Below are positions 1 to 64,000 of a stretch of DNA of 64,000 nucleotides, piece after piece. This DNA comes from a virus. The notes under the pieces were generated by a model, which made no database searches, was not told where the DNA came from, and worked only from the letters and a program-made list of their open reading frames with translations. A program made the position numbers and the translations under genes. The first letter of the stretch is position 1; the number at the start of each line of letters is the position of its first letter. The stretch spans positions 1-64,000 of the IMG/VR virus record IMGVR_UViG_3300034418_004641; one strand, 5' to 3'.

Positions 1-54
1 CCCGAAGGAGACTTCTTAGAGAATGATGATTTTAACCTAGATGACGAAGAATAA
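1..54 (+). CDS. C-terminal end of an upstream gene with an acidic tail (partial)
   Basis: Reading frame 1 is open from base 1 to a TAA at 52-54, giving 17 residues that end in ...NLDDEE. Only this strongly acidic tail is visible, so the family cannot be named. Acidic C-termini are common on phage SSB, RecA-like and other DNA-transaction proteins, which suits the nuclease gene that starts two bases later, but this is only a contextual guess. Confidence 0.6.
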   Translation, partial: PEGDFLENDDFNLDDEE

Positions 55-55
55 G

Positions 56-790
56 ATGAGTTTAGAATTACCTAAAAAGTACTCACGTGAGCAGTGGGAA
101 AGAGGGGGCAGTCGTCCCGAACACGAGAAGTTTATTGGGATGCCTGTAACAAGTTGGTCACAAGTAGAATCTTGGACTGCCAAGAAAGGATTCAACACGG
201 GTATGGCAGGTAACAAGGAGTATATGATTAGATACTTCTTAGGTGAGCGATTCCCTGATATGGGTTGGGGGCAGTTCGGTACTGAGGTAGAAGATTGTGT
301 GACTCTTGGGCAATGTGAGCCATTCGATGATGAGGAGATGATTATCCTAAGAGATGTCAAGCCTTTGGGTATATTCCAAGATGAGATAGTTGTAGACTTT
401 GGAGACTTTTGCCTTCTTGGTTATATTGATGACAGAACAGAAGAGAAGGATGGGATTGTAGAGATAGTCAGAGACTATAAGACTAAATCAAAAAGTTCTA
501 AGGCTGACTTGCATGACCCAAAGAAACTACAATTAGAATTGTATATCTTAGGTCTTCAGCAGAGAGGTCTTGAGGTGAAGAGAGCCGAGTATCTCATTAT
601 AGAAAGACTTGGAGGTAGAGAGTGTATGAATGGTGGAGGAAGAGAGTCTCTTACTGTAGGTAATAACATTTGGAAAGAGAAATATCTATTCTCTCAGAAA
701 TCAATAGAAAGAGCAGAGTCTATTGTTAGAGAGACAGTCAAAGAGATATCGGACTATTACAAGATATTCAAAGCACTTAATGTTAAGTAA
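56..790 (+). CDS. PD-(D/E)XK-family nuclease (Cas4/RecB-like exonuclease)
   Basis: A predicted metal-dependent DNA nuclease, probably for phage DNA processing or recombination. Counting from the ATG at 56, the core motifs are visible: an acidic helix with GTEVED (about residues 75-80), GYID with Asp 125, the DYK signature (Asp 140, Lys 142) and a QLELY motif starting at Gln 159, in the order motif I-II-III-IV of the RecB/Cas4-like PD-(D/E)XK fold. No Cys cluster is seen, so it is not an Fe-S Cas4. An in-frame ATG at 41 would add five residues but overlaps the upstream gene by 14 nt; the ATG at 56 lies one base after the upstream stop and is preferred. The fold call is fairly secure, the exact role is not. 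Confidence 0.75.
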   Translation: MSLELPKKYSREQWERGGSRPEHEKFIGMPVTSWSQVESWTAKKGFNTGMAGNKEYMIRYFLGERFPDMGWGQFGTEVEDCVTLGQCEPFDDEEMIILRDVKPLGIFQDEIVVDFGDFCLLGYIDDRTEEKDGIVEIVRDYKTKSKSSKADLHDPKKLQLELYILGLQQRGLEVKRAEYLIIERLGGRECMNGGGRESLTVGNNIWKEKYLFSQKSIERAESIVRETVKEISDYYKIFKALNVK

Positions 791-1013
791 AAAAGATTAT
801 ATTAACTTGTACCGAGGTACTCATGCAACACAACAAACTAAAGCACAGTTCTTGAATATGTGGTGTCAGCAAGAGGGCAAGAGTATGGATGAATTGGTTT
901 GGGTTTTACAACACATACCAAATGCTTTCCATATTATCGCACAAAACTTGGATAATAAATATAAAGTTAGTATATTAGTGAACGATAACGGAGAAATTTT
1001 AAAAGTAGTATGA
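780..1013 (+). CDS. Small hypothetical protein (77 aa)
   Basis: I do not recognise this family. The frame is open further upstream to an ATG at 723, but that would sit deep inside the nuclease gene; the ATG at 780 overlaps the preceding stop by exactly 11 nt, a spacing seen at three other junctions in this operon, so it is chosen. The product is soluble-looking, with no membrane segment; its C-terminus (KVSILVNDNGEILKVV) looks like two beta strands joined by a turn. It is coupled to the next gene by an ATGA overlap, so it is probably co-translated with the nuclease and the following helical protein. Confidence 0.6.
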   Translation: MLSKKDYINLYRGTHATQQTKAQFLNMWCQQEGKSMDELVWVLQHIPNAFHIIAQNLDNKYKVSILVNDNGEILKVV

Positions 1014-1579
1014 GCGAAAAAGCAAAACAAATTGTAGATAAAATAGTCAGTTGCAAAGATGAATTGTGTGCAGTTGACATTATAAAGGAAGTCATAGATA
1101 ACTTACGTGTGTCTAAGAATTACGAAAGAATGGTGGAGGTAGAAGGAGGTATTCGGGAACTAGAAGGTGCTTTCGCAGAACTCCAAGAGGAGTTCCACAG
1201 AATGGAGTTACCTAGACAATATACTCTTGTACAAGAGACAAGAACGAGAGCCAACTTCATTTATCGTGAGTTGGTAGATAATTATGTTCACGAGGTCAAT
1301 CGTGTGAAGATGCTTCTTGAGGAATCCAAGACAGTTGAAAGAGCAAAGGCTCTTGATTACTTAAAAAAGCATGAGGAGTACTCCAACATAGCCAAGTCAT
1401 CTATGCGTGACTATCTTGGAGCATCTCCTAACTATGAAGAATGGATTAGAGATTATTCTATGGCATATGCAAATTATCAGTATTTGTCTAAAGTATTAGA
1501 AAGTGTTCGTATATTTACCGACACTTGTGCATCCGAGCTGAGGGGTCTCGGTGTGGTGGAGAAAACAGATGTAAAGTAA
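1010..1579 (+). CDS. Helical / coiled-coil protein of unknown function (189 aa)
   Basis: Not recognised. The sequence is almost entirely charged and helical (about 30% E/K/R), with long runs predicted as alpha helices across residues 1-150 and no signal peptide or membrane segment. The start codon overlaps the upstream stop as ATGA (1010-1013), indicating translational coupling. It lies between a nuclease and an SSB-like protein, so a DNA-transaction accessory role (loader, mediator or structural scaffold) is possible but is only an inference from neighbourhood. Confidence 0.65.
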   Translation: MSEKAKQIVDKIVSCKDELCAVDIIKEVIDNLRVSKNYERMVEVEGGIRELEGAFAELQEEFHRMELPRQYTLVQETRTRANFIYRELVDNYVHEVNRVKMLLEESKTVERAKALDYLKKHEEYSNIAKSSMRDYLGASPNYEEWIRDYSMAYANYQYLSKVLESVRIFTDTCASELRGLGVVEKTDVK

Positions 1580-1597
1580 ATTTTTAAAATCAGTATT

Positions 1598-2245
1598 ATG
1601 ACACATTATTTGAAAGTAAGTTTTAAGGATGGGAGTATTTATGAGACTTCCAAAGAACCTCAAGAGGGTTTTGAAAAGAATGAATGGAGCGTTGCAGGAC
1701 GTTCAGGTGTTAACTACAAGAAGGTGTATCGTAAGCCTATATCAGGAGCATTAGTTTCTATTAAGCATCGAGACACTAACTTTGGGCAGACTCTTGCTGT
1801 AGTATTACGTAACGAGGATTACTTCCAAATCGAAGTTCCTTTAATGGATAGAGATGAGATTTCTCCTTTTGCTGAGAACATCATTCGTCAGTTACCTAAT
1901 CTACAGAAAGGTATGGAGTATGATGTGACAGGATTTGTCTATCAACCCGAAGGTAGTAAGTATCAGTATCGTGGTCTTACTTTCCGTAAGGATGGCACAG
2001 AGAAAGTAGAGAAGGCACTTACATACCAAACTGCAAACAATCCCGATGGTGATATCCCACCAATCGAATGGAAAGAAAGTATGGGCAAGAAGAAGCCTAA
2101 CTTTGAGAAGCGTAACGATTACTTGTATAACTTTATGAAGAAACAACTAAGTGAGAACTTTGGCGAATCTCAAGACGTACCCTCAACACCTGAACCACCA
2201 AAAGTAGAGGAGAAAAAACCAAATGTAGAAGATTTACCATTTTAA
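1598..2245 (+). CDS. Putative single-stranded DNA-binding protein (SSB-like)
   Basis: A 215-aa protein proposed to coat ssDNA during phage replication. The first ~135 residues read as a beta-rich, OB-like domain with alternating hydrophobics and aromatics (for example YFQIEVPL and YQYRGLTF). It is followed by a Pro/Lys/Glu-rich linker and the extreme C-terminus VEDLPF, which closely resembles the SSB partner-docking tip (D-D-x-I/L-P-F). I do not recognise the N-terminal sequence as classic bacterial SSB, so the call rests on fold impression, linker and tail, plus location among replication genes. The tail would recruit nuclease, helicase or polymerase partners encoded nearby. Start is the ATG after an 18-nt A/T-rich gap. 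Confidence 0.6.
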   Translation: MTHYLKVSFKDGSIYETSKEPQEGFEKNEWSVAGRSGVNYKKVYRKPISGALVSIKHRDTNFGQTLAVVLRNEDYFQIEVPLMDRDEISPFAENIIRQLPNLQKGMEYDVTGFVYQPEGSKYQYRGLTFRKDGTEKVEKALTYQTANNPDGDIPPIEWKESMGKKKPNFEKRNDYLYNFMKKQLSENFGESQDVPSTPEPPKVEEKKPNVEDLPF

Positions 2246-2253
2246 TTTAGATT

Positions 2254-2565
2254 ATGACTTTAGAAGAAATATACAAGCGTTACGCAATCCTTGAGCAGAA
2301 GCGCAGGGACATCGAGAAGGAGCAGTCTGAACTCAAGCAAAGATTGAGTGAAGATATGCCCGAAGAGGGTACGAAGTTCTATTATGGCTCGTACTCTTGG
2401 CAGAATCGAAAGAAGTGGTCTTACTCTGAAAAGGTAACTGAAATGGAGGCTGAGTTAAAGTCTCTAAAGAAGTTAGAAGAGAAGGAGGGGACTGCTACTT
2501 TCGAGGAGTCAAAATCAGTTGTGTACAGACACAACAAACCAGTAAGAGAGGAGTATCCTTTCTAA
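2254..2565 (+). CDS. Small coiled-coil phage protein (103 aa)
   Basis: Residues 1-35 form a clear charged heptad-like helix, followed by an aromatic stretch (YYGSYSWQNRKKWSYS) and a second helix rich in Glu/Lys. It ends in EEYPF, an acidic-aromatic-Pro-Phe tip that resembles the end of the SSB-like protein eight bases upstream. No family is recognised with certainty. It is the last gene before the terminator at 2626-2652, so it closes the first transcription segment. A role as a replication or recombination accessory protein is inferred only from context. Confidence 0.6.
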   Translation: MTLEEIYKRYAILEQKRRDIEKEQSELKQRLSEDMPEEGTKFYYGSYSWQNRKKWSYSEKVTEMEAELKSLKKLEEKEGTATFEESKSVVYRHNKPVREEYPF

Positions 2566-2581
2566 TTACAATTGTTACAAA

Positions 2582-2613
2582 TTTGGATATTCCGAATGTA
2601 ATACCTATATTGG
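2582..2613 (+). promoter_or_regulatory. Bacteroidota-type phage promoter upstream of nrdBA
   Basis: TTTG at 2582-2585, exactly 20 nt, then TATATTGG at 2606-2613 as a -7 element (consensus TAnnTTTG). The surrounding AAATTTGGATA is nearly the same as in the promoter at 11061. It lies upstream of a hairpin terminator, so transcripts starting near 2619 would meet that terminator before nrdB. Confidence 0.55.
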
Positions 2614-2625
2614 GGGGCATTAATA

Positions 2626-2652
2626 CCCATCGAATTTTTCGGTGGGTTTTTT
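2626..2652 (+). terminator. Intrinsic terminator between the SSB segment and nrdBA
   Basis: Stem CCCATCG (2626-2632) pairs with CGGTGGG (2640-2646) with one G-T wobble, loop AATTTTT, then six T (2647-2652). It ends the upstream segment and, because a promoter lies just before it, may act as an attenuator for the ribonucleotide reductase genes. Confidence 0.75.
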
Positions 2653-2677
2653 GTCTAAACTTTTTTAAAATTTAACT

Positions 2678-3631
2678 ATGTATTTAAACTCTAAGGATTT
2701 AGGGAAGAGGTATTCTATTTTCCCATTGTCCCATACTGATTTGTGGGATTATTATAAAAAAGCAGAAAAGCAAACGTGGGTTGCCGAGGAGGTTGACTTG
2801 AGTTCTGATGACTTCGATGCGTTGTCAGAAGATGAAAAAAGTTACTTAAAAAACATCCTTGCATTCTTTGCTATCTCTGATGGTCTTGTGATAGACAACT
2901 TGGCTACCAACTTTATGAATGAAGTAGAGCTACTTGAAGCTCAGTATTTTTATGGGCATCAGACATTCATAGAACAGGTTCATGCCAATGGTTATTCACT
3001 CCTTATTGATACATACATCAAAGACAACCAAGAAAGAAACGATTTATTTAATTCAATGTCTACCAACCAAGCAGTAAAAGACAAGGCTTCTTGGGCAGAG
3101 AAGTGGATTGACCATCCATCATTCGCTCACCGACTTGTAGCATTTGCTTGTGTGGAAGGTATTGCTTTCTCCTCTGTATTCGCAGGAGTGTTTTGGTTTA
3201 GGTCACGTAACAAGATGAATGGCTTGGGTTCTATGAACGAATTAATCCTTAGAGATGAATCCTTGCATTATGAGTTTGCTCAGTACCTATACAACAACTA
3301 CATCAAGGATGAGTACAAAATTCCTACTCACGAAATTCAGAAAATCATTCTTGAGTGTTTCGATGTAGAGCAGAAGTTTGTTTTAGATAGTATGCCTAAT
3401 GGCTTACAAGGTCTTACAAAGGAAGAGATGCTGGAGTACGTTAAATACGTTACTGATATCGTCTTAGAAGACTTCGGATGTGGTAAGTATTTCAATGTTA
3501 GAAACCCACTTGACTATATGGCTCGTATTGGGTTGTCAGCGAAAAACAATTTCTTTGAACAAAGAACAGGTCAGTACACTAGAGTAGATATCCCTACTAC
3601 TACTGAAGGTATGTTCACAGACGAGTTTTAA
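2678..3631 (+). CDS. nrdB: Ribonucleoside-diphosphate reductase, beta (R2) subunit, class I
   Basis: Carries the diferric-tyrosyl radical cofactor needed by NrdA to make dNTPs. All iron ligands can be placed: Asp 68 (ISDGLV), Glu 99 and His 102 (FIEQVH), Glu 160 (CVEGIAF), Glu 194 and His 197 (RDESLH). Tyr 106 (HANGY) is at the radical position, so this is a Tyr-type enzyme rather than the Phe-type class Ic. The run GYSLLIDTYIKD and the short C-terminal tail ending MFTDEF resemble eukaryotic-type R2 more than E. coli NrdB. Length 317 aa is slightly short but complete. One base separates its stop from nrdA, so the two are co-translated. It is preceded by a promoter and a hairpin terminator that may regulate it. 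Confidence 0.95.
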   Translation: MYLNSKDLGKRYSIFPLSHTDLWDYYKKAEKQTWVAEEVDLSSDDFDALSEDEKSYLKNILAFFAISDGLVIDNLATNFMNEVELLEAQYFYGHQTFIEQVHANGYSLLIDTYIKDNQERNDLFNSMSTNQAVKDKASWAEKWIDHPSFAHRLVAFACVEGIAFSSVFAGVFWFRSRNKMNGLGSMNELILRDESLHYEFAQYLYNNYIKDEYKIPTHEIQKIILECFDVEQKFVLDSMPNGLQGLTKEEMLEYVKYVTDIVLEDFGCGKYFNVRNPLDYMARIGLSAKNNFFEQRTGQYTRVDIPTTTEGMFTDEF

Positions 3632-3632
3632 G

Positions 3633-5780
3633 ATGAGAATTACCAAGAGAGACGGAAGTAGTCAACATTTTCTTCCTAACAAAATTTTAACTAGAATTAA
3701 GAATCGCTCTCAAGGTTTGAAGGTTGATGCTCACGAACTTTTTCAGAAGGTTATCCCATCTATCAAGGATGGGATGACCACTACTGATATCGATGAGCTT
3801 ATCGCATTTACTTCAGCCGATATGGTGACTACGCATCCTGACTATAGTTTGCTAGGAGGTAGACTGCTACTAAGTAGATTATCTAAATTAATTGATAAGC
3901 CTCTTCAACCTGTTGATGAGACATACGATTTCTTTGGTGCTATTACTTTCTTGAAGAAGTATTCTAAGAAGGTTGATGGTTCTCCATCGGAGTTACCCTC
4001 TTGTATGTACGAGAGAGTGGCTAAACACTTGGCAAAAGATAAGAAGGAATATAAATTATTTGCAGACGAGCTGAAGACTAAACGAATCAACTGTGCTACA
4101 CCTATCTATACCAATGCAGGTATCGAAGGCAGAAACGGAATGATATCGTGTAACCTCACTCACTTGCAAGAAGATAGCATTGATGGCATCGAAAACACTT
4201 TAACTAAAATAGCTTACGCTTCGAAGGAAGGTGCAGGTATCGGTCTTATGATAGATAACTTGAGAAGTAAGAAATCAGATGTGACTTCTTTTAGTGCAAA
4301 GGCAGGAGGGATTGTACGTTTCGCTGATATGGTTCAGTCCAAGATGCGTTTCTACAAGCAAGGTACTCGTTCAGGCTCTTGTGCGTTATACCTATCGGTT
4401 TGGCACAGAGACATTATGGACTTCTTGGAACTTACTCTTCCCGTAGGACAAGAAGAACTTAGAACAAGAGACTTATTCTTGTCTGTAACTATTAACGATT
4501 TATTTATGAATAAATTGTTGAGCAATGAACCTTGGCATCTGTTCTGCCCTAAAGTGTTGAAAGACAACGGGTTACGTCCTCTTGAAGACCTTTGGGGTGA
4601 GGAGTTTGAAGCAGAATATCAGAAGGCAGTTGACCTTGGTATTGGTCACGAAATATCACCTAAGAAAATTTGGGACTCAATAATCAAGTCTCAAGTGGAG
4701 TCAGGTAGACCTTATGTGTTCTTTAAGGACAATGCTAACAGAAAGAATATGCAGAGTAATATCGGTGTAATTAAACAAAGTAATTTATGCATCGAAATTA
4801 TGGAAGCATCAAAGCCTTCGTACACACCACAATGTACCCTTGGCTCAATTAACTTGTCTGAGCATGAGAGTGAGAAGACTATCAAGCACAGTGTCAAGGT
4901 TCTAACTAGAATGCTTAACCGAGTCATAGACAAGAATAAGTGGTCTGATGATTGGAGCAAGAATGCAGGAGAAGACCAAAGAGCGTTGGCTATTGGTGTG
5001 GCAGGGATGGCAGACTTCTTCGCAAAGAAGAAAATTAGTTTTGAGTCAGAGGAAGCCGTTGATTGGCAACACAAGATATTCGGAACTATGTATGAGTCTG
5101 CTGTAGAAGAAAGTCAGAAGATGGCTGAGGAAGAAGGTGTGTATCCTGCTTGGGAAGGGAGTCCTTACAGTAAAGGAATTATGTACACAAGTAAAGTAAC
5201 AGGCAGAGTGTTAGCTCCTTCCCAGAGAGAGCCTATTAAAGTTCGGAACTCTCTATTCTTAGGGCTTATGCCTACGGCAAGTTCTTCTATCTTACTTGGA
5301 GTGTTCGAAAGTTTCGAACCTGTGACAAGTAACTTGTTCACAAGAAGAGTTGGTCAAGGCGAGTTTACTGTAATTAACAAGTATCTTGTAAGTGAGTTAG
5401 ATGATTTAAAATTATGGAATCAAGAGATGATGGATAAGATTATTGCCAATGGCGGTTCTATCCAAAACATCGTAGAGATACCTGAAGATGTGAGATACCG
5501 ATACAAAGATGTGTGGGAGATATCACAGAAGACTCTGCTTGATTTAGCATCTATTAGAAATATGTATGTAGACCAAAGTCAATCAATGAATGTATATCAC
5601 AAGGATGCAAAGTATTCTAAGATATCAAGTGCATTGATGTATGCTTGGAAAAAAAGATTGAAGACAGGGGTTTATTACACTAGAACCAAGTCAAAAATTG
5701 AAAATAATGCTAAATTAGCAGGAGTAAGTAAAGAAAAACCAAAAGACTCTCAGTTTGAGTGCTTTGGATGTAGTAGTTAA
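3633..5780 (+). CDS. nrdA: Ribonucleoside-diphosphate reductase, alpha (R1) subunit, class I
   Basis: Catalytic subunit that reduces NDPs to dNDPs with NrdB. An N-terminal ATP-cone (residues 1-90, starting RITKRDGSSQHF) suggests allosteric activity control. Catalytic residues are visible: Cys 173 (ISCN) and Cys 401 (QCTLGS) as the redox pair, and N-x-C-x-E at Asn 384, Cys 386, Glu 388 for the thiyl-radical site. PTASSS and the Tyr-Tyr radical-transfer pair (681-682) follow, then a C-terminal ECFGC tail (Cys 710, Cys 713) for re-reduction by thioredoxin or glutaredoxin. 715 aa, complete, no intein. Supplying dNTPs fits a phage carrying its own polymerase. Confidence 0.95.
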   Translation: MRITKRDGSSQHFLPNKILTRIKNRSQGLKVDAHELFQKVIPSIKDGMTTTDIDELIAFTSADMVTTHPDYSLLGGRLLLSRLSKLIDKPLQPVDETYDFFGAITFLKKYSKKVDGSPSELPSCMYERVAKHLAKDKKEYKLFADELKTKRINCATPIYTNAGIEGRNGMISCNLTHLQEDSIDGIENTLTKIAYASKEGAGIGLMIDNLRSKKSDVTSFSAKAGGIVRFADMVQSKMRFYKQGTRSGSCALYLSVWHRDIMDFLELTLPVGQEELRTRDLFLSVTINDLFMNKLLSNEPWHLFCPKVLKDNGLRPLEDLWGEEFEAEYQKAVDLGIGHEISPKKIWDSIIKSQVESGRPYVFFKDNANRKNMQSNIGVIKQSNLCIEIMEASKPSYTPQCTLGSINLSEHESEKTIKHSVKVLTRMLNRVIDKNKWSDDWSKNAGEDQRALAIGVAGMADFFAKKKISFESEEAVDWQHKIFGTMYESAVEESQKMAEEEGVYPAWEGSPYSKGIMYTSKVTGRVLAPSQREPIKVRNSLFLGLMPTASSSILLGVFESFEPVTSNLFTRRVGQGEFTVINKYLVSELDDLKLWNQEMMDKIIANGGSIQNIVEIPEDVRYRYKDVWEISQKTLLDLASIRNMYVDQSQSMNVYHKDAKYSKISSALMYAWKKRLKTGVYYTRTKSKIENNAKLAGVSKEKPKDSQFECFGCSS

Positions 5781-5791
5781 AAGCAACAAAT

Positions 5792-6463
5792 ATGGCTTAT
5801 ATAGAATCAAGTTTCCCACCTATTGATGTGTGGGTAAGAAGAGAATACTTATATGACATGGAAGAACATCACGGAGAGTTTGACAGAGGTCGCATGGTGT
5901 CTGTTAAATGTTTAACTGGGCAAGTTCCTCTATTTCAAGTGTTACTAGAAAATGGCGTAATGAGAGACAAGCTACCTTGTTCTGCTTTCGTGGTGTTTGA
6001 CAGAGAGATAGACCCTACTGAAGCTCCTGCTATGGCGTTTGACCACTTATGCCTTTGGAACTCTTTCAGTAAGAACTTCTCAATAGTGCAACTTAACTAT
6101 TTGGGTAGTGTAACTGCATCGGCTTTTTTAAAAGATAAAAAGTGGTATGATGGTGAGTACTTTGCTACCATACAATGGGCAGGAGACACTAATGAAAACG
6201 CAGACCTTACGTTGAGTGAAACACCTCACGAACATAAGTCTCATCATATTATACTTTTACACAATGGTAATATCGCATTACAACCTAACAATAGAGTAAG
6301 ATGGATAGAGCCTTCTTTTACCACTAAGGAGTTCCCTGCAAGACCTGACTATAAAGTATGTACTCAAACTTTCAATGCTGAGGGATACGAGAAGTGGGTA
6401 ACAGAAGACAGCGATAGATATATGTATGGTACAGAAGAAGTAAAAGATGAAATGGGTGATTAG
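5792..6463 (+). CDS. Conserved marine-phage protein of unknown function
   Basis: A 223-aa soluble protein. Its opening (VWVRREYLYDMEEHHGEF) and the segments for DHLCLWNSFS and F...D.KWYDGEYFATIQW match a family I recall as widespread in marine podoviruses and myoviruses next to nucleotide-metabolism genes; its function is unknown. No catalytic motif stands out; two His-rich patches (EEHHGEF and HEHKSHHIILL) could bind metal. It follows nrdA by 11 nt, so it belongs to the same transcript. Family recognition is from memory and should be treated as moderate. Confidence 0.65.
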   Translation: MAYIESSFPPIDVWVRREYLYDMEEHHGEFDRGRMVSVKCLTGQVPLFQVLLENGVMRDKLPCSAFVVFDREIDPTEAPAMAFDHLCLWNSFSKNFSIVQLNYLGSVTASAFLKDKKWYDGEYFATIQWAGDTNENADLTLSETPHEHKSHHIILLHNGNIALQPNNRVRWIEPSFTTKEFPARPDYKVCTQTFNAEGYEKWVTEDSDRYMYGTEEVKDEMGD

Positions 6464-6530
6464 TGTGGTAGTATTTCACATCTGTTGCTTTGTTGCTATG
6501 ATGTTGGGACATTTAATTAAAAGAAAATAA
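6447..6530 (+). CDS. Single-TM micro-protein (27 aa)
   Basis: ATG at 6447 overlaps the end of the preceding gene by 17 nt and reads to a TAA at 6528-6530, five bases before the SET-domain gene. The product is one hydrophobic span (VISVVVFHICCFVAMMLG) followed by a basic end (LIKRK). It fills an otherwise empty gap and resembles other micro-proteins in this operon. Function unknown; membrane insertion is inferred from hydrophobicity. Confidence 0.5.
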   Translation: MKWVISVVVFHICCFVAMMLGHLIKRK

Positions 6531-6535
6531 ATAAT

Positions 6536-6907
6536 ATGGAAAAAAGTGCTTTTTATACACCATTGATGGAGGGGCTTACGATTAGAGAGTCACATATACA
6601 TGGTCTTGGTTTATTTGCTACAAAGCCTATCAAAGCTAAGACGGTTTTAGGCGTTTCACATAAATTTGATGAAAGGTTTCAAAACAACTATATTAGGACT
6701 CCACTAGGAGGCTTTATTAATCATAGCGATGAACCTAACTTAGTTCTTATAGATAATGAAGCAGAGGGACTGTTAAAAGACCTTAAGTATGTCAGAACTA
6801 TTAGGGATATACAAGCAGGAGAAGAACTTACTTTAAAATACACACTATACAATGTTTGTGGAGGCACAGACTTTGATACCAAAGGTGCGTGTGTAGATAT
6901 GATATAA
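6536..6907 (+). CDS. SET-domain protein (putative lysine methyltransferase)
   Basis: A compact 123-aa SET fold. The N-terminal GLGLFATKPI (23-32) matches the S-adenosylmethionine-side G-x-G-x-F/L-A motif, INHSDEPN (61-68) matches the canonical N-H-S-x-x-P-N pseudoknot core, and AGEELTLKY (94-102) matches GEEL-x-x-D/K-Y. Pre-SET and post-SET Cys clusters are absent, as in small bacterial and phage SET proteins. Such enzymes transfer methyl groups from S-adenosylmethionine to lysine side chains; the substrate here could be a host nucleoid protein, ribosomal protein or phage protein and cannot be told. It overlaps the next gene as TAATG. SET proteins are uncommon in phages of this kind. Confidence 0.85.
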   Translation: MEKSAFYTPLMEGLTIRESHIHGLGLFATKPIKAKTVLGVSHKFDERFQNNYIRTPLGGFINHSDEPNLVLIDNEAEGLLKDLKYVRTIRDIQAGEELTLKYTLYNVCGGTDFDTKGACVDMI

Positions 6908-7437
6908 TGGAGCGTAAGTTATATCCTTGTAAAGAATGTGGTGCAAAAGTACCTGTCAGAAGTAAAGGCTTATGCTCTCCTTGTAGAGAGATGCAAAGAA
7001 GAAGTCAAGGAGAAGAAACTATGTTGACTAGAAAGACACCAATCAAAAAATCATTTAAAGTAGACCAGGAGCGTAAAGAAAAATTAAGTAAATTCTTTGA
7101 GGCTCACGTAAACTTTCTCAAGAGTAATCCTTTTTGTTTCGAAACAGGTGAGCGTATTTATGACCCATCTCGTCTGAATATAGCTCATCTGTTTCCAAAA
7201 AGAAAGTATCACTCTGTAGAGGACCACAGCAGTAATGTTGTGTACCTATCTTGGGATGCACATACACGTTTTGATAGGCTTGTGGATACTAACAATTTTG
7301 ATAGATTGCAAAAAGAGTTTCCAAAAAGTTTTGAAAGAATGAAAAAAGTGTTACCTTTGGTAGAAGAAAAAGGATTATTAAAAACTAAATTAGAAGAATG
7401 GCTTTCACATTACGACCATACCAACAACAAGCAGTAG
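6907..7437 (+). CDS. HNH-type endonuclease with N-terminal zinc ribbon (NinG-like)
   Basis: 176 aa. Residues 8-26 form a zinc ribbon (C8-x2-C11 ... C23-x2-C26). The C-terminal part carries an H-N-H arrangement: NIAHLFPKRKYH (His 94), Asn 110 in the SSNVVYLS segment and DAHTRFD (His 119). The combination of an N-terminal Cys ribbon and a C-terminal HNH resembles lambda NinG/Rap-type recombination nucleases, which cut branched DNA, rather than a homing nuclease. The ATG at 6907 overlaps the SET stop (TAATG) and is preferred over one at 6889. Its end overlaps the helicase gene by 40 nt, suggesting the two act or are expressed together. Confidence 0.65.
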   Translation: MERKLYPCKECGAKVPVRSKGLCSPCREMQRRSQGEETMLTRKTPIKKSFKVDQERKEKLSKFFEAHVNFLKSNPFCFETGERIYDPSRLNIAHLFPKRKYHSVEDHSSNVVYLSWDAHTRFDRLVDTNNFDRLQKEFPKSFERMKKVLPLVEEKGLLKTKLEEWLSHYDHTNNKQ

Positions 7438-8786
7438 ATGCTTGTATAGATTTTATACAAAACAGCACAGCAAAGAATGGACTAGTAGTCGCACCAACGG
7501 CTGCGGGAAAGAGTTTGATTGTTGCTAACGTAGCAAGAGCATTGGGGGAGAAAGTTTTGTGTCTTCAACCTTCAAAGGAATTACTAGAGCAAAACTATGC
7601 TAAGTACGTATCTTACGGAGAGGAGGCAAGTTTATTCTCTGCATCTGTTGGAGTGAAGGAGATAGGTTCTGTGACTTTTGCAACCCCTCGAAGTGTATTT
7701 AATTCCCTAGAGGAGTTCCAAGAAGCAGGAGTTAATTATATCATTGTAGATGAGTGTCACTTACAAACGAAGGTCAATTCACAAATGCACAGAGCGATAA
7801 AAGCACTTAGACCTCGCAAAGTAATTGGATTAACTGCAACTCCTATATTCCTAACCAGTTATATGGGGCAGTCTGTGTTACGTATGATGAATAGAACTGC
7901 AAAGTCTTTCTTCAGAAAGATTATACACATAACTCAAATACAAGACCTTGTAGAAAAAAGGTTTTGGAGTCCATTGGTATATGAGAATAGATTCGTTGAT
8001 GACTCTATGTTAGTTCTAAATAGTAATGGTTCTGATTATACAAACAATTCCTTACTACGTATGTACGAGGAGAACAATACCAAAGCAAACATTATAAGTG
8101 AAGTAGAGCGATTGGTAGATGAGGGTAGGAAATCTATATTGGCTTTTGTCCCTTCTATCGAAGCTGCTGAGGAGTTAGCAGAGTTAGTACCTAATAGTGC
8201 TTCTGTAAACAGCAAAACTCCTAAGAGACAACGTAATAAGATTATCGAAGGGTTTAAAGATGGCTCTATCAGAGTGGTATTCAATGTACTTGTATTATCT
8301 GTAGGATTTGACCATCCTGAGTTAGATGCTATCATCCACGCTAGAGCTACTAATTCGATGGCTATATACTACCAAACCTTGGGTAGAGGGGTGCGTATCG
8401 CTCCCAACAAAAAGGATTGTAAGATAATAGACTTAGCAGGTAACTCTTTGAAATTTGGTAAGATAGAAGAACTTAACTTTGAAGATATTGATGGGTATGG
8501 GTGGGGTATGTTTGCAAAAGAAAGACTTGTTACGGGTATCCCTATGTCTGAAGGGTTGTACACCGATAAGGAGTTTCTACGATATAAAAAACAATCTAAA
8601 AGGTCTGACTTTAACTTGATGTTTGGTTTCGGTAAATACAAAGGAGAGCCAGTAGAACAAGTTTGGTATAAAGATAAAAATTATGTAATGTGGGTTACCT
8701 CAGATAAATTTGAGCCAAGTACCCCCAGCGCAAAGGCATTTAAAAGTGGTGTTTGCGAATTTGTTAATATAAAATTATTTGCGTAA
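7398..8786 (+). CDS. Superfamily 2 DEAD/H-type helicase with exonuclease-X-like C-terminal domain
   Basis: ATP-driven DNA helicase or translocase. An RPYQQQAV motif at the N-terminus (Q-like motif) requires this start even though it overlaps the HNH gene by 40 nt. Walker A APTAAGKS ends at Ser 39; Walker B is DECH (118-121); motif III is TATP (146-149); motif VI is QTLGRGVR around residue 335. Residues ~410-440 (FGFGKYKGEPVEQV...YVMWV) match the small GKYKG domain found at the C-termini of exodeoxyribonuclease X-like proteins, an accessory DNA-binding module. The family is frequent in phage replication operons. Gene order with an HNH nuclease suggests recombination-dependent replication or repair. 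Confidence 0.85.
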   Translation: MAFTLRPYQQQAVDACIDFIQNSTAKNGLVVAPTAAGKSLIVANVARALGEKVLCLQPSKELLEQNYAKYVSYGEEASLFSASVGVKEIGSVTFATPRSVFNSLEEFQEAGVNYIIVDECHLQTKVNSQMHRAIKALRPRKVIGLTATPIFLTSYMGQSVLRMMNRTAKSFFRKIIHITQIQDLVEKRFWSPLVYENRFVDDSMLVLNSNGSDYTNNSLLRMYEENNTKANIISEVERLVDEGRKSILAFVPSIEAAEELAELVPNSASVNSKTPKRQRNKIIEGFKDGSIRVVFNVLVLSVGFDHPELDAIIHARATNSMAIYYQTLGRGVRIAPNKKDCKIIDLAGNSLKFGKIEELNFEDIDGYGWGMFAKERLVTGIPMSEGLYTDKEFLRYKKQSKRSDFNLMFGFGKYKGEPVEQVWYKDKNYVMWVTSDKFEPSTPSAKAFKSGVCEFVNIKLFA

Positions 8787-9022
8787 TGTCAAGTAAAAAA
8801 TTTGAAGTAAAAGACTGCTGTCTTTACATATATGGGAAAGAGGTTAGATGTGAAGATGACCTAGTTAGATTAGCAGGACTGTTAGCTACAGGTTCAGTTC
8901 CTGACTACATCGATGTGTATGATTTGGAAGATGATGAGTTATTACAGCTAGAAGAAGTTCTAAGCAAGGAGATATTTTTTAAAGGGGATTGTTTGACCCC
9001 TGACGAGAATCCTGATGAATGA
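8786..9022 (+). CDS. Small acidic hypothetical protein (78 aa)
   Basis: Overlaps the helicase stop as TAATG and the polymerase start as ATGA, so it is tightly coupled between them. The product is very acidic in its second half (VYDLEDDELLQLEEVLSKE) and has no membrane segment. I recognise no family. Its position suggests an accessory of the helicase or polymerase, or a DNA-mimic-like regulator, but nothing in the sequence shows this. Confidence 0.6.
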   Translation: MSSKKFEVKDCCLYIYGKEVRCEDDLVRLAGLLATGSVPDYIDVYDLEDDELLQLEEVLSKEIFFKGDCLTPDENPDE

Positions 9023-11043
9023 ATTATATCATAACAAACAATCGTCCTTTCTTTGAGAAGATAGGAGCGTACAATTATTGCACCTTAGAAGATATGGTGC
9101 TACCTGATGTTATTGCGTTTGACTCGGAGACTACCTCCCTCAAACCTATAGACGGTCATATGTTCTCTGTGCAGATAGGTACAGGGAAGGACAACTATAT
9201 TATAGACCTTCAACAATTAGGAGGAGAGATAACATTTGATGAGGTGGCTCCTTTCCTGGAAGGCAAGACATTGGTTGGTCACAACCTTACATTCGACCTT
9301 GGGTGGTTATACAAATATAACTTTGTACCTAAAAAAGTTTACGATACATTTATTGCAAGTAAAATACTTTACAACGGAAACGGTTTAATTACAAGACACG
9401 GTTTTGGTTTTGTGATGGAGCGTGAGTTGGGTATCAGCTATGATAAGAGTGAGCAAAAGAACATTGCTAAGACCCAATTGTCAAATCCAAAAGCTATTCG
9501 ATATGCTTTCAATGACGTAGACAAAGTATTAGAATTAGTTAAAGTTTTAGGGGAAAGGTTGCGAGACAGAGGATGTGTACCAACATTCAAGCTACATTGT
9601 CGATATATCAGAGCTCTTGCCTATATGGAGCAGTGTGGTATCCCAATATCAGAAGCTAAATGGAAAGATAAAATTGAGCAAGACAAGATTGCTCTAGAAA
9701 AAGCTAAGGATGATGTGGTCAAATTTGTCTATGACGAGTTACCTAAATATAGGGACAGACAGATAGATATGTTTGATAGCTCTCCACGTATCATCCCCTT
9801 ATTGTCGTCATCTCTACAAATGATTCCTATCTTTGAGGAGTTTGGTATTGATGTACAATCGGATGAGAACCCTGACAAGAAGACTCTACACAAGGATGTT
9901 CTTAGGAGAAGTAGCCACCCTTTCGTAGAGTTATGGTTAACATACAAACAAGCAGAGCATGATGTATCTACATACGGAGAAAACATTTTAAATAAAATTA
10001 AAGATGGCAGAATTTATACTGATTTTAATCCTGTGCTGGATACTGCTAGAATTTCTACTAGGCGTGGCGGGGTTAATATTCTTAATTTTCCAGCTAATAA
10101 GAGAACTAGGGATTGCTTTGTGGCTACACATGGATATAAAATGGTCGTGGCTGACTACGAAGGCCAAGAAAATGTGGTCGGTGCTGACCTCCACCAAGAT
10201 GCAATGATGATATCCTCAATCAAGAATGGAGATGATTTACACTCTGCATTCGCAAGATTGATATTCCCTGAACTGCAAGAATTAACTGACGATGAAATTA
10301 AAAACAACCATAAAGATAAAAGGCAGTTCTCCAAAGCACCTCGCTTCTGTTTCTCGTATGGTGGGACAGGCTTTACAGCAGCTAAGAGTCTTAATATCGA
10401 GGTAAAGGAAGGGGAACGATTAGAACAGCTATACAAAGAACTACATCCTGGAGTATATACTTGGGGCAGAAAGAAACTGCAAGAATCCATTGAGAATGGG
10501 TGGGTAGAATCAGCAGATGGTTTTAAATTAGACCTTCCTTGGTTTGACCAATTCCTTGACCTTAAAAAATGGATGGATGCTACAGGAGAAGCTGATAAGA
10601 AGCTGTACAAGGCAGGTAAAGTAGAAGCTAACAAGAAAAAAGAGGCTGAAGAGAAAGGAGAGACATATACCGTAGTAAACAAAGAGGCATACAAGGTATA
10701 TACAAAGATGAGACCTAAACTTTCTAAGTACTTTTCTTGGCAAGGAAAATACTTCAGGTTGGCCTTGAACAACCCTGTTCAAGCGACTTCAGCACATATG
10801 ACAAAACGAGCCGCTTGTTTACTTTTTGATTATATAGTAGACAATGGACATTTTCGAAAGGTAAGAATATGTAATATACCCCATGATGAATTTGTTCTTG
10901 AGGTGGATGAAAGCCTAGTAGATGAGTATAAAAAAGTGCTTGAGGACTGCATGATTAAAGGTGGACAATACTATTTAACAAGTGGCTTAGTAGATATTAA
11001 GGCAGAGGCGAATATAGGAGACTCTTGGTACGAGGCAAAATAA
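9019..11043 (+). CDS. polA: Family A DNA polymerase with 3'-5' exonuclease
   Basis: The replicative polymerase. The N-terminal proofreading domain has ExoI FDSETTS (Asp 35, Glu 37), ExoII GHNLTFD (Asp 93) and ExoIII YAFND (Tyr 162, Asp 166). The polymerase domain has motif A VVADYEG (Asp 379), motif B from Arg 435 to Gly 448 (RxxxKxxxFxxxYG with Lys 439, Phe 443, Tyr 447) and motif C PHDE (Asp 623, Glu 624). Phe 443 sits at the position that discriminates ribose 3'-OH. At 674 aa it lacks a 5'-3' exonuclease domain, as usual for phage enzymes. Its last 27 residues are repeated at the end of the downstream GIY-YIG gene, marking an insertion event at its 3' end. Confidence 0.95.
   Translation: MNYIITNNRPFFEKIGAYNYCTLEDMVLPDVIAFDSETTSLKPIDGHMFSVQIGTGKDNYIIDLQQLGGEITFDEVAPFLEGKTLVGHNLTFDLGWLYKYNFVPKKVYDTFIASKILYNGNGLITRHGFGFVMERELGISYDKSEQKNIAKTQLSNPKAIRYAFNDVDKVLELVKVLGERLRDRGCVPTFKLHCRYIRALAYMEQCGIPISEAKWKDKIEQDKIALEKAKDDVVKFVYDELPKYRDRQIDMFDSSPRIIPLLSSSLQMIPIFEEFGIDVQSDENPDKKTLHKDVLRRSSHPFVELWLTYKQAEHDVSTYGENILNKIKDGRIYTDFNPVLDTARISTRRGGVNILNFPANKRTRDCFVATHGYKMVVADYEGQENVVGADLHQDAMMISSIKNGDDLHSAFARLIFPELQELTDDEIKNNHKDKRQFSKAPRFCFSYGGTGFTAAKSLNIEVKEGERLEQLYKELHPGVYTWGRKKLQESIENGWVESADGFKLDLPWFDQFLDLKKWMDATGEADKKLYKAGKVEANKKKEAEEKGETYTVVNKEAYKVYTKMRPKLSKYFSWQGKYFRLALNNPVQATSAHMTKRAACLLFDYIVDNGHFRKVRICNIPHDEFVLEVDESLVDEYKKVLEDCMIKGGQYYLTSGLVDIKAEANIGDSWYEAK
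10960..11043 (+). repeat. polA 3'-end repeat, copy 1
   Basis: Last 27 codons plus stop of the polymerase gene. The same 84 nt recur at 11975-12058 with about 73% nucleotide and 21/27 residue identity; both end in SWYEAK and TAA. Most differences are synonymous. Confidence 0.9.
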
Positions 11044-11060
11044 AAGTATTTTGTAATAAA

Positions 11061-11092
11061 TTTGGATAATTGATAAAATTGTAGTAACATTG
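11061..11092 (+). promoter_or_regulatory. Bacteroidota-type promoter of the RHH / GIY-YIG cassette
   Basis: TTTG at 11061-11064, 20 nt, then TAACATTG at 11085-11092 as -7 box. The upstream stretch TTTTGTAATAAATTTGG is shared with the promoters at 45532 and 58191 on the other strand. The -7 box ends six bases before the ATG at 11098, so the mRNA would be leaderless or nearly so. Confidence 0.6.
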
Positions 11093-11097
11093 TAATT

Positions 11098-11253
11098 ATG
11101 AAAGAAGTACAAATAATAGTAAGAACTGATTCTGAGTTAAAAGAAAGAGTAAGAAAGGCGGCTGATAAGCTAGGACTTGATATGTCTTCCTATATTAGAA
11201 TGGTTATAATAAAAGCAATGGAGCAAGACAATGGGAAAGTATCTGACAACTAA
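11098..11253 (+). CDS. Ribbon-helix-helix (Arc/CopG-like) regulator (51 aa)
   Basis: A short ORF below common length cut-offs. It starts with a beta strand (MKEVQIIVRTD), then helix A (SELKERVRKAADKLGL) and helix B (DMSSYIRMVIIKAMEQ), the ribbon-helix-helix pattern of small dimeric DNA-binding repressors. It overlaps the endonuclease gene by 23 nt (11231-11253) and has its own promoter, so it likely represses this cassette, as small repressors do for selfish nucleases and toxin-antitoxin pairs. The regulatory role is inference; the fold pattern is clear. Confidence 0.7.
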   Translation: MKEVQIIVRTDSELKERVRKAADKLGLDMSSYIRMVIIKAMEQDNGKVSDN

Positions 11254-12058
11254 AGACTGGATTGAAAGGTTCAGAGATATGCATGGTGATAAGTTTTCTT
11301 ATCCTGATGTAATTAAAGGTTCTAAAAATAGCATAAATGTTTTTTGTAATAAACATAATACTGAGTTTGAAACCTCTCCTCAATTACATTTAAGAAGTGT
11401 AAACACAGGCTGTAAAAAATGTTATGCCGATTACATAAGAGAAAGAGATAGTATAAAGCCTTTAGAAAAAATAAAAAAGTTTAAAACAGTTCATGGGGGT
11501 AAATACACTTATCACCCCGAAACCATTACTCTCTCTCAAGAAGATATGAAAATTACTTGCCCCACCCACGGAGAGTTTTGGCAACAACCATTACACCATC
11601 AGAGGGGGCATGGTTGTCCTAAGTGTGGTTACTACTCTGCTTACAAGAAAGACAGATGGGTAGAAAAGAGCAATGAAAAAAACCCTAAATTATATATCTT
11701 AGAATTGAATAAAGATGAGGAGGTGTTCTACAAAATAGGCATAACAGGGGATACTTTGGAGAAACGTTTTTCAGGAAGACTACCTTATGAATACAAAGTA
11801 GTCGCTATCGTGGAAAACGAAGCTTCTAAAATTTGGGAATTAGAAAAAAAATTATTACGTTTGACAAAAGAATACAAGTACACACCCTCTATTGATTTTG
11901 AGGGTATGACGGAATGTAGGACAGGTGGTGTAGAATTGTGTATTAAAAGTTTTGGAGAAGTGGAGGATAGCAGAGGAGGAAATTACTATCTTAGTAGTGG
12001 ATTAGTGGAGATGGGGGCAGAAGCCAATATTGGCACATCATGGTATGAAGCAAAATAA
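11231..12058 (+). CDS. GIY-YIG homing endonuclease with zinc-finger repeats and a polymerase-derived tail
   Basis: A free-standing mobile endonuclease. Residues 10-64 and 79-132 are two copies of a homing-nuclease DNA-binding repeat, each with C-x2-H then C-x2-C (Cys 39, His 42, Cys 61, Cys 64; Cys 110, His 113, Cys 129, Cys 132). Residues 153-230 form a GIY-YIG-type nuclease: LYILEL, then FYKIGIT (Lys 168-Thr 172), Arg 179 and the helix with Glu 204. The final 27 residues (249-275) match the last 27 of the adjacent DNA polymerase at 21 positions and have no place in a nuclease. The best explanation is insertion into polA 3' end with the cassette supplying a replacement tail, leaving the resident tail fused to the nuclease. 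Confidence 0.85.
   Translation: MGKYLTTKDWIERFRDMHGDKFSYPDVIKGSKNSINVFCNKHNTEFETSPQLHLRSVNTGCKKCYADYIRERDSIKPLEKIKKFKTVHGGKYTYHPETITLSQEDMKITCPTHGEFWQQPLHHQRGHGCPKCGYYSAYKKDRWVEKSNEKNPKLYILELNKDEEVFYKIGITGDTLEKRFSGRLPYEYKVVAIVENEASKIWELEKKLLRLTKEYKYTPSIDFEGMTECRTGGVELCIKSFGEVEDSRGGNYYLSSGLVEMGAEANIGTSWYEAK
11975..12058 (+). repeat. polA 3'-end repeat, copy 2 (fused to GIY-YIG gene)
   Basis: Codes for GG-N-YYLSSGLV...SWYEAK-stop, aligned without gaps to 10960-11043. The two copies bracket the RHH plus endonuclease cassette and so define its probable boundaries. Confidence 0.9.
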
Positions 12059-12060
12059 TT

Positions 12061-12771
12061 ATGGAACATAAAGTAAATATGATTGATTGGAAATTAGTAT
12101 TGATTACTGTATTGATGCTATGGGTTTGGGCATCGCTAAACAGTAAGACTGTAAACAATTATTACGATATAGAGACTGCTATAATTGTAGACTCTACGTT
12201 TGATTTGGATACAGCAGTTCTTATGGGCGATACGTTGTATGATTCTACGTATTCGTGGGATAGATTGCATTACAGGGATTATGATGCCCCTGATACTGTA
12301 ACACTTCCCTTAGTGACTCACAAACACGAGTATTGTTACCCTGTAGATGGGAGAATGACAAGCGGATACGGATGGCGTTGGGGCAGAAGTCACGATGGTA
12401 TCGACATAGCATACAATAACAGGGACACTACGAAAAGTATGTTTCCTGGAGTAGTAAGGTATTCAAAGAGGGGTTATAACGGAGGTTATGGTAACTTAGT
12501 TATTATAAGACACTTCAATGGTCTTGAGACTTACTATGCCCACCACAGAAAATTATTTGTAGAACAAGGAGACACACTAGAAGCAGGGGATGCAATTGGA
12601 CTAGTTGGGTCCACAGGGCGTTCTACAGGTCCCCACCTTCACTTGGAAACAAGATTCTTAGGTGTGCCTATCGACCCTGAGTTGATTATTAACTTAGATG
12701 ATTCAACCCTTGTGAGCGATAGTATTAATTTAATTAAAAAAGGTAGACACTATATTACCCATGGGATATAA
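12061..12771 (+). CDS. M23-family peptidoglycan endopeptidase, membrane-anchored
   Basis: Zinc peptidase that cuts peptidoglycan cross-bridges. Residues 10-25 (WKLVLITVLMLWVWAS) form an N-terminal signal anchor. The M23 core spans ~95-210: H-x3-D (His 111, Asp 115, in SHDGID), YYAHH (His 161/162) and H-x-H (His 192, His 194, in GPHLHLE), so all LytM-type zinc and catalytic residues are present. Flanking motifs SGYGWR and GNLVIIRH are typical. It starts two bases after the GIY-YIG stop and overlaps the next gene by 11 nt. With the amidase downstream it forms a lysis pair; alternatively it may act on the cell wall during infection. Confidence 0.9.
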   Translation: MEHKVNMIDWKLVLITVLMLWVWASLNSKTVNNYYDIETAIIVDSTFDLDTAVLMGDTLYDSTYSWDRLHYRDYDAPDTVTLPLVTHKHEYCYPVDGRMTSGYGWRWGRSHDGIDIAYNNRDTTKSMFPGVVRYSKRGYNGGYGNLVIIRHFNGLETYYAHHRKLFVEQGDTLEAGDAIGLVGSTGRSTGPHLHLETRFLGVPIDPELIINLDDSTLVSDSINLIKKGRHYITHGI

Positions 12772-12946
12772 AATCATAAAAAAAGTTAAAGTACACTCTC
12801 AATTACCTTCTTCTAGCGTATATTTGTTAGACAGTTTGGGAGTTGTACTAAACTTAGAATCGAAAGAAGAGGCTAAAAAACTAGTAGACCTCTTGAATGT
12901 TAACGCAGACAACAATACTGAGTATAGTGTCGCAAAGAATAAATAG
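12761..12946 (+). CDS. Small hypothetical protein (61 aa)
   Basis: Starts within the end of the M23 gene with an 11-nt overlap. Begins MGYKIIKKVKV, with a pattern of short beta strands followed by a helix (ESKEEAKKLVDLLN), which could be a small alpha/beta fold. No signal peptide or membrane segment. I recognise no family. It is followed one base later by the DUF3310 gene. Confidence 0.55.
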   Translation: MGYKIIKKVKVHSQLPSSSVYLLDSLGVVLNLESKEEAKKLVDLLNVNADNNTEYSVAKNK

Positions 12947-12947
12947 T

Positions 12948-13211
12948 ATGGGACAAAACACTAGAGACCCTTTAATGGATAATCCACACAGCCCAAAGAG
13001 GAGTGGCACTACACATCCTAAGTTCTACAACAAGAACATAGAAACTTGGGATTATATCGCAGCTCACAACTTGGATTTCTTCGAAGGGAATATTATCAAG
13101 TACGTGACTCGCCACAAATCTAAGAATGGTTTGGAGGATTTAGAGAAGGCAAGAGTTTATTTAGATAAACTGATTTCAATAACTTATAAAGATTACAATC
13201 ATGGTTTATAG
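12948..13211 (+). CDS. DUF3310 family phage protein
   Basis: 87 aa. The stretch ETWDYIAAHNLDFFEGN followed by IIKYVTRHKSKNGLEDLEKA matches the DUF3310 signature (sometimes annotated SaV-like or nucleotide-kinase-like), a small helical protein common in phage early regions; its biochemical role is not established. The ATG at 12948, one base after the previous stop, is chosen over an in-frame ATG at 12897 that would lie inside the previous gene. The end overlaps the amidase gene by 11 nt. Confidence 0.8.
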   Translation: MGQNTRDPLMDNPHSPKRSGTTHPKFYNKNIETWDYIAAHNLDFFEGNIIKYVTRHKSKNGLEDLEKARVYLDKLISITYKDYNHGL

Positions 13212-14082
13212 AATGGGAAGTAGAGGACGAATGGTAATGGAAATTCAGTCCTTTTTGGGTGCTATCGATGTAGATGGCATATTTGGTCCTCAAACAGAGG
13301 ATGCAGTAAAGACCTTTCAAAAGGTCAGAGGTTTAGTAGTTGATGGGATTGTTGGTCCTAAGACACTAGAGGCGATGAGTCTGCTAGATACGGATTTGAC
13401 CGTAGATAAAGCTATCGACTCGAAGTTTGCTTATGATACTCATTACCTGCCCACAGGAGAGTATCTAAACGGTCCTACCACAAAGGAGTATGCGTTCTTG
13501 CACTTTACAGCAGGATGGCATAACCCTTACAAGTGTATTGACCATTGGGGCAGAGATAGTAGAGGACGTATTGCAACTGAGTTTGTTTTGGGAGGTCCTT
13601 CTATTAAGGGTGACGATGATACATACGATGGCAGAATGGTACAGGCATTCCCATCAGGAGCGTATGCTTGGCACATCGGTAGAAATGGTTCTCAGTATAT
13701 GCACGAGCATTCTGTAGGATTAGAAATTTGCAACTGGGGTTATCTTAAAGAAGGTAAGACTTGGGCAGGGGTAAAAGCAGACCCTTCTCAATTTGTAACT
13801 TTAGCTGAACCTTTCAAAGGTATGAGTCAGTGGCACAGGTTCTCAGATGCACAGATAGAGAAAGTTCGGGAGTGGTTATACTTCATTGCTGAGAGAGATG
13901 GTATTGATATCCGTGAGGGACTTCCTAGATGGATTAAGAAGGAAGGTGCTAAGGCTTTTGAATGGAAAGAAGAAGCGTACAGAGGTTTGATTAAGGGTGT
14001 GCTATCCCATACAAACACAAACACAGGTAAGTGTGATATTCATCCCCAACAGGAGATGATGGACATGTTAGTTAGTTTATAG
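13201..14082 (+). CDS. N-acetylmuramoyl-L-alanine amidase endolysin with N-terminal peptidoglycan-binding domain
   Basis: Endolysin that releases stem peptides from peptidoglycan. Residues 1-60 are a PG_binding_1-type helical domain with two DGIxGPxT motifs (25-32 and 48-55). Residues ~90-285 are a zinc amidase (Amidase_2/PGRP-like): FLHFTAGW (His 101), AWHIG (His 158), VGLEICNWG, and SH-x7-CD (His 270, Cys 278). 293 aa, no signal peptide, so export needs a holin or other permeabilising protein. It overlaps DUF3310 by 11 nt and is followed by a tiny membrane protein that may help lysis. Confidence 0.9.
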   Translation: MVYRMGSRGRMVMEIQSFLGAIDVDGIFGPQTEDAVKTFQKVRGLVVDGIVGPKTLEAMSLLDTDLTVDKAIDSKFAYDTHYLPTGEYLNGPTTKEYAFLHFTAGWHNPYKCIDHWGRDSRGRIATEFVLGGPSIKGDDDTYDGRMVQAFPSGAYAWHIGRNGSQYMHEHSVGLEICNWGYLKEGKTWAGVKADPSQFVTLAEPFKGMSQWHRFSDAQIEKVREWLYFIAERDGIDIREGLPRWIKKEGAKAFEWKEEAYRGLIKGVLSHTNTNTGKCDIHPQQEMMDMLVSL

Positions 14083-14091
14083 ATTATAGTA

Positions 14092-14181
14092 ATGGAACTT
14101 TTAGTAATAGGTGGGATAATTGTGATTGTATTTGGAGTGATAGCTCTAGTTGATTACCTATTTCCCGATAAAAAAGATTGA
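14092..14181 (+). CDS. Single-TM micro-protein (29 aa) after endolysin
   Basis: ATG at 14092, nine bases after the amidase stop, reads to TGA at 14179-14181. The product is one long hydrophobic stretch (LLVIGGIIVIVFGVIALVDYLF) with a short charged C-terminus (DKKD). It is too short for a classical holin but its place directly after the endolysin suggests a lysis helper or pinholin-like peptide. This is inference from location. Confidence 0.55.
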   Translation: MELLVIGGIIVIVFGVIALVDYLFPDKKD

Positions 14182-14183
14182 GT

Positions 14184-14717
14184 ATGTACATAAACTTTGA
14201 TGTTCTCGACAAAGCACAGATGACATATCCTTCATTTGTTCTCCTTATTGCAGTCAAACAGAACGACTGTGATAAGCTGTGGATGGATTCTGACCATGTC
14301 GAGAAGTATATGAGCCTTCTTCTTAGAGAAGGTTTAGTGGAACCTCGTAAGAAAGATAATTGGTATAAGATAACTAAAAAAGGTAATGGCTTTCTAAGAG
14401 ATGTTGGTACAGCAGGAATTAGTGATGAGATAAAAGCTACCTTCCTAAGATTAGTACAGCTATACAAAGACTATGGGCGTAACGTGGGTAGTGCTAACAA
14501 GGCACTAAAAATGTTTGCTCAGTTTGTTGAAGAAACAAAAAATTTGTTTACCTTTGACCATATTGTTGAAACAGTAGAGGAGTATCTTATGCAGACAGAC
14601 CCCGAATACACGGCTAGATTAGACTTGTTTATTTGGAAGCCTTCGAATGCATACGCTAGGAAGTTTTCTATCGATGATAGCAGACTCTACACAAAATGTA
14701 AAGCCAATGCCAATTAA
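14184..14717 (+). CDS. Putative winged-helix replication protein
   Basis: 177 aa. Residues 15-65 look like a winged helix: helix, helix (CDKLWMDSDHVEKYMSLLLR), turn, and a basic wing (GLVEPRKKDNWYKITKKG). A helical C-terminal half follows. The gene directly precedes and overlaps by 11 nt a DnaB-like helicase, where phages often place an initiator or helicase-loading protein. An in-frame TTG at 14178 is possible, but the ATG at 14184 is preferred. The role as loader or initiator is inference from neighbourhood. Confidence 0.55.
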   Translation: MYINFDVLDKAQMTYPSFVLLIAVKQNDCDKLWMDSDHVEKYMSLLLREGLVEPRKKDNWYKITKKGNGFLRDVGTAGISDEIKATFLRLVQLYKDYGRNVGSANKALKMFAQFVEETKNLFTFDHIVETVEEYLMQTDPEYTARLDLFIWKPSNAYARKFSIDDSRLYTKCKANAN

Positions 14718-15705
14718 ATCAGCTAAGGAGAAGACAGATGAGGCTGTAAGAAGTATAGCCAAGTTTCAGACAGGAGAGATTGCTCCTATATCTACAGGAT
14801 TTGAGTGGTTAGATAGGCACTTGCTTGGAGGGTTTCTCCCTTCTACGATAATGACTATCGGAGGTTTGTCTAATCACGGTAAGACGTACCTGATGCAGAA
14901 GATTGAGAACAGTGTTATTGATAATAATACTGATGTCGTTCTATTGAGATGTAATTGGGAGTCTGCTGTATACAAGCTTCTTTTGAGGAAGATTACGCAG
15001 AAGACGGATATGAAGATGTCAGAAGTGCTGTTCAATACTCCACACGGAGACAACTTGACAGTCATAAAAGACATCTGTGAGCAAGAAAGGAGGGATGGAT
15101 TGTACTATTATGAGGAACCTGTGACAGCTCGTCAGTTCGGAGATGAGGTGGCAGAGTTTTTGCAATCTAATATAGACAAGAAGGTAATGATTACCATCGA
15201 CCACGTTGGCTTGGTAAAAGGAAGGGAAAAAGGAGAAATAGATGCTTTGTTCGAAGAAATGAACAAACTCAAGAAAAACCACCCATATGTATTCTTCCTA
15301 CCTCTGATGCAGCTCAAAAGAGATTTACTCGATAGAGTTGGCAACCACCCATCAGAGGCACCACGCCAACTAGACTTCTACGGGTCAGACCAATTGTTTC
15401 AGTTGTCTGACTTGGTATTAGCGGTATACAACCCTTACAAGGTTGGAGCCACAGGAAAGTACATGGTGTTCTCTAAGTTCGCCTATCAGTACGTTGACGA
15501 GCAGTTCATAGAAGAAGGTGGTGGTAAGTATAACCATTTTATCCCTGAAGGGAATTATTTCTATCACATGTTGAAGTCTAGAGATATCGAAGATATGGAA
15601 GGATTCGAAGATGTGTGGGTAGAGAAGTTGTTTGATGTTAGGCAACCTGAAGAGGAAGAAAAAAATCCTCAACAAGTTGATGATACATTGAATGATATTT
15701 TGTAG
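14707..15705 (+). CDS. DnaB-like replicative helicase (RecA-fold ATPase)
   Basis: 332 aa. It lacks the DnaB N-terminal collar and consists of the RecA-like motor: the lead-in FEWLDRHLLGGFLPSTIM, Walker A GLSNHGKT (53-60), Walker B ITIDH around residue 167, and the motif with PLMQLKRDL near residue 205, where DnaB proteins have LSQL-R. A Glu/Gln-rich tail ends it. It should unwind DNA ahead of the polymerase. The ATG at 14707 is chosen (11-nt overlap with the previous gene); an ATG at 14647 would overlap by 71 nt. No primase domain is fused, so priming must come from elsewhere. Confidence 0.8.
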   Translation: MPIKSAKEKTDEAVRSIAKFQTGEIAPISTGFEWLDRHLLGGFLPSTIMTIGGLSNHGKTYLMQKIENSVIDNNTDVVLLRCNWESAVYKLLLRKITQKTDMKMSEVLFNTPHGDNLTVIKDICEQERRDGLYYYEEPVTARQFGDEVAEFLQSNIDKKVMITIDHVGLVKGREKGEIDALFEEMNKLKKNHPYVFFLPLMQLKRDLLDRVGNHPSEAPRQLDFYGSDQLFQLSDLVLAVYNPYKVGATGKYMVFSKFAYQYVDEQFIEEGGGKYNHFIPEGNYFYHMLKSRDIEDMEGFEDVWVEKLFDVRQPEEEEKNPQQVDDTLNDIL

Positions 15706-15710
15706 ATTTG
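15703..15710 (+). promoter_or_regulatory. Possible -7 promoter element before the 131-aa gene
   Basis: TAGATTTG is an exact match to the Bacteroidota -7 consensus TAnnTTTG and lies about 26 nt before the ATG at 15736. The -33 partner is weak: the nearest TTG is 23 nt upstream. The TTTTGTA upstream is reminiscent of the other promoters here. Confidence 0.35.
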
Positions 15711-15735
15711 TATTTTTTAATTTAAACCAATTATT

Positions 15736-16131
15736 ATGGCAACTGAAGTAAAGACTTCACAGAACGGGGCAACTCCCCAAAATGATGACTTCAATTATGA
15801 AGCTATCGAACAGGAAATGTATGCTCCCGACACGGAGCTTACTATGTATGGTGCAGAGATGATGCAGATTAAGGGTAGATTGGAGAAGTTTCTCCATGAC
15901 AATACCCAAGCAGTGTTCGGTGAAAATAACCAACCTATCGGGCACTTTATGCAACCTTACGCTCAACCAATCGCTGAGTTATATGGTATGATTTATCGTA
16001 CTATGCACAGACGTTTCTTTGAGGACGGTCATACGATGAATTTCGATGATTATAAGAAAGCTATGCAGACTAAAGCTATGGAAGCTGAGGAAGCTGAAAA
16101 CCAACAAGCAGAGGCTACTACTGAAGCCTAA
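15736..16131 (+). CDS. Hypothetical protein (131 aa), last gene of the early operon
   Basis: Not recognised. Residues 1-20 are Asn/Gln/Thr-rich and probably flexible; 20-100 are helical with aromatic residues (MQPYAQPIAELYGMIYRTMHRRFFEDG); the tail is Ala/Glu/Thr-rich (EEAENQQAEATTEA). No membrane segment. It may have its own promoter and is followed by the strongest terminator in the window, an arrangement typical of an abundantly made protein such as a DNA-binding or scaffolding factor, though nothing proves that. Confidence 0.65.
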   Translation: MATEVKTSQNGATPQNDDFNYEAIEQEMYAPDTELTMYGAEMMQIKGRLEKFLHDNTQAVFGENNQPIGHFMQPYAQPIAELYGMIYRTMHRRFFEDGHTMNFDDYKKAMQTKAMEAEEAENQQAEATTEA

Positions 16132-16155
16132 GCTTATCATCTTTTTCCAGTGTGT

Positions 16156-16180
16156 GGGGAGCGAAAGCTCCCCTTTTTTT
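16156..16180 (+). terminator. Strong intrinsic terminator at the convergence of the two operons
   Basis: GGGGAGC (16156-16162), GAAA tetraloop, GCTCCCC (16167-16173), then seven T. A perfect seven-base stem. On the other strand no T-run follows the hairpin, so termination is oriented against the + strand operon. Confidence 0.95.
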
Positions 16181-16184
16181 ATGC

Positions 16185-16292
16185 CTAAAATATAAAATGT
16201 TTAAGGGCTACGTAAGTCATCGTGCCTAGAAGTCCTGCCATCAATGCCCAGCAAAAAAGATATAACTTCCACATTGCTTTTCCCCAACTCAT
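16185..16292 (-). CDS. Single-TM micro-protein (35 aa), last gene of the late operon
   Basis: On the minus strand, ATG at 16292 reads to TAG at 16185-16187, 31 nt after the stop of the 2182-aa gene. The product starts MSWGKAMWK and continues as one membrane span (LYLFCWALMAGLLGTMTYVAL). It occupies most of the 192-nt gap between the converging operons, which otherwise holds only the terminator. It could be a lysis or virion membrane peptide; no family is recognised. Confidence 0.5.
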   Translation of the reverse strand: MSWGKAMWKLYLFCWALMAGLLGTMTYVALKHFIF

Positions 16293-16323
16293 AATTGTAA
16301 TTTAGATTGTGATAAAGAGAGAT

Positions 16324-19300
16324 TTAATATGCACTTCCTCCTATTTTAGCCTTACCCTCATCACCCTTACCTTTTTCTTTAGAAGACTTATATAACCACT
16401 GGCCAAACACACTAGGTCTGTATCTTATGTAATTAGATTCAGTTTTCCTAATTTGTGCAGGATTAGCTCTATACTCCATTGCACGGTGTAAGTTATAATA
16501 TAGGGGAACATATCTATCAAACAACTCTCCCATCATACCAGTAAACTCACTTGGTGATTCTATACCAAGCACACTGATAATACCTCTGTCACTTTCTATT
16601 TCTGCCTTAGAACGAGTATCCTCTTCTGCAGTTGGGTCAAAACCTAAAATTTTAACAGTATCCCCAAGGAAAGATGTTAACTGACCTATAGCTGCACCTG
16701 GACCCATAATCTCTTGAGGAGTGAAAGCAGTACCAAAGAAAGTTGAACTGAATGTCTCATAGTACACTCTCGTAGCGATATACGATGCAAAGTTCAGTGC
16801 TAGAGAATCATCTTCTTCACCATCAGCCCCTTGTTGATAAGCCAACATAGTTAGAAGGTAAGCAGACAGTGCTGCGATGGTAAACATTCTAACATCAGCT
16901 CCCATTCTAATCCAGTTCCTTTTCTGTGCTTCAGAAAGGTCTGTATTGTCTAATAGAGATAACACAGAGTTGTTAGCTGCACTAAAGTTTGCTGCAGATA
17001 GTGCCATAGCACCAAGAGCTTTAAATAAATCTTTTCCTTTCGTACCTCCAAATACAGTGTTATACACCCCTTCATCATAGATACCTGTTACTGGGTCGAA
17101 TCCTCCCCTCTTAAGCCTAGAGCCTAAAAATACAGATAAGTAATTTTTGAAAGGGAAGAAAAGAGCGAGCTCAGGTCTTCTTGATAGAAGGGCAGCTTGA
17201 GAGCCCTCTAAGTTAGCATCTATCTTAGATTTAGCTGTTTTTGCTAATTCTTTTGCTTGTGCCTCTACCATTTGATAGCTTTTAGGGTCAAATCCCTCTT
17301 TCTTAAGTGCTTCTTTATTTAAAACTAGTCTTTCGCCCTCTCTAGTCAAGAAATTGTCGTATGTTTTGTCACTCAGCTTATCCCATTGTTTTTCTATTTG
17401 GTCACGAGTCATGTTAGTCTCCTCAAGTAATTTATTTACAAAAGCAGCATGAGTCAAAAATTTACCATCATACAACCTAAAGTTATCTAAAGCAGCTGTA
17501 ACAGCCTCAACGGATTGTATTTGGTTAAATATTTGGAATCCTGTAATATTACCTGGTTTAAAACGTCTTGCTGCTCTACGTCCCCTACTTAGAGTAGTAC
17601 CTGTGAACATCTCTTCTACGTCTCTTTTCAACCCTGCATACTGGATAAGCAAAGTTGCTCTGTTTCCAGGGATAAATTGTCCTGTATTTTCATCAAAAAT
17701 AGACTTACCTGTATCAAGTAAATATTTCCTCCTTGCTCTACGTCTACTTTTTTCCGTGAATAATTTACCTTCTCTACCTACGGCCCTAATCATCAATCTA
17801 GATGCAGCATAAGAAGTAGCAGGTACAAACGGGTTACCTGACATGAGAAGTCCTTTACTATACTTAGTAAGAGCTTTGACTGTCTTTGCAGCATTCACTT
17901 GGTTACCACCTATGTTAACATCAGTTCCTATTAGCGCACCACTAGTTAAGTTACCAAAAATGTCTCTATCAATCATCTCACGCATGGTCTGTGCGTAATT
18001 ACTAGTACCTTTACGTTTAAGTATCCCAGGACCAGTCTCTGCATATACATTCTGCTCTAGCATGAACAATGCCATCTGTGCTTTCATTAATGCTCTAGAC
18101 CTACCTATGTATCTAAATCCTGCATCCATGTATCTACCCATAGAGTAAGCAACATCTTGCGTGAGTTCCTCTTGTGGTTTTTCTATGTGGAAATATCTTG
18201 GAATTGCTCTAGACCCTCTTACTGCTTGTTTGCTGCCATCAGGTCTTGCTGCACCAAATTCTTCATCCGTAGAGTCAATAACGAATGTTTCTTTAGCCCA
18301 AGTTTTAAATGAGCCAGGAATAGTAGATGGGTCTGTGAGACCTTTATAAAGTCTTTCATTAGCAATCTTTCTTACTTGAGGTCTTAAGTAGTAATGGTTG
18401 TTTAACCCTTGATATCTATCAACATCGTACTTAGTTTCTTGGTAGTACGTAAGAAGGTCAAATACATCTGTATTTCTAGTAGCTACGTCTGACCAAGGGT
18501 CAACTGACTTTTTAATTCCAAAATATTCAAAATATTTGTCATCTCGGTACTTTTCCATTGCCCAAGCACTGGGTTGATGAAACTTACCTATTAAATCAGA
18601 ATTAAAATCAGGATTTAACTCTTTAGATTCGCCTGTCATACTCTCCCACACGAAAGATGGTCCTTTTTCTTTTGGAACAAGTACGCCATCCTTGTATTTT
18701 TTGAACGTAACGTAGTAAGCATCTCTAGGTATAGGGAATACGCCATCTGATTTTCCTGGAGCTAATTCTAATGTTCTGAGCCAATCTTGTAGTTGGGAGC
18801 CACCTGTTTCATTATCTAGTTGCAATAGCTGCAAAAATTTTGCTTTAAACGACTGATTAGGTACAGCTTCGAATGTGAAAGGGCTTGTCCTTTCTTGATT
18901 CATTACAAATTCACCTCGTGGGGTGTTCTTTGTTCTTGGTCCAACTAAAAAAGATAAGTATTCGTCTATCTTTCTAACTTCTGCTACAGCAAGTTCGTTT
19001 CTACTAAAACTAGTTCCATCTACCTCATTATTAAGTTTAGCAGACCTGTAGGGGGCTAAAATAGTTCTTCTTTTTTCCTTGAGAGCTTCATACAGAAATG
19101 AAGGAGTGATGTCCGATTCAGCTATATTCTCAGTGTTTATCATAGCTCTTATAGATGCTATAGTAGCATCATACTTAATACTTGCATCTCTCAGTGCTTC
19201 TTCATCTATCTCTACAGGTTCTGCCTGAGTTTCTACGGATTCTTCAGCATAAGTTTCTATAGAAAATACTTTTTCCCAAGCTTTAAAGTTTTTAGAATTT

Positions 19301-22300
19301 TCTCCATATTCTGCTTTGACCTTCTCTCTAGCCACGTAGTATGCATCTTTTGCTGCTTCCGACATCTCACCACCTTGGAAAGATTCATAATAATCCTGTA
19401 AGTCAAGGGCAGTGGCCAACTCACCACCTGTCTTTGGTCTAAAAGCTGCATTGTAAAGACTAGATTCTAATTTAATTTGTTTTTTAATCTCATCTAAAGC
19501 ATCTAAATCTCTCGTAGAGAAATTATTTACAAATTCTCCTGTATCAGGGTCTCTATATCTTGAATATATCTCTGCTTTAGCCTTAGAAAACTTAGCTATG
19601 CTTCTTTGAGCATCTTGCGTTCTTGTTTTAAGGCCGCTGACAGGGTTCACTGTGTCTCTTTCTCTTCTTCTGTTGTCAGGCTTTTCTACGTACCTGCTCA
19701 TCAAAAATTTCTCGTTGACTTTTTGTAATTCTTCAGCTTGCTCTGAAAGAAGTTCTTGTCTTTTAAAATTTCCTTCGTCTGTTGTAGTATCTAGTTTAGA
19801 TATTTTCTCTTTGTACTTGTCTTTTATTTCTTGCTTGGCATCATTGAAGTCTTTCATAAAAGCTCCTATATCGATAGGGCTCCTGAAATAAGAACCATTA
19901 ACAGCTTTCTCAAAAAACTCTTCCTCACGGCCAAACATATTAGTTTCTCTGAGTTTTTGTACAAAATCACTAAAGTAAGATTCTGTCATACCATTAGCGT
20001 TATTTTGCTCCTCTCTTATAGCCATGAGGCCATACGACAATATAGGATTAGAAATCATATCAGACCCTGAGAATAGATAAGAAGCAGCCATTGTCATATC
20101 CTTTAAACCCGCACCCGACAACATCTTAGCTTCCAAATCTTTAATCATAGATTCAGTAGCTCCTTTTTGTCTAGCTAAATCGATAATGTCTGATTTTACT
20201 TGAGCTCTAATTACCGAATCCACAACGGGCCTCAGTTGGGCAGTCTGTGTTCTAATTGCTTGAGATAGGTCTTGTAACCTTACAACATCATTAGGGTTAA
20301 ACAAGTCACTTGCAGCTGCATCTGTTAAGAAGGCATCAATAACATCCAAGTCAGTAGTCACATCACTCATATAAGTGATTAGATTCATAACATTAGGAGT
20401 GGGTATTTTTTCTAGAATTAAATTTGCTTTAACCTGTGGCGATACATTAGCAGATGTTTGTGGGTTACCAGCATTGGCTTGCCTTAAATCTTCTATCACC
20501 TGACGTTCAGCTCTATCGAATATATCAGCAGCCTTTTCAACATCGGAACGCATGATACCTAAAAACTGAGCACTACTTTCCAATAACTGATGGTCAAGTG
20601 CTTTTTGCACAATCTCATTCATTTGGTTACTCTTAGACAGTCCCTCACTCTCAGTACCTAAAAGTCTCAAGTACTTTGTTTGATATGAAGCCATTGAGGT
20701 AGCAAGACTCTGACTAAGCCTTTGCATGGTAGGGTCAGCTTGTAAGCTAAAGTAAAACTCATTACTTTGCCTTTCAGTAAACATACCTGTTTGGTTAGGG
20801 TCAACAACCCCACGAGCTATATTATCTATTGTTTGACCAAACTCTTCAAAGAATTGTACATTACCTCTGTTTGGTGTAAATATATCCAAGAAACGATTAA
20901 AAAAGTCTCTAAGAATACTGAATATACCAGTTTCTACTGAGTTGGATGCACTGCTTTGGTCAAAGTTATCCTGTATTTTATCAGCAAGTATTTTACCTAG
21001 AACCTCTTTTCTTACTTTACGCTCAAGGGCATCTCCCTCCAAACCTTTTGCTCCCTGAGTCTTTTTACTATACGCATCTCGGTAGTTAGCTGCATTCGCT
21101 TTGTATGCGTTAGTTTGGTCTATGTTCTTGAGCATGTTTTCAAGAACTTCTTGGTCGTTAAAGAATTCGATTGCAAAGTGAGCAACCTCCTCTGTTAGAA
21201 CAGATAAATCAGCTTCATTACTAAGAACAACGACTTTGTTAAGCATATCAGCTAAACCATTTGCCTCTAACGGTACACCAAATCTCTGTTCGTAACTCTT
21301 TTTATAATCGTCTAAACTAACTAAATTAATTCCTAGTCTATCTAGGAACCCTGTTAGTTGCCTCATTTTATCTTGTTCTGACATGTCAAGAAGGCTTCTA
21401 GCCTCTTCTAGGGCTGCATCTTGCATATCTCTAAGGAGCATGTTTTCAACTGCTTCTGATAAACCAGGTATATCTTGTATTTGTCCTCCCTTCTTGACTT
21501 TCTCGTACTCTTTTCGTACATCTACCTCCATTTCTTGTCCTTGGAGGTTTTTAAAGGTTTTAACATCACTAAATATTTGATTGGCATGATTCTCGTCCAT
21601 CATCATGTAGACCTTGCCATTCTGTTCAAAAAATGTAAGGAAGTCTTTAGTTCCAAACATCTCCTCAGCAAACCCTTCTATCACCCCTTCAAAAAGAGGG
21701 TCTTGTAATTCAAACACAAAAGAATTATTGGGAGTAGTAACGCTAACATTACCTCTTCTCAAATCTAATTTAACTGCTTTATTTAAAGCTCCTTGACTGC
21801 GGTACACTTGCCCTTTATACACATAGTGAGGGTCTGATGAGTTAAATTTAACTTGTATAGTCCCGTTGTTTTTTAATTGTGCAATCGAAATATCTTGATT
21901 CTTGCTGTTTCTTTTCTTCGCAGAGATGCGCTCTAAAACATATCTACCGTCAGGCATTTGCGTGGCCACTTGTTCCTGTACAAGTGTTTCCCACACATTA
22001 CGTTCTTGTTCAGATAGTTCTCTAGAAGAATAGATAGGTTTTTTTACTTTGGCGAAAGCCAACTTGAGCATGTCATGCGCTACAGTCTCAGGGAATGCTT
22101 CATTTGATAAGTCTAGCAGTGGCACTTCAAAACCATTCAGCATAGGTTGCAAATCAATGTTAGCAACGTTATTATCATTTACGATAACGTTTATTGAAGA
22201 AGGTTGGCCCCCAGTTTCTCTTGTTTCTACATTTACCACCTGAGACCCTTCTGATGCAGGTTGTGCCTCTAGTAAATTAGATAAATTAACTTTTTCGTTT

Positions 22301-22872
22301 TTGACAAACCCTGAATTCATTGTCATAGTGGCAAACCCTGCGGCTGTAGAAGCATCAGTCTCTCTATTAAAAAGAGCAATAGGTTTGAAGTCATTTTGAG
22401 ATGTTGTAACAACAACAGACTTAGAACCTGCTAGTTCGGATAGAACTTGTTCACCTGTTCCTATTTCTAGTCCTGCATTTCTAGTGTTTCTAAAAAATTC
22501 AGCAGGAGTGTTAGACTTTTCAAGAACATTGGCTTTAGCTCTCTTCTGCATAAACCCTACCTCTACACCTTTCCCTTGTTTGTCTTGTGCCAAAGCTTCA
22601 GCAAAAGAAGTAGTATAAACTAGTTTATTGCCCATCAAGCCTAATTGGTCTGGAGCAGACCTTGCTCTAAACATAAGAACAGGTTCCCCATTCCCATCTG
22701 TAAAGAAAGAATCTTTTGCGTACTGTTGTGCTTTGTTATGGTACACGAGCGCATCATTCTGCCCCTCTATAAATGGTAATTTAAGTAAATCTTGGTATAA
22801 ATTAGATTCAACACCATTAGGTGCAAGAACTGATTGTACTCCTGATTTATTTTTAATTATGCTACAAGCCAT
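16324..22872 (-). CDS. Giant virion/ejection protein (2182 aa), polyvalent-protein-like
   Basis: Very large, probably packaged in the capsid and ejected with DNA. Residues ~50-180 (FTDGNGEPVLMFRA, then KLVYTTSFAEALA, later KPIALFN) have the layout of ART-like domains found in large polyvalent phage proteins. A T-E-E-V-A-H-F segment (Glu 561 to His 565) resembles an incomplete zincin HExxH. The middle is helical and charged. Residues ~1560-2050 carry small-residue and hydrophobic stretches (LLMSGNPFVPATSYAAS; FTIAALSAYLLTMLAYQQ), suited to membrane contact. I looked for but did not find the DxDxD catalytic motif of crAss-like virion RNA polymerases, although a gene of about this size encodes that enzyme in such phages. 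Function is inferred. Confidence 0.65.
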   Translation of the reverse strand: MACSIIKNKSGVQSVLAPNGVESNLYQDLLKLPFIEGQNDALVYHNKAQQYAKDSFFTDGNGEPVLMFRARSAPDQLGLMGNKLVYTTSFAEALAQDKQGKGVEVGFMQKRAKANVLEKSNTPAEFFRNTRNAGLEIGTGEQVLSELAGSKSVVVTTSQNDFKPIALFNRETDASTAAGFATMTMNSGFVKNEKVNLSNLLEAQPASEGSQVVNVETRETGGQPSSINVIVNDNNVANIDLQPMLNGFEVPLLDLSNEAFPETVAHDMLKLAFAKVKKPIYSSRELSEQERNVWETLVQEQVATQMPDGRYVLERISAKKRNSKNQDISIAQLKNNGTIQVKFNSSDPHYVYKGQVYRSQGALNKAVKLDLRRGNVSVTTPNNSFVFELQDPLFEGVIEGFAEEMFGTKDFLTFFEQNGKVYMMMDENHANQIFSDVKTFKNLQGQEMEVDVRKEYEKVKKGGQIQDIPGLSEAVENMLLRDMQDAALEEARSLLDMSEQDKMRQLTGFLDRLGINLVSLDDYKKSYEQRFGVPLEANGLADMLNKVVVLSNEADLSVLTEEVAHFAIEFFNDQEVLENMLKNIDQTNAYKANAANYRDAYSKKTQGAKGLEGDALERKVRKEVLGKILADKIQDNFDQSSASNSVETGIFSILRDFFNRFLDIFTPNRGNVQFFEEFGQTIDNIARGVVDPNQTGMFTERQSNEFYFSLQADPTMQRLSQSLATSMASYQTKYLRLLGTESEGLSKSNQMNEIVQKALDHQLLESSAQFLGIMRSDVEKAADIFDRAERQVIEDLRQANAGNPQTSANVSPQVKANLILEKIPTPNVMNLITYMSDVTTDLDVIDAFLTDAAASDLFNPNDVVRLQDLSQAIRTQTAQLRPVVDSVIRAQVKSDIIDLARQKGATESMIKDLEAKMLSGAGLKDMTMAASYLFSGSDMISNPILSYGLMAIREEQNNANGMTESYFSDFVQKLRETNMFGREEEFFEKAVNGSYFRSPIDIGAFMKDFNDAKQEIKDKYKEKISKLDTTTDEGNFKRQELLSEQAEELQKVNEKFLMSRYVEKPDNRRRERDTVNPVSGLKTRTQDAQRSIAKFSKAKAEIYSRYRDPDTGEFVNNFSTRDLDALDEIKKQIKLESSLYNAAFRPKTGGELATALDLQDYYESFQGGEMSEAAKDAYYVAREKVKAEYGENSKNFKAWEKVFSIETYAEESVETQAEPVEIDEEALRDASIKYDATIASIRAMINTENIAESDITPSFLYEALKEKRRTILAPYRSAKLNNEVDGTSFSRNELAVAEVRKIDEYLSFLVGPRTKNTPRGEFVMNQERTSPFTFEAVPNQSFKAKFLQLLQLDNETGGSQLQDWLRTLELAPGKSDGVFPIPRDAYYVTFKKYKDGVLVPKEKGPSFVWESMTGESKELNPDFNSDLIGKFHQPSAWAMEKYRDDKYFEYFGIKKSVDPWSDVATRNTDVFDLLTYYQETKYDVDRYQGLNNHYYLRPQVRKIANERLYKGLTDPSTIPGSFKTWAKETFVIDSTDEEFGAARPDGSKQAVRGSRAIPRYFHIEKPQEELTQDVAYSMGRYMDAGFRYIGRSRALMKAQMALFMLEQNVYAETGPGILKRKGTSNYAQTMREMIDRDIFGNLTSGALIGTDVNIGGNQVNAAKTVKALTKYSKGLLMSGNPFVPATSYAASRLMIRAVGREGKLFTEKSRRRARRKYLLDTGKSIFDENTGQFIPGNRATLLIQYAGLKRDVEEMFTGTTLSRGRRAARRFKPGNITGFQIFNQIQSVEAVTAALDNFRLYDGKFLTHAAFVNKLLEETNMTRDQIEKQWDKLSDKTYDNFLTREGERLVLNKEALKKEGFDPKSYQMVEAQAKELAKTAKSKIDANLEGSQAALLSRRPELALFFPFKNYLSVFLGSRLKRGGFDPVTGIYDEGVYNTVFGGTKGKDLFKALGAMALSAANFSAANNSVLSLLDNTDLSEAQKRNWIRMGADVRMFTIAALSAYLLTMLAYQQGADGEEDDSLALNFASYIATRVYYETFSSTFFGTAFTPQEIMGPGAAIGQLTSFLGDTVKILGFDPTAEEDTRSKAEIESDRGIISVLGIESPSEFTGMMGELFDRYVPLYYNLHRAMEYRANPAQIRKTESNYIRYRPSVFGQWLYKSSKEKGKGDEGKAKIGGSAY

Positions 22873-22878
22873 AATAAA

Positions 22879-25800
22879 TTATTTACAAATTTGGTTTTCT
22901 ACTTCTTTTTCTTCTGTCTCTCTATTAAAGAACTCATTAACAGGTTTTAAGGTTCCTGTTCTAGTGAACTCTCTATATCTAACTACCTGCTCAACATCTC
23001 TGCTGCTCTCAAAAATTCTAGATACAATCTCGGTTGCGTTTCCGTTAACAAGATGCGATGCTGCTATGTATGCCGTAGACATTTGCATGCCTTCCCCTAG
23101 CTCGTTTAAGATAGAATTAACATACTTCACATCACTTTGAACTTGTTCACTGCTTAAGAGTTGAGGAGTTAAGTCGGATACATTCACTTCAGACATGCTC
23201 CCCTTATCATTTTTAACTTTAATGACTTCGTTATTTAACGATATATCCTCTAAGGCCTTCTCACTCATTTCGACATCGTTAAATTCACTTAGGAAATCAA
23301 TTGAGTCGTTGAAAACCAGCTGAGAACCAGTTCCAAAGTCTAGTCCCTCTTGAGTAAGGACTATAGTTGATACGTTAAGGTCTAATCCAATCTCTCTCAA
23401 CTCTCTAGTAAATTCCATATAATTACGTAGAACTTGAGTAGCTGTTTCTTCTTCTACCGTTCTATCAATAAAGTTACCTATAGAGCCTAATAGTCCTAAC
23501 ATTTGGTCTTTAGTCATGTTTTCCATAACATCTGTTCCTGACAAATATAATGATTGTTCAGCAAAAAAGTCCTCAATTATTCTTCTTGGTATGCCTAATG
23601 CTTGTCTTAACAGCGCAGGAGTCATATTTGACACATCCATTCTTTCTAGTCTTTGTATTTGATTGTCAAATACAGCAGCATTCTGACCAAGAACCTCTCT
23701 TAATGTGGCTGACCTTTGCTCTCCAATCAAAATATCTGCTTGTGTAGCGTATGCCCATATAGAAGCATATGCTGCTACCGTAAGGTTTTGCCTGTAAGCA
23801 TCAACTCTTTCTGCACTTAGTCCCGCCTGTAACATTAATTCTTCTAAATTATTTGGAAGGGGTTGACCCTCTTTCACTAAGGTAGTATATTTTTCAACTA
23901 TTAATGCCAAATCATCAAACATATTTATATCTAATGTGTACATAACTTGAGCAGAGTACTGTAATCCAAATTTATCAAGTGTTTGATATGTGGTACTATA
24001 AGTAGCCATACGTTCTGCAACCTCCTTGATTCTTTCTTTATGCACTATCATAGTGGCGTTTTCTCTTGGAGATAGTTGAATACCTTGTGATAATTTTTCT
24101 AGGAGTTGCATGATTTCCGCATCTGTAGGAGGATTCTCCTCCACATCTTGTCTATCTAGTTCTAATTCTGATGCTGCTAAGGTGCCATCTGATATAGAAA
24201 CAACGATAGGGTTGTATCCTTCTTTAGACAACGTAATAGTGTCTTCCTCCTCATTCCTTGACAATACAGTGTATGTTGTACCATCAGGCATTGTAAATAC
24301 ATCTCCTTCTTGTCCATATTGAACAATGTAAGCCTGTTTAGCTGCAACAGTTTCTTGAACATCTACGGCATCTAATCTTGCTTGTCTAGAATCGTCTCTT
24401 TTTAGAAGTTCATCTAAAGATATCGCTTGGGCAGCAGCACCTCTCTCTTGAAGAAGAGTTTTATATGCAAGAAGTATTTCTAGTTTTGTATTGACATCTG
24501 CATCAAAGAAGTTGTTTTCATTCACAATTTGCACAAATCTCTGTTGTACCTCTTCTACCGTAGCAGAATCATGTAAATCAAAGATTTCGTAAGGACTTAA
24601 AGGGGTTTCTCTTTCAGAATTAGACAACTCCTCATTAAGAGCCTCTATCTCTTCCTCATTCTCTATTGCAGCTACCTCCTCAAGTATTTCCTCATTAGTT
24701 AAAGGTTCTTGATTCAATGCTTCTACTGCACCCTCTGCAGCTGCTAAATCATTTGCATTATTATCAAATTCTTGTTCTAGCTTCTGAATCTCTTGGTTCT
24801 CTTGAGAATTTTTGATTTCCAAAGCTTGCTTCGCTAACTTTAACTCTTTGAGTCTCTTATCTATCTGTCTAACTAAGTCTTTTCCGTTTCTTTTACTTAA
24901 CTCAAGATTCCTTTTCTTGTGTGTATCAGTAAAGAAGTCAGCAATATTTGTGGGACCTTGAAGTGCTTTTAGTTTTTTAGCTACTTCTTTTACGCTTACG
25001 CTTTGCTCGAAAATATCGTTAACCCTTCTAATTAATCCAGACTCAGTATTTTCTAAGCTATCTATTTCTTCTTGAATTTCCTCAAGAGTGACTTCTTTGT
25101 TTGCTCTTTTCTCTACAGCCTTCAAAGCTTTTTCCTGCTCCTCTGATACACTAGCCGCTTGTTTTTTCTTATCAGCTAATTCTTTAGAAATTTGCTCTTG
25201 CCTCTCGTTGAGTCTTGCAACACGTTCTGTATTCTTTTCTTCAGTGACTTTTTGTTGCTCTTCGAGGGTGAGACCTTCTTGAGTGTTTAGATTTTTTTGA
25301 GTATTAAGTGCCTCTCTTTCTTTCTTAAGAGTTGAAAGTTTTTTACGTGCTTCACTTAGTTGTTGTTCAGCCTGTAACATTCTCTCTATAGCAGCAGAAT
25401 TGTTCTTTGCTACTTGTCTGTTTTTAGGTGTGCCTTCTACTGAACCTGTTACGGTGTCTTCCACTACCTTAGCAACAGCACCCCTCTCACCTTCAGGTAC
25501 CGACTCAAGAGCTTCTAGTCTTTCTTGTTCTAACTCTGCTACCTTCTGGGATGTTTCCTTGAACTCTTTATTAGCTTTGGCTAACTCTTCATTAACTTGA
25601 TTTAACTCTTCTTGGAGTGTATCATTTTTAACATCAATAGCTTCGCTACCTTCTTTTGCATTCTTTATAGCTTTATTCTTACTAGAAGGTCGTACCTCAG
25701 AAGCGTTTGAGTTATCAGCCTTTGCCTGTGCAACAGCGTTATTTTCAATTTCTTTCTCTATATTTGCAAGCTCTGCTTGTAGCTGATTTACTCGGTCTGA

Positions 25801-28800
25801 CTTAGCTGCAATTTGTTCAGCAGTCACTCTAGGTTCAGCTTTTTTGACAGCAGGTTTTGCTTTTGATTTTACTAGATTATCGGCAACAGCAGAAAGGTCA
25901 GGGAATAATTCTTTAATTTTCTTTTTGTTATCGTTTAATCTTTCAGCAAATTCACCGTTTCTTTTTTGCTCTTTAGACTTTTCTTTTAATTTTACAGTTA
26001 AGTCATCAAGGGCTTTCTTTTGTTTAGCGGTAGGAGATTTTCGATTGGCAAACCTTTTGTCTGCTATCTCCTGTTCCCTTGTAGCAGGGTCCATCTCATC
26101 AATAAGCTTATTTACTTCTGATAATCTTTTCTTTTCTGCAGCTGTTTTTTCTCTTATTTTTTCTAATCTAAGTCGCTCCTTGACTAGTTGAAGTTGTATG
26201 ATATGAGCTGCAGGATAATTGATTTTATATGTTTGAACAGCAATCGCCTCTTTTAGGCCTGCTATCTCTTTTTCAAGAATTTTTGCATCTGCACTACCTG
26301 GGTCTTCGGCAGCTAATTGTCCTTGCTTTATTTCTAATGTTTGTTGCTTAGTAAGACCAGTCTCTGGGTCCTTCTTTTCTAACGCAAGTTTTGCTTGCTC
26401 TACAACTTCTTGTTCTTGTGCAGTAGGGACGTTTGCTTCAGGAGTTATTTCTTCTACTTCCTGACTAGCCATTAACTCATTAAACTCACTCGCAGAAAGG
26501 TCAGCGATTGGTATTCCAGCAGCATCTAACTCACTAGCATTATATATGACTGTCCCATCTGGGTAGAACTCTCCGAAAACTCTATATTGTTTACCGTTTA
26601 TTTCTAATGTTCGTACGGTGTTTTTTAGGTGTGCTGGTTTATTACCTATTCTAAGTGAGATACCCCTTGCCCTTGCCTCAGCAATAGCTTCATCCCCTAC
26701 ATATTCTCTGGTAGTTTCCCTTCCATTTTCATCAGTAATTGTTTCAATTCCTACAGTAATAGAAGGTCTAAAGCCACCATATTCAATTTCGTTAATTTCA
26801 AGTCCCGTGCGGAAACTTAAACTACTAAGGCTATCTTCTAATTCTTTTATAGCTGCATCTGTTTCTTCTTGAGTAACCGTTCTAGTCTTAGGAGATTCTT
26901 TTTGTTGTTTCTTCTGTTGTTCTTCGAGGGCAGCAAGTCTGTCTTGTTCTCTTTTTAATTCTGCTTTCTTTTCAGCGTGTTCAGTATTTTTCTTTGTACC
27001 TACTCTAAGAGTATAATTAGGTTTACCTGTATTGCTACCTGTACCACTTACTAGGTTACCACCCTTAGTTACAGCAGGTCTGTTGACTTTCTTAACTACA
27101 ACAACACCTTCAGGAAGAGTATCATCCTCTTCTAACTTTGTAACTGCTTCTGTTTTGGTAGGCACTTTATCTAATACCTCTCCTTCGATTTTAGTCTCTA
27201 TACTATAGCCCCCGTTTTTAAGTCCTGCTTTGGCATTATCTAGTATTTTTTGCTCATCTTCATTTAACTGAAGACCTCCTTCTACTAGTCTTTCTATTTT
27301 AACTATCTCTGCTGCCGCTTGCACTGCACTTCTATCTATAACTTCTGCTGGCTTAGTTATTCTTCGTAGTCTGGCTAACGCCTCATCAGCTTGCTTTCTT
27401 GCTGAAGTTTGAGGAGCATTTTTAGGTCTTGCAGCTGAATTAGTTTCTTTGTAAGGAGCGAAGTCCTCTATCTTAGCTAATGGGAATTCTATCGGTCCAT
27501 CAGGGCCTTCTCCTTTGAAAGTATCTGTTTCATTATCTATAGATGCACCTGTAACAGGAACAGGCTTACCACCTACAGGCACCACAGTTACGTTACCTTT
27601 CTGTTGAGTTTCTCCAAATTTATCGGATACAGTCTCTGATTTGTTAGTCTCATTGGTATTAGAAGAGAATGATTTACCATCTACAAATATCTGAGTTGAT
27701 ATGATAGGCTGTCCTGTAGAGCCGTCTAAATTTGTAGAAAGTTCTTGTTTAAACGCCTCAGACTTTAAATCATTTTGATTATAGGTCATAGGCGACACAA
27801 CAGGATTACCTGCACTATCAAACATAGGAGTGACTGCTTGTACAGTGAGTGTCTGTTGTGTAGCGTTGTCTGTTACTTTTATATATACTGCACCTTTTCT
27901 AAAAGGTGAATTTTCTCTGTTGGCCTCCTTATTTCCTATCTTTTTGCCATTAGCATCAACGGCTGTGTAAGGGTCCTCACCTACAAAGTATTCTACAGTA
28001 ACATTAGCACCGCTGTCAGCTAGGTCTTGTTCAAACTGTTCAAGACCTACAAAAACGGTGTTTGTTTGTCCTGTTTGGTCTTGTGCTGGGTTACGTTTAC
28101 CAGCTCTTTTAACAAAATTTTGGCTCACTTCAACTTTACCTGCCAAGTAGCCTGTTGTTCTTTTGCCTACTTTGGAAACTACGGAGTCGATAGCTTTTTT
28201 GCTTTTACCCCCAAACACTTTAGCTCTTAGCTGTTCAGCTCTTTGGAATCTTTCTACTTCATACGTACTATTTTTCTCAGAACCTGGTATAAGACCTACT
28301 ACATGCCCATCGCTTACTATCTCTATAGCCATATTGGCAAATACATCTCTCTGGGTTATTTCGCCTCTTTGATATTGCTCAATGAGGTTTTGATTGTATT
28401 CGTTATTAGGGATACGTAATTGTACTTCATCACCTATTCTAAGTTGCCCGAGTCTTTGTTTAGACTGTTCTGTGAATTGCCCTTCGTTAAAATTAGAACC
28501 AAATATCTTACCATTAGCACTTCCCTCCCTGATTAAACCAGTATAAGCATCTCTATATAAGCTATACTTTTGCTCAATTGCTTGTAGAAACGGCCTTGTG
28601 TTTAGACCTCTATTAATAATGATAAGTCTATTCTTGCTGTCTCTTATTACTACAGTTTCACCTGCTTCTAGTTTTTTATTTATTCTATTTGACAGTCTTG
28701 TGATGTCTCTATCTGTAGCGTTTTTAGGTAATTTGTCTTTACCATTCTCTGACAAGTCTATTAGAATCTCAGACTCAGGGATAAGTGAATCGTTTAGTTT

Positions 28801-31800
28801 TATAACAGCAATACTTACATTACCTTGAGTTTTGCCTTTTTCTCTCAATCCTCCAAATAGTTTTTGGAGGTTGCTGCTGGCTGAGTTTGATAAAAATCCT
28901 GTTAGATTTTGACCGTAGTAAAGAGACATGATGGCATAATCAAATACCAAACCAAGGACTCCTCTAGAAGATTCGGTTTGTGGTCTTGATAAACGAGTAG
29001 CATCATTGTCTACCTCATTTTGAGTTTTTGGGCCTGAATTTTCTGCATTTTTAAATCTAGCTGCTAACTTATCATCCCGTTCTACTCTCTCCTGCTCAGT
29101 AAGAGGAGTCTCGGTGTCTATCTTTTCTTTAATAGATTTTTCTTCTGCTCCTTCAGCTTTTTCTTCCTCTTTGGACATATAATTAGCAGCAATGGTTTCT
29201 TTTTCGTCTTGTATTTTTTCTTGTGCTGCTTTTTGTCCTTCAGGATTGTTATTTTCCGCTGCGTTTTTTTCTATTTTTTCTTGAGTTTCAAGCTCTTTGA
29301 AGTTCTCTTTATTACCTATACCTTTAGCTACAACTACTTTACCCTTTTGTTTTACCTCGGGGTCTGCGTTTTCTTCGGTTTGATAGGATACTTTGGGTTG
29401 CTTAACCTCTTTAACTACAGACATTCCCTCTGGTAAGTCTTCAGTTACAACCTCTTCTACATCATAACTGTTGTCCATCTCCTCCGTCATAACCTGTCCT
29501 ACAGTAGGAGCTTCAACTGAATAACCTTGATTTTCTATTTCCAATCGTCTAGCAACTAAATTGGCTAATTGTTCTTTGCTTAATATAACTTCACCTGTGG
29601 ATGCTGCTTTAATTAAATCTTGTATAGCTGATAACTCTGTTACTAAGTCACCTTTTTTGTTAGCTTCAGCAATAGCATTTTGCTTTTCTTCAACTTTTTT
29701 AATTTCAGGTAAATACTGCGTATCAGCCTTTATTGCTTTATTTAAATCAGACTGTTTTTGCTTTAACTCAGCAACCTTCTCTTTAGCTTTAGCCTGCTTT
29801 TCTTTAGCCTCTTTTAATTTAGCGGCATCCTTCTTTTTCTTTTTATTCTCAGCCTCTACTGCTTTTGTAGCTTGGTTTAGTTCAGTCTGAGCTTCCTTAA
29901 TGTCCTTCTTTGTTTTTGCAAGAGCCTCTTGGTTCTTTTTTAAAGCAGACTCTGTCTGTGCGACAGTTTTACCACCTCCTCTACGGACAACGTCAGCGGC
30001 TTGTTGCTTCTTCTCTGCTCTTTTAATTCTATCTCTTAAAGGCTTTTCTCTTTTCTGTGCAGCCTCTACTGCTTTAGGGTCTTGCTTAGACTGAGCAATA
30101 GCGTTAGCTCTTTTCTTAAATGCTTCTTTGTAAGGGGCAGCTTTTTCTTTGACTTGTATTGGTAAAGAATCTAAGGCTGCATCTTGTGCTTCTTCTAAAG
30201 TATCGTACTTCTTTTTATTTACTACGTATTTACCTGTAAAACGATTTTGCTTTATGGAAGCTAGTTTAGATAGAACTAAATCTATGTCTTGAGGAGAAAA
30301 CTGTGCATCACCTGTAGCTTCGTCAAACTCTTGCTCTGTCATGCTATCAGCATTTGCCAAGTCAGTGTCTACACCCCTAACCATTCTGTTACCAGCCTTA
30401 GCTTTTTTAAGAGCGTTTTTTGCTTGGGCAATCTCACGAGCCTCAACAAATTTCGATGCGTATGCTTCACGAGCTTTAGGGTCTGTCAATACGTTTTGGA
30501 AGAAGGTGATGTTTTGGTTTTCTGCGTTAATTTTTAAAAGGTCTTTAGCCTTTTGCCTGAAAGATTCATTAACAGCAGAAGGAGCTACCTTTTGCATCTG
30601 ATTTAAGATGGTCGTTATAGCCTCCGCAGAATCATAGTTATCTGATATATTACCATTCTTATCAAATACCTGCTTGTTTATTGCATTGAGAGCAAACAAG
30701 TATTGTTCTTGTTTATCAATTGTTTCCTGTAAAGCTTTCTTTTCAGCTTCATTTGTAGAATTCTTAAGAATCTCTTTGTTTGTCTCTAAAGAATTATACA
30801 CACTGCTTATAGCGGCTGGAAGCTTTGTTGGGTCCATGAGGACCTCAAACATCTCATTTATCTTAAATGTTTTATCTGCATCTTTACCGTCTTCGCTCTC
30901 AGCAAGTTCCTTAGCTAAGTCATTTCTTAGGTTTTCTACCCTTGCCTGCCCATCTCTAAGTTTAGTTCCTGAAGCTGCGAGAAAATGTGCTGCGTTATAT
31001 GTAGCACTGTACTCATTTGGGTCAGTCATTTCGTTTATCCCAAAGGCACTCGTGTACATATCCATGTCCTTGGAGTACTGCTCATACTGTTGTTGGAGTT
31101 CTAACTTGGTCTCCTCTATAGTTTTACCATTAAGAAGAAGTTCCACACCTTCGGGGTTTTCTTCTTGCATTATCTCTACTTGCTCCATTAAATCATTAAC
31201 GAAGTCTTTACCTTTACCTGACCTATGCATAGTCATGAAAAGAGAAGCTCTTGCTTGATTTTTTAAATCTTTTACTCTTTTAGTGTCTCCTTCTTGTTCT
31301 GCCTTTAATATCTCTGCTTGTATTTGTGTTTGTGTCGCACCATTGATATTATCAGCACTAAACATTGTGGCTTGTATGAAATCATCCATAGCTGCATTCA
31401 TTGCAGCAGCTGTCTCTCTATTTTGTTGAAGTTGGCTTTTCCCCCCAGTGACCATAGTCTTAACTGCTCCAAATCCACCAAAACCAAGACCCATAAGACC
31501 CCCTGCTACAAATTCATCCCAACCTTTACCAGAGCCCATTGACTCTTTCGCAGCGTTACCAATAACTGATATTTGTTCCATAAGGGTGTCTGCATACTCA
31601 CCGTTAACAGGGTCATACATACTAGAAGCTGCTTCTCCCCCAATACCCTGAGCCATTTCCTCAAAACCTTCTGAGCCTGCTAGTTTAGCTACTTTACCAG
31701 TGAGTCTTGCCGTTCCGAATGCGAACCCTCCGAGCCTTTTTCCCATCGTTTTTTGCATCCCTTCTTTAACCACATCTCCCAAAGCTTTATACTTACCTCC

Positions 31801-32937
31801 TCTAAAGAGTGTTTTTGGTATAAATCCTGTTCCAAATTTAAAAGGGATTGCTGGCCTAATAATATTAGGTAGAACTATGAGATTAGACATTGTGAGTAAA
31901 GGCATATTGTATGTAAACAAAAAATCACCTCCCTCTTCTATTTTCTCGTATGCTTCTGCTAATTCTTCGTTAGAAGGTAATTCACCTCCGTTTTCAGCCA
32001 TGTAGTCTCTAATATAATTTTCTTTAGACTCAGCCATCCACATACCCGCCTCCATTGAAGCTTCATAAGATGCTAGATTCGCCATTCTAGCTGTGTAAAG
32101 TGCTCCCTTGCCTAAAGCTTTTGCACCTCTTGCTACATTTTTTGTTGCGGCTAAGGCTTTTGTTGTTTTAAGAAAATCACCTCCACTAGAGAACATTGTC
32201 TTAAAAGCCTTCCTTAATCTATTGAGATTTTTACCTGTTCTTACAGCCGCAGCAGGAGCTGCTGCCCCACCTGTGAATGAAGTTAAAGCCCCTAATGCAA
32301 GTTCTTCAGCCGCCACAGTGGCTAGTGTACCAAGAGTAAAACCTGATGATGCACCTAATTGTGCCCATCTTCTTCCTGGGTCAGCTCCCCCTGGCATATA
32401 CTTCATAAATGAGCTTGCTATACTTGGGTCAGCCTTAGCATCTTCAAGCCTCATTTCTCTAGATGTATAAATAGGATATAAAACTTCTTCAGCTGCCATA
32501 CGCTCCCCTGCCTTCTTACCTGCATCGCTAACTATAAGACCTCCTAAATCACGGCCAAGGACGTTTCCTATATTTTCACTTGTATTTTTAAAACCACCTG
32601 CAAAGGACCCCCAGAATCCATCCCAAGCTCTTTTACGCATATTTCTTCTGACTTCCTCGGAAGTTTGAATTTCAGCCCATTGGTCCTCACTCCAATAAGG
32701 TCTATAATTTGGGTATCGAGATGCCCACATATTTTCACCTACTGGCTTATAATGTTCAAAAGGGTCTATAAAGTGCGTATTCCTTATAAGGTCAGCATTA
32801 TAAGTAGACTTATCTACTTTAGTTATACCAGTGTTATAAGCGGCAGAAGAAGGCCTTGATTGCTGTTTTACCTCTTGTGGAGTAATGTTAGCAGTTCTTT
32901 GACCTAATTTAAATTTTGGTGAAGAATCAGCAGCCAT
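22879..32937 (-). CDS. Giant virion/ejection protein (3352 aa) with coiled coils and J-like segment
   Basis: The largest gene here, about 10 kb. Residues ~195-240, 340-365 and 475-500 are Ala/Gly-rich hydrophobic stretches that could insert in a membrane. Long charged coiled coils follow (about residues 950-1080 and 2250-2760). Two ~85-residue segments (about 1100-1186 and 1870-1958) resemble each other, both containing GYS[I/V]E and LPEG-x-x-VVK-x-V-x-x-P-x-V. Residues ~2779-2833 (SPYEIFDLHDSATVEEVQQRF...LLAYKTLLQ) look like a DnaJ domain without the HPD loop. No enzymatic motif was seen. It is flanked by other giant genes with gaps of 5-6 nt, so all are made together, and probably forms part of an ejection apparatus. 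Confidence 0.65.
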   Translation of the reverse strand: MAADSSPKFKLGQRTANITPQEVKQQSRPSSAAYNTGITKVDKSTYNADLIRNTHFIDPFEHYKPVGENMWASRYPNYRPYWSEDQWAEIQTSEEVRRNMRKRAWDGFWGSFAGGFKNTSENIGNVLGRDLGGLIVSDAGKKAGERMAAEEVLYPIYTSREMRLEDAKADPSIASSFMKYMPGGADPGRRWAQLGASSGFTLGTLATVAAEELALGALTSFTGGAAAPAAAVRTGKNLNRLRKAFKTMFSSGGDFLKTTKALAATKNVARGAKALGKGALYTARMANLASYEASMEAGMWMAESKENYIRDYMAENGGELPSNEELAEAYEKIEEGGDFLFTYNMPLLTMSNLIVLPNIIRPAIPFKFGTGFIPKTLFRGGKYKALGDVVKEGMQKTMGKRLGGFAFGTARLTGKVAKLAGSEGFEEMAQGIGGEAASSMYDPVNGEYADTLMEQISVIGNAAKESMGSGKGWDEFVAGGLMGLGFGGFGAVKTMVTGGKSQLQQNRETAAAMNAAMDDFIQATMFSADNINGATQTQIQAEILKAEQEGDTKRVKDLKNQARASLFMTMHRSGKGKDFVNDLMEQVEIMQEENPEGVELLLNGKTIEETKLELQQQYEQYSKDMDMYTSAFGINEMTDPNEYSATYNAAHFLAASGTKLRDGQARVENLRNDLAKELAESEDGKDADKTFKINEMFEVLMDPTKLPAAISSVYNSLETNKEILKNSTNEAEKKALQETIDKQEQYLFALNAINKQVFDKNGNISDNYDSAEAITTILNQMQKVAPSAVNESFRQKAKDLLKINAENQNITFFQNVLTDPKAREAYASKFVEAREIAQAKNALKKAKAGNRMVRGVDTDLANADSMTEQEFDEATGDAQFSPQDIDLVLSKLASIKQNRFTGKYVVNKKKYDTLEEAQDAALDSLPIQVKEKAAPYKEAFKKRANAIAQSKQDPKAVEAAQKREKPLRDRIKRAEKKQQAADVVRRGGGKTVAQTESALKKNQEALAKTKKDIKEAQTELNQATKAVEAENKKKKKDAAKLKEAKEKQAKAKEKVAELKQKQSDLNKAIKADTQYLPEIKKVEEKQNAIAEANKKGDLVTELSAIQDLIKAASTGEVILSKEQLANLVARRLEIENQGYSVEAPTVGQVMTEEMDNSYDVEEVVTEDLPEGMSVVKEVKQPKVSYQTEENADPEVKQKGKVVVAKGIGNKENFKELETQEKIEKNAAENNNPEGQKAAQEKIQDEKETIAANYMSKEEEKAEGAEEKSIKEKIDTETPLTEQERVERDDKLAARFKNAENSGPKTQNEVDNDATRLSRPQTESSRGVLGLVFDYAIMSLYYGQNLTGFLSNSASSNLQKLFGGLREKGKTQGNVSIAVIKLNDSLIPESEILIDLSENGKDKLPKNATDRDITRLSNRINKKLEAGETVVIRDSKNRLIIINRGLNTRPFLQAIEQKYSLYRDAYTGLIREGSANGKIFGSNFNEGQFTEQSKQRLGQLRIGDEVQLRIPNNEYNQNLIEQYQRGEITQRDVFANMAIEIVSDGHVVGLIPGSEKNSTYEVERFQRAEQLRAKVFGGKSKKAIDSVVSKVGKRTTGYLAGKVEVSQNFVKRAGKRNPAQDQTGQTNTVFVGLEQFEQDLADSGANVTVEYFVGEDPYTAVDANGKKIGNKEANRENSPFRKGAVYIKVTDNATQQTLTVQAVTPMFDSAGNPVVSPMTYNQNDLKSEAFKQELSTNLDGSTGQPIISTQIFVDGKSFSSNTNETNKSETVSDKFGETQQKGNVTVVPVGGKPVPVTGASIDNETDTFKGEGPDGPIEFPLAKIEDFAPYKETNSAARPKNAPQTSARKQADEALARLRRITKPAEVIDRSAVQAAAEIVKIERLVEGGLQLNEDEQKILDNAKAGLKNGGYSIETKIEGEVLDKVPTKTEAVTKLEEDDTLPEGVVVVKKVNRPAVTKGGNLVSGTGSNTGKPNYTLRVGTKKNTEHAEKKAELKREQDRLAALEEQQKKQQKESPKTRTVTQEETDAAIKELEDSLSSLSFRTGLEINEIEYGGFRPSITVGIETITDENGRETTREYVGDEAIAEARARGISLRIGNKPAHLKNTVRTLEINGKQYRVFGEFYPDGTVIYNASELDAAGIPIADLSASEFNELMASQEVEEITPEANVPTAQEQEVVEQAKLALEKKDPETGLTKQQTLEIKQGQLAAEDPGSADAKILEKEIAGLKEAIAVQTYKINYPAAHIIQLQLVKERLRLEKIREKTAAEKKRLSEVNKLIDEMDPATREQEIADKRFANRKSPTAKQKKALDDLTVKLKEKSKEQKRNGEFAERLNDNKKKIKELFPDLSAVADNLVKSKAKPAVKKAEPRVTAEQIAAKSDRVNQLQAELANIEKEIENNAVAQAKADNSNASEVRPSSKNKAIKNAKEGSEAIDVKNDTLQEELNQVNEELAKANKEFKETSQKVAELEQERLEALESVPEGERGAVAKVVEDTVTGSVEGTPKNRQVAKNNSAAIERMLQAEQQLSEARKKLSTLKKEREALNTQKNLNTQEGLTLEEQQKVTEEKNTERVARLNERQEQISKELADKKKQAASVSEEQEKALKAVEKRANKEVTLEEIQEEIDSLENTESGLIRRVNDIFEQSVSVKEVAKKLKALQGPTNIADFFTDTHKKRNLELSKRNGKDLVRQIDKRLKELKLAKQALEIKNSQENQEIQKLEQEFDNNANDLAAAEGAVEALNQEPLTNEEILEEVAAIENEEEIEALNEELSNSERETPLSPYEIFDLHDSATVEEVQQRFVQIVNENNFFDADVNTKLEILLAYKTLLQERGAAAQAISLDELLKRDDSRQARLDAVDVQETVAAKQAYIVQYGQEGDVFTMPDGTTYTVLSRNEEEDTITLSKEGYNPIVVSISDGTLAASELELDRQDVEENPPTDAEIMQLLEKLSQGIQLSPRENATMIVHKERIKEVAERMATYSTTYQTLDKFGLQYSAQVMYTLDINMFDDLALIVEKYTTLVKEGQPLPNNLEELMLQAGLSAERVDAYRQNLTVAAYASIWAYATQADILIGEQRSATLREVLGQNAAVFDNQIQRLERMDVSNMTPALLRQALGIPRRIIEDFFAEQSLYLSGTDVMENMTKDQMLGLLGSIGNFIDRTVEEETATQVLRNYMEFTRELREIGLDLNVSTIVLTQEGLDFGTGSQLVFNDSIDFLSEFNDVEMSEKALEDISLNNEVIKVKNDKGSMSEVNVSDLTPQLLSSEQVQSDVKYVNSILNELGEGMQMSTAYIAASHLVNGNATEIVSRIFESSRDVEQVVRYREFTRTGTLKPVNEFFNRETEEKEVENQICK
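27065..27330 (-). repeat. Internal repeat B of the 3352-aa protein
   Basis: Encodes ~88 residues with GYSIE, LPEGVVVVKKV and RPAVT, matching 29380-29640 at spaced conserved positions. Boundaries approximate. Confidence 0.6.
29380..29640 (-). repeat. Internal repeat A of the 3352-aa protein
   Basis: Encodes ~87 residues with GYSVE, LPEGMSVVKEV and QPKVS, matching 27065-27330. Boundaries approximate. Confidence 0.6.
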
Positions 32938-32942
32938 ATTAA

Positions 32943-35900
32943 TTAAGGTTTGTTTATTGTTGTTGGTACTTCGTTTGATGCATTTATAGCTGATGCAAAA
33001 GCAAGAGGAGCTGTTTCATCGTTATAATTTTCTTGAATATACAATTGAAAATCACTTGGTGTATCAAATGTTAAAGGATTTCCATTCGCATCAAGAGGTG
33101 TCCATATAAAGTCAATATTATTTTCATTACCTTCCCCTCCTTGGAATATATGGGGCTCCTTATTACCATTCTCATCAGTAGTGAATTTGTTAACTTTTAC
33201 AACCAATCCGTAATCTACATCATTGGGTCCTACCCTTTCAATTGATTGGTTAAGCTCTGCAGTGTAACTAACACCATCGACTGAAAAGTTAGGAGAAAAA
33301 TATTGTTGGGCTCTGTCCAAAGGTTCAATATATCTTTCTCCTGTCTGAGTCTCCGCATCCCACTCCAGTCTATTAGCCACTACCCTTTCCATATAGTAGT
33401 TGTTTTCTGCAGTCTTTGCAGCAGTAATTTGATTTTGTAATGTACCATGAAAAGGGTTAGGTTGCGAGTAATCTATTGCCCCTACAGGTATTTTACCCCC
33501 TATCACGCTAACTTCATCCTTATTTCGAGTATCATATCCCGCTATAATATAGTGGTAACCGCCAGTAGTAATTATACTTGCGTTACCATCCATAGCTGTT
33601 GTAGTAGCTGCATTGTCCTCTGTAGCTCCTACATTATTTTTTATTGTTTGGTCTATCACTGCACCATCAGTAAGGGCCGTGAAACGTCCTAAAGCAGCAG
33701 GTACTACTGTTTTGTCGCCTTCGTCCTTAACTCCTGTTTTAAGTTGTAAATTTTGGCCTTCACCAAGCATAGCGATATCAGATGCAGTTATAGGTTCAAA
33801 ATTAGATTGGTTGGCTGCTATAATTGAGCTAAGATACTGCTGTTCATTGTTCCTTGCAAGAGAAAAACTCTCTTTAGGTGCTGTTAGAAGTAGGGCGTTA
33901 TCTAATACGATTCTCTCTGCTTGGTCATTATTAGCTTCCAAACTGATTCTGTTTTTGTTTGTGGCCCCCCATGTGCCTATATCATATGTTTCTATATAGT
34001 CAGCTGTACCTGCCTCTGATGTGCCCCATTTTGTAAAGTTCCACCAAGAATACTCTTTACCTGGCATTTTACCTGGACCTAGTTTATTCCTAAGATTTCT
34101 TCTTACACCCTCCTCGCCTATGGATAGTGGTCTCATATTCTTCGCATCCCATGTACCCTCAATAAACCATAAGTCTTCATCCTCATTGTACATTGCATTC
34201 CAAGACCCTCCTTTATCGTTATGAATTAAAAAACTCAATTTATTATCTATGATATTGTCTGCTGCCTCGTCAGCGATGGAACGAAAGTCTGTTCTCACTC
34301 CATCCCTTGCATTTACTAAGTGATTTATAGTTTGCTCGTTTACGGAATACTGAGTCATTAAAGTTGATAACCTGTCAGCAGCTGCAAATACTTGTTCCTC
34401 GGGTATGTCCTGCCTATAACCAGTTAATGCGGCTGGATTAACCATAGCACGAATATCATTAGTACCTAGGTCCTTATAATACATTGGTTCATTAGCATTT
34501 TCATTCCAAAGATAATTATTTCTATCCCAATCAGCTTCCGTGGATTTTATATCTATTTTGCCGTCTTTGTCGTAGGTCGCATACTCTTTTTGAATAATAT
34601 TGCTACCGTCTGTATCTTTTCCAATAATTCGAAGGTAATACATATTATCCAGTCCTGCCAATTCTCTATAGAGTCTATTCCCTTTTTCTTCCCCATATAT
34701 TGTTACAAGTTCTTTTCTGGCTTGCTCTTCTATCACATCGTTTTTACCATAGAACTCATTTATTTTAGTCTGAATATTTAGGGTATTGAGTTCTTCCTGC
34801 CCACCATCATCAGTTGTGACAGTCATGTCGTCAAATTGTAAGTTTTGAACGCCAGCCGTTGTTTCTATAGGGTTGAATAGTTGTTGGAATTCATCTGGAG
34901 TTAAATTTGAATAACCTCCAGCTGTCATCTCATTATATTGTTTTTGAGATATCATTCCGTTTGCAAGATAAGCATCAAGCATTGGGTCGTAACTGTTAGT
35001 GTTGTCAAACCCTTTCGCTATGTTAGCCTGACTTACTAAAAAAGCAGCTGCCTCTTGGGGGCTTTCAAACTCGGGAAGGACTGCACCTTCCCCCATAGCA
35101 CTTGCTATAGTCGAGTAATCTCCCTCACTGACAGCCACTAAATCTACATTGTATTCACTTGCAGCTTCTTCAAGGGTTAATCTAGGTTCTTTCTTTTCAA
35201 AGTTTGTAACTAAATTTAGTTTAGCAGCGTATTCAGGATTACGAGCAATTAAATCTTGATTGAATCGTAACATTCCCTCTTGTATATCCGTATCCTCTTC
35301 CTTAAGTATCTCTATAGCTAAGGCTTTAAGTGCTTTTTCATCTTCAATTCTCATTTTATCCTCTTCGACAATTGCTTTTGCCCTAGCTATATCTTCTTTT
35401 GATTGTATTCTAGCTCTGTTTCTAGCGTTTGCTTGCTGCTGTTTGTACATTTCTAGTGCACCTTGGTCTGTTACTAATTTAGGTGCTTCCATTTGTTCAT
35501 ATGAAAATACTCCTGCCAAGTCAGTAAAATAAGAACTTCTGTATGAAAGATACTGGTATGATTCTTTATTTGCTAGTATCTGTTCGTCAGTCATCATAAG
35601 AGCTTCATCATATTGCTTAACTTGCTCTTCATATATTGCTATGTTAGCATCCAACTCGGCCATTTCAGACGAACTGACACTCTTAGCTTTAGCATCTTTT
35701 AGTCTATTGATGTACCTACCAATAGCTTCTTTTTCTCTTGCTCCATCTTCTTTAAAAGTTGCTATGAAATCTGCATCACTAACATTTAAATTTGCTCCCC
35801 AAGCATTTACTCTTAACTGGTCTTGGATGGCAGGGTCTGATTCTGTAGCTAAATTAAAAGCAGAAACTAATTTATTTTTATCGAGTCTTAGACCTTCCTG

Positions 35901-36494
35901 ACTGTACCATGTGAATCCGCTTCCACCAAATTGTTCAAACACCACATATGAATCAGGTTGTAAAGCTTTTGCTACCTCTTGGTATTTTTCATATAAATCA
36001 GTAAACTTTACATAGGATGTATTTGCTCCTGCAGGTAATGCGCTTCCGATTTGGCCATCATTGGCCCAAGCACTAATATCTTGCAAAGAATAAGATAAAT
36101 TTAAATCAGAAGCTTCTCCTGTTTCTTTATACTTCTCGTGCTCTGCAACTACGTTTCTGTATGCCCTAGTACCAATGTAACCATTCATTACTTTTTGGTC
36201 TGCCACATCAGCAACATACCCTGTTAGGTAATCAGCTCTAGAATCTAGAGAGAGGTCACCTGTACCTTGAGTATTTAAGTTGTTAACTACTGTTTGCAGT
36301 CTGTCGTATAGATATTCAGCATCTTGGTCTTTTATCAAGTCGATGTTAGACACTTGAGCAATAGTCTCTTTTATGACTTGCCTGTTTGTATCATATTTAT
36401 CTTGCTTATACTGCAAAGCCTTAGCCAGAAGCTCTTTATTCCATTGCTCCTGGTAAGGTGTATACTGTAAAGGTTGTGAATAAGCTGTAGCCAT
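32943..36494 (-). CDS. Large virion (cargo-type) protein, 1183 aa
   Basis: The opening MATAYSQPLQYTPYQEQWN, followed by helices with KALQYKQDKYDTN and a DLIKDQDAEYLYDRLQ segment, matches a pattern I associate with internal/cargo proteins of crAss-like phages (a PL-x-x-TPYQEQ start followed by a helical bundle). Residues ~260-430 are strongly helical. The C-terminal ~450 residues are richer in Thr, Asn and beta-type sequence. No enzyme motif or signal peptide is visible. It lies 11 nt from the upstream gene and 5 nt from the 3352-aa gene. Assignment is from gene order and recalled family resemblance. Confidence 0.6.
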   Translation of the reverse strand: MATAYSQPLQYTPYQEQWNKELLAKALQYKQDKYDTNRQVIKETIAQVSNIDLIKDQDAEYLYDRLQTVVNNLNTQGTGDLSLDSRADYLTGYVADVADQKVMNGYIGTRAYRNVVAEHEKYKETGEASDLNLSYSLQDISAWANDGQIGSALPAGANTSYVKFTDLYEKYQEVAKALQPDSYVVFEQFGGSGFTWYSQEGLRLDKNKLVSAFNLATESDPAIQDQLRVNAWGANLNVSDADFIATFKEDGAREKEAIGRYINRLKDAKAKSVSSSEMAELDANIAIYEEQVKQYDEALMMTDEQILANKESYQYLSYRSSYFTDLAGVFSYEQMEAPKLVTDQGALEMYKQQQANARNRARIQSKEDIARAKAIVEEDKMRIEDEKALKALAIEILKEEDTDIQEGMLRFNQDLIARNPEYAAKLNLVTNFEKKEPRLTLEEAASEYNVDLVAVSEGDYSTIASAMGEGAVLPEFESPQEAAAFLVSQANIAKGFDNTNSYDPMLDAYLANGMISQKQYNEMTAGGYSNLTPDEFQQLFNPIETTAGVQNLQFDDMTVTTDDGGQEELNTLNIQTKINEFYGKNDVIEEQARKELVTIYGEEKGNRLYRELAGLDNMYYLRIIGKDTDGSNIIQKEYATYDKDGKIDIKSTEADWDRNNYLWNENANEPMYYKDLGTNDIRAMVNPAALTGYRQDIPEEQVFAAADRLSTLMTQYSVNEQTINHLVNARDGVRTDFRSIADEAADNIIDNKLSFLIHNDKGGSWNAMYNEDEDLWFIEGTWDAKNMRPLSIGEEGVRRNLRNKLGPGKMPGKEYSWWNFTKWGTSEAGTADYIETYDIGTWGATNKNRISLEANNDQAERIVLDNALLLTAPKESFSLARNNEQQYLSSIIAANQSNFEPITASDIAMLGEGQNLQLKTGVKDEGDKTVVPAALGRFTALTDGAVIDQTIKNNVGATEDNAATTTAMDGNASIITTGGYHYIIAGYDTRNKDEVSVIGGKIPVGAIDYSQPNPFHGTLQNQITAAKTAENNYYMERVVANRLEWDAETQTGERYIEPLDRAQQYFSPNFSVDGVSYTAELNQSIERVGPNDVDYGLVVKVNKFTTDENGNKEPHIFQGGEGNENNIDFIWTPLDANGNPLTFDTPSDFQLYIQENYNDETAPLAFASAINASNEVPTTINKP

Positions 36495-36505
36495 TTTATA
36501 CTTGT

Positions 36506-39500
36506 TTAACTCTGATACGAATCAGGTGCTCTTAGATATGTGATACCGTCAATAGTTCTAGTATCAAAATTCTCATCTACTGCCTCAGTGCTTCCGCTTG
36601 TCCCTGTTCCTTGGTTATATATTTGTTGAGCTAAAGCAGTTTCTGGTACGTAGAAATCTCCTGCTCTTGAAGGGTCGTAAAGTACATTTCCAAACATATC
36701 AAATGTATATTGAGGGTATATTGCATCAAGAATTTGTAGCTGTCTTCTTTCTGCATCCCTTGCTAATCTATCTTCTTCCAATATATTTAAGTAAGCCCTT
36801 CTGTCTGCTAAAGTATTAGCGTATGCTGTCATTGATTCTGTACCAAAGGTAGCTAATGCCTGTGCTCTTGCTGCAGCTTCTGCCTGCTGTATTTGAGCAT
36901 TCATCTGGTCAGCTTGTTGCTTCAATTGAGCATTTTGTTGATTAGTATTAGCTGTCAATTGGTTAATACCTTCTGCAGACTGTCCTAAAAGATTAGCAAC
37001 ATTTGCACCCGCTTGAGAACCAACTGATTGAGTTAATAGGTCCATACCCGCTTTAACCTGCTTAGTATTAGCTTGATAACCCGCTTGAGGAGATACCTTC
37101 ATAGCTGATACTCTGTCGTACTCAGGCATAATGAAAGGTCCAACCATCATTGGGTCAGGGCCTAGTCTTCTAGGAGTAGATAATAGCATAGGACCTCCCA
37201 TAACAGGGTCATCTTGAATTATAGGAGGTGGTATCCCTCCGTCATCTGGAGTTACTTCAGATACCAAAGAAGTTAATTCTCCTTCAGAAGCCCCTCCAAT
37301 CCCTGAGAACTGAGCAGCATCAAGTAAGAATTCCTTAGCTTGTTCTACCGAGGTTATCTCTCTGCCTAATCTCTCTGATAATTCAGAGAAATCTCCTGCT
37401 TGTACTTTTTCGTAATCTATTCCTAAGTCAGCTGCTGTTTCTTCAGCAGTTCTGTATGGTAGCATTTCGTTAGAGACATTAAATTGGTCTATATCATAGC
37501 CTTTTTGTTCTAGGAAAGGAAGGAGAACCTCTTCATACTCGGTTCTGTTTCTATTGTACGCTAATGCATCATTACCAATATTAGATAGAGCTTCTTCACC
37601 TTCTTTCCCTCCCCTACTTAATTCATCTAAATCGAAAGTTTCTATGGTTCCTGGGTCAAACTCATCTCCAAATACATTATGAAATCCTGCAGGTAATGCT
37701 ACCTGTCCAGTCTGTTTGTTAGGGTCTATTGAACCATCAGGCTGGATAAAACCAACTTGGCCTTCTAATTCAGGATTGTATTGTATTAAGTTTTCAAAAC
37801 TAGACTGAAGTTGGCTCTTAGTTTGCCCCAGTGCCATAGGTCTGGATGAGCTACCCCCTCTAATAGTAAGAGGTAAATTAAACTTGCCTGTTTCAGGGTC
37901 AGCTTGTACTGTGCCGTCTTCGATAGCTTGCAAGAAAGGAGCTAAATCGGATTCTAGTTCTGCTATTTGAGCATCAATAGCGGCCTTATCAGCCCCTCTA
38001 TAACCTTTTACATCGCCTCTTGATGAGTAACCTGTTCTATATCCTGCTTCTTGCCTAGTGTCCACACTAAAATCTTGAGATTCTACATCTCCCATATCTA
38101 CTCGGAATATTGAGCCATCATCTGTTTGAATGGTAGAAACTTTGCCTGCTTCAAGCAAATAAGGTTTACCATCTACTATTACTTCATAGTGAGGTACACC
38201 TCCTATATCTACAGGTTCTGGATTATATTGAGTAACTGGTCCGTTCTGGTTAGCTGCTGTTTGCTCTTCACTAGGAGTAATTGGTGTGGATGCTACTCCC
38301 CCCTGGTTTCTTATATTTTCAGCTACTTTATAGGCATCTGGTACCTCACCTGTTCGATTAATATCTCTTGCTAAATTCATAGCATCCCCCCTACTAATAG
38401 CTGGTGTACCATCAGCAAATTCCCACATTTTAGTATCGGCATTGTATACTGGGTCTTTTACACCTTTAGGCCAAGCCTGACCCATTCTTGCAGCAAATGC
38501 GGATGCTGTTTCACCAGCATTTTGATATCCTAGCACTCCTCCTTCTTCCCAAGTACCAAAACGTTTGTGCCAATACAAAGGAGAAAATGGGTCTTTTGCT
38601 TTGGGAGAGTTTTTACCCCCCATTCTGTCCCAAAATCTTTTCTTTCTCTTAGGGTCTTTGTGAGATTTAAAATCTTTCATCCCACGGAAGCCACCTTTAA
38701 CAATTTTATATCTTGTTTTGCCTCCTACTTTTTTACGTGCAAGGACTTCCCATTTGTGTTTAGCTCCAGAAGGTGCTCTTTTCTTTACACCTACTTTGGT
38801 GAATCCTTTGCTTCTATACCTTTGTGGTATACCTCCTCCGTCAGAATAAACACCAAAAATAAACTCATCAAGATTATCATAACCATCTTGCATAGCTTGA
38901 ACCTCTAAGGCTTGCATATCATTCATATTGCCCACGTAAGGAGACCCCCCATCGAAGAAAACCTCTATGAGTCTTCCACCATTTTCAGCCATCACCTGCA
39001 TAGTCTCAGGTCCTTGCTGTCCTGGTCTAGCCAAATTTTTAGGTTGTTTTGCCTCCTTCATCTGCTCATAATCAGACATCTCTTGCTCAGTAGGCTGGTC
39101 TATTGGGGGACGTTTTCTGATATTCTGATGATTCGGGTCACCCATTTGTTCAGCTTGCTTTCTAGTCTCTTGAACATTAAACAACATCTCAAAGACTTGA
39201 TTCTCAAGTTCTTTCTTTTGATTTCGCTCTTGTTCTAGTTCGTAGATTTTATTAGCTAAGTATTCCTCATTGACTCTTTTAGTGTCCTTGTCTTTTACCT
39301 TATTATTTTCTTTTATCTTTTTAAGGTATTGTTCCATTCGAACAAGGATGGATTCCATTCCTATACTCTTCCTTACTTTCTCCATTGCCTTAGCAATAGT
39401 ATCAGATGTTTTTAGAGTTACGCCAAACATATCCTCTAATCTATCACGTAATTCTTTACCAATCTTAATATTATCGGATAAAATTTTAGTTTCAGGGGGA

Positions 39501-39727
39501 AGATTCATAAATTCTCCCCCTTGAGCGTGTGATTTACCTTTTGGGTCTACTTGGGATATCTCTCTATCAGGATACTGTATAAATTCATTTTTCTCAACCT
39601 CAGCATTAACATCATGCTGTTCAGGTTTTGCAACACCCTTCACGTATCTACCTGATACCTGTTCTTCTATCTTAGTATTACCGCCATCTTGGTAATTAGA
39701 AAGTAAGTCAAGATTATAAAAATTCAT
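36506..39727 (-). CDS. Large virion (cargo-type) protein, 1073 aa
   Basis: The N-terminal ~120 residues contain SNYQDGGNTK (11-20), SHAQGGEFMNLPPETKILSD (66-85) and a long helix, a module I recall from crAss-like cargo proteins (AQGG, then NLP-x-x-T-x-hLSD). Residues 255-405 are basic and Gly-rich (RKKVGGKTRYKIVKGGFRG; GTWEEGGVLGYQNAGE). The last ~200 residues include a Gln/Ala-rich helix (NQQNAQLKQQADQMNAQIQQ). It carries the Q-[D/N]-[G/A] motif shared with neighbouring genes at residues 13-15 and 402-404. No catalytic motif seen; packaged structural or ejected protein is the likely role. Confidence 0.6.
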   Translation of the reverse strand: MNFYNLDLLSNYQDGGNTKIEEQVSGRYVKGVAKPEQHDVNAEVEKNEFIQYPDREISQVDPKGKSHAQGGEFMNLPPETKILSDNIKIGKELRDRLEDMFGVTLKTSDTIAKAMEKVRKSIGMESILVRMEQYLKKIKENNKVKDKDTKRVNEEYLANKIYELEQERNQKKELENQVFEMLFNVQETRKQAEQMGDPNHQNIRKRPPIDQPTEQEMSDYEQMKEAKQPKNLARPGQQGPETMQVMAENGGRLIEVFFDGGSPYVGNMNDMQALEVQAMQDGYDNLDEFIFGVYSDGGGIPQRYRSKGFTKVGVKKRAPSGAKHKWEVLARKKVGGKTRYKIVKGGFRGMKDFKSHKDPKRKKRFWDRMGGKNSPKAKDPFSPLYWHKRFGTWEEGGVLGYQNAGETASAFAARMGQAWPKGVKDPVYNADTKMWEFADGTPAISRGDAMNLARDINRTGEVPDAYKVAENIRNQGGVASTPITPSEEQTAANQNGPVTQYNPEPVDIGGVPHYEVIVDGKPYLLEAGKVSTIQTDDGSIFRVDMGDVESQDFSVDTRQEAGYRTGYSSRGDVKGYRGADKAAIDAQIAELESDLAPFLQAIEDGTVQADPETGKFNLPLTIRGGSSSRPMALGQTKSQLQSSFENLIQYNPELEGQVGFIQPDGSIDPNKQTGQVALPAGFHNVFGDEFDPGTIETFDLDELSRGGKEGEEALSNIGNDALAYNRNRTEYEEVLLPFLEQKGYDIDQFNVSNEMLPYRTAEETAADLGIDYEKVQAGDFSELSERLGREITSVEQAKEFLLDAAQFSGIGGASEGELTSLVSEVTPDDGGIPPPIIQDDPVMGGPMLLSTPRRLGPDPMMVGPFIMPEYDRVSAMKVSPQAGYQANTKQVKAGMDLLTQSVGSQAGANVANLLGQSAEGINQLTANTNQQNAQLKQQADQMNAQIQQAEAAARAQALATFGTESMTAYANTLADRRAYLNILEEDRLARDAERRQLQILDAIYPQYTFDMFGNVLYDPSRAGDFYVPETALAQQIYNQGTGTSGSTEAVDENFDTRTIDGITYLRAPDSYQS

Positions 39728-39746
39728 ACTTTAGTATTGAGATATA

Positions 39747-42700
39747 TTAGCGTAATCTTTGAATTCTATTAAGAGGCATAGGTCTCATCATTTGGCCTAG
39801 TGGAGTTGGTCTCAAAGATGGTCCACCCACTGGTGCAATCCCTAATTTCTCTAAGTGGTAAGGCTCATTACTTGGTGCAATTCCTCTCATCATTTGGCCA
39901 TCTTGATTTCGAGGTGGTGATACCCTAGTAGAATCAGGTACAAAGTAGTTTAATCCCTGATTAATCATATCTTGGGGAGTTCTAATGATTGCTCCTGTCA
40001 TTGGATTAATCATGCCCCCAGTATATCCTGGTACACGTAGATTCCTAAGATAATCGGTGCCATCTTGGAACATAGGAGCAGTACCTCCACCAAGCATAGT
40101 GCTATCTTGAGAGGTAGGGTCATAAGGCATTGGTTGTACATTCATTATGCCTCCTTTTTGATATGAAGGTGGTGCCATCATATTTGGTCGCATACCAGTA
40201 AGTATGCCGTCTTGAGCAAAGTTGAATGCAGGTGCCATCTGTCCTCCGTTAGGAATATTACCTCCTATGGTAGGTGGGAAATATCTCATACCGTCCATAG
40301 CATTACCTCTAGCAGCTCGGATTTGCTCTCTAAGGTCTTTTATTTGCTGCATTTGATTGCTTCTAACCGCCTGATTATCTGCTCTTCTTTGCTGCCTGTC
40401 GTCTCTTCTAGCTTGTCTATCTGCCGTTCTTTGTTGAGTTCTTTCCAGTCTGCCTTCAAGCTTCTCAAGTCTATTGGCTCGTCTATTTTGTCTACGAGAC
40501 GTTGGGACCGTTTGTTCTTCGCTCAGGCTGACTTTCTCTAGTTCATCTTCAGGCACAATGTCCTCGAATTCAACTGGAACTGTAGTAATGTTCTCCATTA
40601 ATTTCCTTTTAGCCTCTTCAATATCAGCAGTTTCAGCTGTCTGTCTGACACTAAATGTTTCAGGTGAGCCTCCTGCAGCTAAATGTTCTTGTAAAAGTCT
40701 TCTAAGTTCTCTATTGCTATCAGCAGAACGGTCAGAATATTGACCTTTTTGGAAGTCTTTTATGTCAAGACCAACATTCTTAAATACTTTATAAGGATAG
40801 TTTGACCTATCTTTATTGTCTTCTGCAGTAGCAACCTCAGCTGTGCTTTCATCACCTGCAGCAGGCGCACTACCACCAGTTGTTGGAGCAGTAGAGGGCT
40901 GTGAACTTACCTCGTCATACACATCTCGAGCCTTATTTATTAGACCAAGTAAATCTTGCACTTCTTTTGAGCCTTGCATAGCTTGTCCAAATTGTAGTGC
41001 TTGTCCTTCAAGTTTTTTAAAGAATGGATTGTTGATTATGCCTAATAATCCTTGCATACCCTGCTCCCCTAGAGCTTCAGTACCCAAATTCATAACATCC
41101 TCCATGCTTATATTCTCTAATTTTTTAAGCTCAGATAATATTTGAGGGTTCTCCTGTAGCAAATTCTTAAAGCCTGAAATTAGTTGTGCATTACTCTGAG
41201 GAACTGAAATGCCTGCGCCCTCTAGTATACCAGTTACTTGGTTTCTTAATTGAGGAGCCATTTTATCTAAAAATGCAGGTAAATTTGCTCCACCTCCTGC
41301 TAATAGTTGTTCAGCATCAACACCTAGATTCTGAAGCATTTCTACCCACGCTCGCTCATTATACATTACACTTTGGTCTGAATTCATAAATTCAGTGGTA
41401 CCTCCTTCGGAAGGAGAGCCAGCTACAGGCATTTGAAAATTAGGAAATCCTTCAATACTACTTGGGAAATTTCTGATGGATGGGGCAGCATTCTGATAAC
41501 CAGGTACCATTCCTCCTATCTGATATCCAAATAAGTAAGGGATGTCAGGGTATCCTCCAAGGTTAGGAGTCATTCTTCCACCGTTTTGGTTAGTTACCAT
41601 CTGCGAGTTGTCCATTACGCCTGAACCAATGTTAGCACCTTGCATGTCCATAGCGTTTCCTGAAGAATCTGAAACTGAAGATGAACTTACATTTCCTACT
41701 TCTGAAGTTGAGGTTACATCCCCTACGTCTGCATTTGCACTAGATACACCGCTTATATTTTGATTGAAATTTGAAGCACCTGCTCCCGATGCAATGATTC
41801 TAGAAGCTTTTCTCGGTCCGTACATAGCTGCAAGTTCTGCGTAAGAAAGAGGCTCTCCTGACATCATAGCCTGAGCTGCATTATTTCTATTCATCTGTCT
41901 CAGCTGTTTCTTAGAGACATTTTGTGGCGTATAAATTGTGGTGTTGAGTACTCCCATCTCTCCTTCATTTGGATAAGCAGTTACAACTGTCTCATCTAAG
42001 TTTGTAACAGAAGGTACGATAGTGGGGTCTGCATTTTGAAACTTAGGTGGGTTAGCTGTAGTATCTCCCATGAAATACTGCATACCTTTTCTGACATAAT
42101 CCTCAAGCATAGGTACTCTTTCTCCTGTGGTTGGGTCAATCATACCACCAGTAAATCCTGGTACAACTAATCTTCCACCTTGATTCTTAGGAACTTTAGG
42201 TCCCATTCCTCCGTTTTGAAAACCGAAAAAGCCTTTTACAGTTTCAAAAGGTGTTTTGTATAGTCCCTTGTCTTTTAAATATTGTTTGTATTCTTCTAAG
42301 TCTTCAGTAGCTTCTTGCTGGATGGCTCTACGTTTGTCCTCCTTTGCTTGACTCTCATCAGTCAGAAAAGGATATATTATATCTGTTATACCCTCAGCAG
42401 CTTGAAAAATTTGACCAAACGGGAATATCCTTCCAGCCTGTATTACTCTATCAGTTTGAGCTCCCTCTCCAGCTAGATAATCATAATAAAGTCTTTTAAG
42501 AGCGTTCATGCTACTCATGTCATCACCTATACGTGCAGTCTCAGGTACTCTTTCAACATCTTGATTCTTAGAAACTTTAGGTCCTTTCTTTTTACCTTTA
42601 GTTTTAGCTGCTACGCTGTTAGGATTGAATCCCATGTCCATAACTAACTTAGGATTCTTCTTGGCAAGAGCCTGAAGTCCTTTGTTGTCTGCTGGGATTG

Positions 42701-42998
42701 GCTTCAAATTTTTACCACCATCAGCATATCTACCTGTGTATTTAAACTTTTTCATTTTTCCTCCGTTTTCCAGTGTGTTTATATTATTTAATTTATTAAG
42801 GTCATCACCTGCAATTATTGTGATTGACATTGATTGTTTAGATTTATTCGGTTTACCTAATATAGGGTCTGTTGTTATATTTTTAAATGAGTTTCTTAAC
42901 ATATTCTTTAACTCCATAGAATCAGCACATCTCATTGCTTCTTCTATAGAAGAGAACATTTCAGTTAAAGGGTTTCTGTCAAAGATACTTTTAGACAT
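39747..42998 (-). CDS. Large virion (cargo-type) protein, 1083 aa, with Gly-Met patches
   Basis: Rich in short Gly/Met/Gln patches (FQNGGMGPKVPKNQGGR at 260-276, FQNA at 320-323, NQNGGRMTPN, YQIGGMVPGYQNA, YQKGGIM, FQDGTDY, NQDG near 1031-1034). A 45-residue segment at 277-322 recurs near the C-terminus (987-1034): VPG[F/Y]TGGMI[D/N]P-x-TG, then a helix, then Q/L-x-YF. Between them lies a helical region with an Arg/Gln coiled coil (about 865-910). It overlaps the upstream gene by 8 nt. No enzyme motif. Likely a virion component; the patches may be binding or processing sites, which is speculative. Confidence 0.6.
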   Translation of the reverse strand: MSKSIFDRNPLTEMFSSIEEAMRCADSMELKNMLRNSFKNITTDPILGKPNKSKQSMSITIIAGDDLNKLNNINTLENGGKMKKFKYTGRYADGGKNLKPIPADNKGLQALAKKNPKLVMDMGFNPNSVAAKTKGKKKGPKVSKNQDVERVPETARIGDDMSSMNALKRLYYDYLAGEGAQTDRVIQAGRIFPFGQIFQAAEGITDIIYPFLTDESQAKEDKRRAIQQEATEDLEEYKQYLKDKGLYKTPFETVKGFFGFQNGGMGPKVPKNQGGRLVVPGFTGGMIDPTTGERVPMLEDYVRKGMQYFMGDTTANPPKFQNADPTIVPSVTNLDETVVTAYPNEGEMGVLNTTIYTPQNVSKKQLRQMNRNNAAQAMMSGEPLSYAELAAMYGPRKASRIIASGAGASNFNQNISGVSSANADVGDVTSTSEVGNVSSSSVSDSSGNAMDMQGANIGSGVMDNSQMVTNQNGGRMTPNLGGYPDIPYLFGYQIGGMVPGYQNAAPSIRNFPSSIEGFPNFQMPVAGSPSEGGTTEFMNSDQSVMYNERAWVEMLQNLGVDAEQLLAGGGANLPAFLDKMAPQLRNQVTGILEGAGISVPQSNAQLISGFKNLLQENPQILSELKKLENISMEDVMNLGTEALGEQGMQGLLGIINNPFFKKLEGQALQFGQAMQGSKEVQDLLGLINKARDVYDEVSSQPSTAPTTGGSAPAAGDESTAEVATAEDNKDRSNYPYKVFKNVGLDIKDFQKGQYSDRSADSNRELRRLLQEHLAAGGSPETFSVRQTAETADIEEAKRKLMENITTVPVEFEDIVPEDELEKVSLSEEQTVPTSRRQNRRANRLEKLEGRLERTQQRTADRQARRDDRQQRRADNQAVRSNQMQQIKDLREQIRAARGNAMDGMRYFPPTIGGNIPNGGQMAPAFNFAQDGILTGMRPNMMAPPSYQKGGIMNVQPMPYDPTSQDSTMLGGGTAPMFQDGTDYLRNLRVPGYTGGMINPMTGAIIRTPQDMINQGLNYFVPDSTRVSPPRNQDGQMMRGIAPSNEPYHLEKLGIAPVGGPSLRPTPLGQMMRPMPLNRIQRLR
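39897..40040 (-). repeat. C-terminal copy of the VPG-TGGM repeat in the 1083-aa protein
   Basis: Encodes LRVPGYTGGMINPMTG, a helix with PQDMINQGLNYF and ends at NQDG; aligns with 42033-42170. Confidence 0.75.
42033..42170 (-). repeat. N-terminal copy of the VPG-TGGM repeat in the 1083-aa protein
   Basis: Encodes LVVPGFTGGMIDPTTG, a helix with LEDYVRKGMQYF and ends at FQNA; aligns with 39897-40040. Confidence 0.75.
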
Positions 42999-45480
42999 AC
43001 AATGCTTGATTTAAGGGTATCTCTGTTACCATGTCACTATTAGGGAAATCATAGTCGTAACCATTTTGCATTATGACTGGTGTATCTCCGTTAGGCACAG
43101 CTAAAACATACTCAGGTAGTGGTCCACCTGCTTTTTCTTCATTCATAGTTATAGTACCTGTTGTAGGTACATTAACCATTTGATTAGGATATTCTACCAA
43201 ACCGTTAGGTGAAACAGGTAGTTGTGGTTTTTGGAAGTACTTGGCAGTATTTCGTCCAATCACAACTCCTTTGGGAGGAGGAGTACCTTGGTTGCCACCT
43301 TGTGCCATTCCTCCTTTATTACCCCCCATCATCATACCATCTTGGCCAAACTCTGTTGCCATAGGGTCGTAGGTAGAACTTTGTAGATATGATTCTAGGG
43401 ATGCTACGTCTCTGCCTTTTGTACCCCCTGTCATAATCCCTTGTCTTAATCTTTCTGCAGCTCTTTTTCTTGCATCTGCAGTGGCGATAGCTTCTGCCCT
43501 AGCTCCTTTCATTGTCCTTGCAGCTCCAAATCCAACCGAACCTAACCCTGCTCCCAACCCTATGGTTGATGCTAAAGGGCTTTCTCCTTGTAGTAAGCGG
43601 CCTGCCATTAGACCTGCACGAGCTGCTCGAGAAGTTAAATCATCGGAGCCTACCGCAGAACCTAAAGATGCTGCCATGCCAAACAGAGAATTTTGTTTTT
43701 TGGCTATGTCTTTCTGTCTTTCCTCTTCAGACACTATAGAATTATCAAAATCATCTTGATAATCAGGAATACCATCCCCATCGGAATCAGTAGTCATGTC
43801 TACAGGGCTACTTGCATCAGAGTAGGAAAAGTCTGTAGGTGTGGGGGTAGCAATCGATGGTCCTCCTAATACTCCTGGTAAAGCTTGATTGGTACCTTCA
43901 CCTGCATCAATATCTATATAATCAGAAATACCATCCATATCAAAATCAGTCATGAATGGTGAAGGCTCTGGTACATTTGCAAAATCAGCATCTACTTGTT
44001 CCATTGTGAAAGGTTGGATGCTTGGTGTTTGAATTGCAAAAGGATTAAACATAGTAGGGCTGGCATTCTGTAAGCGCATAACACCTCCCATTCCTCCGTC
44101 TAACTTGACAATATTACCTTCAGGTGTATTGGGATTACTAGCCATATAATCTTCATAATACAGTTCGCTAAATCTTTCTTCAGCTGTTTGGCCTGGGGTA
44201 AAAGGTACTCCATAAGCTCTTCTTACGCCCCCGTAATGGTCTAAAGCAGTTTGAACAGCAGCTAAATTTTGTTCACCGCTAAACCCTCCTTGAGGCCCAG
44301 CCTGATATGTTCCAGGCATATGCTCATTAACCTTATTAATAGCATCCATCACTTGGGCATTGGTTAAATTTTCATAACCTTCTGAATCTAATCCTCTAGC
44401 CTGCATAATCATGTGAAGTTCAGCAGGGTTTATTTTACCTGACCCTGTGACTAATTCATACATTCTTTTTGCCCTTTCTGGGTTAACATAGTAAGTAGAT
44501 TTAGGGTCACTTGTAAGACTGCTCATGCCATAATAATCCACCAAATCTTGAGGGCTTTGAAAAACAGTAGACAGGTCAAGGCTATATTGCTCTCCAACTC
44601 CAGAACGTGTAGCTGTGTTCCTAGTCCCTGACTGATTCACTCCTTTAGTTGCCTCATCTAGTCTTGTATAGAAATCTTGATTCTTAATAACTTTAGGGCC
44701 CATTCGTCCCCCCATTTTCATAGTTTCGGTTTCTTGGTATTCAGGTCCAATTGTCATTCTACCCTCGCTATCTTCTACTAAGGTGTAGCGGGTATCGCCA
44801 ATCATGACAGTATTGTTTTTCTTGGCTTGCTCTGCTTTTTTAGCTGCGATGTACTCTTCTTCTGTCATGGGTTTTGTCTTTTTAAAAGAACCAAGCCCTT
44901 GCAAAAAAGCTCCTCCCAACCCTGTACTGGCCTCTATTATGTTTCCTAGTGCTCTAGCTTTACCTCTAGGTCCTTGCTCCATATTGTACCCTGCTCTAGC
45001 GAAAGCTCTTTCGGGTAAATCAGTAAAAGCTTGCATATACCCGCCTGCTGTGCCTATATTTCCTAAACCTAATAAATCTACAGCCTTAGCTATTTTATTC
45101 TCTCTGCCTTCTTCAATATTAGATAACCTTTTTTGTAGCCTATTTATCGTGTTATTCCTAACTTTTTGTCCTAATGTTACAGGCTTCATGTCTGGTGTTG
45201 AAGCTTGAGGAGGACCTGCAGGTTGCATGCCTGACGGAGGATTATATGTTGTACCTTCCGTGATACCATAGTATTGCCGCATGTAAGGGTCTTGTTGTGC
45301 AGAAAAAGAAAGGTCTTCAAACTTTAAATCAATATTATCTTGAGGTAAAGTGCTTTCTAATTGCTCTATGTAATTATCATCGAAGTTAACATCAGCAATA
45401 GGTATATTCTGCACAGTCCCCTCTGCGCCAATAGAGTTAGCATCTTGAAATTTTCTTTTATTAGTAAAGTTCCTGTACAT
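42991..45480 (-). CDS. Large virion protein, 829 aa, with calcium-binding TSP3-like motifs
   Basis: Has its own promoter (45501-45532). The N-terminus carries KFQDANS (10-16), similar to the start of neighbouring genes. Two stretches are classic D-x-D-x-D-G-x-x-D calcium loops: DFDMDGISDYIDID (about residue 510-525) and DSDGDGIPDYQDDFD (about 563-578), like thrombospondin type 3 repeats that are common in secreted Bacteroidota proteins. Gly/Met patches recur (GGRMGPKVIKNQD; FGQDGMMMGGNKGGMAQGG). An Ala/Gly-rich helical part (about 600-680) may be membrane-active. It overlaps the downstream gene by 8 nt. Likely a virion protein stabilised by calcium. Confidence 0.6.
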   Translation of the reverse strand: MYRNFTNKRKFQDANSIGAEGTVQNIPIADVNFDDNYIEQLESTLPQDNIDLKFEDLSFSAQQDPYMRQYYGITEGTTYNPPSGMQPAGPPQASTPDMKPVTLGQKVRNNTINRLQKRLSNIEEGRENKIAKAVDLLGLGNIGTAGGYMQAFTDLPERAFARAGYNMEQGPRGKARALGNIIEASTGLGGAFLQGLGSFKKTKPMTEEEYIAAKKAEQAKKNNTVMIGDTRYTLVEDSEGRMTIGPEYQETETMKMGGRMGPKVIKNQDFYTRLDEATKGVNQSGTRNTATRSGVGEQYSLDLSTVFQSPQDLVDYYGMSSLTSDPKSTYYVNPERAKRMYELVTGSGKINPAELHMIMQARGLDSEGYENLTNAQVMDAINKVNEHMPGTYQAGPQGGFSGEQNLAAVQTALDHYGGVRRAYGVPFTPGQTAEERFSELYYEDYMASNPNTPEGNIVKLDGGMGGVMRLQNASPTMFNPFAIQTPSIQPFTMEQVDADFANVPEPSPFMTDFDMDGISDYIDIDAGEGTNQALPGVLGGPSIATPTPTDFSYSDASSPVDMTTDSDGDGIPDYQDDFDNSIVSEEERQKDIAKKQNSLFGMAASLGSAVGSDDLTSRAARAGLMAGRLLQGESPLASTIGLGAGLGSVGFGAARTMKGARAEAIATADARKRAAERLRQGIMTGGTKGRDVASLESYLQSSTYDPMATEFGQDGMMMGGNKGGMAQGGNQGTPPPKGVVIGRNTAKYFQKPQLPVSPNGLVEYPNQMVNVPTTGTITMNEEKAGGPLPEYVLAVPNGDTPVIMQNGYDYDFPNSDMVTEIPLNQALYV
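43741..43953 (-). other. Two TSP3-like calcium-binding loops
   Basis: D-x-D-x-D-G-x-x-D at about 43897-43953 and again at about 43741-43793 within the 829-aa gene, separated by ~35 residues rich in Thr/Pro/Ser. Confidence 0.65.
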
Positions 45481-45500
45481 ATTGATTTAGAGAATAAATA

Positions 45501-45532
45501 CGAATATAAAAAACATATTTGATATAACCAAA
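45501..45532 (-). promoter_or_regulatory. Internal late promoter upstream of the 829-aa gene
   Basis: On the minus strand, TTTG (45532-45529), 20 nt, TATATTCG (45508-45501). The stretch TTTGGTTATATCA is identical to that in the promoter at 58191-58160. The -7 box ends 21 nt before the ATG at 45480. This explains the 75-nt gap in an otherwise gap-free operon. Confidence 0.65.
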
Positions 45533-45555
45533 TAATTTACAAATTATGACGTAAA

Positions 45556-48500
45556 TTATCTTGGTGGAGAGCCTGCTTTTCTAAAAGGATTTTTACCATA
45601 TGCTATGGCTGCAAGAGGATTTTCTTGGAAAAACCTACGGGATTTGTAGGATGTACCTATTGGTAAAGGGTCTAGCTTGTCTATATCTACTCCTAATTTT
45701 TTTTCAAGGTCTAGTTTTATTTTACCTCCTTGTTGGAATATTTCACTAATATCAAAACCCTGTTCAGCCATCAACTGTTGGATTTCTATTAAATCCTGTA
45801 TCATTGGAAGGGCTTCTTCATATTCTCCCTCTTCTGGTTTGTAACCCATAACTGATTCAAATATTTGGTCACCGTAATTGTCTGCAACCCAAGGGTCAGA
45901 CAAGAACTCTATACCAGTAAAGTCCTTCATTCTAGAAAATTCTCTGCCTGCAGAAATGCCTTCCTGGGCTTCTTGAGGAACGTCAAGGTCCTGTCCTGAT
46001 ACAAATTCTCCTATATTCTTAAGTGCTTTAGCCGTAGTACCTTGGTCTAAATACCAATCATACCAATCTCCATAATTTTCTTCTAGGTATTCTACATCAT
46101 CCATAGCCTGAGCTGCATGAGTAAAACCACTATCCCTCAACGCATCTTGTATAGTGAGGTCGGGATTCAGAAGAATCTCCATTGCTATTTTTTGTTGATT
46201 TTCACTAGACTCAAGAGCCGCTAAATCTTTTTGTACTTCTGGGCTAAAAGTTCCTTGTGCAAATTCAATTTCCTCTTGTATAGGTTCAATAAACTTTTCT
46301 TCGAAAGGTTGTATGATGTTTTTATCTACAAAACCCTCAATAGGTTCTACAATATTTCTATTAAAAAATTCTCCTGTAGCTTCAAAAATATCTTTACCTT
46401 CTGCGGGTCTTACATACTCCCCTGTAAAGATATTTCTTCTTCCAGGCAGAACTGTCCCGCTACCAGGCGGTTGTACTTCTTTTTTCTCTTTAAAAATGTC
46501 GGGAGTACTTATTTCGTCTAATGATTGCGAAGAAAAAGAAGCAGCAGAATTAAGTATATCTAAATCTTCATTTACTGTTGGAGGAGGGGGAGTGTAATCA
46601 AGAAATCCTATTGGTTGAAAATCTTTCATTATACGGGTACCTTCAGGGTTCTTTGCCTTTGGAGCATCTTTAATATCATTCCCCATTTGCACCCAAAGAG
46701 CATTAATCTCTTCTTGAGATAAATTATCAAGATTTGAAGATTTTTCTGGTGTTTCCTCCACCTTAACTGTTTCAGTAGGGGCAGTTGGGAACATTCTTGA
46801 TAAGGCTCCTCTTGTGCCATATCCCATTTTAACTAAATCATCTATACTCTTACCTTCGTTAATCATTCTTGCCCCCCTGTTGTAGTACCCAACAAACTTT
46901 TCGGGGGACATATTAAATTCAGCTGCTCTGGACTCTACATCAGACCCGCCTCCCCGACTACTAGAACTACTAGTGCTTCTGCTTGAACTTCGTTCAGGCG
47001 CAGTCCCCATTTCAGCATCAGGGAATAACTTAGATAAACCACTTACAGTACCTACTCTTCTGGCGGCTAACTCTTGTATAGTTGCCCCCTCATCAAGCAT
47101 TTTTTGTACGTTTCTAGCGTACTCTGGGTTCTCGCCCATAGCTTCTGCCCTTTGCTCTAATGTTAGAGGTTCTGCATCTTGATGTCTTCTTGCCGTACCT
47201 CCCTGTTGGAAGTCAACAAAAGCAGGGTTAGAAGGTGACATAAATTCAACTTTACTAGGGTCTATTATTGCATCTCCTCTATTACCTACAAACTGTATGG
47301 TGTTTGTCTGTACAAAAGGTTTATTACCACTAGGTGGCATTGATACTATTTGTCCTTTACCTAGACTTTTTGCTGCATCTGGATTACGTAATAAAAACTC
47401 ATATGGTAATTCTTGTCCAAATTGTCCAACATTACTGAAATTATCTCTCGTACCATAACGTATTCTGTTTAGTATATCAGTATTAGTTAGGTTAGTAACA
47501 TCATCATTAAATATGGGGTACCTAAAAACATAGGGATTATCTGCATTTCTAATGTAATTTGTAGTAAAGTCTTTGTTTGGAGATGTGAACATAAATGATT
47601 TGCTATCTCCCGTGTTTTTCAATAAACCCTCTGTGTATACATTGCCTATCCTTTTGTAAGGAACTGATGAGCCCATATATGTTGTAAGTGCATCAACGTC
47701 CTCTACATCAACCCCTACATTTGTTGCGGCTTGTCTGAATCCTGGGTCATTAAATGTATTAGGATTTACATCAATCGCTCTGTATGTTCTGTTTCTTAAA
47801 TTATAATTCTTCATTAAGTCATCTACATTATTAATGTCTAGCCCTAATGATTTTCCATAATCTATATCCGATTGAAATAATTGTCTATTTACTCCTCTAA
47901 ATTGAGGAGAAGGAATATTGGTAGCTCCTCTCGCTATCGTAGGAGCTGCAGATGCTCCCCTCCTAAAGAAATTTTTTCCATATTGAAATCCTTTTCTAGC
48001 CAATTGAGCACCTCCTGTAGCATTTCCTAAAAAGGGTATCATAGAGCCTAGTGATAGATTTCTGTTGAAATTATCTCCTTCAAGATGGTATAACCCTGCA
48101 TCTAACAAGTTAAAAGGTTCTCCAAATACTGGAACCATTCCCAAAGTACCAAGAGTAGTGTGTATTTGTGAATTTAAACTATTGTAGTTTATGTTTTTAG
48201 GAGGTAATTTTTTATCTTGCCATAATAAAGGGTCCCATCTCATTTGATACCTAAAATTATTAACATCAGCCCTAGCATTATCAACACCTGGTCCAAAATC
48301 CCTATCTACGTTAGACTGTATACCTTCATTATATGCTATATCTTGGTCCATAGCCGCCAAACGTTCAGGATTCATAAGGTATCTTTGATACTGTGCATCT
48401 CTAAGAGCATCTAATTTTTCTTGCCTTTCGGAGCCTGTGTAATCTGTATATATGCCTCTTAACTGATTCGCTAATGCAATGTTATCTTCTGCACTGTCGA

Positions 48501-48948
48501 ATCCGTACTGATAATTTTTTATATCCTCTCCATACAATGCAAATGTGTGTCCTGGGGTTCCAGGAGAATAACCAGCAATAGGCTTTTTATCTAAATCATA
48601 CTTCCTATAGTAACTATATGGAGCCAGGGTGTTTCGGTCTATCTCTTGTTGTCTTTCTTTTTCCTCGTCAATTCTTGCTTGAGTTTCTTGTGCTATTTGG
48701 CTTTGTACTATTGCATCTGCATTTGTTCTATTTCTAGTAGCTTCTCCATAGAACCCTTGCCCTCCTGAAGTTGGTGCAGAATATGCATTACTTCCTCCCC
48801 TATTTCTCTCATCATACAAATTATTATTTGGTCTATCTAGACCTTCCCCAAATGGGTCAACTGTAAAATAATTTTGATGTCTAGCTACAGGTATAACTGT
48901 ACCGTTTTCAGCCTTAGTTAACTTTTTATTTAAATCTAGTCTAATCAT
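45556..48948 (-). CDS. Large virion protein, 1130 aa, with tandem HTH-like repeats
   Basis: Residues ~320-560 include basic and mixed alpha/beta sequence without a recognised domain. The striking part is two 37-residue repeats (at about 610-646 and 688-724): Y-x-R...M[L/I]-x-EG-x-[T/S]I-x-x-L...GT...LS[K/R][L/M]FP, the pattern of a helix-turn-helix of resolvase or response-regulator type, joined by a Ser-rich linker. The C-terminus has FQQGGKIKLDLEKKLG. Other Q-[Q/D]-[G/A] sites are FQQGGTARRHQDAEP around residue 580. Directly follows the muzzle-like gene (2-nt gap). A capsid-internal protein that touches DNA is plausible but not shown. Confidence 0.6.
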   Translation of the reverse strand: MIRLDLNKKLTKAENGTVIPVARHQNYFTVDPFGEGLDRPNNNLYDERNRGGSNAYSAPTSGGQGFYGEATRNRTNADAIVQSQIAQETQARIDEEKERQQEIDRNTLAPYSYYRKYDLDKKPIAGYSPGTPGHTFALYGEDIKNYQYGFDSAEDNIALANQLRGIYTDYTGSERQEKLDALRDAQYQRYLMNPERLAAMDQDIAYNEGIQSNVDRDFGPGVDNARADVNNFRYQMRWDPLLWQDKKLPPKNINYNSLNSQIHTTLGTLGMVPVFGEPFNLLDAGLYHLEGDNFNRNLSLGSMIPFLGNATGGAQLARKGFQYGKNFFRRGASAAPTIARGATNIPSPQFRGVNRQLFQSDIDYGKSLGLDINNVDDLMKNYNLRNRTYRAIDVNPNTFNDPGFRQAATNVGVDVEDVDALTTYMGSSVPYKRIGNVYTEGLLKNTGDSKSFMFTSPNKDFTTNYIRNADNPYVFRYPIFNDDVTNLTNTDILNRIRYGTRDNFSNVGQFGQELPYEFLLRNPDAAKSLGKGQIVSMPPSGNKPFVQTNTIQFVGNRGDAIIDPSKVEFMSPSNPAFVDFQQGGTARRHQDAEPLTLEQRAEAMGENPEYARNVQKMLDEGATIQELAARRVGTVSGLSKLFPDAEMGTAPERSSSRSTSSSSSRGGGSDVESRAAEFNMSPEKFVGYYNRGARMINEGKSIDDLVKMGYGTRGALSRMFPTAPTETVKVEETPEKSSNLDNLSQEEINALWVQMGNDIKDAPKAKNPEGTRIMKDFQPIGFLDYTPPPPTVNEDLDILNSAASFSSQSLDEISTPDIFKEKKEVQPPGSGTVLPGRRNIFTGEYVRPAEGKDIFEATGEFFNRNIVEPIEGFVDKNIIQPFEEKFIEPIQEEIEFAQGTFSPEVQKDLAALESSENQQKIAMEILLNPDLTIQDALRDSGFTHAAQAMDDVEYLEENYGDWYDWYLDQGTTAKALKNIGEFVSGQDLDVPQEAQEGISAGREFSRMKDFTGIEFLSDPWVADNYGDQIFESVMGYKPEEGEYEEALPMIQDLIEIQQLMAEQGFDISEIFQQGGKIKLDLEKKLGVDIDKLDPLPIGTSYKSRRFFQENPLAAIAYGKNPFRKAGSPPR
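46777..46887 (-). repeat. HTH-like repeat 2 of the 1130-aa protein
   Basis: 37 codons: YYNRGARMINEGKSIDDLV, then GYGTRGALSRMFPTAP. Aligns with 47011-47121. Confidence 0.75.
47011..47121 (-). repeat. HTH-like repeat 1 of the 1130-aa protein
   Basis: 37 codons: YARNVQKMLDEGATIQELA, then RVGTVSGLSKLFPDAE. Aligns with 46777-46887. Confidence 0.75.
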
Positions 48949-48950
48949 AA

Positions 48951-51900
48951 TTAATAAGCATCGTAAAGTAGTGAATCGGAAATGAAGTGTTCAAAGATAT
49001 ACTTGAGTCGGGACTCATTATTCTGAGATAGCCTAGCAATGAGATACTGTCCTCTAATATGGTTTTTGAATGTAGGTTGATAGTTAAATGCTGTTGCATT
49101 TAGGCTCTTACCTACATTGTTTACTGCATGATTCCATATTGGTAAGGTATGATTCTCTCTAAGGTTATCTAGGAAGAAGTTTACTGACCAAGTATAGTCT
49201 GATTTAGTAGCTAATATATCAACTCCACTACCAGTAAATCTAGGTAATTCAATCAATTGTTGTTGATTGTTCTGTTGTTGAGTTATAAGGTTTAGCAAAC
49301 CTGTAGATTCTCTGTCATTGTAGAATACAGCTGTATCAAAGTTTTCAGGGAAATAGTGATAATCATACTCATTGCTGTATCTCCTAACATCAAGTCGATA
49401 CGAGAAGTCTTCGTACATTCTTGTGTTGTAGTTCTGCTTCACAGGTACCTCAATAATCCAAGGGTACAGTGTTCCGTAGTATACTTGGAACGTTTGATTA
49501 CTACCAAGTAAGTGATTCCAAATACCTGAATTAGAACCGAAATTAAGTCCTGAAGAGAAGTAGTTATTGTGAGCTACATAATAGTTAGGTAAGAACGAGT
49601 GGAAAGACACCCATGACTTTGTAATAGGACTATACGATACAGTCCAAGAAGCAGAGTCAAATATGTTTGGATGAGTTTGTGGGTGTACTAAAGTCGGTCC
49701 TTCGCAGAACGGAGATGGAGAAAGATACCAAAAATCTAACTTTTCTTTATCATCTTCGTATCTAACGTCAATTGTGATAGACCCTCCTGGTACACATGGA
49801 AGTGTTTCTTTAGGTCCATCGTATATAGTGATACCTGATTTTACTTTGGCATCTAGCTTGGTGACGAATAATCTTGAGTATCTATCATCCCATACCATTG
49901 ATATGCCTAATCCTTCATATGGATTGTCTATCATATTGTCTGATATGTTAGGGAACTGTTTCTTTATTCTAAATGGAAGATTTTCTCTAAACCAATTACC
50001 TAAGCCATTCTGAGAAATCTCTTGCATACCTGCACCTCCTGGTTGAACAGAGTATACTCTGCCTCTCTTGGCATCAACCCAAAAATGTCCGTACTGGCAA
50101 GTGGCAAACGCTGTGTGTTGAGTTCCTCCGTACCCTAGGTCTGATTTAAAGTACTCTTGGGGTCTATTTGCAAATATACCTGCATTACCAACCAAATAGT
50201 CATCGGTTGTAGCTTGGATAGTGCTGTATGCATTAAATACTACCACACCATTCTCAAATAAACCTAGAACCTTAGCAGACTCTATACTATGCAGGGCTTT
50301 CAAAGGTCCGTACTTGCTACCGAAATCGTAGAAGTTATTAGCCAAAAAGACTCTGTAATTATCTAAGAGGTCTTGCTCGTTTGTATCAGGCAATGAGTAG
50401 ATAGTTCTATCATAATGGTCAAATCTACAATTAAACTCTGCTGGGTCATAATTATCAGGTAAGTACCTGTATCCAACTCTATCATTCTCAGTAGAGTATA
50501 CATTCCAGTAGAAATATTGATTGTCTTCTCTAATAGGTACTACACTTTCTTGAGTCCAGTTATAGAAGTCAGACTGAGCAGGATAATATCCTTTGTCTGT
50601 TTCGTTCTCTCCGTATCGGAAATCTAGGTTCATGGCTGACTCTACCATAAATCCTGGTATACCGTAATAGTACAAGTAAAACTTGGACGGAGGAACAATA
50701 TATTTGTTACCTTTCGAGAAACAATCTAACTCATAGTCAGACACCATATTAGGTATACTACCTAGACTTGTGCTTTCATCCCTCTCACTCATTCGGTAGT
50801 TTAAGTAATACTTAGGATACCCAATATTTCTAACGTCTTGATAGTTAAAAGGTATGAGGTCAGGTAAAGAATTGTTACCATCTATCATAGGTGCTAAGAA
50901 GAATGGGAACTTTCTTTTTATGTAGAATCTATTGATGAATGTATCTCCTCCATAAACTATATCACAAGAGTTGTCTGTTCCCAACTTGCCACAGTATGAA
51001 GTGTATATGTATCTCAAATCATTTATGTTTCCATGCTGATTTGGGATAAACTGCTTTAATGAGACATAAGGAGATGCAATACTTCTAGTAGTTTCTGGTG
51101 TTCTATCCCCTACATTTACACAAGTGTGGTCACTAGCTGCATATCTACTATTGTCTCTATTTCTTATAGCGGCAGGTGGTTCTAAATTAAATGAGTAGTT
51201 AAAGTTAGAATCTTGTTCTAAAGTAGATTCTACTTCGGAACCTAGACTTAAGAATACAGAAGACTCTCTAAAGGTATTGTTTATGACAGTAGGTTGACTG
51301 TCAAATGCTTCGTCTATTCTGTATCTACCATCTTTAATATACAGTCTTTCTTTTAGTCCTCTAAGCTTATCTCCCACCAGTCCATAAGTATTGAACTCAT
51401 CGTTGTTTGCTCTAGAGAATTGATTGTAATATCCTACTGAGGAATAATAGTAAGCAAAGTTATGTCGCTCTCCTCTATTGTAAAATATTTCTTCCCACTC
51501 CACTCTTCTTCGTCTACCTGCAGGTATAGAACTCGCCACAGCAGAACCAGCAAGTATGGCCCAAGCTATCCAAGCTGCTACCTTACCAATAGGTATCACA
51601 CCTCCTGAAGCTTGTTGGACCTGTATAAAAAGTTCTGTACTCAATGCAAGAACTTCAAAAGACGTTTCTGTAGCCGCTAGTATCTTGGCCAACCTATGTG
51701 CTCTTGGTGATAGTACTGTGAAGACAGGGTGATTCTTTACAGCCACAAACGACCCTCTACTCTGCCCCGTAAAGTGAGACTCCACATACATTTCAAAAGG
51801 TAGTATAGGCTTATCAAAGCTAGTCTCAGGAGAGTGGAAAGTATATTTGTAGTTAGATTTACGAGCTGCCCCAGCTCTTGAATTCCTAAAAGGGTGGGGG

Positions 51901-54900
51901 ATGTATTCAGTTCTGTCTTCGTCTTGATACAATAACTTGTTGTTAGAAAGGTCATTGTAAGGGAAATTACTAAACCAAGCATTATTGTCTGTGTTAGAGT
52001 CTTCTGTAGAAAACTCATACTCAGGATACTGATACATATCATACAATAACCCTTTGGCTATAACAGACCTATCAAATTTAGTATCCCCTCTAAATATTTC
52101 GTAGTGAGTTATAGAATCCCTAAACTCTTGATTTATGTAATTATTATTTACAGCAATATCAAGGAAAGCCTCAATTACTTCATTATCCAAGTGTAATCCA
52201 ATAGGGAATATATTGTTTTTTCTGAATGGTATAGCATCTTGGTCAAATGCAGGTGCTGTGTTGAAGTCAGGGAACTTGAAGTGCCTAATTGGCTTACAAC
52301 TAAAGTCAGCAGCATCTGATAATACGTAAGGCTGTCCTGCAGCAGGGGCACCATTTGTAAATACGTTTTGGAACTCAGTCCTGATATCAGGTGGGATGTC
52401 TGCCTCGGTAATCACCACGCTTTGACTATCATACAAGAAATTATTGTTTGGATAGTTAAGGGTAGACTCCCAATATGAGAAGTTACCATATTCAAATGGT
52501 ACAGGATTGCAAACTAAGTCTTCATACACTTTAAAAGGGCATCTAGTCTCAAATACACAAGTTTTCTCTAGGTTTATTGCAAGTTCTCCCCCATTTATCA
52601 ATTCTATCTTGTCTATTGGAGGATAATCAGCTTTTATATTTAACGTACCCCAAGTACCTGAAGCATAAAAATACTGTTTTGTATGATTAGCCTGTAGACC
52701 AGCAGAGCCTAACCCTGCGCCACCATAGTCTGACCTATTGTTCCGTCCCATATGAGTGACTGAAACAAGAGGTGTGTCCACTGCGACTATTATTTCGTCT
52801 ACACCATCAAACATAGTAGGGTTATCAGCTAAGTGGATAACTATTTTATTTATATCTCCATCAGGTATTCTTCCACCAGAAGCCCTTCTTGAGCCCATTC
52901 TATACAAAAAAGAATTTTGGTCTATGAATGGGTCGTTACCTGTATATCCTCCACATCTTTCCCAGACAGTATTAGTGTTGTCTATATTAGGTATGGTATG
53001 GGCAAACGCATCAGTATAATCAATATCACAATTTTTATATAGGGAAACTCTAACAAAAGCAGGATACCACAAACAATCTTTTTTGTTTTTAGCCTTTGGT
53101 CCGTTTGCTATATCGGATAGTGATATAACCAAAGTGGGTTTTGTTTTATCTACTTTTATTTTGAAGAATATCGCATTCCTACCTAGAAATCCCTGATTAG
53201 GTAAAGCTGGGAATGGGGTAAAGCTTGTTAACGCTCCCCCTATAAAACTTCCACTAGACCCTCCCGACCAAGAAATAGACTGATTCTTAGTGAAAAACCC
53301 ACCTTCAAAAATGTCGCCTTTTTGATAACAATTATCTTTTTTTATTCTATCGCCAAGAGGTTCTCCTGTTAATACATCTATAGGAAAAGTTATATTACCT
53401 GCATTGAATGGTTGATTTGGAAATTTTCTAAACCAATTATGAGGAACTTGAGTGGGATTTGTACCTATTACTCCTGGTGCTGCAAGACTTCTAAACGGAA
53501 GCTCTTCTGCTGTTCTAGATATGAAGTCAAGTGCTCCCCCAAATCCTGCAGGCAACGTGTTATCTACTAGTTGTATGATTTGATGATAAGGAGAATTTGT
53601 ATCTAAAGGAATAGGTGTGTCTGGACTTGTAGAAAAGTTATCGGTGTTTATATCCAATTCAGGAAATAGTGGAGATATGTGGAAAGTATATGGATATGTT
53701 CCTTCTCCTTCGTAATTTGTAGCTAGAAACTGAGCATCATCACAGCTGTCTTTACCAAACAAAGATTTAGTTCTTTTAAAAACAAAATCGTGTTTATTGG
53801 TGTCTTTTCTATCTGCTACCCAAAATTCGTACTCATCAGTTTCATTTTCAGGGTTATCGGGGTCAGGGCCGTACTTAATCGCATTATCTTCATTGTCGTT
53901 TTTAGGGTCACCCTCACTATCAGTCTCTACAAAAGAATCTACATCAGGTGTAGGGGGTCTTGATATGTCTTGGCATTTTACAGGAACCTCATTTAGTTCA
54001 GGTGTAGCTCCATTAATTTCGTCAAAAGACAAAAAGTCTACGATTTCATCAGAAGGACTTAAATCATCTAAATCACATCCTTCATCAAACAAGCTCTCTG
54101 GGGTATCTGGGTCACAACAAACCACTTCTCCCTCTTTTAGCCCACCTTCTTTATAGCTATCTTTTAGTAAGAAAGCTAATATAGCTTTTTCTGCAGGTGT
54201 GCCAAGCAGATAGGCTCTTTCAATATCTTCCTGCCTGTCATTTACAAAGTTAAAGAAAGTAGTATAATCATACTCGTCTTCATCTACATCTATTACTATA
54301 GGTGCGTTAGCTTGATTTATTCTAATAGAATTATCTCCTATTCTATCAGTAACACAAATTCTTTCTACAAGTTTGTAGACTGTAGTGAAGTCTGCAGTTG
54401 AGCAGTTAGCGTTGGGAATCGGGCCTAAGTTAGTGGCTGTATTGTAGAACTGCCACTTATAAATTCTTTCTTCGTTTGCACATCCATTATTACCGTTCTT
54501 TAAAACAGAATAAACATCGTTTATCCAAGGACTAGTTGCCAAATTAGTTCCATATGCAGGTAAATCAAGCTCTAAAGCTTTCTTAGATGAAGCGTTTGCA
54601 ATTGCTTGTATAAGAGTCGCTCCATGTGTTGCATGGTGACTATCAAAATACTTATCACCAAGGTCTGTAGCTACTCTAGGTATTAGTGGGTATACTGGAG
54701 TTTTGTATCCTTGGTTAGTAACGAATCTAATACCGAAAGGCACTACTTCATCCCTCATGTACCCCTTAAAAGAACCTGTGCCTCTAGTAGTTTTGTATAA
54801 GCCTTCTTCTGAAATAGCTGTTCTCCATTTTGCAAACTGCCCCATAAAGTTGACAACAGGTTGCAAGTTAGGGTCAGGGCGAGCCTCAAGGTCAGAAAAG

Positions 54901-56039
54901 AATAATTGATTGTTTGCTTGCGTTACTGTTTTAGCTGTTAGGTAGTCAGGTAACTCTCTTACTAGTTCTCTAGCATCTATAGGTTGTAACTCTTGACTTC
55001 CTGAGTAAAGTAATTCACTAGTAGACGTTGGGAGGATATCTACTACAAAAGCATTCTCTGCTCCATCCACAGCGTTTCGCTGTAATACTGCTACTTTATA
55101 GTAGTCAAAAGATGGGTCTAAATTATTTATCTTTAGTTTTATAGATAAATTAGTTAGAGTGTCTAATTCAAATTGTTGATAAACTTCTCTGTTTTCATCG
55201 TTTATAGAACAGGCACCCGAAGCAGCAACATAGTTATTTACGAGGTTACCTTGGGAGTCACAGTACCCTGCAAAGAAAAGATACTGACCGTGCCTTGTTT
55301 TACCTCCTACAACACTACCAAGAATATCTATGCAAAGTTTCTCACTACTTGGTAAAATATTTAGTTTATCGCAGTTAAAACAAACAGTTACTTCCTTTCT
55401 ACCGCAATCACAGGCGGGGTCTGTGTCGTCATCACAAAATACAGTTTTCTTATTATACTGCTCAGGCTTTGCAACTTCTACTCGTCTTCTAGGGTTGAGG
55501 TCATCTGTGAAATATAATACATCCCCACATTTTTCTTGTTTGATTATTGAGGATATAGGATAGTTAACATTGAAACCTAGGCACCCTGCCCCTTCGGAAC
55601 TTCCTTGACAGGGCTTGGTCCCATGGTCAGCTATTAATGTCACATAAGTACAGGTAGCAACTTGGGCTACGCTTTCTAACCCACTAGAAAGTAAAGATTT
55701 AATGTCGCAGTCGCATTCTTGTATTGTGTCTGTGAAAGATATTTGATTCTCGAGGTCAGCTATATAACCTATTTCAGACTCTCTAGTAGTTGGATTAGTT
55801 AAAAAGAAGTATGTCCTTTCCCCTGTGTTGTCATGCTGTACCCCAATAACGTGAAACCCCTCAACAAACTTAGAGCAAAGAATATTACTTTCTTCGTTCT
55901 GTAAGTTAACAGAGTCTCCGTCTTGACCTTGAAAATTAGCGTTGAGGGCATGAATATATGAATTTTCATTTAAGGACGTTACGTGAATGTCCTTATTCAT
56001 GCCTTGTTTAGCTACTCCGACTTCTCTTTGTGGCTTCAT
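48951..56039 (-). CDS. Muzzle / tail-stabilisation-like protein (2362 aa)
   Basis: The N-terminal segment (KQGMNKDIHVTSLNENSYIH, then LQNEESNILC) matches the start I recall for 'stabilisation' or muzzle proteins of crAss-like phages: a GMN-D, then Y-x-x-AlNA, then LQNE-x-x-N signature. The rest is beta-rich with many Tyr, Asn and Asp, consistent with propeller-like or fibrous tail architecture. The first 250 residues are Cys-rich (CDCD, CDCG, CFNC), unusual for a phage tail. A hydrophobic span (VAAWIAWAILAGSAVASSIP, about 51530-51590) followed by RRRR sits two-thirds along. It overlaps the upstream gene as TAATG. Twice the size of many homologues, but no internal repeat is obvious. Confidence 0.65.
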   Translation of the reverse strand: MKPQREVGVAKQGMNKDIHVTSLNENSYIHALNANFQGQDGDSVNLQNEESNILCSKFVEGFHVIGVQHDNTGERTYFFLTNPTTRESEIGYIADLENQISFTDTIQECDCDIKSLLSSGLESVAQVATCTYVTLIADHGTKPCQGSSEGAGCLGFNVNYPISSIIKQEKCGDVLYFTDDLNPRRRVEVAKPEQYNKKTVFCDDDTDPACDCGRKEVTVCFNCDKLNILPSSEKLCIDILGSVVGGKTRHGQYLFFAGYCDSQGNLVNNYVAASGACSINDENREVYQQFELDTLTNLSIKLKINNLDPSFDYYKVAVLQRNAVDGAENAFVVDILPTSTSELLYSGSQELQPIDARELVRELPDYLTAKTVTQANNQLFFSDLEARPDPNLQPVVNFMGQFAKWRTAISEEGLYKTTRGTGSFKGYMRDEVVPFGIRFVTNQGYKTPVYPLIPRVATDLGDKYFDSHHATHGATLIQAIANASSKKALELDLPAYGTNLATSPWINDVYSVLKNGNNGCANEERIYKWQFYNTATNLGPIPNANCSTADFTTVYKLVERICVTDRIGDNSIRINQANAPIVIDVDEDEYDYTTFFNFVNDRQEDIERAYLLGTPAEKAILAFLLKDSYKEGGLKEGEVVCCDPDTPESLFDEGCDLDDLSPSDEIVDFLSFDEINGATPELNEVPVKCQDISRPPTPDVDSFVETDSEGDPKNDNEDNAIKYGPDPDNPENETDEYEFWVADRKDTNKHDFVFKRTKSLFGKDSCDDAQFLATNYEGEGTYPYTFHISPLFPELDINTDNFSTSPDTPIPLDTNSPYHQIIQLVDNTLPAGFGGALDFISRTAEELPFRSLAAPGVIGTNPTQVPHNWFRKFPNQPFNAGNITFPIDVLTGEPLGDRIKKDNCYQKGDIFEGGFFTKNQSISWSGGSSGSFIGGALTSFTPFPALPNQGFLGRNAIFFKIKVDKTKPTLVISLSDIANGPKAKNKKDCLWYPAFVRVSLYKNCDIDYTDAFAHTIPNIDNTNTVWERCGGYTGNDPFIDQNSFLYRMGSRRASGGRIPDGDINKIVIHLADNPTMFDGVDEIIVAVDTPLVSVTHMGRNNRSDYGGAGLGSAGLQANHTKQYFYASGTWGTLNIKADYPPIDKIELINGGELAINLEKTCVFETRCPFKVYEDLVCNPVPFEYGNFSYWESTLNYPNNNFLYDSQSVVITEADIPPDIRTEFQNVFTNGAPAAGQPYVLSDAADFSCKPIRHFKFPDFNTAPAFDQDAIPFRKNNIFPIGLHLDNEVIEAFLDIAVNNNYINQEFRDSITHYEIFRGDTKFDRSVIAKGLLYDMYQYPEYEFSTEDSNTDNNAWFSNFPYNDLSNNKLLYQDEDRTEYIPHPFRNSRAGAARKSNYKYTFHSPETSFDKPILPFEMYVESHFTGQSRGSFVAVKNHPVFTVLSPRAHRLAKILAATETSFEVLALSTELFIQVQQASGGVIPIGKVAAWIAWAILAGSAVASSIPAGRRRRVEWEEIFYNRGERHNFAYYYSSVGYYNQFSRANNDEFNTYGLVGDKLRGLKERLYIKDGRYRIDEAFDSQPTVINNTFRESSVFLSLGSEVESTLEQDSNFNYSFNLEPPAAIRNRDNSRYAASDHTCVNVGDRTPETTRSIASPYVSLKQFIPNQHGNINDLRYIYTSYCGKLGTDNSCDIVYGGDTFINRFYIKRKFPFFLAPMIDGNNSLPDLIPFNYQDVRNIGYPKYYLNYRMSERDESTSLGSIPNMVSDYELDCFSKGNKYIVPPSKFYLYYYGIPGFMVESAMNLDFRYGENETDKGYYPAQSDFYNWTQESVVPIREDNQYFYWNVYSTENDRVGYRYLPDNYDPAEFNCRFDHYDRTIYSLPDTNEQDLLDNYRVFLANNFYDFGSKYGPLKALHSIESAKVLGLFENGVVVFNAYSTIQATTDDYLVGNAGIFANRPQEYFKSDLGYGGTQHTAFATCQYGHFWVDAKRGRVYSVQPGGAGMQEISQNGLGNWFRENLPFRIKKQFPNISDNMIDNPYEGLGISMVWDDRYSRLFVTKLDAKVKSGITIYDGPKETLPCVPGGSITIDVRYEDDKEKLDFWYLSPSPFCEGPTLVHPQTHPNIFDSASWTVSYSPITKSWVSFHSFLPNYYVAHNNYFSSGLNFGSNSGIWNHLLGSNQTFQVYYGTLYPWIIEVPVKQNYNTRMYEDFSYRLDVRRYSNEYDYHYFPENFDTAVFYNDRESTGLLNLITQQQNNQQQLIELPRFTGSGVDILATKSDYTWSVNFFLDNLRENHTLPIWNHAVNNVGKSLNATAFNYQPTFKNHIRGQYLIARLSQNNESRLKYIFEHFISDSLLYDAY

Positions 56040-56992
56040 TAGAATCTAAATGGATTTGGATTTTGGAATGAACCGTAACCAGCAGCAGGTCCTGAAGCAT
56101 CATAGTTCGATTTGATTGAACCTAAGTTAACATCATACTTGTGCATTCGGAATCTATTAGTCCCCATTGCTCTAAATAGAGCAACCATATCAATATTAGA
56201 TGTGTCGGCTTTTGCTTTTGGTTCTAAGTCTCTTTCAAACTCAAAGAATGCTTTGTATATTCCCTGTTTGTTAGGGCTGTCATCAGATAGCATAGCATCT
56301 TCAAGTATTTTTCTTTTTACGTGGTACTCTAAGTATTCTTCTAGGTAACCATTCTTAGTAACAGGAATCACTGGTAGACAGTCGTCATCCATCGGGATGC
56401 CGTAGTACTGTAGGTAGATAGTCCCTTTCTTGAAATTAGCGTACACTGTCTTACCCTTTATGTTTATAGAGTAAGGACTGTCTTTTACACTTCTATTTAT
56501 GCAGTTAGTCTCACACTGACTTCTTATAAGGTCTTTACCTAATCTTACATAAACGGGATTCTTGTAGTAGAAAGACATCTTTGTATTTTCTAAATAAAGA
56601 TTTTCAACTATTCTTTCTACGCAGTCTCCTTCCTTACATTGTGGGGTACATTCTTCGCAAAGTCTATCTTCAAAACATTTTAGTTGCTCTCCATAGATTC
56701 GAGACTGTACTCTAGAAAGGTCGGAGTCTTTAGGTATAGATGCAAAGTCAGGCTCACAAAATACTGCAAGAACTAAAGAAGAAAAGTTTTCAGGTACTTC
56801 TCCCCTATAATCAGAAATATGGATAGTTCTTTCGTACTTATCCATAATGTTTCTGCCAAAGTTCTTTAACTTCATATACACCCACCTAGCAATAGATGCT
56901 TCATCCACAAGATGTGGATTATCTTTGAAGTAATTACCAGCAGTAATATCAGCGATGAACTGTTCTAGTGGGGTGTAGGCATTTTGTTCCAT
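56039..56992 (-). CDS. Tail ring/adaptor-like structural protein (317 aa)
   Basis: Helical N-terminus (YTPLEQFIADITAGNYF; DEASIARWVYMKLKNFG), a Cys cluster in the middle (CEECTPQCKEGDC, about 116-128) and beta-type sequence with KGKTVYANFKKGTIYLQYYG near 180-200, ending with a Gly/Ser/Asn-rich tail. This order (helical base, beta insertion, short flexible end) suits a connector or ring protein below the portal. It overlaps the preceding gene by 44 nt and touches the muzzle-like gene. Position directly before the muzzle gene in the same order as crAss-like phages supports a ring role; this is inference. Confidence 0.5.
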   Translation of the reverse strand: MEQNAYTPLEQFIADITAGNYFKDNPHLVDEASIARWVYMKLKNFGRNIMDKYERTIHISDYRGEVPENFSSLVLAVFCEPDFASIPKDSDLSRVQSRIYGEQLKCFEDRLCEECTPQCKEGDCVERIVENLYLENTKMSFYYKNPVYVRLGKDLIRSQCETNCINRSVKDSPYSINIKGKTVYANFKKGTIYLQYYGIPMDDDCLPVIPVTKNGYLEEYLEYHVKRKILEDAMLSDDSPNKQGIYKAFFEFERDLEPKAKADTSNIDMVALFRAMGTNRFRMHKYDVNLGSIKSNYDASGPAAGYGSFQNPNPFRF

Positions 56993-57452
56993 TACCGATT
57001 ATATTTTTTACGTTGTCATAGTGGCAAAGGTACTGTGCTCCATCAGAACAGCGGTCTCTCCACTTTTTCTTTTGTTTTCTAGTTAGTTCAAATGATAGGC
57101 CACCAGGAAATAATCTATTAAATAGTTTTCCAAAGAACTGAGTGTAGTATACTAGTCCTCCTGTTTGGAATGTGGTTTGATTCGTTAAAGGTATTTTTAC
57201 CCTCTTATTGTATGCAGGGAAACAAAAGTACCCTAAACCATCTAAAACTACTCCATTTGGTTGCTCCACCATGATGTCTCCTACTAACTCAAAGAAGTCA
57301 TCTCTTATCTTTCTCCATTCTTGGGTAGTGTACCTACCTTTCAAGTCAGGATTATCTCTCATCACATTCCTTGCAAAATGTTTGTCTCCTAGGACATTTA
57401 CTGGTTTACCCCAGGATGATGCTTTCCTATCTCCTCTTTTAAATTTACTCAT
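56949..57452 (-). CDS. Small structural protein of the connector region (167 aa)
   Basis: Residues 35-75 are a helix-turn segment (YTTQEWRKIRDDFFELVGDI), followed by a beta part (NGVVLDGLGYFCFPAYNKRVKIPL) and a basic helix (LTRKQKKKWRDR). The Gly-Tyr-Phe beta hairpin recalls HU/IHF-type or connector proteins, but the family is not certain. The C-terminus overlaps the next gene by 44 nt. Located between two ring/adaptor-like genes, so a head-tail connector or DNA-contacting plug is reasonable. Confidence 0.45.
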   Translation of the reverse strand: MSKFKRGDRKASSWGKPVNVLGDKHFARNVMRDNPDLKGRYTTQEWRKIRDDFFELVGDIMVEQPNGVVLDGLGYFCFPAYNKRVKIPLTNQTTFQTGGLVYYTQFFGKLFNRLFPGGLSFELTRKQKKKWRDRCSDGAQYLCHYDNVKNIIGNGTKCLHPTRTVHR

Positions 57453-57453
57453 A

Positions 57454-58155
57454 CTACTTCGACCTCATACCAGGACCCATCTTCTGATTAGAATCTAAGT
57501 CAGAATTTTCATCAGCAGGTATTGATTTATATGTTGTAGTTATATGTTGGATTACTTGGTCCTTCACTGTAGAGATATATTTGTTTGGTATAACAATATC
57601 AAATTCATACGGGGTAGCACAAGCATCTACCTTCTGCCCACATTCAGTAAAAGACTCTGCTTCTAATTTATCTGTGAACAAGGCGTTAACGGTTACAATT
57701 TCAGGAGTGCTGCCTACCACGTACAAATAGCCATTTGCTAAGTAGAAGTAACTAGCAGCATTTTGGAATTTTCTTTTTTGCTGAGTTTTAAAATCAGCAA
57801 GGGTTCTTAGTCTTTGGTATTCAGTTTCACCTGTGATGTTGGAAACTGATATAATGATAGGACCTATGGAAGAATTGAATATATCAGGAAGCTTGCAAGT
57901 AGTTCTCATTATCTTATCACACTTTCTAAACTCTGCTATCTCACACTTGTCAGCTCTTATTCGTTCCATCTCTACACAAGTCACCTCAGTGAAGATAGAA
58001 CTATCTCTGAATACGTCTCTTAAAGGTCTTTGGGATAAAATATAGCTAGTATAATCTTTAGCTAGAGAGTAAATATACCTATCGCTAACACGGTCATCCT
58101 TATTTATGGCCTGGATAGAGTTACTTACGTCTGATATGAACTGATATATAGTCAT
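57454..58155 (-). CDS. Adaptor/ring-like structural protein (233 aa), first gene of the tail segment
   Basis: Helical N-terminus (MTIYQFISDVSNSIQAIN; YIYSLAKDYTSYILSQRP), then alternating beta strands with four spaced Cys, and a C-terminal domain (PYEFDIVIPNKYISTVKDQV). This mix of a short helical bundle and beta sandwich recalls P22 gp4/T7 gp11-like adaptors. It follows a terminator and a promoter (58160-58191) and its start codon lies only about five bases after the -7 box, so its mRNA is probably leaderless. It leads the connector, muzzle and cargo genes. Confidence 0.5.
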   Translation of the reverse strand: MTIYQFISDVSNSIQAINKDDRVSDRYIYSLAKDYTSYILSQRPLRDVFRDSSIFTEVTCVEMERIRADKCEIAEFRKCDKIMRTTCKLPDIFNSSIGPIIISVSNITGETEYQRLRTLADFKTQQKRKFQNAASYFYLANGYLYVVGSTPEIVTVNALFTDKLEAESFTECGQKVDACATPYEFDIVIPNKYISTVKDQVIQHITTTYKSIPADENSDLDSNQKMGPGMRSK

Positions 58156-58159
58156 TCTT

Positions 58160-58191
58160 CTAATTTAATAAATATATATGATATAACCAAA
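58160..58191 (-). promoter_or_regulatory. Late promoter driving the tail/muzzle segment
   Basis: On the minus strand, TTTG (58191-58188), 20 nt, TAAATTAG (58167-58160), with upstream TTTTGTAAGAAATTTGG. Matches the promoters at 45532 and 11061. The ATG at 58155 is about five bases from the box. Confidence 0.65.
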
Positions 58192-58199
58192 TTTCTTAC

Positions 58200-58227
58200 A
58201 AAAACAAAGAGGGCTCCAAGAGCCCTC
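58200..58227 (-). terminator. Intrinsic terminator after the fibre genes
   Basis: Perfect 8-bp stem GAGGGCTC / GAGCCCTC with a 3-nt loop (58209-58227), followed on the minus strand by TTTGTTTTT (58208-58200). It separates the fibre segment from the tail segment and is immediately followed by a promoter. Confidence 0.85.
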
Positions 58228-58260
58228 CTGTTATGGGGGAAAACCAACCAAAACCCCTCA

Positions 58261-59007
58261 TTATTCATCAATTCGATAAGCTACAAAGCTATCAAAGTAT
58301 ATTTTATAGTTTTTAGCACCCGTTAATCCAGAAACTTCTACCTGTCCTGGAGTACCAGAGGTTGTACCATTTATTGTTAGAGTCATTGTTTCCCAAGCAC
58401 TATCAGTTACATTTCTAACTGTGAATGGGTATGTTTTGTCTCTGCCAGAGCGATACCCAGCAGGAAGAGTAAATAACTGACTATTAACCCCTGCAGCACT
58501 GTCTACAACCCCTCTAAACTCTACTCTCTTGTCCCCCCTTAATCTAAAGCCAAGTGCTGTAGTCCCTGATGAAGTATAATCAGCGTTTGCGAATGCTGGT
58601 GAAGCTCCTCCGAAAGCATTGACTGCGGTGAAACTTTCATCTTGAGGTAAGACATCGTAAGGTAATGTACCAGTTTGGTCTAAGTCGGGTACAAACTGTA
58701 CGTCCCAAGAGGCTCCATCATAGTATGCTGTAATAGTATGATTTTTGTTTCCAAGTACGCTAGGCATTGTAGAACCGAAGATACTGATAACAACAGGAGA
58801 ATTTAGTGTTGCATCAGCTAAGTATCTAAATGTAAAGGTCATACCTTCTACTGGTGTACCTGATACTGTAAAAGAGTGGTTACCTACTGGAGTCACAGGT
58901 GCTGAAGAATATATCCTGTAAGAAGTAGTTCTAGACTCTACATCTAGGTTAAAGGTGTTACCTCCACTTACTATTTCAAAACTTTCTTGTTTTTTTATTA
59001 AAGGCAT
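58261..59007 (-). CDS. Beta-rich fibre/tip structural protein (248 aa)
   Basis: Mostly beta sequence with Thr, Ser, Gly and Asn (for example FTVSGTPVEGMTFTFRYLAD and VEVSGLTGAKNYKIYFDSF), the composition of tail fibre or spike domains. Residues 1-115 and 125-248 look like two separate beta domains. No chaperone cleavage motif seen. Next to the collagen-like fibre gene (3-nt gap), so probably part of the same host-recognition structure. No specific family recognised. Confidence 0.55.
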   Translation of the reverse strand: MPLIKKQESFEIVSGGNTFNLDVESRTTSYRIYSSAPVTPVGNHSFTVSGTPVEGMTFTFRYLADATLNSPVVISIFGSTMPSVLGNKNHTITAYYDGASWDVQFVPDLDQTGTLPYDVLPQDESFTAVNAFGGASPAFANADYTSSGTTALGFRLRGDKRVEFRGVVDSAAGVNSQLFTLPAGYRSGRDKTYPFTVRNVTDSAWETMTLTINGTTSGTPGQVEVSGLTGAKNYKIYFDSFVAYRIDE

Positions 59008-59010
59008 TTC

Positions 59011-60147
59011 TTATGATTTATAATGGACTATTGTCATAGTTTGTGCTACTATGTTACCTGCTGAAGCAACATCTGCTAATTGGATTTCTATATCATTAAG
59101 TATAGTGAAATCAATTGAAGACATTGCTTCTGGTGTACCAGCTGCATCAGTACAGGGGATGGCATAATTTGGTAAATAATCGTAGGCAGCTCTTAGTGAA
59201 GTAGCTGTTTCTTTATTTACCTCTACGGCTAATGTACTGGAGCTACTTCTACGTAATTTTATATCTAATCTAAACAAAGCTTCTGATTTTGTGCTTTTTG
59301 CTAAAAATGTTTGGAGAGAGGGTAGTCTTCTAACTAAATCTCTACCCCCAAAACGTAACTTTACTGCATTGCCATCAAGAGTGAAAACTCCTCCTGAAGG
59401 TCCTGTAAATAAGACTCTTATGTGTAAGTACTCTCCATCAGCATCTAAAGTGTTCGCTGGTAGCGGGTATTCAAAACCAGAAGCCGTTGTAAAAGAAGTA
59501 GAAGTTGAGGCTTGGGGTGTGAAATTTGTGTACAGGATAGCCATATTATCAGCACCATCCGTACCATTCGTACCTGCAGCACCAGTTGCACCTGTGGCAC
59601 CTGTAGCCCCTGTGGCTCCCGTGGCTCCCGTTGGACCTGTAGGACCCGTTGGACCTGTAGGGCCAGCAGCACCCGTAGCACCTCTTAAATCTCCTGTAGA
59701 AAAAGATGTACCATTGCTGTAGTTAAATGTTAAAATACCAGTACCAGCTGCATAGGAGGTAGAAGCCACTCCTACCCCTGTAGCCCCTGTTGGACCTGTT
59801 GGCCCAGCAGGGCCTGTAGCACCTGTGGCACCAGTCGCTCCTGTAGGTCCAGTAGGTCCTGTAGGACCAGCGGGCCCTGTTGCACCTGTGGTTACATTTG
59901 CACAAATAGTATCTACAATTGTTTTTATAGCACTATCATAGTATGTCCCTGCAGGGATAGTCTTTACTCCACAAACATTCAATGCGTTTGTGAGTCTAAT
60001 GCATTTATCATCAAGTAAATGACTGCATCCTAGACTACCACAATTACATCCTGTCTTACAGCTTGAACTACTGCAAGTACAACTACTGCAACTTGAACTA
60101 CAACTGCTACAAGTGCAAGTACAACTGCTACTACTGCTACAACTCAT
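59011..60147 (-). CDS. Collagen-like tail fibre with Cys-dense N-terminus (378 aa)
   Basis: Residues 1-59 contain 14 Cys, mainly in S/C repeats (CTCTCSSC-type), then a small domain with [11 protein letters not shown]. Two collagen-like G-x-T/A/P tracts follow (88-126 and 156-200), separated by a short beta segment ([15 protein letters not shown]) typical of phage collagen fibres, then a ~175-residue beta-rich C-terminal head. Collagen tracts form trimeric stalks, so this is a trimeric fibre. The Cys-rich start is the oddity and is shared with nearby proteins; it may bind metal or form disulfides that anchor the fibre. Overlaps the upstream 49-aa gene as ATGA. Confidence 0.8.
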
Positions 60148-60293
60148 TTTTCTTCTTTTTCTAGTTTAGGTAGATTCTGTAGTTGATTTAAAATTGTAAT
60201 TACTTTTTGAATAGGGAAAGTGTCTTGCTTACTATTTAGTATTACTAATTTTATATCATTCATCAGATTGTTATCTATAATAAATTTTTCCAT
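60144..60293 (-). CDS. Small hypothetical protein (49 aa) upstream of the fibre
   Basis: On the minus strand ATG at 60293 reads to TGA at 60144-60146, overlapping the fibre start as ATGA, so it is almost certainly translated with it. The product is helical and charged ([20 protein letters not shown]; ends KLEKEEK). It may be a fibre chaperone or simply a small unknown; it explains the 161-nt gap between neighbours. Confidence 0.6.
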
Positions 60294-60308
60294 TGGTTTT
60301 TATTTATC

Positions 60309-61040
60309 TTAATTAGATAGTGTCCAACTAACTATTAGATTATCGGTAGGAGTCAATGTTTGACTTACTTGCCATCCTACCACAAGTAAATTGGTACCCT
60401 TAGCTATACCTCCTGTAGGAACCGTAAATTCTTTTCTAAAACAGGTTGTGTACATGCTTCCTATCTGAGCAGTTTCTATATCATAGTTAGGAGTCTCAGA
60501 TGCTTCTACTAACTGAGTTATTGCTGTGGCAGGTGATGCACAAGCTGTAAATCCTACAGCAACTTTACCGTTAATTTGAACATTGTTTGTATTTGTAAAC
60601 GTACCTGTAAGGACTAACTTGGCTCCTGCTGCAATATCAAAAGGAACAGGAATACCTGCCATTCTTTGGTCTGAAGCATTACTGAACGCTGTTGGTGCAG
60701 AGTCAAGTCCCTCTGTGTAAATATTTTGGTCCCACAAGTTTACCCCTGTAGCTACCTCACCAGCCCATCTGTACTCATCATCAGAAGTGATAGGGAAGTC
60801 GTTAGTGCCATCAGTTGCAAAAAACTGATTAGAGGCAATGTGACCTGCCTTACTATTCAAAGCTAAAAGAACTGTGTTAAGGTCCTGGCAATTTAGATTG
60901 TCACCAATATTAGGTAAAGCAGATGTAACGGTAATACATCTATCGGGTAATTTTATTTTACAAGGCGTACATACACTATTATCACAATAACAAGTATCGC
61001 AATTTTGTACAGTTACTTCATTACAAGTTTTACAAGCCAT
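60309..61040 (-). CDS. Fibre-region structural protein with Cys-rich N-terminus (243 aa)
   Basis: Eight Cys in the first 35 residues (MACKTCNEVTVQNCDTCYCD...), then PDRCITVTSAL and a CQDLNTVLLAL segment that resembles the corresponding part of the collagen-like fibre. Residues 80-243 are beta-rich with a WDQNIYTEGLDSAP loop and a SQTLTPTDNLIVSWTL end, like a fibre head domain. Together with the two flanking genes this suggests a family of fibre subunits sharing an attachment module. No catalytic motif. Confidence 0.6.
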   Translation of the reverse strand: MACKTCNEVTVQNCDTCYCDNSVCTPCKIKLPDRCITVTSALPNIGDNLNCQDLNTVLLALNSKAGHIASNQFFATDGTNDFPITSDDEYRWAGEVATGVNLWDQNIYTEGLDSAPTAFSNASDQRMAGIPVPFDIAAGAKLVLTGTFTNTNNVQINGKVAVGFTACASPATAITQLVEASETPNYDIETAQIGSMYTTCFRKEFTVPTGGIAKGTNLLVVGWQVSQTLTPTDNLIVSWTLSN

Positions 61041-61052
61041 TTTATTATTATT

Positions 61053-61538
61053 TTATGATGAGCAACAAGTGCAAAGTTTTGAGATAATAGCATTTAACAA
61101 TTCTTCTAAGGTTGCAGGGTCTGGGTCACAAGTCCCACTAAAACAACCAATAGGAATGTTTATATTATCAAAATTAAGAGTAGGAATGTATTGTAAGTCA
61201 TCAAAATCAGGTAACTCATCTAATGTTGTTTTTATCGTGCAAACTTCTGAAGTTAGTTTGTTCAAAACTTGGATGGGAGTGATGTCAGCATCTGCTGTAG
61301 GAGAGTAGTCAAGGCATCCTTTGACGTATGGTCCCCCAGTAGCACCTGAAATGTCTCCTGCCATGTCTACATAAGTCTTATTGATAAGAGCATATATGTC
61401 TGTTATGGCTGCATCTAAGTCAGTACAAGTCTCTCCTGCTAAACTAGAAGGTGCGATGAAGTCATGTTCTACATTCACACAAGTAGCATAGATAGATTGC
61501 CCACAAGTATCGCTATATTTATAACTATTACAACTCAT
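61053..61538 (-). CDS. Fibre-attachment-like protein with Cys-rich ends (161 aa)
   Basis: Begins MSCNSYKYSDTCGQSIYATC and ends KLCTCCSS, with internal CTDLDAAITDIYALINK, the same C-[T/Q]DL[D/N] helix as in the collagen-like fibre neighbours. It lacks a head domain, so may be the free attachment module or an adaptor that joins fibres to the tail. Overlaps the upstream 83-aa gene by 4 nt (ATGA). Confidence 0.55.
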   Translation of the reverse strand: MSCNSYKYSDTCGQSIYATCVNVEHDFIAPSSLAGETCTDLDAAITDIYALINKTYVDMAGDISGATGGPYVKGCLDYSPTADADITPIQVLNKLTSEVCTIKTTLDELPDFDDLQYIPTLNFDNINIPIGCFSGTCDPDPATLEELLNAIISKLCTCCSS

Positions 61539-61786
61539 TTTTTATTTTTTTCTAGGTATATATTCATTTCTTCCAACATGCAATCGGTCACTTTGTAGTC
61601 ACAGTCAAGGTCTTGACAGATAATACTTTCCATAGCCTTTACTACGAAGTAATCAGGTATGTTGAAACTATACTCCATATCAAAGATATATTTATGAAGC
61701 AAACCATCAGACTTGTTCTGATAGTGCCTCTGTATCTTTTCGTAGATAGAGTCTTGGGTATTAATATGACGTTGTAGTGTGTCCAT
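61535..61786 (-). CDS. Small hypothetical protein (83 aa)
   Basis: Helical, with an aromatic middle (YSFNIPDYFVVKAMES) and Cys pairs (CQDLDCDYKVTDC), ending in a basic helix. Overlaps the upstream gene by 26 nt and the downstream one by 4. No family recognised. It sits at the junction of adaptor and fibre genes and is probably a small structural or chaperone protein. Confidence 0.5.
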   Translation of the reverse strand: MDTLQRHINTQDSIYEKIQRHYQNKSDGLLHKYIFDMEYSFNIPDYFVVKAMESIICQDLDCDYKVTDCMLEEMNIYLEKNKK

Positions 61787-62336
61787 TTCCGCAGTCTTCT
61801 CCGCAATCGCAGTTTTCTAAATCTTCAACAATATCTACTGCTAAATCATACTTTCTTTTAGCAGCTTTGATATTTCCAAAAAGCAAGTCAGCCTTGGCTC
61901 CTCTAACCATAAACTCTGCTTGCATTATTTTATTTAAACAGCTAGAATCAGGAACGCACTCTAGGTTAAGACCCATAACTTGTTTCTGTATTCTTAATTC
62001 TAGCTTAACAGTTCTTAGGTAATTTCTTTCGTAAGAAAATTGAGTACCCTCGCATACATAGATTTTTATCTTGTAGATACCATCTGGAAGGTCAGGTAAA
62101 TCATCATCACATCCACTGGAACAACCATAGTTCAAAGAGGATGCGTTGTATGTCATCACTTTATTTTTACCGTAAGGATGTGTTACCGCTTTCTTAGAAC
62201 CAGGAATAGTTACATCTATATACGTAGGCTCATCTACTAGATGTTTCCATACAGATATATCTGCAATAATTAGTGTCCTAGCATCATAGGTAGGAAATAC
62301 TTCAAAATTTAATACTGGGTCTAATCCACTGCTCAT
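61761..62336 (-). CDS. Structural protein of unknown function (191 aa)
   Basis: Residues 1-115 are beta-like with PTYIDVTIPGSKKAVTHPYG and a Cys pair (GCSSGCDDDLPDLPDGIYKI); residues 120-180 are a helical repeat-like stretch (LNKIMQAEFMVRGAKADLLF; AKRKYDLAVDIVEDL) ending with a Cys cluster (CDCGEDC). The beta-plus-helical layout with a DGIYKIKI strand suits a baseplate or fibre adaptor. It overlaps neighbours by 4 and 26 nt. Not recognised beyond this. Confidence 0.5.
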   Translation of the reverse strand: MSSGLDPVLNFEVFPTYDARTLIIADISVWKHLVDEPTYIDVTIPGSKKAVTHPYGKNKVMTYNASSLNYGCSSGCDDDLPDLPDGIYKIKIYVCEGTQFSYERNYLRTVKLELRIQKQVMGLNLECVPDSSCLNKIMQAEFMVRGAKADLLFGNIKAAKRKYDLAVDIVEDLENCDCGEDCGNGHTTTSY

Positions 62337-62800
62337 TTCAATAGTTTAATAGTCGTTACTAAGGCTCCAACCTGTAGGAAGTTAAAACCTAAAGATGTCA
62401 TCCCGACTGACCTCCACCGATACCATTTTCTCACCGCCTTCTCTAGTTTGTCTTCAGTAACATCCGTATACTTTTTGAAACTCTTTTGTAAGTCCGTAGC
62501 AATTAATTTTAGAGAGTCTAGGTTTTCCAAAAGTGTTTCGTACTCCATCACAAACATATCAATGTTCCCTACAAGTGCATTGTAGCTTATTGTGAGAGAG
62601 TCTTTTATTTCGTTCAATAAAACATTTTCTCTACCTATCTCAAGAAGCCTTTTATAGTCGTCAGCATAGAACATCACATACGTGGTATCATCAGCTTCAA
62701 ACCTAAAGACCTCCATTGTCTCCACTATATTCGGGGATTCCTGAGAGTATGCTGTCCAAGGGAGTATTGCGAATAATAATAAGAGTAGAATCGGTTTCAT
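62333..62800 (-). CDS. Exported coiled-coil protein, o-spanin-like candidate (155 aa)
   Basis: A clear signal peptide (MKPILLLLLFAILPWTAYSQ, probable cleavage before ES), a charged coiled coil (residues ~50-120) and a hydrophobic C-terminus (SLGFNFLQVGALVTTIKLL). Its first 98 nt overlap the 3' end of the next upstream gene in another frame, an architecture typical of spanin pairs, in which an inner-membrane and an outer-membrane component are encoded by overlapping genes. No lipobox Cys follows the signal, so it is not a standard lipoprotein. Spanin assignment is inference. Confidence 0.55.
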   Translation of the reverse strand: MKPILLLLLFAILPWTAYSQESPNIVETMEVFRFEADDTTYVMFYADDYKRLLEIGRENVLLNEIKDSLTISYNALVGNIDMFVMEYETLLENLDSLKLIATDLQKSFKKYTDVTEDKLEKAVRKWYRWRSVGMTSLGFNFLQVGALVTTIKLLK

Positions 62801-63110
62801 AAATGTTTTCAGTTAGTAGGTTTTCAAAATTGGTTAATTCATTATAAATGCTTATTTGCAGACTGTCCATTTTAGACTGACTGCTTTTTATGTCTTTGGT
62901 CATTTCAAGAAGAGCATCAAGCTCTTGCTCTACTTTCTTACGCTTGTTGATAATGTCTTGGTCTATGTAACTGTCTTTTGAGTTGCAACCCTTAGTAAAC
63001 AGTATTCCTATCAAGATACATAGGATAGAAAGACGAAGGAGAAAGTCCAATATCTTGGCTCCTCCACGCTCTTCGAATTTACGTAAAATATTCTTAATAT
63101 CCAAATTCAT
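62703..63110 (-). CDS. Membrane-anchored coiled-coil protein, i-spanin-like candidate (135 aa)
   Basis: A membrane span at 20-40 (ILDFLLRLSILCILIGILFTKGC) is followed by a charged coiled coil (KKVEQELDALLEMTKDIKSSQ) and a Pro/Gly-rich end. The span is preceded by a basic N-terminus, giving N-in topology with a periplasmic coiled coil, as in inner-membrane spanins. The Cys just after the span could also be lipidated. Its end is overlapped by 98 nt with the exported protein gene. Together they may fuse inner and outer membranes at lysis. Confidence 0.55.
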   Translation of the reverse strand: MNLDIKNILRKFEERGGAKILDFLLRLSILCILIGILFTKGCNSKDSYIDQDIINKRKKVEQELDALLEMTKDIKSSQSKMDSLQISIYNELTNFENLLTENIYETDSTLIIIRNTPLDSILSGIPEYSGDNGGL

Positions 63111-63703
63111 TACAATATGTTTTGTATCTGACTGATGACGTTCCTGATTGCATCAAAATCCTCGTCATTTAGCGTTGCACCCATGTGAACGTCAACAGCC
63201 AAGAAGATGTAACAGAAATTGTTTTTATTGTGGATTTCCTTTACATGGAAGCAATGAGTTTCCCCGACTTTTTGTGCTACCAATAAAGGACGAAGTAATC
63301 CTTTTTTATTCAATTCCTTTACACTTCTCTTAGTTTTGCCATCTTGATATATTTCTTGTACCATATGTATGTATTCGTTATCAAGAGCTTGTTTGTTAAA
63401 TGTGTGAGTGAATTCTGTAGGGTTAATAATTGTTCCATACAAAAGTCCCTCTGGTTTTACAACAGTTCCACCGTTAGATACGTGAACAAGAACTGCTTTG
63501 TTTATGTTTGCTCTATTTTGTAAGAGCCTAGCTAATGTGTCTAGATGTAGTTTTGTAGACACTACCTGACCGAAGTTTGTCTCCTTCCTCCACTTCTTTG
63601 GTAGCATATATTTAAAGGCATCGAAGTTTGAGCTTACCACCCCTAGAATTCCACCTACAAAAACACTCAAAAGCCCTATAATGGCTATCCATAATTCAAT
63701 CAT
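63110..63703 (-). CDS. TM-anchored protein with GAF-like domain (197 aa)
   Basis: N-terminal membrane span (IAIIGLLSVFVGGILGVV) then a ~150-residue soluble domain with alternating strands and helices (KAVLVHVSNGG; HCFHVKEIHN; NFCYIFLAVDVHMG), the outline of a GAF/PAS-type domain. I recall similar small membrane proteins in marine phages near lysis genes. It shares its stop base with the spanin-like gene start. It could be a holin-associated regulator, but that is a guess. Confidence 0.5.
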   Translation of the reverse strand: MIELWIAIIGLLSVFVGGILGVVSSNFDAFKYMLPKKWRKETNFGQVVSTKLHLDTLARLLQNRANINKAVLVHVSNGGTVVKPEGLLYGTIINPTEFTHTFNKQALDNEYIHMVQEIYQDGKTKRSVKELNKKGLLRPLLVAQKVGETHCFHVKEIHNKNNFCYIFLAVDVHMGATLNDEDFDAIRNVISQIQNIL

Positions 63704-63714
63704 ATTTTCTTATT

Positions 63715-64000
63715 TTATGCTCCGTCATGTGCCCTTAAAAGGCTTAAATTAAAAGATATTGCTTCCGCTGTCAAATCAAAAGTACCTGAACCTTTAAACC
63801 TTACATCTAGTTTGTCACCTACTTGTAGATATTTTAAAAATGTTACTGCAAATGCACCTGATGCACTAACTCCTTGAAAAGACCTTATACTTTGACTTTC
63901 TGGTACTTCAACATCATTGTGAAATACCCCAGTTTCTACATCTACATTATTTTGGCTAACTGATACCGCAAACGCCCCGACAAATTGATATGTTCCTGGT
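63715..64000 (-). CDS. C-terminal part of a jelly-roll (C1q/TNF-like) structural protein (partial)
   Basis: The minus-strand frame is open from the window edge to TAA at 63715-63717, giving about 95 residues. Strands such as TYQFVGAFAVS, GVFHNDVEVP, SGAFAVTFLKYLQVGDKLDVRF and FDLTAEAISFNLSLLRAH with a KGSGTFDL turn are typical of C1q-like heads of phage fibres. The gene continues beyond 64000, so its full domain order is unknown. Confidence 0.6.
   Translation of the reverse strand, partial: PGTYQFVGAFAVSVSQNNVDVETGVFHNDVEVPESQSIRSFQGVSASGAFAVTFLKYLQVGDKLDVRFKGSGTFDLTAEAISFNLSLLRAHDGA

Follow-up and report, generated by a model that had tools for sequence, protein, structure and literature searches.

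Why does the reading frame of an endonuclease end in the C-terminus of the DNA polymerase that is encoded in front of it? This question is raised by a locus on the virus record IMG/VR IMGVR_UViG_3300034418_004641, of which positions 1 to 64,000 were analyzed (hereafter the window). All features lie on the plus strand. The family A DNA polymerase gene polA (9019-11043, 674 aa; Pfam DNA_pol_A 4.5e-43, 3'-5' exonuclease 6.2e-22), chimeric as detailed below, is followed by a 54-nt leader (11044-11097), a small gene of ribbon-helix-helix (RHH)-like type (11098-11253, 51 aa), the ORF of a zinc-finger GIY-YIG (T5orf172-like) nuclease (11231-12058, 275 aa) and an M23 peptidase gene (12061-12771; Peptidase_M23 6.3e-28). 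An earlier note on this DNA had read the two middle genes as a cassette that invaded the end of polA, supplied a new polymerase tail and left the displaced one on the nuclease.

A polymerase tail in two genes

The last 27 residues of polA (GGQYYLTSGLVDIKAEANIGDSWYEAK, 10960-11040, stop to 11043) recur as the last 27 residues of the nuclease ORF (GGNYYLSSGLVEMGAEANIGTSWYEAK, 11975-12055, stop to 12058), with 21 of 27 identical and a TAA stop common to both. This recurrence, the starting point of the earlier note, was confirmed by searches in both directions. With the nuclease as query, the tail of polA was recovered from the record of the window itself (E 4.1e-9), and the last 60 aa of polA recovered the nuclease tail at the same locus (E 3e-12), so that a chance likeness can be dismissed. 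A profile of the polA C-terminus, built from 55 distinct sequences and searched against 4828 distinct ORFs of at least 60 aa from the collected loci, matched this nuclease as the only non-polymerase (E 3.5e-13), with the next best match at E 0.071. Together with the lack of a polA tail in all 17 aligned related nucleases, this bears out that the tail is not a standard part of related GIY-YIG enzymes.

Among 81 polA loci (80 and the window), duplicated tails were detected in the window and in L053, the latter being the same contig as L001; L084, a further candidate, remained at chance level (E 0.023). Comparison of the C-termini of 71,402 ORF pairs in 2.05 Mb, covering the window and the loci from L053 onward, revealed 48 pairs with a score of at least 50. 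Four of these represent the polymerase-nuclease pair, all from the same phage (the window, L053, L138, and L211). By visual inspection, the other 44 were assigned to paralogues, repeats, or overlapping frames, and a reading of the regions in L115 and L106 showed paralogues. For the nucleases of L006 and L258, ends resembling polA had been presumed, but the polA-tail profile gave them no support, and the DNA of the two ends in L258 aligns poorly. With the fused tail as query, phage records gave no match at E values up to 10.

Empty alleles and two breakpoints

Related polA loci were gathered in sets of 11, 39, and 80, with many contigs repeated among the sets. Six distinct contigs of close relatives (L002, L003, L004, L005, L017, and L020, the last having only the polA end) are free of the cassette, and in all six the polA stop is followed after 2 nt by the ATG of the M23 gene, the original right neighbor of polA. 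This is the direct transition from polA into the M23 gene that the earlier note had predicted for alleles lacking the cassette. A scan of the viral contig collection for the tail-M23 junction returned seven contigs, consisting of these six relatives and L001, which carries the same cassette structure with 5 mismatches to the window over 14022 bp. Presence and absence at one site are hence represented by two contigs with and six without the cassette. The filled allele comes from a single species, represented by two nearly identical contigs only. No copy of the nuclease was found in the records of L004 (92 kb) and L005 (90 kb), and the record of L006 contained four matches to it.

The left breakpoint lies well inside polA. 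Up to position 10793 the gene differs from L002 at 97 and from L003 at 89 of 1775 positions (identity of 94.5% and 95.0% for 9019-10793), whereas 76 and 73 mismatches, respectively, fall within the 250 nt after it (69.6% and 70.8% for 10794-11043). No such step appears in the control pair L002-L003, with 123 mismatches in 1775 nt before and 12 in 250 nt after this point (93.1% and 95.2% identity). Position 10793, the end of an L002-identical stretch coding for NNPVQATSA, was the best breakpoint against either relative, and none of 500 permutations gave a step as large. Since identity to both relatives falls from 94.5-95.0% to 70-71% at this point, the approximately 250 nt that follow are imported, from a donor that is not among the sampled phages. 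They include the HDE triplet (residues 622-624), which is invariant in nine aligned polymerases and which we take to be the catalytic motif C of family A polymerases. Third codon positions account for 49 of the 76 differences from L002 in this part, which is what a functional allele should show. The right flank (720 nt from M23) is identical to L002 at 683 of 720 positions and in this respect resembles the left flank; both flanks are therefore regarded as resident. The proposal that the cassette brings a new polA tail thus holds, but not its limitation to 27 codons (10960-11043, the foreign copy), as the imported piece extends from 10794 to the stop.

The donor of this end was sought by several routes. 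Apart from L001, the search of related polA loci gave nothing above 79% protein identity. Single-protein scans for nuclease relatives added no further candidate, phage records contained none by DNA, and in the genome contig collection only weak polymerase matches were obtained.

On the right side, when the nuclease 3' end is aligned to the six relatives lacking the cassette, the match begins at 11944-11945 in every case, so that the last 114 nt of the ORF (11945-12058) derive from a resident polA 3' end. The first 18 nt of this piece match L003 polA exactly and are read in a frame unused by polA, as an illegitimate join would leave. For comparison, the longest chance match in 5000 first-order resampled sequences was 14 nt, and the longest match in 130 windows of the nuclease body was 12 nt. 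A patch follows (11963-11974), consisting of 12 nt versus 10 nt in the relatives, and the polA frame is regained from 11975. The subsequent 84-nt tail (11975-12058), in frame and with its own stop, is identical to polA of L004 at all 84 positions, to L003 and L005 at 82, to L017 and L020 at 81, and to L002 at 79, compared with only 61 for the window's own polA. Fusion of the resident tail in frame, as claimed earlier, is consequently correct for the last 27 codons, but the resident-derived DNA starts at about 11945 and is first read in another frame. The junction is not sharp, and polA likeness may extend further to the left, because when the nuclease 3' end is aligned with the imported polA part of the window itself, the match begins at 11930. 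Given that 17 relatives end at varied points after the TEC motif, the native last residues of the nuclease were probably lost at the join. A structure model of the protein (mean pLDDT 82, pTM 0.48) is confident for the nuclease, with residues 243-275 at a pLDDT below 50.

Trees with local supports were computed with FastTree for the polA body, the last 249 nt of polA, and the 84-nt tail. In the polA body tree, the window groups with L002 and L003. In that of the last 249 nt, it stands apart from all cassette-free relatives, on the side of L006 and L007 (0.986). In the 84-nt tree, the nuclease-fused copy belongs with the polymerases of the cassette-free contigs, and the tail of the window's own polA falls outside them, next to the outgroups L006 and L007 (0.949), in agreement with the prediction that the fused tail should group with cassette-free relatives. 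As the fused tail is nearest to L004 and the polA body nearest to L002 and L003, the region must have recombined more than once.

The cassette genes and their relatives

The nuclease matches PHROG endonuclease family 681 (2e-35) and passes the cut-off of the Pfam zinc-finger family DUF4379 (4.8e-6), while its matches to T5orf172 (0.023) and MUG113 are both below the curated Pfam cut-off. The motif FYKIGIT as well as R179 and E205, presumably the catalytic residues, are conserved in all 18 sequences compared (the nuclease and 17 relatives). The RHH-like protein shows weak matches under the curated cut-offs to NikA-like (1.7e-4), RelB (5.1e-4), and CopG_antitoxin (7.1e-4) families and a match to an Arc-like repressor in PHROG (2.8e-4).

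Within 11,536 small ORFs, a number including duplicates, relatives of the RHH-like protein were found in L104 and L105 (1.3e-10; an identical stretch carried by two contigs), in L258 (1.5e-6), and weakly in L207 (0.015). In each of them the RHH gene is located directly 5' of a mobile-type gene, although this sample is biased, since L258 and L207 were fetched by a GIY-YIG motif; L104 and L105 were fetched by polA. Read from the translations, the following gene is a classical GIY-YIG gene in L104 and L105 and TnpB-like in L207. In L258, polA is followed by 54 nt, an RHH gene, and a zinc-finger GIY-YIG gene, the spacing being exactly that of the window. With these two genes, both related to those of the window, and this spacing, L258 may represent a second cassette of the type, in a phage whose polA is very different. 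The polA-GroES neighbors of Flavobacterium phage immuto were considered as its empty allele and proved too distant. A scan of the viral contig collection for the RHH-like gene returned only L001, and phage records gave two weak matches from Streptococcus phages.

The leader was regarded as a putative promoter region. Promoter-like sites between 10900 and 12200 on both strands (7 versus 4.7 +/- 1.8 expected) are little above chance. The element TTGTAGTA, present in three leaders, was tried as an RHH operator and rejected as not significant in AT-rich DNA, an 8-mer common to two such leaders occurring in 60% of shuffles. That the RHH protein might control its own cassette is a conjecture.

Origin of the arrangement and comparison with known systems

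We propose that the cassette of RHH-like and GIY-YIG genes, located behind polA in a related phage, invaded the polA 3' end of the window lineage by one-sided homing, in which the left side was repaired by homology within polA and the right side was joined through a short match. We assign a probability of roughly 70% to this reading, in which the cutting enzyme would be the putative nuclease itself. This enzyme most likely broke the resident polA close to the 3' end of the gene, after which the donor allele would have served as the template for repair. Homologous recombination inside polA (junction at 10793) would have introduced the last 250 nt or so of the donor polA, including the stop, and behind them the cassette; the polymerase remains complete, its lost end having been replaced by that of the donor. 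On the right, donor and recipient would have been without homology, and the cassette may have been joined at a short match (AAAAGTTTTGG..., approximately at 11945) in the remnant of the resident polA 3' end. Its last 114 nt would thereby have become the 3' end of the nuclease ORF, with the initial part out of frame and the patch of +2 nt returning the last 27 codons to the polA frame; translation therefore terminates at the former polA stop, 2 nt ahead of the M23 ATG. The homing-type tail replacement suggested earlier is supported by the empty alleles (6/6) and by the identity of the fused tail to those alleles (79-84 of 84 nt versus 61 of 84 to the window's own tail).

In the donor, the cassette was probably situated immediately after polA. 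L006 has a related nuclease gene overlapping the stop codon of its polA, and in L008/L066 an HNH-like gene (read from the translation) starts about 18 nt behind polA. Phage records contain annotated endonuclease genes overlapping the polA end by 14 nt in PA11 and TC6, 17 nt in D22, and 38 nt in T2S1. PA11 and TC6 represent one phage species.

A different history would place the fusion before the transfer. If the donor nuclease was already fused to a tail, both junctions could be homologous, and the element would habitually travel with a polA end in front and a tail behind. The tail is indeed read in the polA frame up to the polA stop, a certain resemblance to donor-type polA sequence is visible from 11930, and fungal mobile ORFs move such tails according to the excerpted text of PMC3630166. 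We nevertheless consider this unlikely, in view of the 18 nt of resident polA that are read out of frame at the junction and of the absence of a polA tail from the aligned nucleases (0/17) and from all other non-polymerase ORFs among the 4828. We give even less credit to ordinary recombination between co-infecting phages as the process that placed the donor polA end and the cassette, with the nuclease having no role in it. Phage genomes recombine freely, and the relatives are mosaic elsewhere, their identity (L003 and L004) to the window varying along the locus; yet the inserted gene is of a homing-type family, both junctions closely bracket it, and genes of this kind are found repeatedly behind polA. 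An intron, of group I or another type, with the polA message spliced from a point ahead of the first tail to the second tail, would explain a nuclease ORF between two alternative 3' ends of one gene, but is highly improbable with no match to Rfam in 9000-13300 at E values up to 1, only 54 nt between the polA stop and the RHH start, and a nuclease ORF continuing unbroken into the tail. The same low credence applies to local duplication or misassembly of two similar tails about 1 kb apart, considering that the copies share only 61 of 84 nt, the outer one equals the polA tails of other phages, and a second contig (L001) has the same structure.

Returning to one-sided homing, it is a tentative thought that the cassette stands for a class of intronless phage elements (RHH-like plus GIY-YIG) that target the polA 3' end and carry a working replacement for it, so that their insertion into an essential coding sequence would do no damage. 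Each transfer would then exchange the HDE-bearing end for a foreign allele, which may also lack the target site.

The closest parallel to the proposed event is provided by mobile ORFs replacing the 3' end of a gene, described for atp6 of Allomyces macrogynus and for atp6, atp9, cox2, and nad3 of a Glomus species (excerpts of PMC3630166). According to these excerpts, the order is a foreign 3' end on the resident gene, an endonuclease ORF and the displaced native 3' end, the native copy, unlike the inserted one, matching relatives. The ORF in atp9 of Glomus belongs to the GIY-YIG type and is followed at the very next base by the native end. The same geometry is found in the window, as the earlier note had suggested for Allomyces atp6: the resident gene continues in frame into a foreign, inserted 3' end, and the displaced end matches relatives at 79-84 of 84 nt. 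Unlike the fungal cases as excerpted there, the window involves a phage DNA polymerase gene, a putative endonuclease, and an additional RHH-like gene, and its displaced tail is attached to the nuclease in frame, preceded by a segment that is read in another frame. Being part of a virus record and not a mitochondrial gene, the cassette works like fungal mobile ORFs but is not a member by descent.

Among phage systems, the T4-like seg genes, which are free-standing genes of GIY-YIG type, likewise adjoin essential genes and co-convert flanking sequence upon transfer (excerpts of PMC2988022), and a co-conversion-like tract is present in the window's polA from 10794 to the stop. A seg enzyme leaves 2-nt 3' extensions (same excerpts). 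Unlike the window cassette, the free-standing genes of T4 occupy intergenic positions or divide a gene into two parts, and the excerpted review text makes no mention of an endonuclease with a displaced tail fused to it (PMC2988022). T4 intron homing by one-sided illegitimate double-strand break repair shares with the window the homology on one side and a microhomology junction on the other, but is an experimental system with an intron, whereas the window presents a natural, intronless junction whose history is deduced (excerpts of PMC2988022). Homing endonucleases of the T5orf172 type, e.g., of phage ICP1, combine a similar domain with zinc-finger repeats near essential genes, though the T5orf172 match of the window is below the curated cut-off; the excerpted survey text mentions neither 3'-end exchange nor an endonuclease-fused displaced tail (PMC10448857). 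Our literature search, with most subscription journals outside its scope, found no phage case of 3'-end replacement.

Filled and empty alleles of this locus show a free-standing nuclease gene inside the coding end of an essential gene, without intron or intein. The scar is preserved in readable form and fits one-sided break repair in nature, which would also explain a chimeric DNA polymerase with a foreign, HDE-bearing end. The cassette offers a concrete object for testing homing, immunity by the imported end, and control by the RHH protein, and extends to phages a pattern known from fungal mitochondria.

Surroundings of the cassette in the window

The M23 peptidase gene is followed by a 293-aa gene, behind which the next ORF differs among the relatives. 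A putative glycosyltransferase-like ORF of 372-377 aa stands there in three close cassette-free relatives (L004, L005, and L017), its position being taken by a 179-aa ORF in the window and in two others (L002 and L003). Very long ORFs, the largest of 3352 aa, form a run on the minus strand of the window (16324-56039) and likely encode virion proteins; for the only long ORF scanned (828 aa, 42991-45477), no PHROG match at 1e-5 was found.

RHH and GIY-YIG genes at other loci

The cassette gene order of the window recurs in a different phage, L258 (10315-12596, minus strand), in which polA is followed after 54 nt by genes encoding, in this order, an RHH protein, a zinc-finger GIY-YIG protein, and a GroES-like protein. 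The C-terminal part of this polA and its remainder lie in different frames.

In L104, a locus fetched by polA, a gene pair located away from polA (3377-4220) consists of an RHH gene related to that of the window (E 1.3e-10) and a classical GIY-YIG gene whose start the RHH gene overlaps; L105 carries the same stretch. In L207 (1926-2766, reverse-complement coordinates), an RHH gene with weak similarity to the window RHH ends one base upstream of a TnpB-like gene.

Endonuclease genes at the polA end in other phages

The 3' end of polA shares 14 nt with an annotated endonuclease gene in phages PA11 (L274) and TC6 (L275), 17 nt in D22 (L276), and 38 nt in T2S1 (L277). Judging by these overlaps, the end of polA appears to be a site where endonuclease genes recur.
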